The notes under the pieces: model-generated | Databases searched by the model: none | Told to the model about the DNA's origin: nothing | Seen by the model: only the letters and a program-made list of their open reading frames with translations | Source of the DNA: Streptomyces katrae | GTDB lineage: Bacteria > Actinomycetota > Actinomycetes > Streptomycetales > Streptomycetaceae | Length of the DNA stretch: 15,812 nt | Direction: 5' to 3' | Assembly: GCF_000966975.1 (NCBI RefSeq) | Contig: NZ_JZWV01000371.1 | Span: 1-15,812, forward strand | Shown here: positions 1 through 15,812 of the stretch, piece by piece | Position numbering within the stretch: the first letter of the stretch is position 1 | Layout of the letters: every line of letters starts with the position of its first letter | Position numbers and translations under genes: made by a program

Positions 1-14
1 TGTATAAGAGACAG
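1..14 (+). other. Residual Tn5 mosaic-end (Nextera-type) adapter
   Basis: The first 14 bases, TGTATAAGAGACAG, are identical to the last 14 bases of the 19-bp Tn5 mosaic end used in tagmentation libraries. They sit exactly at the window edge, and the sequence that follows is typical high-GC Streptomyces DNA. I infer library adapter left at a contig end rather than a genomic transposon end. No transposase or second end is visible. The base composition (5 of 14 G/C) is unlike everything else in the window. Confidence 0.9.
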
Positions 15-177
15 CCCCAGCCACTCCGCTGCCGCTCCTCGAGGCCACCGTGAGCCGCTGCGCGGAGCCGCTCCCCGCCCCGCCCTTCCACCGTTCCCAC
101 CTCAAACGCCGGTACGGCTGCAGCCAAGGCGCTACCGCGCCCGCGGGCGGAGCCCCCGGCGGCGGTGCCGCACACGA

Positions 178-216
178 AAGCGGCGGGTACCCGGGATTCC
201 CGGGCCCCCGCCGCTT
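178..216 (-). terminator. Large hairpin after apt, possible (partial) terminator
   Basis: A perfect 10-bp outer stem (178-187 AAGCGGCGGG with 207-216 CCCGCCGCTT) encloses a second 6-bp stem, CCCGGG at 190-195 with CCCGGG at 199-204, around an ATT loop. It lies 14 bp past the apt stop in the direction of transcription. On the minus strand the stem ends in CTTT and then leaves the T-run, so termination may be incomplete. In Streptomyces relA usually lies downstream of apt and is reported to be partly reached by read-through. The rest of 15-177 is GC-rich, and I see no callable gene or convincing promoter in it. Confidence 0.55.
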
Positions 217-229
217 CGGCAGAAGAAGG

Positions 230-787
230 TCAGACCACGATCAGCGCATCCAGCGGAGCCCCGGCAAGGGCCCCGGACAGCTTCTCGCGCCCCGGGAGGA
301 ACGACAGCTCCATCAGGACCGCCACACCGGCGACATCGGCCCCGGCCCGCCGGATCAGCTCCAGCGAGGCCTCGGCGGTGCCACCGGTGGCCAGGACGTC
401 GTCGATGACCATGACCCGGTCACCGGCCGACAGGTCCTCCGCGTGGACCTCGATCTCCGCCGTCCCGTACTCCAGCTCGTACGCCTGCGCGAGCGTGGCG
501 CCGGGCAGCTTGCCGGCCTTCCGCACGGGGATGAAGCCGATGCCCGCCTTCACGGCGACCGGGGCGGCGAGGATGAACCCGCGCGCCTCCAGCCCGACGA
601 TCTTCGTCGCGCCGTACCGGCCGGCCAGCTCCACCAGGGTGTCGGTCAGCGCGCCGAACGCCTTGGGGTCGGCGAGCAGCGGGGTGATGTCCTTGAACAT
701 CACACCCGGCTTCGGGTAGTTCGGGACGTCCGTGATCCGGCTGAGCAGCAGCTCGCGGACTTCGGGGGTGCAGCTCTCGATGCTCAC
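230..787 (-). CDS. apt: Adenine phosphoribosyltransferase
   Basis: This cytosolic purine-salvage enzyme joins adenine and PRPP to give AMP and pyrophosphate. The 185-residue product has the type I phosphoribosyltransferase fold signature. The early segment YPKPGVMFKDITPLLAD (about residues 24-40) is typical of Apt, GLEARGFILAAPVA lies near 65-78, and the PRPP-binding loop VMVIDDVLATGGT is at 125-137. Length fits the family (about 170-185). The start is GTG at 787, which overlaps the secF stop in a GTGA quartet (784-787), implying translational coupling with secF. The next in-frame methionine (residue 30) falls inside the conserved domain, so this start is favoured. A hairpin follows the stop at 178-216. 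In related genomes relA comes next, tying adenine salvage to the stringent-response region. Confidence 0.95.
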   Translation of the reverse strand: MSIESCTPEVRELLLSRITDVPNYPKPGVMFKDITPLLADPKAFGALTDTLVELAGRYGATKIVGLEARGFILAAPVAVKAGIGFIPVRKAGKLPGATLAQAYELEYGTAEIEVHAEDLSAGDRVMVIDDVLATGGTAEASLELIRRAGADVAGVAVLMELSFLPGREKLSGALAGAPLDALIVV

Positions 788-1842
788 CGGCGCCGCCTCC
801 CCTGGCCGCCCTGGGCCACCACCTGCGGGGTCTCGTCCCCGTCGGTGTCGACGTCCGCGCCCTCGCCCTTGGCGGCCGCGGCCGCCCGCTTGGCGAGCAC
901 ACGCTTCTTCAGCGCCTTCATCGCCGGCTCGCGCTCCTTCAGGTCCACGACCAGCGGGGTGGCGATGAAGATCGAGGAGTACGCACCGGCCGCGAGGCCG
1001 ACGAACAGCGACAGCGAGATGTCGTTGAGCATGCCCGCGCCGAGGAAGCCGCCGCCGATGAACAGCAGGGCCCCGACCGGCAGCAGCGCCACGACGGTGG
1101 TGTTGATCGAGCGGACCAGCGTGCCGTTGATGCTGCGGTTGGCGACGTCGCTGAAGGTCCAGCGGGTCTGCTTGGTGATGTCCTTCGCGCCCTCCTTGAG
1201 ACCGTCGAAGACGACGACGGTGTCGTAGAGGGAGTAACCGAGGATGGTCAGCAGACCGATCACGGTGCCCGGGGTGACCTCGAAGCCGACCAGCGCGTAC
1301 ACGCCGACCGTGATGGTGAGGTCGTGGATCAGTGCGATCAGGGCCGCGACGGCCATCCGCCACTCGAAGGCGATGGCCAGGTAGATCACCACGAGGACCA
1401 TGAAGATCGCGAGGCCCGTCCAGGCCTTGTTCGCGATCTGCTCGCCCCAGCTCGGGCCGACCAGGTCCGCGTTGATCTGGCCCGCGTCGACCTTGAGGTC
1501 CGTGCCGAGCTGCTTCTTCACCGAGGCGGCCGAGTCGGTGTCCAGACCGGAGATCTGGATGCGCAGGCCACCGGTGCCGAGCTCCTGGACGATGGCGTCG
1601 TGCCCCGAGGCCTTCTCCGCGGCCTCGGTCGCCCGCGCCACGGACACGGCCGTCTTCGGGGTGGTGAAGACGGCACCGCCCTTGAACTCGATGCCCATGT
1701 TGAGGCCCTGGACGGCCAGCGCCACGATCGCCGTGATGGTGATCAGGACGGAGACGCCGTACCAGACGAAGCGCTTGCCGACGAAGTCGTAGCCGACCTC
1801 ACCGCGGTACAGCTTGGCGCCGAGATCTCCCAGCTTCGACAT
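784..1842 (-). CDS. secF: Protein translocase subunit SecF
   Basis: This integral membrane partner of SecD uses the proton gradient to help SecYEG/SecA export and release preproteins on the outer face. The 352-residue protein has a first membrane span near 25-45, an extracytoplasmic P1 domain with the conserved GIEFKGG at about 50-56, and a cluster of five further spans between about 140 and 300. The RND-type motif GYSLYDTVVVFD is at 202-213 and includes Asp207, equivalent to the conserved Asp of Escherichia coli SecF. A charged Ala/Lys-rich cytoplasmic tail ends in poly-Arg. The ATG at 1842 begins one base after the secD stop and has a strong ribosome-binding site, AAAGGAGG, near 1849-1856. 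Its TGA overlaps the apt start by 4 bp. Confidence 0.97.
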   Translation of the reverse strand: MSKLGDLGAKLYRGEVGYDFVGKRFVWYGVSVLITITAIVALAVQGLNMGIEFKGGAVFTTPKTAVSVARATEAAEKASGHDAIVQELGTGGLRIQISGLDTDSAASVKKQLGTDLKVDAGQINADLVGPSWGEQIANKAWTGLAIFMVLVVIYLAIAFEWRMAVAALIALIHDLTITVGVYALVGFEVTPGTVIGLLTILGYSLYDTVVVFDGLKEGAKDITKQTRWTFSDVANRSINGTLVRSINTTVVALLPVGALLFIGGGFLGAGMLNDISLSLFVGLAAGAYSSIFIATPLVVDLKEREPAMKALKKRVLAKRAAAAAKGEGADVDTDGDETPQVVAQGGQGRRRR

Positions 1843-1843
1843 C

Positions 1844-3661
1844 TCACGCCTCCTTTGCGTCGACAGGAACGGCGGGGGTGCGGCGGCGGGAGCTCCGCAG
1901 CGGCGGCTTCGCGCCGAGCCGCTTCGGGTCCAGCCCGGACCACGGGTGGCCGCTGGAGAAGAACTTCGTCCGCGCCAGCAGGGTCATGACGGGCTTGGTG
2001 AACAGGAACACCACGACCACGTCGAGCAGGGTGGTCAGGCCCAGCGTGAAGGCGAAGCCCTGGACCTTGCCGACGGTGACGATGAAGAGCACCGCGGCGG
2101 CGAGGAAGGACACGAAGTCGGAGACCAGGATGGTGCGGCGGGCGCGCGGCCAGGCCCGCTCGACGGCCGGACGCAGCGTGCGGCCCTCGCGGATCTCGTC
2201 GCGGATGCGCTCGAAGTACACGATGAACGAGTCCGCCGTGATGCCGATGGCGACGATGGCGCCACAGACGGCGGGCAGGTTCAGGGCGAAGCCGATGCCC
2301 TTGCCCAGCAGCGCCATGATCGTGTAGGTCAGGATCGCCGACACCATGAGGCTGACGATCGCGATGAAGGCCAGACCGCGGTAGTAGACCAGCAGGTAGA
2401 TCACGACGAGGGCCAGGCCGATGGCGCCGGCGATCAGACCGGCCTTCAGCTGCTCCCCGCCGAGCGCGGCGGTGACGGTGGTGACGCTGTCCTCCTGGAA
2501 GGACAGCGGCAGGGCGCCGTACGAGAGCATGTTGCCCAGGTCCTGCGCGGACTGCTGGTTGAAGCCGCCGGAGATCTCCGCGTTGCCGCCGGTCAGCGCC
2601 TGGCTGACGGACGGGTCGGAGATGACCTCGCCGTCGAGGACGATCGCGAACTGGTTCTGCGGGGGCGTCTTGGTGGCCAGCTCACCGGTGATCTTGGCGA
2701 ACTTGTCGGCGCCCTTGTCGGTGAACTGCATGGTCACGATCCACTGACCGCGCTGCTGGTCCACGACGCCCTTGGCGTCCTTGACGTCCGTACCGGCGAC
2801 CTGGGCCGGACCGAGGATCCACTTGCCCCACTGGTTGCCGCGCTTGCCACAGGCGATCATCGGGTCCTCGGGCTTGACGCCCTTGCCCGCGGCGGCACGC
2901 TGCTCCTCGTTGGTGCAGTTCAGCGCGGCGAACTTCGCCTGGAGCCCGGCGACGGCCGGATCGGCCGGCGGGGTCGGCACGGGTGCCGGGGCCGACGGGG
3001 AACCGGAGGCCGGAGCGGACGGCGTGGCCTTGTTGTCGTCTGCCTTCTTCGACTCGCTCGCCGAGGGCGAGGGAGTGGGGGTGCCCGGGGCCTTGAGGGC
3101 CTCGCTGAGCACACGGCCCTGGGAAGTGGCGCTGGACGACGGGGTGGCCTGGGCGGACGGCTTGGAGCTGCCCTCGGCCTTCGGGGCGCCGGAACCGCTC
3201 GCGGAGGGGCTCGGGGAGCCGCTCGGCTTGGTCTCGGGGGCGGCGGGGGCGCCGTCGGCGAAGGCGAGAACGGGGCGGAAGTAGAGCTGGGCGGTGGTAC
3301 CGACCTGCTCGCGCGCCTGCTGCTCGTTCGTCCCCTTGGGGATGTTCACGATGATGTGGTCGCGGCCCTGGGTCTGGACCTCGGCCTCCGAGACGCCGAG
3401 CCCGTTGACACGGCGCTCGATGATGCCGACCGCGGTGTTCATGTTGGTCTCGTTGACCGCGTCCGGCTTGCCGGGCTCGCTCTTCGCCTTGAGCGTGATG
3501 CTCGTACCGCCCGCGAGGTCGATGCCCAGACGGGGGGTGGTCTGATGAGAGAGGAACATCCCCGCGGTGAGCGCCACCATTGCGATCAGGATGAAGGCCA
3601 GGGCGCGCCCCGGCCTCCCCTGAGCCCCCGTGGGCCGCCGGCCCTTCTTCGGTGCTGCCAC
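1844..3661 (-). CDS. secD: Protein translocase subunit SecD
   Basis: This large subunit of the SecDF complex assists late steps of Sec-dependent export. The 605-residue protein has a first span at about 20-38, followed by RLGIDLAGGTSITLKA at 44-59, the conserved start of the P1 domain. Residues about 138-238 form a Ser/Pro/Ala/Gly-rich low-complexity insertion in the extracytoplasmic region, common in actinobacterial SecD but long here. The P4-like part includes FAIVLDGEVISDP (338-350). Five spans follow between about 405 and 565, with the RND motif GITADSFIVYFERIRDE (473-489) and conserved Asp477. The tail is basic. The start is GTG at 3661, about 10 nt after a GGGAG; an ATG would fall inside the first span (Met28). 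The gene lies one base upstream of secF and 150 bp downstream of yajC. Confidence 0.97.
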   Translation of the reverse strand: MAAPKKGRRPTGAQGRPGRALAFILIAMVALTAGMFLSHQTTPRLGIDLAGGTSITLKAKSEPGKPDAVNETNMNTAVGIIERRVNGLGVSEAEVQTQGRDHIIVNIPKGTNEQQAREQVGTTAQLYFRPVLAFADGAPAAPETKPSGSPSPSASGSGAPKAEGSSKPSAQATPSSSATSQGRVLSEALKAPGTPTPSPSASESKKADDNKATPSAPASGSPSAPAPVPTPPADPAVAGLQAKFAALNCTNEEQRAAAGKGVKPEDPMIACGKRGNQWGKWILGPAQVAGTDVKDAKGVVDQQRGQWIVTMQFTDKGADKFAKITGELATKTPPQNQFAIVLDGEVISDPSVSQALTGGNAEISGGFNQQSAQDLGNMLSYGALPLSFQEDSVTTVTAALGGEQLKAGLIAGAIGLALVVIYLLVYYRGLAFIAIVSLMVSAILTYTIMALLGKGIGFALNLPAVCGAIVAIGITADSFIVYFERIRDEIREGRTLRPAVERAWPRARRTILVSDFVSFLAAAVLFIVTVGKVQGFAFTLGLTTLLDVVVVFLFTKPVMTLLARTKFFSSGHPWSGLDPKRLGAKPPLRSSRRRTPAVPVDAKEA

Positions 3662-3743
3662 CTTGTCGTATCTCCCTGTCCAACCGTCCTGCGCCGGGTC
3701 AGCGCGCGGACGGCCACGAAATGTGTGGTGGGGACCCCTGCCC

Positions 3744-3764
3744 CCCGCAGAAGTTCACTGCGGG
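3744..3764 (-). repeat. Hairpin in the yajC-secD gap (distal)
   Basis: A perfect 7-bp stem, CCCGCAG (3744-3750) and CTGCGGG (3758-3764), flanks a 7-nt loop. It lies about 50 bp past the yajC stop on the strand of transcription. There is no T-run after it, so it is a poor intrinsic terminator. An attenuating or mRNA-processing role is possible. Seen directly; function inferred. Confidence 0.5.
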
Positions 3765-3766
3765 AA

Positions 3767-3798
3767 CCGCGGCGGGTGCCGGTCGGGCACCACCGCGG
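3767..3798 (-). repeat. Hairpin in the yajC-secD gap (proximal)
   Basis: Two nested perfect stems occur here: CCGCGG (3767-3772) with CCGCGG (3793-3798), and GGTGCC (3775-3780) with GGCACC (3786-3791) around a 5-nt loop. The structure starts 14 bp after the yajC stop and only 2 bp separate it from the next hairpin. No T-run follows. It may set the ratio of yajC to secDF expression or protect the 3' end of a processed yajC message; this is inference. Confidence 0.5.
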
Positions 3799-3811
3799 TC
3801 CCGGTCCGGCG

Positions 3812-4246
3812 CTACTTGGCGCCGGGCTCGCCGTCGGTCTTGCCGTCCTTCGGCTCGTCGTCGCCCTTGGGCTCGTCCTTCTTGCCCAGGTCGAGCTTGG
3901 GGGCCTCGTCCTCGGTCAGCGAGGAGGCGTCGTCGGGGACGACCGGGGTGTCCTCCGGGGTGGCGATGCCGTGGACGATGCGGTTGTACTCGTCGTCCTC
4001 CAGCACGGCGCCGATGGCGTTCTTCGCGTAGATCGCGTGGACGCCGGGGGCCACCTCGAGGGTGACGGTGTCGTCACCGATCTCCTTGACCGTGGCGTAC
4101 ATGCCGCCGATGGTGCGGACGCCGGTGCCGGCCGTCATGTGGTCGCGCATCTGCGCGGCCTGCTGCTGCTTCTTCTTGGCGGAGCGGGTCATCAGGAACA
4201 TCGCCCCGATGAGCACGATGAACGGGAGGAGTGTCACGAGATTCAC
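3812..4246 (-). CDS. yajC: Preprotein translocase subunit YajC
   Basis: YajC is a small single-span inner-membrane protein that associates with SecDF. The 144-residue product starts with a short N-terminus and a hydrophobic span (about residues 3-19, LVTLLPFIVLIGAMFLM). The basic stretch RSAKKKQQQAAQMRDHM comes next, then the conserved YajC core: GVRTIGGMYATVKEIGDDTVTLEVAPGVHAIYAKNAI. The C-terminal third is acidic and low in complexity, as is usual in Streptomyces. The frame is open further upstream to 4327, but the GTG at 4246 places the span at the N-terminus as in the family; a second GTG at 4237 is a possible alternative. The ribosome-binding site is weak (AGGA about 10 nt upstream). A candidate promoter lies at 4334-4363. 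Confidence 0.9.
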   Translation of the reverse strand: MNLVTLLPFIVLIGAMFLMTRSAKKKQQQAAQMRDHMTAGTGVRTIGGMYATVKEIGDDTVTLEVAPGVHAIYAKNAIGAVLEDDEYNRIVHGIATPEDTPVVPDDASSLTEDEAPKLDLGKKDEPKGDDEPKDGKTDGEPGAK

Positions 4247-4306
4247 GGGACGGAGATCCTTCGCACGACCGCACGGGAGACGGCCTTTTTCTACGGGGGT
4301 GGGCAC

Positions 4307-4325
4307 GCCGACCCGAAGGGTCGGC
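4307..4325 (-). repeat. Hairpin at the expected 5' end of the yajC message
   Basis: A perfect 8-bp stem, GCCGACCC (4307-4314) and GGGTCGGC (4318-4325), has a 3-nt loop reading TTC on the transcribed strand. It lies about 60-80 nt upstream of the yajC start and right where a transcript from the 4334-4363 promoter would begin. It could be a 5' stabilising stem-loop or the 3' hairpin of ruvB. There is no T-run on the minus strand, which argues against a terminator. Confidence 0.5.
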
Positions 4326-4333
4326 ATCGGCGG

Positions 4334-4363
4334 AGTCTAGGCGAGTCAGCGCCGATGGAACAA
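4334..4363 (-). promoter_or_regulatory. Candidate vegetative promoter for yajC-secD-secF-apt
   Basis: Reading the minus strand, TTGTTC (4363-4358) and TAGACT (4339-4334) are separated by 18 bp. The -10 hexamer matches TATAAT at 4 of 6 positions and the -35 has the key TTG. It sits in the 164-bp gap between ruvB and yajC and predicts a leader of about 80 nt. This is the best promoter-like match found near a minus-strand gene in this window. It is by-eye evidence only. Confidence 0.45.
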
Positions 4364-4410
4364 CGCCCAGCATGGCACCGCAGTTCCTGGCCGGTCGAAC
4401 CTCCGCGCCG

Positions 4411-5484
4411 TCAGGCCCCGAACAGGCCCTGTTGTCCGCTTGATCCGCCGGCCTGCTGCTGCGGGGGAACAAGCCCCAGGTGAGCCCATGCGGCGGGGGT
4501 CGCGACCCGGCCCCGCGGGGTACGGGCCAGCAGTCCCTCCCGGACCAGGAAGGGCTCGGCGACCTCCTCGACGGTCTCGCGCTCCTCCCCGACGGCGACG
4601 GCGAGGGTGGACAGCCCGACGGGGCCGCCGCCGAACAGCTTGAGCAGGGCCTCCAGCACGGCGCGGTCCAGCCGGTCGAGGCCGCGGGCGTCCACCTCGT
4701 ACACCTGCAGGGCCGTGGCGGCGACCTCGCGGGTGATCACCCCGTCGGCCCGCACCTGGGCGTAGTCCCGGACGCGGCGCAGCAGGCGGTTGGCGATGCG
4801 CGGGGTGCCGCGGGAGCGGCCGGCGATCTCGGCGGCGCCGGCGGTGTCGATCTCCACGTCGAGGAGGCGGGCGGAGCGGTGGACGACGCGCTGGAGCTCC
4901 TCGGGGGCGTAGAACTCCATGTGCCCGGTGAACCCGAAGCGGTCCCGCAGGGGCGGGGGCAGCAGGCCGGCCCGGGTGGTCGCCCCGACGAGGGTGAACG
5001 GGGGCAGCTCCAGCGGGATGGCGGTCGCGCCGGGGCCCTTGCCGACGATCACGTCGACCCGGAAGTCCTCCATGGCCATGTACAGCATCTCCTCGGCGGG
5101 CCGGGACATGCGGTGGATCTCGTCGAGGAAGAGGACCTCGCCCTCCTGGAGGGAGGAGAGGATCGCGGCGAGGTCGCCGGCGTGCTGGATGGCGGGGCCG
5201 GAGGTGATGCGGATGGGCGCGCCCATCTCCGCGGCGATGATCATGGAGAGGGTGGTCTTGCCGAGGCCGGGCGCGCCGGAGAGCAGGACGTGGTCGGCGG
5301 TGGCGCCGCGCTGGCGGGCCGCCTTCAGGACGAGGTCCAGCTGCTGGCGGACCTTCTCCTGGCCGACGAACTCGCCGAGGTCCTTGGGGCGCAGGGCCGC
5401 CTCGACGGCGGTGTCCTCACCGTCGGCCGCGGCGGCGACCAGCCGGTCCGGCTCGGGGGTGGTGCTGTCGTCGTCCCAGTTCAC
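4411..5484 (-). CDS. ruvB: Holliday junction branch migration DNA helicase RuvB
   Basis: RuvB is the AAA+ ATPase motor that, loaded by RuvA, drives branch migration of Holliday junctions during recombinational repair. The 357-residue protein shows Walker A GAPGLGKT (70-77), Walker B LFLDEIH (118-124), the sensor 1 region GATTRAG (167-173), a PLRDRFG segment near 178-184 containing the arginine finger region, and sensor 2 [17 protein letters not shown] starting at about 224. The C-terminal winged-helix domain follows, ending in a Gln/Gly-rich tail with QGLFGA. Family length is about 335-360. The GTG at 5484 has no clear Shine-Dalgarno sequence, and 52 bp separate it from the ruvA stop. It is the last gene of the ruvCAB set. 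Confidence 0.97.
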
Positions 5485-5536
5485 GCTGCTCAGTCTGCCT
5501 TCTGGTTGGTGCCGGTGCGGGGGGCGGTACCCGGGG

Positions 5537-6163
5537 TCAGCGGGCCCGGTTCAGGGACTGGAGGGCCGCTCGGAGGAGCTGGGGGACGGGGGCCGAGCCC
5601 CCGGCGGCGATGGCCGCCTCCGCCTGGGGGGTGACGGCGGCGACGGCGTCGTCCGCCTCCCGCGCGGCGTACCCGAGCCCGATCAGCGCGGCCGTGAGCT
5701 GCTCGGCCCAGGGCGCGGGCGCCGACGCGGCCGCCCGCTGGGCACCGAGCACCGGCGCGGCGGGCGCCCCCAGCTTGCCCTTCAGCTCCAGCAGCAGCTT
5801 CTGCGCGCCCTTCGGCCCGATGCCCGGCACCGCCGTCAGGGCCTTGGCGTCCCCCGCCGCGAAGGCGGCCCGCAGGGCGTCCGGGCTGTGCACCCCGAGC
5901 ATCGCCTGCGCCACCCGGGGGCCGACCCCGCTCGCGGTCTGGAGGAGCTCGAAGACCTGGCGTTCGTCGTCGTCGGCGAAGCCGTAGAGGGTCAGGGAGT
6001 CCTCACGGACCACCAGGGACGTGGCCAGCCGGGCCGGTTCGCCGACGCGCAGGCCCGCGATGGTGTTCGGGGTGCACTGCACGGCCATGCCGACGCCGCC
6101 CACCTCGATCACGGCCAGGGTGGGGGTGAGCGCGGCGACCGGGCCGCTGACGAAGGCGATCAT
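5537..6163 (-). CDS. ruvA: Holliday junction DNA helicase subunit RuvA
   Basis: RuvA binds the four-way junction as a tetramer and recruits RuvB. The 208-residue product has the N-terminal OB-fold domain starting [10 protein letters not shown]. Two helix-hairpin-helix motifs come next, around [14 protein letters not shown] (76-89) and [19 protein letters not shown] (109-127). An Ala/Pro-rich linker covers about 132-150, and domain III (about 151-208), which contacts RuvB, includes [20 protein letters not shown]. Length is normal (about 190-205). The ATG at 6163 overlaps the ruvC TGA in an ATGA quartet (6160-6163), so translation is probably coupled to ruvC. Confidence 0.97.
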
Positions 6164-6690
6164 CGGATGGGGCCTTTCAAGGCGTGCTGGGCTACCGCCT
6201 GTTGGAGGCGGTTCTGGGCAGGGGCCCGCCAGATGTGGCAGATGGCGAGGGCCAGCGCGTCGGCGGCGTCGGCCGGCTTGGGTGGTTCGGCCAGCCGCAG
6301 CAGCCGGGTGACCATGGCTCCGACCTGCGCCTTGTCGGCCCGGCCGCTGCCGGTGACGGCGGCCTTGACCTCGCTGGGGGTGTGCAGCGCGACGGGTATC
6401 CCGCGGCGCGCCGCGCACAGCATGGCGACGGCGCTGGCCTGCGCGGTGCCCATCACGGTGCGGACGTTGTGCTGGCTGAACACCCGCTCCACGGCGACGA
6501 ATTCGGGCCGGTGCTCGTCGAGCCACGCCTCGATGCCGCGCTCGATGGCGACGAGCCGCTGCCCCAGCTCGGCATCCGCGGGGGTCCGCACGACACCGAC
6601 GCCGACCATGGTCAAAGGCCGCCCGGCGACCCCCTCGACCACACCGACGCCGCACCGCGTGAGCCCGGGGTCCACGCCGAGTACCCGCAC
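6160..6690 (-). CDS. ruvC: Crossover junction endodeoxyribonuclease RuvC
   Basis: RuvC is the Holliday junction resolvase that nicks two strands symmetrically in a metal-dependent reaction. The 176-residue protein has the RNase H-like fold with all four acidic active-site residues visible: Asp7 in VLGVDPGL, Glu68 in FVAVERVF, and Asp141 and Asp144 in [11 protein letters not shown]. The conserved [15 protein letters not shown] follows Glu68. Length is typical. The GTG at 6690 is preceded by GGGAGG four bases upstream and gives the expected short lead to the first active-site Asp. It is the first gene of ruvCAB and lies 116 bp past yebC, beyond a strong hairpin, so it probably has its own promoter; I could not identify one with confidence in 6691-6748. 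Confidence 0.96.
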
Positions 6691-6748
6691 ACATCCTCCC
6701 CTGCTCCGACCGGACGTGCGCCAGGCTATCCGCTGCCACTGACAACGA

Positions 6749-6784
6749 CGGCGGGCCGGTAGGACGTGTCCTACCGGCCCGCCG
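6749..6784 (-). terminator. Strong hairpin terminator after yebC
   Basis: A perfect 17-bp inverted repeat (6749-6765 and 6768-6784, left arm CGGCGGGCCGGTAGGAC) leaves only a 2-base centre. It begins 22 bp past the yebC stop. The minus-strand sequence after the stem reads TCGTTGTC, a weak T-rich tail. It very likely ends the pdxS-pdxT-yebC transcript before ruvC. Because the stem is symmetrical it could block transcription in either direction. Confidence 0.75.
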
Positions 6785-6806
6785 GTGCGCTCAGCCCGCG
6801 ACGGCC

Positions 6807-7559
6807 TTACGCGTCGACCTTCTCCATGACCTCGTCCGAGACGTCGAAGTTGGCGAAGACGTTCTGCACGTCGTCGCTGTCCTCCAGCGCGTCGATCAGC
6901 TTGAAGATCTTGCGCGCGCCCTCTTCGTCGAGCTCGACCTGCATGGTCGGGACGAAGCTGGAGTCGGCGGAGTCGTAGTCGATGCCGGCCTCCTGGAGCG
7001 CGGTGCGGACCGCGACCAGGTCGGTGGCCTCGCTGATGATCTCCCAGGTCTCGCCGTTGTCGTTGACCTCTTCGGCGCCGGCCTCCAGGACCGCGCCGAG
7101 GACGTCGTCCTCGGAGAGCTCGCCCTTGGGCAGCAGGATGACGCCCTTGCGGTTGAACAGGTACGAGACCGAGCCCGGGTCGGCCATCGAGCCGCCGTTG
7201 CGGGTCATGGCGACGCGGACGTCGGAGGCGGCGCGGTTGCGGTTGTCGGTGAGGCACTCGATGAGCACCGCGACACCGTTCGGGCCGTAGCCTTCGTACA
7301 TGATCGTCTCGTAGTCGGCGCCGCCGGCCTCGAGGCCGCCGCCGCGCTTGACCGCGGAGTCGATGTTCTTGTTCGGGACCGACTGCTTCTTGGCCTTCTG
7401 GACGGCGTCGAAGAGGGTCGGGTTACCGTCGATGTCGGGGCCGCCCATACGCGCCGCGACCTCGATGTTCTTGATCAGCTTCGCGAAGAGCTTGCCGCGC
7501 TTGGCATCGATCACGGCCTTCTTGTGCTTCGTCGTAGCCCATTTAGAGTGGCCGGACAT
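6807..7559 (-). CDS. YebC/PmpR (TACO1-like) family protein
   Basis: The 250-residue protein begins with the family signature [14 protein letters not shown] and has the typical three-domain layout: a helical N-terminal domain with [23 protein letters not shown], the central [22 protein letters not shown] region (about 89-110), and a C-terminal acidic domain. Family members have been described as DNA-binding transcriptional regulators in some bacteria. More recent work links YebC proteins to translation of proline-rich stretches, as with mitochondrial TACO1. The sequence does not decide between these roles. The ATG at 7559 has GAAGGAG about 8 nt upstream. The gene follows pdxT by 57 bp, and the same neighbourhood is kept in other actinobacteria. 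The strong hairpin at 6749-6784 closes the unit. Confidence 0.95.
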
Positions 7560-7599
7560 CCGCCTGTCTCCTTCGCGTAACCAACAGTGTTCACCTCAG

Positions 7600-7605
7600 A
7601 TCCTA
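7600..7605 (-). promoter_or_regulatory. Possible -10 hexamer for yebC
   Basis: The minus strand reads TAGGAT here, 41 bp upstream of the yebC start and within the 57-bp pdxT-yebC gap. It matches TATAAT at 4 of 6 positions. No acceptable -35 lies 16-19 bp upstream, so this is weak; co-transcription from pdxS is equally likely. Confidence 0.2.
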
Positions 7606-7616
7606 CCGGGACCTGA

Positions 7617-8210
7617 TTACAGCGCCGCGCGCACCATGTCGACGAAGTACGCGTGGACGCGGTCGTCGCCGGTCAGCTCCGGGTGGAACGAGGTGGCGAG
7701 GACGTTGCCCTGTCGCACGGCGACGGTGTGGCCGTCGTACGTGGCGAGGACCTCGGCGGAGGCACCGACCGACTCGACCCAGGGGGCGCGGATGAAGACG
7801 CCCTCGACGGGGCCGCCCGCTATGCCCGCGAAGTCGATCTTCGCCTCGAAGGACTCGTTCTGGCGGCCGAAGGCGTTGCGGCGGACGATCATGTCGATGC
7901 CGCCGAGCGTCTCCTGGTCGTCACGGCCGTCGAGCAGCTTGTCGGCCAGCATGATCATGCCGGCGCAGGTGCCGTAGACGGGCATGCCGGCGCGGACGCG
8001 CTCGCGCAGCGGCTCCAGCATGCCGAACAGGACCGCGAGCTTCGACATGGTCGTGGACTCGCCGCCGGGGATCACCAGGGCGTCGACCTCGGCGAGCTCC
8101 TCGGGACGCCGGACCGGCCTGGCCACGGCGTCCGCCGCGGCCAGGGCGATCAGGTGCTCCCGTACGTCGCCCTGGAGGGCCAGGACACCGATCACGGGGG
8201 GGTTGCTCAT
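7617..8210 (-). CDS. pdxT: Pyridoxal 5'-phosphate synthase glutaminase subunit PdxT
   Basis: PdxT is the class I glutaminase that splits glutamine and channels ammonia to PdxS in the DXP-independent vitamin B6 pathway. The 197-residue product has [13 protein letters not shown] at 7-19, the GGES motif (49-52), the nucleophile Cys82 in YGTCAGMI, and His176 and Glu178 in SFHPEL, completing the Cys-His-Glu triad. Length matches the family (about 190-200). The ATG at 8210 lies 11 bp after the pdxS stop. The sequence just upstream (CACCCCACG) has no purine-rich ribosome-binding site, so translation probably depends on ribosomes arriving from pdxS. Confidence 0.97.
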
Positions 8211-8221
8211 CGTGGGGTGCC

Positions 8222-9139
8222 TTACCAGCCGCGGTTGGCGTAGCGCTCGGCCTCGGGGAGGGTGTCGCAGTTGATGCCGACCATGGCCTCGCCCAGGTTG
8301 CGGGACGCGTCCGCGATGACCTTCGGGTCGTCGAAGAAGGTGGTGGCCTTCACGATGGCGGCGGCGCGCTTGGCCGGGTCGCCCGACTTGAAGATGCCGG
8401 AGCCGACGAAGACGCCCTCGGCGCCGAGCTGGCGCATCAGCGCGGCGTCGGCCGGGGTGGCGACGCCACCGGCGGAGAACAGGACGACGGGGAGCTTGCC
8501 GAGCTCGGCGACCTCCTTGACGAGCTCGTACGGGGCGCGCAGCTCCTTGGCGGCGGCGTACAGCTCGTTGTTGTCGTAGCCGCGCAGCTGGGCGATCTCG
8601 TTCTTGATCTGGCGCAGGTGGCGGACGGCCTCGACGACGTTGCCGGTGCCGGCCTCGCCCTTGGAGCGGATCATGGCCGCGCCCTCGGCGATGCGGCGCA
8701 GGGCCTCGCCCAGGTTGGTGGCGCCACAGACGAAGGGGGTGGTGAAGGCCCACTTGTCGGAGTGGTTGATCTCGTCGGCCGGGGTCAGGACCTCGGACTC
8801 GTCGATGTAGTCGACGCCGAGGGACTGGAGGACCTGGGCCTCGACGAAGTGGCCGATGCGGGACTTGGCCATGACCGGGATGGAGACGGCCTCGATGATC
8901 TCCTCGATCATGTTCGGGTCCGACATGCGGGCCACGCCGCCGTCCTTGCGGATGTCGGCCGGGACCCGCTCCAGGGCCATGACGGCCACGGCGCCGGCGT
9001 CCTCGGCGATCTTCGCCTGCTCGGCGTTGACCACGTCCATGATCACGCCGCCCTTGAGCTGCTCGGCCATGCCGCGCTTGACGCGGGACGTGCCGATGGC
9101 CGACTCAGCGGACTGGGGGGAGGTGGGAAGCGTGCTCAC
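8222..9139 (-). CDS. pdxS: Pyridoxal 5'-phosphate synthase lyase subunit PdxS
   Basis: PdxS is the synthase core that builds PLP from ribose 5-phosphate, glyceraldehyde 3-phosphate and ammonia supplied by PdxT; the family forms a dodecamer. The 305-residue (beta/alpha)8 protein is highly conserved: [17 protein letters not shown] (21-37) contains the active-site Asp35, [14 protein letters not shown] gives the Schiff-base Lys92, and [19 protein letters not shown] gives the second lysine, Lys160. [10 protein letters not shown] and FVGSGIF near residues 224-250 contribute to phosphate binding. The GTG at 9139 has GAGGTC about 7 nt upstream. The gene is first in pdxS-pdxT-yebC, with a 171-bp control region upstream (9140-9310). 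Confidence 0.98.
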
Positions 9140-9192
9140 GGGTTGACCTCACTCGAAACGAACTCGAAAGGAAGACGGGTACTACTCGGCAG

Positions 9193-9221
9193 AGAAAACC
9201 CCACCGACCAGTCCACTACAA
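9193..9221 (-). promoter_or_regulatory. Candidate pdxS promoter with possible PdxR-type operator
   Basis: On the minus strand TTGTAG (9221-9216) and TTTTCT (9198-9193) are 17 bp apart; each matches consensus only in part. Overlapping it, 9217-9206 reads AGTGGACTGGTC. This resembles the AGTGGWCTA-like element I recall for MocR/PdxR regulators of vitamin B6 genes in Corynebacterium. No pdxR gene is in the window. The resemblance is inference, and the promoter is weak by eye. Confidence 0.3.
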
Positions 9222-9231
9222 GGGCCAATAT

Positions 9232-9246
9232 GGAGCCGGTGGCTCC
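9232..9246. repeat. Short inverted repeat upstream of pdxS
   Basis: GGAGCC (9232-9237) and GGCTCC (9241-9246) form a perfect 6-bp stem with a 3-base loop, about 93 bp upstream of pdxS and 65 bp downstream of the LemA-like gene. Read on the plus strand it is followed by TTGATTTGT, but no plus-strand gene precedes it. It could be an operator or a weak 3' end structure for the LemA-like gene. Confidence 0.35.
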
Positions 9247-9310
9247 TTGATTTGTCCCCGGCGGCGCTGGTGGACCCCGATCGGCCCAATCCCGTGTCCC
9301 CCCGTCCGGG

Positions 9311-9865
9311 CTAGGCGGGGCGGTCCGCGAGGTCGGCCGGCGGCTCGTCGTCCATCTCGAAGGCGAGCGGGAACGGGGCGTGCCCGGCCAGCCGGAACCA
9401 GCGGACCTTGCGGTGCCTGCGCAGGGCGCGGGCGGCCCGTACGGCGTCGTTGAGGAAGCGCCGTGCCATCGGTACCCGGCGCACCGCGGCGGCCAGTTGC
9501 TCGGCGGCCTCCACGCCCCCCGGGGCGGACTTGAGCACCTCCACCTGGTCCGCGTCGGCGAACACCGCGCGCAGCGCCTGGCTGAGTTCGCTCTCGGCGA
9601 CCTCCCGCTGTTCCTCCTCGGCCTGCCGGGCGGCGTGCGCGGCCTCGTACAGCACGAGGGAGGAGGCGGGGTCGAGCGCCCCGGAGGTGGCCACCTCCAG
9701 GACGACGGAGGCGCGGCGCACGAGCTGCGCGTCCAGGGCCGCCCGGGCGGCGTCCATCCGGGTGTGCAGCCGGTCCAGCCGCCCGGCGGTCCAGCTGAGG
9801 TAGACCCCGACGACGGCGAACGCCACCGCGATCCAGACAAGGTTTTCGATCACGGGCGGCGACAC
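9311..9865 (-). CDS. LemA-like single-span membrane protein, function unknown
   Basis: The 184-residue protein has an N-terminal hydrophobic span (about 6-24, IENLVWIAVAFAVVGVYLS). A mostly helical soluble part follows, with RLDRLHTRMDAARAALDAQL, an Ala/Glu-rich helix near 73-100, and ARRFLNDAVRAARALR near 135-150. The spacing of these elements resembles the LemA family (N-terminal span, R-x-R-V-D-x-A-x-x-x-x-x-x-QL, then a RxxYNDAVR-like helix), but I see no better clue to function. The end is Pro/Asp-rich. The GTG at 9865 is preceded by GGAG about 6 nt away; a second GTG at 9853 is possible. It lies 49 bp after pimA, so it may be the last gene of the pgsA-acyltransferase-pimA unit, which suggests a membrane or envelope role. 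Confidence 0.75.
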   Translation of the reverse strand: MSPPVIENLVWIAVAFAVVGVYLSWTAGRLDRLHTRMDAARAALDAQLVRRASVVLEVATSGALDPASSLVLYEAAHAARQAEEEQREVAESELSQALRAVFADADQVEVLKSAPGGVEAAEQLAAAVRRVPMARRFLNDAVRAARALRRHRKVRWFRLAGHAPFPLAFEMDDEPPADLADRPA

Positions 9866-9904
9866 TACCGGCTCCGGCGTGCCGCCCGCCCCCCGCGCGG
9901 GTCA

Positions 9905-9928
9905 CCCGGGAGGGCTAGCCCTCCCGGG
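9905..9928. repeat. 24-bp perfect palindrome across the pimA stop codon
   Basis: Bases 9905-9928 are a perfect uninterrupted palindrome: left half CCCGGGAGGGCT, right half AGCCCTCCCGGG. It contains the pimA TAG (9917-9915) and the codons for the last residues. It could fold into a GC-rich hairpin in the message, acting as a terminator or a 3' stabiliser. No T-run follows on the minus strand, so efficient termination is uncertain and read-through into the LemA-like gene is plausible. Confidence 0.6.
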
Positions 9929-11078
9929 AGAAGCCGAGGCGGGTGCGGAGCGGGACGCGTTCGTCGGCGGCCACGGCGGCCGCGCCGGCGGTGACCGTCT
10001 CGTAGACGGCGAGGATGTCCGCGCCGACCGTCGACCAGTCGAAGCGGCGGACGTGGGCCGAGCCGCGGGCGCTCAGTTCGGCGCGCCGGGCCGGGTCGCG
10101 CAGCAGGGCGACCGCCGCGGCCGCCAGGGAGTCGGCGTCCTCGTTGGCGAAGAGCTCCCCGGCCGCGCCCTGGTCGAGCACCTGGGCGAAGGCGTCGAGG
10201 TCGGAGGCGAGGACGGCCGCCCCCGCGGACAGGGCCTCGACCAGGATGATCCCGAAGCTCTCGCCGCCCGTGTTGGGGGCCACGTACACGTCGACGCTGC
10301 GCAGCAGCCGGGCCTTGTCCTCGTCGGAGACCATGCCGAGGAACTCCACGCGGGAGCGCAGCTCGGCCGGCAGCGAGGCGACGGCCTCCTCCTCGTCGCC
10401 GCGGCCGGCCACGAGGAGCCGTACGTCGGGGCACTCCGCCACGATGCGCGGGAAGGCGGCCATGAGCACCGGCAGGCCCTTGCGGGGCTCGTCGATGCGG
10501 CCGATGAAGCCGAGGGTCTGCCCGCCCCACTCGGGCTTGGGGTCGGCCTTCGCGAAGAAGTCGACGTCGACGCCGTTGGGGATGACCACGGCGTCCCCGC
10601 CGAGGTGCTCGACCAGGGTGCGCCGGGCGTACTCGCTGACCGCGATCCGGGCGCTGATCTTCTCCAGCGCCGGCTGGAGGATCGGGTACGCGGCGATCAT
10701 CGCCCGCGAGCGGGGGTTGGAGGTGTGGAACGTGGCCACGATGGGTCCCTGCGCCGCCCAGCAGGACAGCAGTCCGAGGGAGGGGGAGGCCGGCTCGTGG
10801 ATGTGGATGACGTCGAAGACCCCGTCGTGCAGCCAGCGCCGTACCCGGGCGGCCGACAGGAAGCCGAAGTTCAGGCGGGCGACGGAGCCGTTGTAGGGCA
10901 CCGGGACGGCCCGTCCGGCCGAGACCACGTAGGGGGGCAGCGGGGTCTCGTCGTCCGCGGGGGCCAGCACCGACACCTCGTGGCCGAGCCTGATCAGGTG
11001 TTCGGCCAGGTCGCGGATGTGGAACTGGACGCCGCCGGGTACGTCCCAGGAGTACGGGCAGACGATGCCGATCTTCAC
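9915..11078 (-). CDS. pimA: Phosphatidylinositol alpha-mannosyltransferase PimA
   Basis: PimA is a GT4-family, GT-B fold enzyme that transfers mannose from GDP-mannose to phosphatidylinositol on the inner leaflet, the first step of PIM synthesis. The 387-residue product opens with KIGIVCPYSWDVPGGVQFHI, where GGV (15-17) binds the nucleotide sugar. ATFHTS includes His118. GRIDEPRKG gives Arg194 and Lys200, and NTGGESFGIILVEAL includes Glu273 and Glu281 of the EX7E motif. The full length matches mycobacterial PimA closely as I recall it. The GTG at 11078 shares one base with the acyltransferase TAG (TAGTG), so it is translationally coupled. The palindrome at 9905-9928 covers its stop. The reading frame is also open upstream; see the note on the frameshift. 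Confidence 0.92.
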   Translation of the reverse strand: MKIGIVCPYSWDVPGGVQFHIRDLAEHLIRLGHEVSVLAPADDETPLPPYVVSAGRAVPVPYNGSVARLNFGFLSAARVRRWLHDGVFDVIHIHEPASPSLGLLSCWAAQGPIVATFHTSNPRSRAMIAAYPILQPALEKISARIAVSEYARRTLVEHLGGDAVVIPNGVDVDFFAKADPKPEWGGQTLGFIGRIDEPRKGLPVLMAAFPRIVAECPDVRLLVAGRGDEEEAVASLPAELRSRVEFLGMVSDEDKARLLRSVDVYVAPNTGGESFGIILVEALSAGAAVLASDLDAFAQVLDQGAAGELFANEDADSLAAAAVALLRDPARRAELSARGSAHVRRFDWSTVGADILAVYETVTAGAAAVAADERVPLRTRLGFSREG

Positions 11079-11902
11079 TACGGGCGCTCCTCCAGGTCGT
11101 CGAGCCACAGCCGCTGGAGCATGTGCCAGTCCTCCGGGTGCTCGGCGATCCCCGAAGCGAAGGCGTCGGCCACCGACTGGGTCATGGCGGCCGTCTTCTC
11201 GGCCCGGGTCCCGGTGCCGGGCACCTCCACCTCGGGGTGGATCCGGCCGTACATCTTCGGGGCGTCCCCGTAGGACAGGGTGACCGGCAGCAGGGCCGCC
11301 CCGGTCTGCTGGGCCAGCAGCGCGGGCCCGGCGGGCATCCGGGCGGTGGCGCCGAAGAAGTCCACCTCGACCCCGGAGGAGGACAGGTCCCGGTCCGCGA
11401 CCAGGCAGATCAGGCCGCCGGAGCGCAGCCGGCGCGCGAGGGTGCCGAAGGCGGCTCCGCCGCTGTGCGGCAGGACCTCCATGCCCAGGCTCTGCCGGTA
11501 GGCCACGAAACGGTCGTAGAGGGACTCGGGCTTGAGCCGCTCGGCGACCGTGGTGAAGGGAACGCCGACGTGGCCGGTGACCCAGGCTCCGGCCAGGTCC
11601 CAGTTGGCCAGGTGCGGCAGGGCCACGATCACGCCCCGGCCGGAGGCGAGGGCCTCGCGCAGGATGTGCTCGTCCTTTATCGACACGTCCGTGCCGAACC
11701 GCCGTGGGTCCATGGCGGGCAGCCGGAAGGATTCCATCCAGTAGCGCATGTACGAGCGCATACCCGCCTGCGAGAGGGCGCGCAGCCGCTCGGGGCCGGC
11801 GTCGGGCACCACCCGGGCCAGGTTGGACTCCAGGCGCAGCACGCTCTTTCCGCGCCGCTTCCAGGCCACGTCCGCGATCTTGCGGCCGAGGGCCGCCGCC
11901 AC
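11078..11902 (-). CDS. Phosphatidylinositol mannoside acyltransferase (PatA/HtrB-like), 5' end frameshifted
   Basis: This member of the LpxL/HtrB-type acyltransferase family, by its position between pgsA and pimA, probably acylates the mannose of PIM. The open frame gives 274 residues starting VAAALGRKIADVAWKRRGK. The HX4D motif is PHLANWD (His97, Asp102), and ICLVADRDLSSSGVEVDFFG (about 155-174) and MPAGPALLAQQTGAALLPV follow, all family-typical. The likely native start is the ATG at 11993 (TGATG overlap with the pgsA stop), which would encode MGSGKDKLVDGLYG and then LGWAGVKKLPEPV. A 13-bp tandem duplication at 11938-11963 separates the two parts into different frames. The GTG at 11902 has no ribosome-binding site. 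One repeat copy fewer gives a 300-residue protein of normal length. It may be a true mutation or a sequence error. Confidence 0.85.
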   Translation of the reverse strand: MAAALGRKIADVAWKRRGKSVLRLESNLARVVPDAGPERLRALSQAGMRSYMRYWMESFRLPAMDPRRFGTDVSIKDEHILREALASGRGVIVALPHLANWDLAGAWVTGHVGVPFTTVAERLKPESLYDRFVAYRQSLGMEVLPHSGGAAFGTLARRLRSGGLICLVADRDLSSSGVEVDFFGATARMPAGPALLAQQTGAALLPVTLSYGDAPKMYGRIHPEVEVPGTGTRAEKTAAMTQSVADAFASGIAEHPEDWHMLQRLWLDDLEERP

Positions 11903-11993
11903 CGGCTCGGGCAGCTTCTTGACGCCCGCCCAGCCGAGCCCGTACAGCCCGCCCGTACAGCCCGTCGACCAGCTTGTCCTTGCCGCTGCCCAT
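11903..11993 (-). pseudogene. Displaced 5' coding segment of the acyltransferase
   Basis: The ATG at 11991-11993 overlaps the pgsA TGA by one base, as expected for a coupled start. It encodes MGSGKDKLVDGLYG before the 13-bp duplication. Beyond it, the correct sequence (LGWAGVKKLPEP) is found in the frame of the 11902 ORF, not in the ATG frame. In the ATG frame the product turns into Arg/Gly/Pro-rich sequence typical of an out-of-frame high-GC read. This segment is therefore the N-terminus of the acyltransferase, cut off by a +13 frameshift. Confidence 0.8.
11938..11963. repeat. Perfect 13-bp tandem duplication causing a frameshift
   Basis: Plus-strand GCCCGTACAGCCC occurs at 11938-11950 and again at 11951-11963 with no spacer. 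The base after the second copy continues the unit for one more G. The coding-strand unit is GGGCTGTACGGGC (reading Gly-Leu-Tyr-Gly in the ATG frame). The extra 13 bp is not a multiple of three. Two adjacent identical copies are the classic product of slipped-strand replication or of an assembly collapse/expansion. Confidence 0.9.
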
Positions 11994-12655
11994 CAGAGCG
12001 CGCCGCCCTCGGCGGGCGCCGCCGCGTCGGCCTCGGCGGCCTCGCGGCGCACCGTGACCACCCGCTGGACCAGCGTGACGAGCGAGCCCGCCGCCACCAC
12101 CCACAGGGCGATGGGCAGCAGCACGCCGATCCACGAGGGGACCCCGAAGGTCTGCAGCCCGGACAGGCCGGCCGCGACCAGCGAGATCACCAGGCGCTCG
12201 GCGCGCTCCACGAGCCCGTTGACGGCCACCGGCAGGCCGATCGCCTCGCCGCGGGCCTTGGTGTACGAGACCACCTGGCCGCTGGCCAGGCAGAAGATCG
12301 CCACCGCGCACAGCACGTTGTCGTTCCCGGAGCCCGCGTACCAGAGCGCGAGGCCGCCGAAGATCGCCGCGTCGGCCACCCGGTCGAGGGTGGAGTCGAG
12401 GAACGCGCCCCAGCGGCTGGAGACCCCGGCCTGGCGGGCCATGTTCCCGTCCACCAGGTCCGAGAAGACGAAGAGGGTGATGGTGATCGTGCCCCAGAAG
12501 AACTCGCCCCGGGGGAAGAAGACCAGCGCCCCGGCCACCACACCGGCGGTGCCGATCAGCGTGACCGCGTCGGGGCTCACCCCCCGACGGAGGAGAAATG
12601 CGGCGAACGGCGTGAGAACACGCGTGAAGAACGCACGCGCGTACTTGTTCAGCAT
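11993..12655 (-). CDS. pgsA: Phosphatidylinositol phosphate synthase (CDP-alcohol phosphatidyltransferase)
   Basis: The enzyme joins CDP-diacylglycerol to inositol 1-phosphate, giving phosphatidylinositol phosphate, the precursor of PI and PIMs. The 220-residue membrane protein carries the complete CDP-alcohol phosphotransferase motif D-x2-DG-x2-AR-x8-G-x3-D-x3-D: Asp66, Asp69-Gly70, Ala73-Arg74, Gly83, Asp87 and Asp91. Several hydrophobic spans follow between about 95 and 200, with a charged Ala/Glu-rich tail. The frame is open to 12793, but the ATG at 12655 (MLNKYARAFFTRVLTPFAAF) is the family-like start and has GGGAAGG just upstream. The actinobacterial naming is pgsA1/pgsA; substrate choice (inositol phosphate rather than glycerol phosphate) is inferred from the pimA neighbourhood. 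Its TGA overlaps the acyltransferase ATG. Confidence 0.92.
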   Translation of the reverse strand: MLNKYARAFFTRVLTPFAAFLLRRGVSPDAVTLIGTAGVVAGALVFFPRGEFFWGTITITLFVFSDLVDGNMARQAGVSSRWGAFLDSTLDRVADAAIFGGLALWYAGSGNDNVLCAVAIFCLASGQVVSYTKARGEAIGLPVAVNGLVERAERLVISLVAAGLSGLQTFGVPSWIGVLLPIALWVVAAGSLVTLVQRVVTVRREAAEADAAAPAEGGAL

Positions 12656-12718
12656 GGCCTTCCCAGAGGGTCGCTGGGCCGCGCGGCCACCACGGCCACC
12701 GGTCGTAGCCAGCACCCC

Positions 12719-12740
12719 GGGTGCGGGGCGCCCCGCACCC
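12719..12740. repeat. 22-bp perfect palindrome in the pgsA / EF-G-like divergent region
   Basis: Bases 12719-12740 are a perfect palindrome with half-site GGGTGCGGGGC and no spacer. It lies 64 bp upstream of the pgsA start, inside the likely pgsA leader, and 162 bp upstream of the EF-G-like start. It may be a regulator site or an RNA hairpin. The rest of the 246-bp gap holds only the promoter candidates described separately and a ribosome-binding site before 12902. Confidence 0.55.
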
Positions 12741-12788
12741 TCCGGTTCGCCCGGCGCGGCCCTTCGGCCATCCCCGTCCGGGTGCCCC

Positions 12789-12817
12789 TTCACGCGCCCG
12801 TCCGTGACCGGTACGAC
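12789..12817 (+). promoter_or_regulatory. Candidate promoter for the EF-G-like gene
   Basis: TTCACG (12789-12794) and TACGAC (12812-12817) are separated by 17 bp, matching the -35 at 4 of 6 and the -10 at 3 of 6 positions. It predicts a leader of about 80 nt before the ATG at 12902. Found by eye only. Confidence 0.3.
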
Positions 12818-12845
12818 GTATGGACGCAGTGTGACGCCAGTGCAA
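12817..12845 (-). promoter_or_regulatory. Candidate promoter for pgsA
   Basis: On the minus strand TTGCAC (12845-12840) and CATACG (12822-12817) are 17 bp apart, a fair -35 (TTGnAC-like) and a weak -10. The element is back to back with the plus-strand candidate at 12789-12817, sharing base 12817. It would give a leader of about 155 nt carrying the palindrome at 12719-12740. Confidence 0.3.
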
Positions 12846-12901
12846 AGCTCGAAGGACCCCGATCACCCTCCTTCACCGCGACACCGGGAGGCACGAGCAT
12901 C

Positions 12902-15106
12902 ATGGGACCCACATCACACCAAGCCGGGGCCGCCGGCAGGGCACTGACGGCCGACCGCCCCGACTCCGTACGGAACGTCGTGCTGGTCGGCCCCAGCGGC
13001 GCCGGCAAGACCACCCTGGTCGAAGCCCTGGCCCTGACCGCGGGAGCCGTGAACCGCGCCGGACGGGTCGAGGACGGGGGCACGGTCTCGGACTACGACG
13101 AGATCGAGCAGCGGCGCCAGCGCTCCGTCCAGCTCTCGCTCGTCCCGGTCGAATGGGCCGGAATCAAGATCAACATCCTGGACACCCCCGGATACGCCGA
13201 CTTCGTCGGGGAACTGCGGGCCGGTCTGCGCGCCGCGGACGCGGCCCTCTTCGTCGTCTCCGCCTCCGACGGGATCGACGGGGCGACGCGGATGGTGTGG
13301 GACGAGTGCGAGGCCGTCGGCATGCCGCGCGCCATCGTCATCACCCATTTGGAGGCAGCCCGCTCCGATTACTCGCAGATGGCCTCCGTGTGCGGCGAGA
13401 TCTTCGGCGCCGACGACCCGGACGCCGTCATCCCCCTCTACCTCCCCCTGCTCGCCGCCCCCGGACCCGACGGCCACTCCCCCGTCACCGGACTGCTCGG
13501 CCTGCTCTCCCGACGCGTCTACGACTACAGCTCCGGCGCACGCGCCGAACGCGACCCGGACCCCGGCGAACTCGCCCTCATCGACGAGGCCCGCTCCCGC
13601 CTCATCGAGGGGATCATCGCCGAGAGCGAGGACGAGACCCTCATGGACCGCTACCTCGGCGGCGAGGACATCGACGTCAAGACCCTGATCGACGACCTGG
13701 AGCGGGCCGTCGCCCGCGGCACCTTCCACCCCGTCCTGATGGCCGCCCCCGCCGCCGAAGGCGCCCGCCAGGGCCTGGGCACCGTGGAACTCCTCGAACT
13801 GATCACCGGCGGCTTCCCCACCCCCGCCGAACGCGCGCCCCTCACCGTCACCGCTCCCGACGGCAGCCCGCGCCCCGACGTCGTCTGCGACCCCTCCGGC
13901 CCGCTCCTCGCCGAGGTGGTCAAGACCTCCTCCGACCCCTACGTGGGCCGCGTCTCCCTCGTCCGCGTCTTCTCCGGCACCCTGCGCCCCGAGGAGACCG
14001 TCCACGTCTCCGGACACGGCCTGGAGGACCGGGGCCACGAGGACCACGATGTCGACGAGCGCATCGGCGCCCTCACCTCCCCCTTCGGCAAACAGCAGCG
14101 CACACTCGGCACCTGCATCGCCGGCGACCTCGCCTGCGTGGCCAAACTCACCCGCGCCGAGACCGGCGACACCCTCTCCGCCAAGGACGCCCCGCTGCTG
14201 ATGGAGCCCTGGGCGATGCCCGAGCCGCTGCTCCCCCTGGCCATCGAGGCCCACAGCAAGGCCGACGAGGACAAGCTCTCCCAGGGGCTGGCCCGGCTCG
14301 TCGCCGAGGACCCCACGATGCGCCTGGAACAGAACCCGCACACCCACCAGCTCGTCCTGTGGTCCCTCGGCGAGGCCCACCAGGACGTCGCCCTCGAACG
14401 CCTGCGCACCCGCTACGGGGTCCAGGTCGACCCCGTCCCCCACAAGGTCAGCCTCCGCGAGACCTTCGGCGCCAAGGCCGCCGGGCGCGGCCGGCACGTC
14501 AAGCAGTCCGGCGGGCACGGCCAGTTCGCGATCTGCGAGATCGAGGTGGAACCGCTCCCGCCCGGCAGCGGCATCGAGTTCGTGGACAAGGTGGTGGGCG
14601 GCGCCGTGCCCCGCCAGTTCATCCCGTCCGTGGAGAAGGGCGTACGGGCCCAGGCGGCCCGCGGCGTCGCCGCCGGCTACCCGCTGGTCGACGTACGGAT
14701 CACCCTGCTCGACGGCAAGGCGCACTCGGTGGACTCCTCCGACGCCGCCTTCCAGACGGCGGGCGCCCTGGCCCTGCGCGAGGCCGCCGCACAGACCCCG
14801 GTCCACCTGCTGGAGCCGGTCGCCGAACTCGACGTCGTCGTCCCCGACGAGTACGTGGGCCCGGTCATGAGCGACCTGGCCGGCCGCCGCGGCCGCGTCG
14901 TCGGCACCGAACAGGCCGAACCGGGCCGCACCCGGGTCCGCGCCGAGGTCCCCGAGATCGAGATCGGCCGCTACGCAGTGGACCTGCGCTCGGTCTCCCA
15001 CGGCACCGGCCGCTTCGGCCGGGGCTACGCCCGGCACGAGCCGATGCCCCCGCACCTCGCGGACAAGGTTCGTGAACAGGCGGAGAAGGGAACCCCACTG
15101 ACGTAG
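12902..15106 (+). CDS. Elongation factor G-like protein (FusA2/EF-G2 type)
   Basis: This 734-residue translational GTPase has the EF-G domain order: a G domain (about 1-290), domain II (LLAEVVKTSSDPYVGRVSLVRVFSG), domain III, domain IV with the KQSGGHGQF segment (about 534-542), and domain V with EPVAELDVVVPDEYVGPVMSDLAGRRGRV. The P-loop GPSGAGKTT (30-38) is intact. Switch I has RSVQL where canonical EF-G has RGITI, G3 is DTPGYADF (Tyr98 replaces the catalytic His), and G4 is THLE (148-151) instead of NKxD. These features match the second EF-G of actinobacteria; mycobacterial EF-G2 is reported to bind GTP but lack ribosome-dependent hydrolysis. It is probably not the housekeeping factor. The ATG at 12902 has CGGGAGG about 10 nt upstream. 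A hairpin terminator follows. Confidence 0.92.
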   Translation: MGPTSHQAGAAGRALTADRPDSVRNVVLVGPSGAGKTTLVEALALTAGAVNRAGRVEDGGTVSDYDEIEQRRQRSVQLSLVPVEWAGIKINILDTPGYADFVGELRAGLRAADAALFVVSASDGIDGATRMVWDECEAVGMPRAIVITHLEAARSDYSQMASVCGEIFGADDPDAVIPLYLPLLAAPGPDGHSPVTGLLGLLSRRVYDYSSGARAERDPDPGELALIDEARSRLIEGIIAESEDETLMDRYLGGEDIDVKTLIDDLERAVARGTFHPVLMAAPAAEGARQGLGTVELLELITGGFPTPAERAPLTVTAPDGSPRPDVVCDPSGPLLAEVVKTSSDPYVGRVSLVRVFSGTLRPEETVHVSGHGLEDRGHEDHDVDERIGALTSPFGKQQRTLGTCIAGDLACVAKLTRAETGDTLSAKDAPLLMEPWAMPEPLLPLAIEAHSKADEDKLSQGLARLVAEDPTMRLEQNPHTHQLVLWSLGEAHQDVALERLRTRYGVQVDPVPHKVSLRETFGAKAAGRGRHVKQSGGHGQFAICEIEVEPLPPGSGIEFVDKVVGGAVPRQFIPSVEKGVRAQAARGVAAGYPLVDVRITLLDGKAHSVDSSDAAFQTAGALALREAAAQTPVHLLEPVAELDVVVPDEYVGPVMSDLAGRRGRVVGTEQAEPGRTRVRAEVPEIEIGRYAVDLRSVSHGTGRFGRGYARHEPMPPHLADKVREQAEKGTPLT

Positions 15107-15110
15107 CGTC

Positions 15111-15146
15111 ATGCCGCCCACCCGAGCCGCTTGCGGTGGGCGGTAT
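15111..15146 (+). terminator. Intrinsic terminator of the EF-G-like gene
   Basis: CCGCCCACC (15114-15122) pairs perfectly with GGTGGGCGG (15135-15143). Flanking bases extend the stem to about 12 bp including one G-U pair, around a 12-base loop that can itself pair. The stem is followed by TATTT on the plus strand. It begins 5 bp after the stop codon, a standard position. Confidence 0.8.
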
Positions 15147-15157
15147 TTCCCTGTCCC

Positions 15158-15188
15158 ATGACCATGGGGGCGACGGCACCGTTAGGCT
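15158..15188 (+). promoter_or_regulatory. Candidate promoter for the 3'-most membrane protein gene
   Basis: ATGACC (15158-15163) and TAGGCT (15183-15188) are 19 bp apart, a -35 matching TGAC in TTGACA and a Streptomyces-like -10. It would give a leader of about 80 nt. The leader is C/A-rich, with CACGACAG at 15218-15225 and 15237-15244 and CACGAC at 15245-15250. Confidence 0.3.
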
Positions 15189-15273
15189 CTTCGGGCGCAA
15201 CGCAGAGCACAACGGACCACGACAGAGCGCAACACGCACGACAGCACGACCGGCGAAGAGCAGTGGCACGGCG

Positions 15274-15812
15274 ATGGGGGCAGCGGTGGCGGACGACGGT
15301 TTCGACTTCAGGCCCGGGGCACAGATCCCCCTGCAGGGGGGCGGCGGCCAGACCGCGGCGACCAACGCACTCGCCTCCGCCGCGTACCGCGACGGCGGCA
15401 AGGACACCAAGCTCAAGGACATCCTCGGGGCCAACAGCGAGAACCACCCGGCCTCGGTCAAGGACCCGAAGATCTCCCTCTTCGAACCCAACCTCGGCGA
15501 GGCCTTCTGCCGCGCCGTCGAGGCCCGCACCCTCGGCGCCGGCCGCAAACCGCTCATCCAGTCCTTCGGCGCCGACCCGCAGACCGTCGTGGAGCACTGC
15601 CTGGCCGCCTCCCGCATCCGCAAGGAACGCGACCGCCGGCTCCGCCTGATCATGCTGGTCTGCGGGGTGGTCTTCCTGCCCGGCCTGCTGATGTGGCTGG
15701 GCCTCTTCCAGCTGCGCAAGACCCTGGCCAAGGGCGAGGACAGGAAGACCAGCTGGATCGGCACCGCCCTGCTCGTCGGCGTCGCCCTGATCGCCGCCGT
15801 CCTGCTCTACCG
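15274..15812 (+). CDS. Uncharacterised two-span membrane protein, 3' end missing
   Basis: The frame is open from the ATG at 15274 to the right edge, giving 179 complete codons. I do not recognise the family. The N-terminal part is soluble and Gly/Ala-rich (DGFDFRPGAQIPLQ near residues 8-21, then a poly-Gly). A conserved-looking segment from about 65 to 118 includes SLFEPNLGEAFCRAVEART and QSFGADPQTVVEHCLAAS. A basic stretch RIRKERDRRLR (114-124) precedes a first hydrophobic span (about 125-145), then RKTLAKGEDRKTS and a second span (about 161-179) that runs off the window. This suggests a cytoplasmic N-terminal domain followed by membrane spans. Codon use is typical of the host. A GTG at 15286, with GGGGG a few bases upstream, is an alternative start. 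Confidence 0.8.
   Translation, partial: MGAAVADDGFDFRPGAQIPLQGGGGQTAATNALASAAYRDGGKDTKLKDILGANSENHPASVKDPKISLFEPNLGEAFCRAVEARTLGAGRKPLIQSFGADPQTVVEHCLAASRIRKERDRRLRLIMLVCGVVFLPGLLMWLGLFQLRKTLAKGEDRKTSWIGTALLVGVALIAAVLLY

Follow-up and report, generated by a model that had tools for sequence, protein, structure and literature searches.

Phase variation by tandem repeats is a known class of system. In a 15,812-bp contig of Streptomyces katrae, called the window here, a tandem repeat early in a coding sequence resembles this class in its position and in having a unit (13 bp) that is not divisible by three, and differs from it in that there are two copies only and that no copy-number variation is seen in the relatives examined. 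The coding sequence belongs to the family of phosphatidylinositol mannoside (PIM) acyltransferases (NF005919 and PF03279), which it resembles in that its in-frame part scores above the family cut-off and from which it differs in that, in the assembled sequence, codons 1 to 14 do not share the frame of the remainder.

A different kind of parallel comes from genome assembly. The scaffolder LINKS is said to leave a gap of one where it joins contigs that overlap, and ignoring contig overlaps is said to risk gene fragmentation (PMC8352505). The draft assembly that contains the window is like a join of this type in that a short terminal overlap is duplicated, with or without one N, and in that genes are split. 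It differs in that the cited account of LINKS concerns linked reads and that there is no N at 11938-11963, unlike at the N-marked joins elsewhere in the draft.

The acyltransferase gene, its repeat and its neighbours

The repeat, the genes around it and the reading frames that result from it are as follows.

11938 to 11963, no strand assigned: 13-bp unit present twice (from the sequence), likely an unmerged contig overlap
11078 to 11993, minus strand: PIM acyltransferase gene as assembled, extra 13 bp included, with ATG at 11993 and stop TAG at 11080-11078 (NF005919)
11078 to 11902, minus strand: residual open reading frame (ORF) in the acyltransferase frame, 274 aa, with a GTG start at 11902 (from the ORF list)
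9915 to 11993, minus strand: two-copy frame from the ATG, 692 aa, crossing the acyltransferase out of frame into pimA (from translation)
9915 to 11078, minus strand: pimA-like glycosyltransferase gene, predicted start GTG at 11078-11076, with a 1-base overlap with the acyltransferase stop
11993 to 12655, minus strand: phosphatidylinositol phosphate (PIP) synthase gene, predicted start ATG at 12655, its stop overlapping the acyltransferase ATG (NF045883)

The unit GCCCGTACAGCCC occupies 11938-11950 and again 11951-11963, the two copies being adjacent and, on a direct check of the sequence, without mismatch, just as the first-pass annotation had described them; the period-13 run at the site is 27 nt long. 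Is such a repeat unexpected? Order-1 resampling of the window produced no perfect tandem with a unit of at least 13 in 40 trials, and on this result an origin by chance alone was set aside. Tandems of this kind are nevertheless present in real Streptomyces DNA, with nine per 395 kb in two near-finished genomes of the genus and eight per 307 kb in draft control loci. Thus, a 13-bp tandem alone is not rare in Streptomyces DNA, and the unusual part is that a conserved gene is broken.

The in-frame part of the acyltransferase reached 418.4 bits against NF005919 in a profile search (cut-off 209), and the downstream frame is predicted from this match to be a phosphatidylinositol mannoside acyltransferase, the identity that had been proposed for it at the outset. 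The gene also has the placement of its family, sitting between the PIP synthase gene and the pimA-like gene with start and stop codons that overlap. Its ATG at 11993 on the minus strand shares bases with the stop of the upstream gene; this overlap had been recognised in the first pass, but the gene named pgsA there is that of phosphatidylinositol phosphate synthase (NF045883).

With two copies of the unit, the frame that starts at the ATG departs from the acyltransferase past codon 14, and the family frame is open downstream of the repeat. The frameshift suggested earlier is real in this sense, but the product is not truncated, its frame being open to the end of pimA. Along 9915-12866 of the minus strand there is an open frame of 983 codons, which starts 5′ of the PIP synthase gene and continues through pimA; the acyltransferase read out of frame therefore meets no stop before pimA. 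Upstream of pimA, the two-copy ATG frame has no match to a Pfam family. The ORF that remains in the family frame has the GTG at 11902 as its first start codon, as had also been stated. At the position of this GTG the best 120 database matches listed have alanine in 111 cases, valine in seven and other residues in two, and as a start codon it is, judging from these residues, not conserved.

The locus in related genomes and in protein records

Alignment of the locus to related Streptomyces, a check that the first-pass annotation had proposed, gave a uniform result. All 29 loci of a first set of relatives aligned over the repeat, and all 80 draft loci of a second set, are 13 bp shorter than the window and hence single-copy (the two sets, 109 aligned loci, have some genomes in common). 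Relatives carrying both copies together with another start, which had been named as the finding that would speak against a frameshift, do not occur among these loci. A conserved two-copy form with a different start was rejected on the single-copy state of the relatives and on the alanine found at the residual GTG in 111 of the best 120 matches listed.

The two-copy pattern was also searched for in 392 genomes of the genus, among them that of the window. Three matches were obtained, none of them without mismatch except that of the window; the two other genomes match with three mismatches, on contigs other than those that carry their acyltransferase loci. The plasmid records searched gave no match. 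Direct inspection of 13 further relative loci revealed a perfect 13-bp tandem in none of them (0/13), and each of the 11 that were translated has one LYG motif. A length test on these 13 loci gave mixed differences (−1, −4, −6, +14) from an unreliable alignment, which we attribute to divergent start regions that align poorly.

The best database match, P0004, is a protein of 300 aa that is 100% identical across the 290 aa searched. Its N terminus is that of the one-copy form and reads through the repeat site, which puts on record the 300-residue product that removal of one copy had been predicted to give. P0004 is also one of the seven valine sequences at the residual GTG position. It is recorded on two contigs, the longest of 33,342 bp. 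With its 15,812 bp the window makes up an entire contig, and a search of its genome gave a single full-length match to the acyltransferase locus; at least one of the P0004 contigs therefore comes from another assembly, and P0004 may derive from the same strain or from a sister strain. The single copy that would be expected behind an unmerged overlap is found both in the relatives and in this matching protein record.

Duplications, single Ns and adapter remains in the draft

The draft assembly of the window amounts to 8.05 Mb in 1873 contigs. It was sampled as 101 pieces, namely the window and 100 further contigs (whole or first 20 kb), among which C1100, C37, C193, C164 and C1820 were taken owing to weak matches to the locus and the remainder by number. 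Readable letters, 435,473 bases, are present in 52 of the 101 pieces, the other 49 being contigs of less than 3 kb that read as N. The near-finished controls comprise 395,000 bases in 20 stretches from two genomes of one and two contigs. Perfect tandems with a unit of at least 13 number 16 per 435 kb in the sampled draft, against 9 per 395 kb and 8 per 307 kb in the near-finished and draft controls, so the surplus is only mild.

A frame test was applied to perfect tandems with a unit of 10 to 60 that is not divisible by three. It flagged three of 13 in the sampled draft, none of 10 in the 395,000 bases of the near-finished genomes, and one of seven in the 80 draft control loci (L111, position 3670, an 11-bp perfect tandem); three frame-breaking cases per 435 kb against none per 395 kb is a small count. 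The window's own 13-bp repeat was not flagged, and we think that its closeness to the gene start lets it escape the test. The three cases flagged in the draft are the following.

L134 (G000:C1100), 10335: 20-bp perfect duplication that splits the gene of a FAD_binding_5 subunit (xanthine dehydrogenase type, xdhB-like)
L153 (G000:C50), 3857: 22-bp perfect duplication that splits ubiX (UbiX flavin prenyltransferase)
L232 (G000:C1601), 4471: 16-bp perfect duplication that splits hisS (histidyl-tRNA synthetase)

The two halves of each of these genes match one and the same Pfam family, and at each of the three sites a single copy is present in 10 of 10 relatives. The defect proposed for the window is in this way met with elsewhere in the same draft. 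One copy in 10/10 relatives is likewise the state at a 24-bp in-frame duplication (L232, G000:C1601, 337). For a 22-bp perfect tandem of the same draft (L230, G000:C365, 5043), the relatives match only weakly and briefly over the repeat. The assembly contains another hisS, whose frame is open (G000:C1168, 119-1372; L336), either a paralogue or a contaminant, and the essentiality of hisS as a proof of artefact is weakened by it.

Four single Ns lie inside the sampled draft contigs. Those of C37 and C305 are flanked by exact overlaps of 8 bp and 7 bp, respectively, and at the C305 join exactly the 7 bp and the N are absent from 10 of 10 relatives (a comparison made at the C305 site alone). The N of C1660 is followed by adapter sequence and has no shared overlap, and that of C650 has 1 bp shared; these two are not overlap joins. 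Among the controls, there is one single N in the 80 draft control loci (L054) and none in the near-finished stretches.

Adapter remains are a further trait of this draft. A 19-mer of an adapter, which we take to be Nextera (Tn5 mosaic end), occurs 24 times, 20 of them at most 16 nt from a contig end, and its backwards control occurs 0 times. The window itself begins with part of it:

1 to 14, plus strand: last 14 adapter bases, TGTATAAGAGACAG, at the contig end, shared with the adapter 19-mer

An internal adapter copy was observed at L283 1501 (G000:C72 10802), with the same 9 bp, GGCCGGGGC, on both flanks. The same 9 bp on both sides is presumably what remains when a cut at a single Tn5 site yields two library fragments.

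Origin of the second copy

The first-pass annotation had left the choice between a real lesion, a reversible switch and an assembly error. Replication slippage could have produced a real mutation private to this isolate, by which the PIM acyltransferase would be inactivated and PimA perhaps fused to 305 extra residues. The exactness of the 13-bp repeat would suit such an event, perfect tandems of this size do exist in real genomes (nine in 395 kb), and the two-copy ATG frame is open into pimA, so that pimA could still be translated. We nevertheless consider a private mutation very unlikely: the one-copy P0004, identical across the 290 aa searched, stands on another contig, three more conserved genes are damaged alike in this draft but not in the 10 relatives examined, and unmerged overlaps are found at N-marked joins. 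Could the tandem then turn PIM acylation on and off reversibly, by slippage that adds or removes one copy? The records do contain this protein sequence in its one-copy as well as its two-copy form, yet the exact two-copy pattern occurs in one of 392 genomes, the window itself, and in none of the 109 aligned loci. Two copies of a 13-bp unit are, moreover, a minimal repeat, and a titles-level literature search for such a switch turned up none. Variation in the copy number of the tandem between strains was not found, two copies being present in the window alone among the genomes examined, and this analysis yielded no positive evidence for a switch, which is extremely improbable. Scarcely credible, too, is the idea of a genuine two-copy form that replaces the 300-aa acyltransferase by a 692-aa fusion ending in PimA, with ribosomes reading out of frame from the acyltransferase ATG and meeting no stop; were it true, one 13-bp slip would turn acylation off and let an extended PimA begin at the upstream start.

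The second 13-bp copy is very probably an assembly artefact, an overlap of contig ends that was left unmerged, with the acyltransferase gene intact in the organism. Among the causes considered from the start, assembly error is favoured over the lesion and the switch, which are left unsupported, because P0004 has one copy, the relatives are single-copy (109/109 aligned loci) and this draft shows like defects both at N-marked joins and in further genes. Two neighbouring contig ends with 13 shared bases would have been butted together, their overlap remaining unmerged, and an assembler, scaffolder or gap-closing step may have been the cause at 11938-11963. An intact gene would encode a PIM acyltransferase of the usual 300 aa and would overlap both neighbouring genes at its start and stop codons. 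One cause, contig ends placed end to end with shared sequence unmerged, fits the duplications, the N joins and the adapter facts.

Users of this draft should distrust any apparent frameshift that falls on a short, perfect tandem duplication; hisS, ubiX and the xdhB-like gene would likewise be called pseudogenes. The value of the finding lies in this caution, which extends to adapter sequence at contig ends. Biologically the locus is ordinary, and its acyltransferase gene is probably intact.
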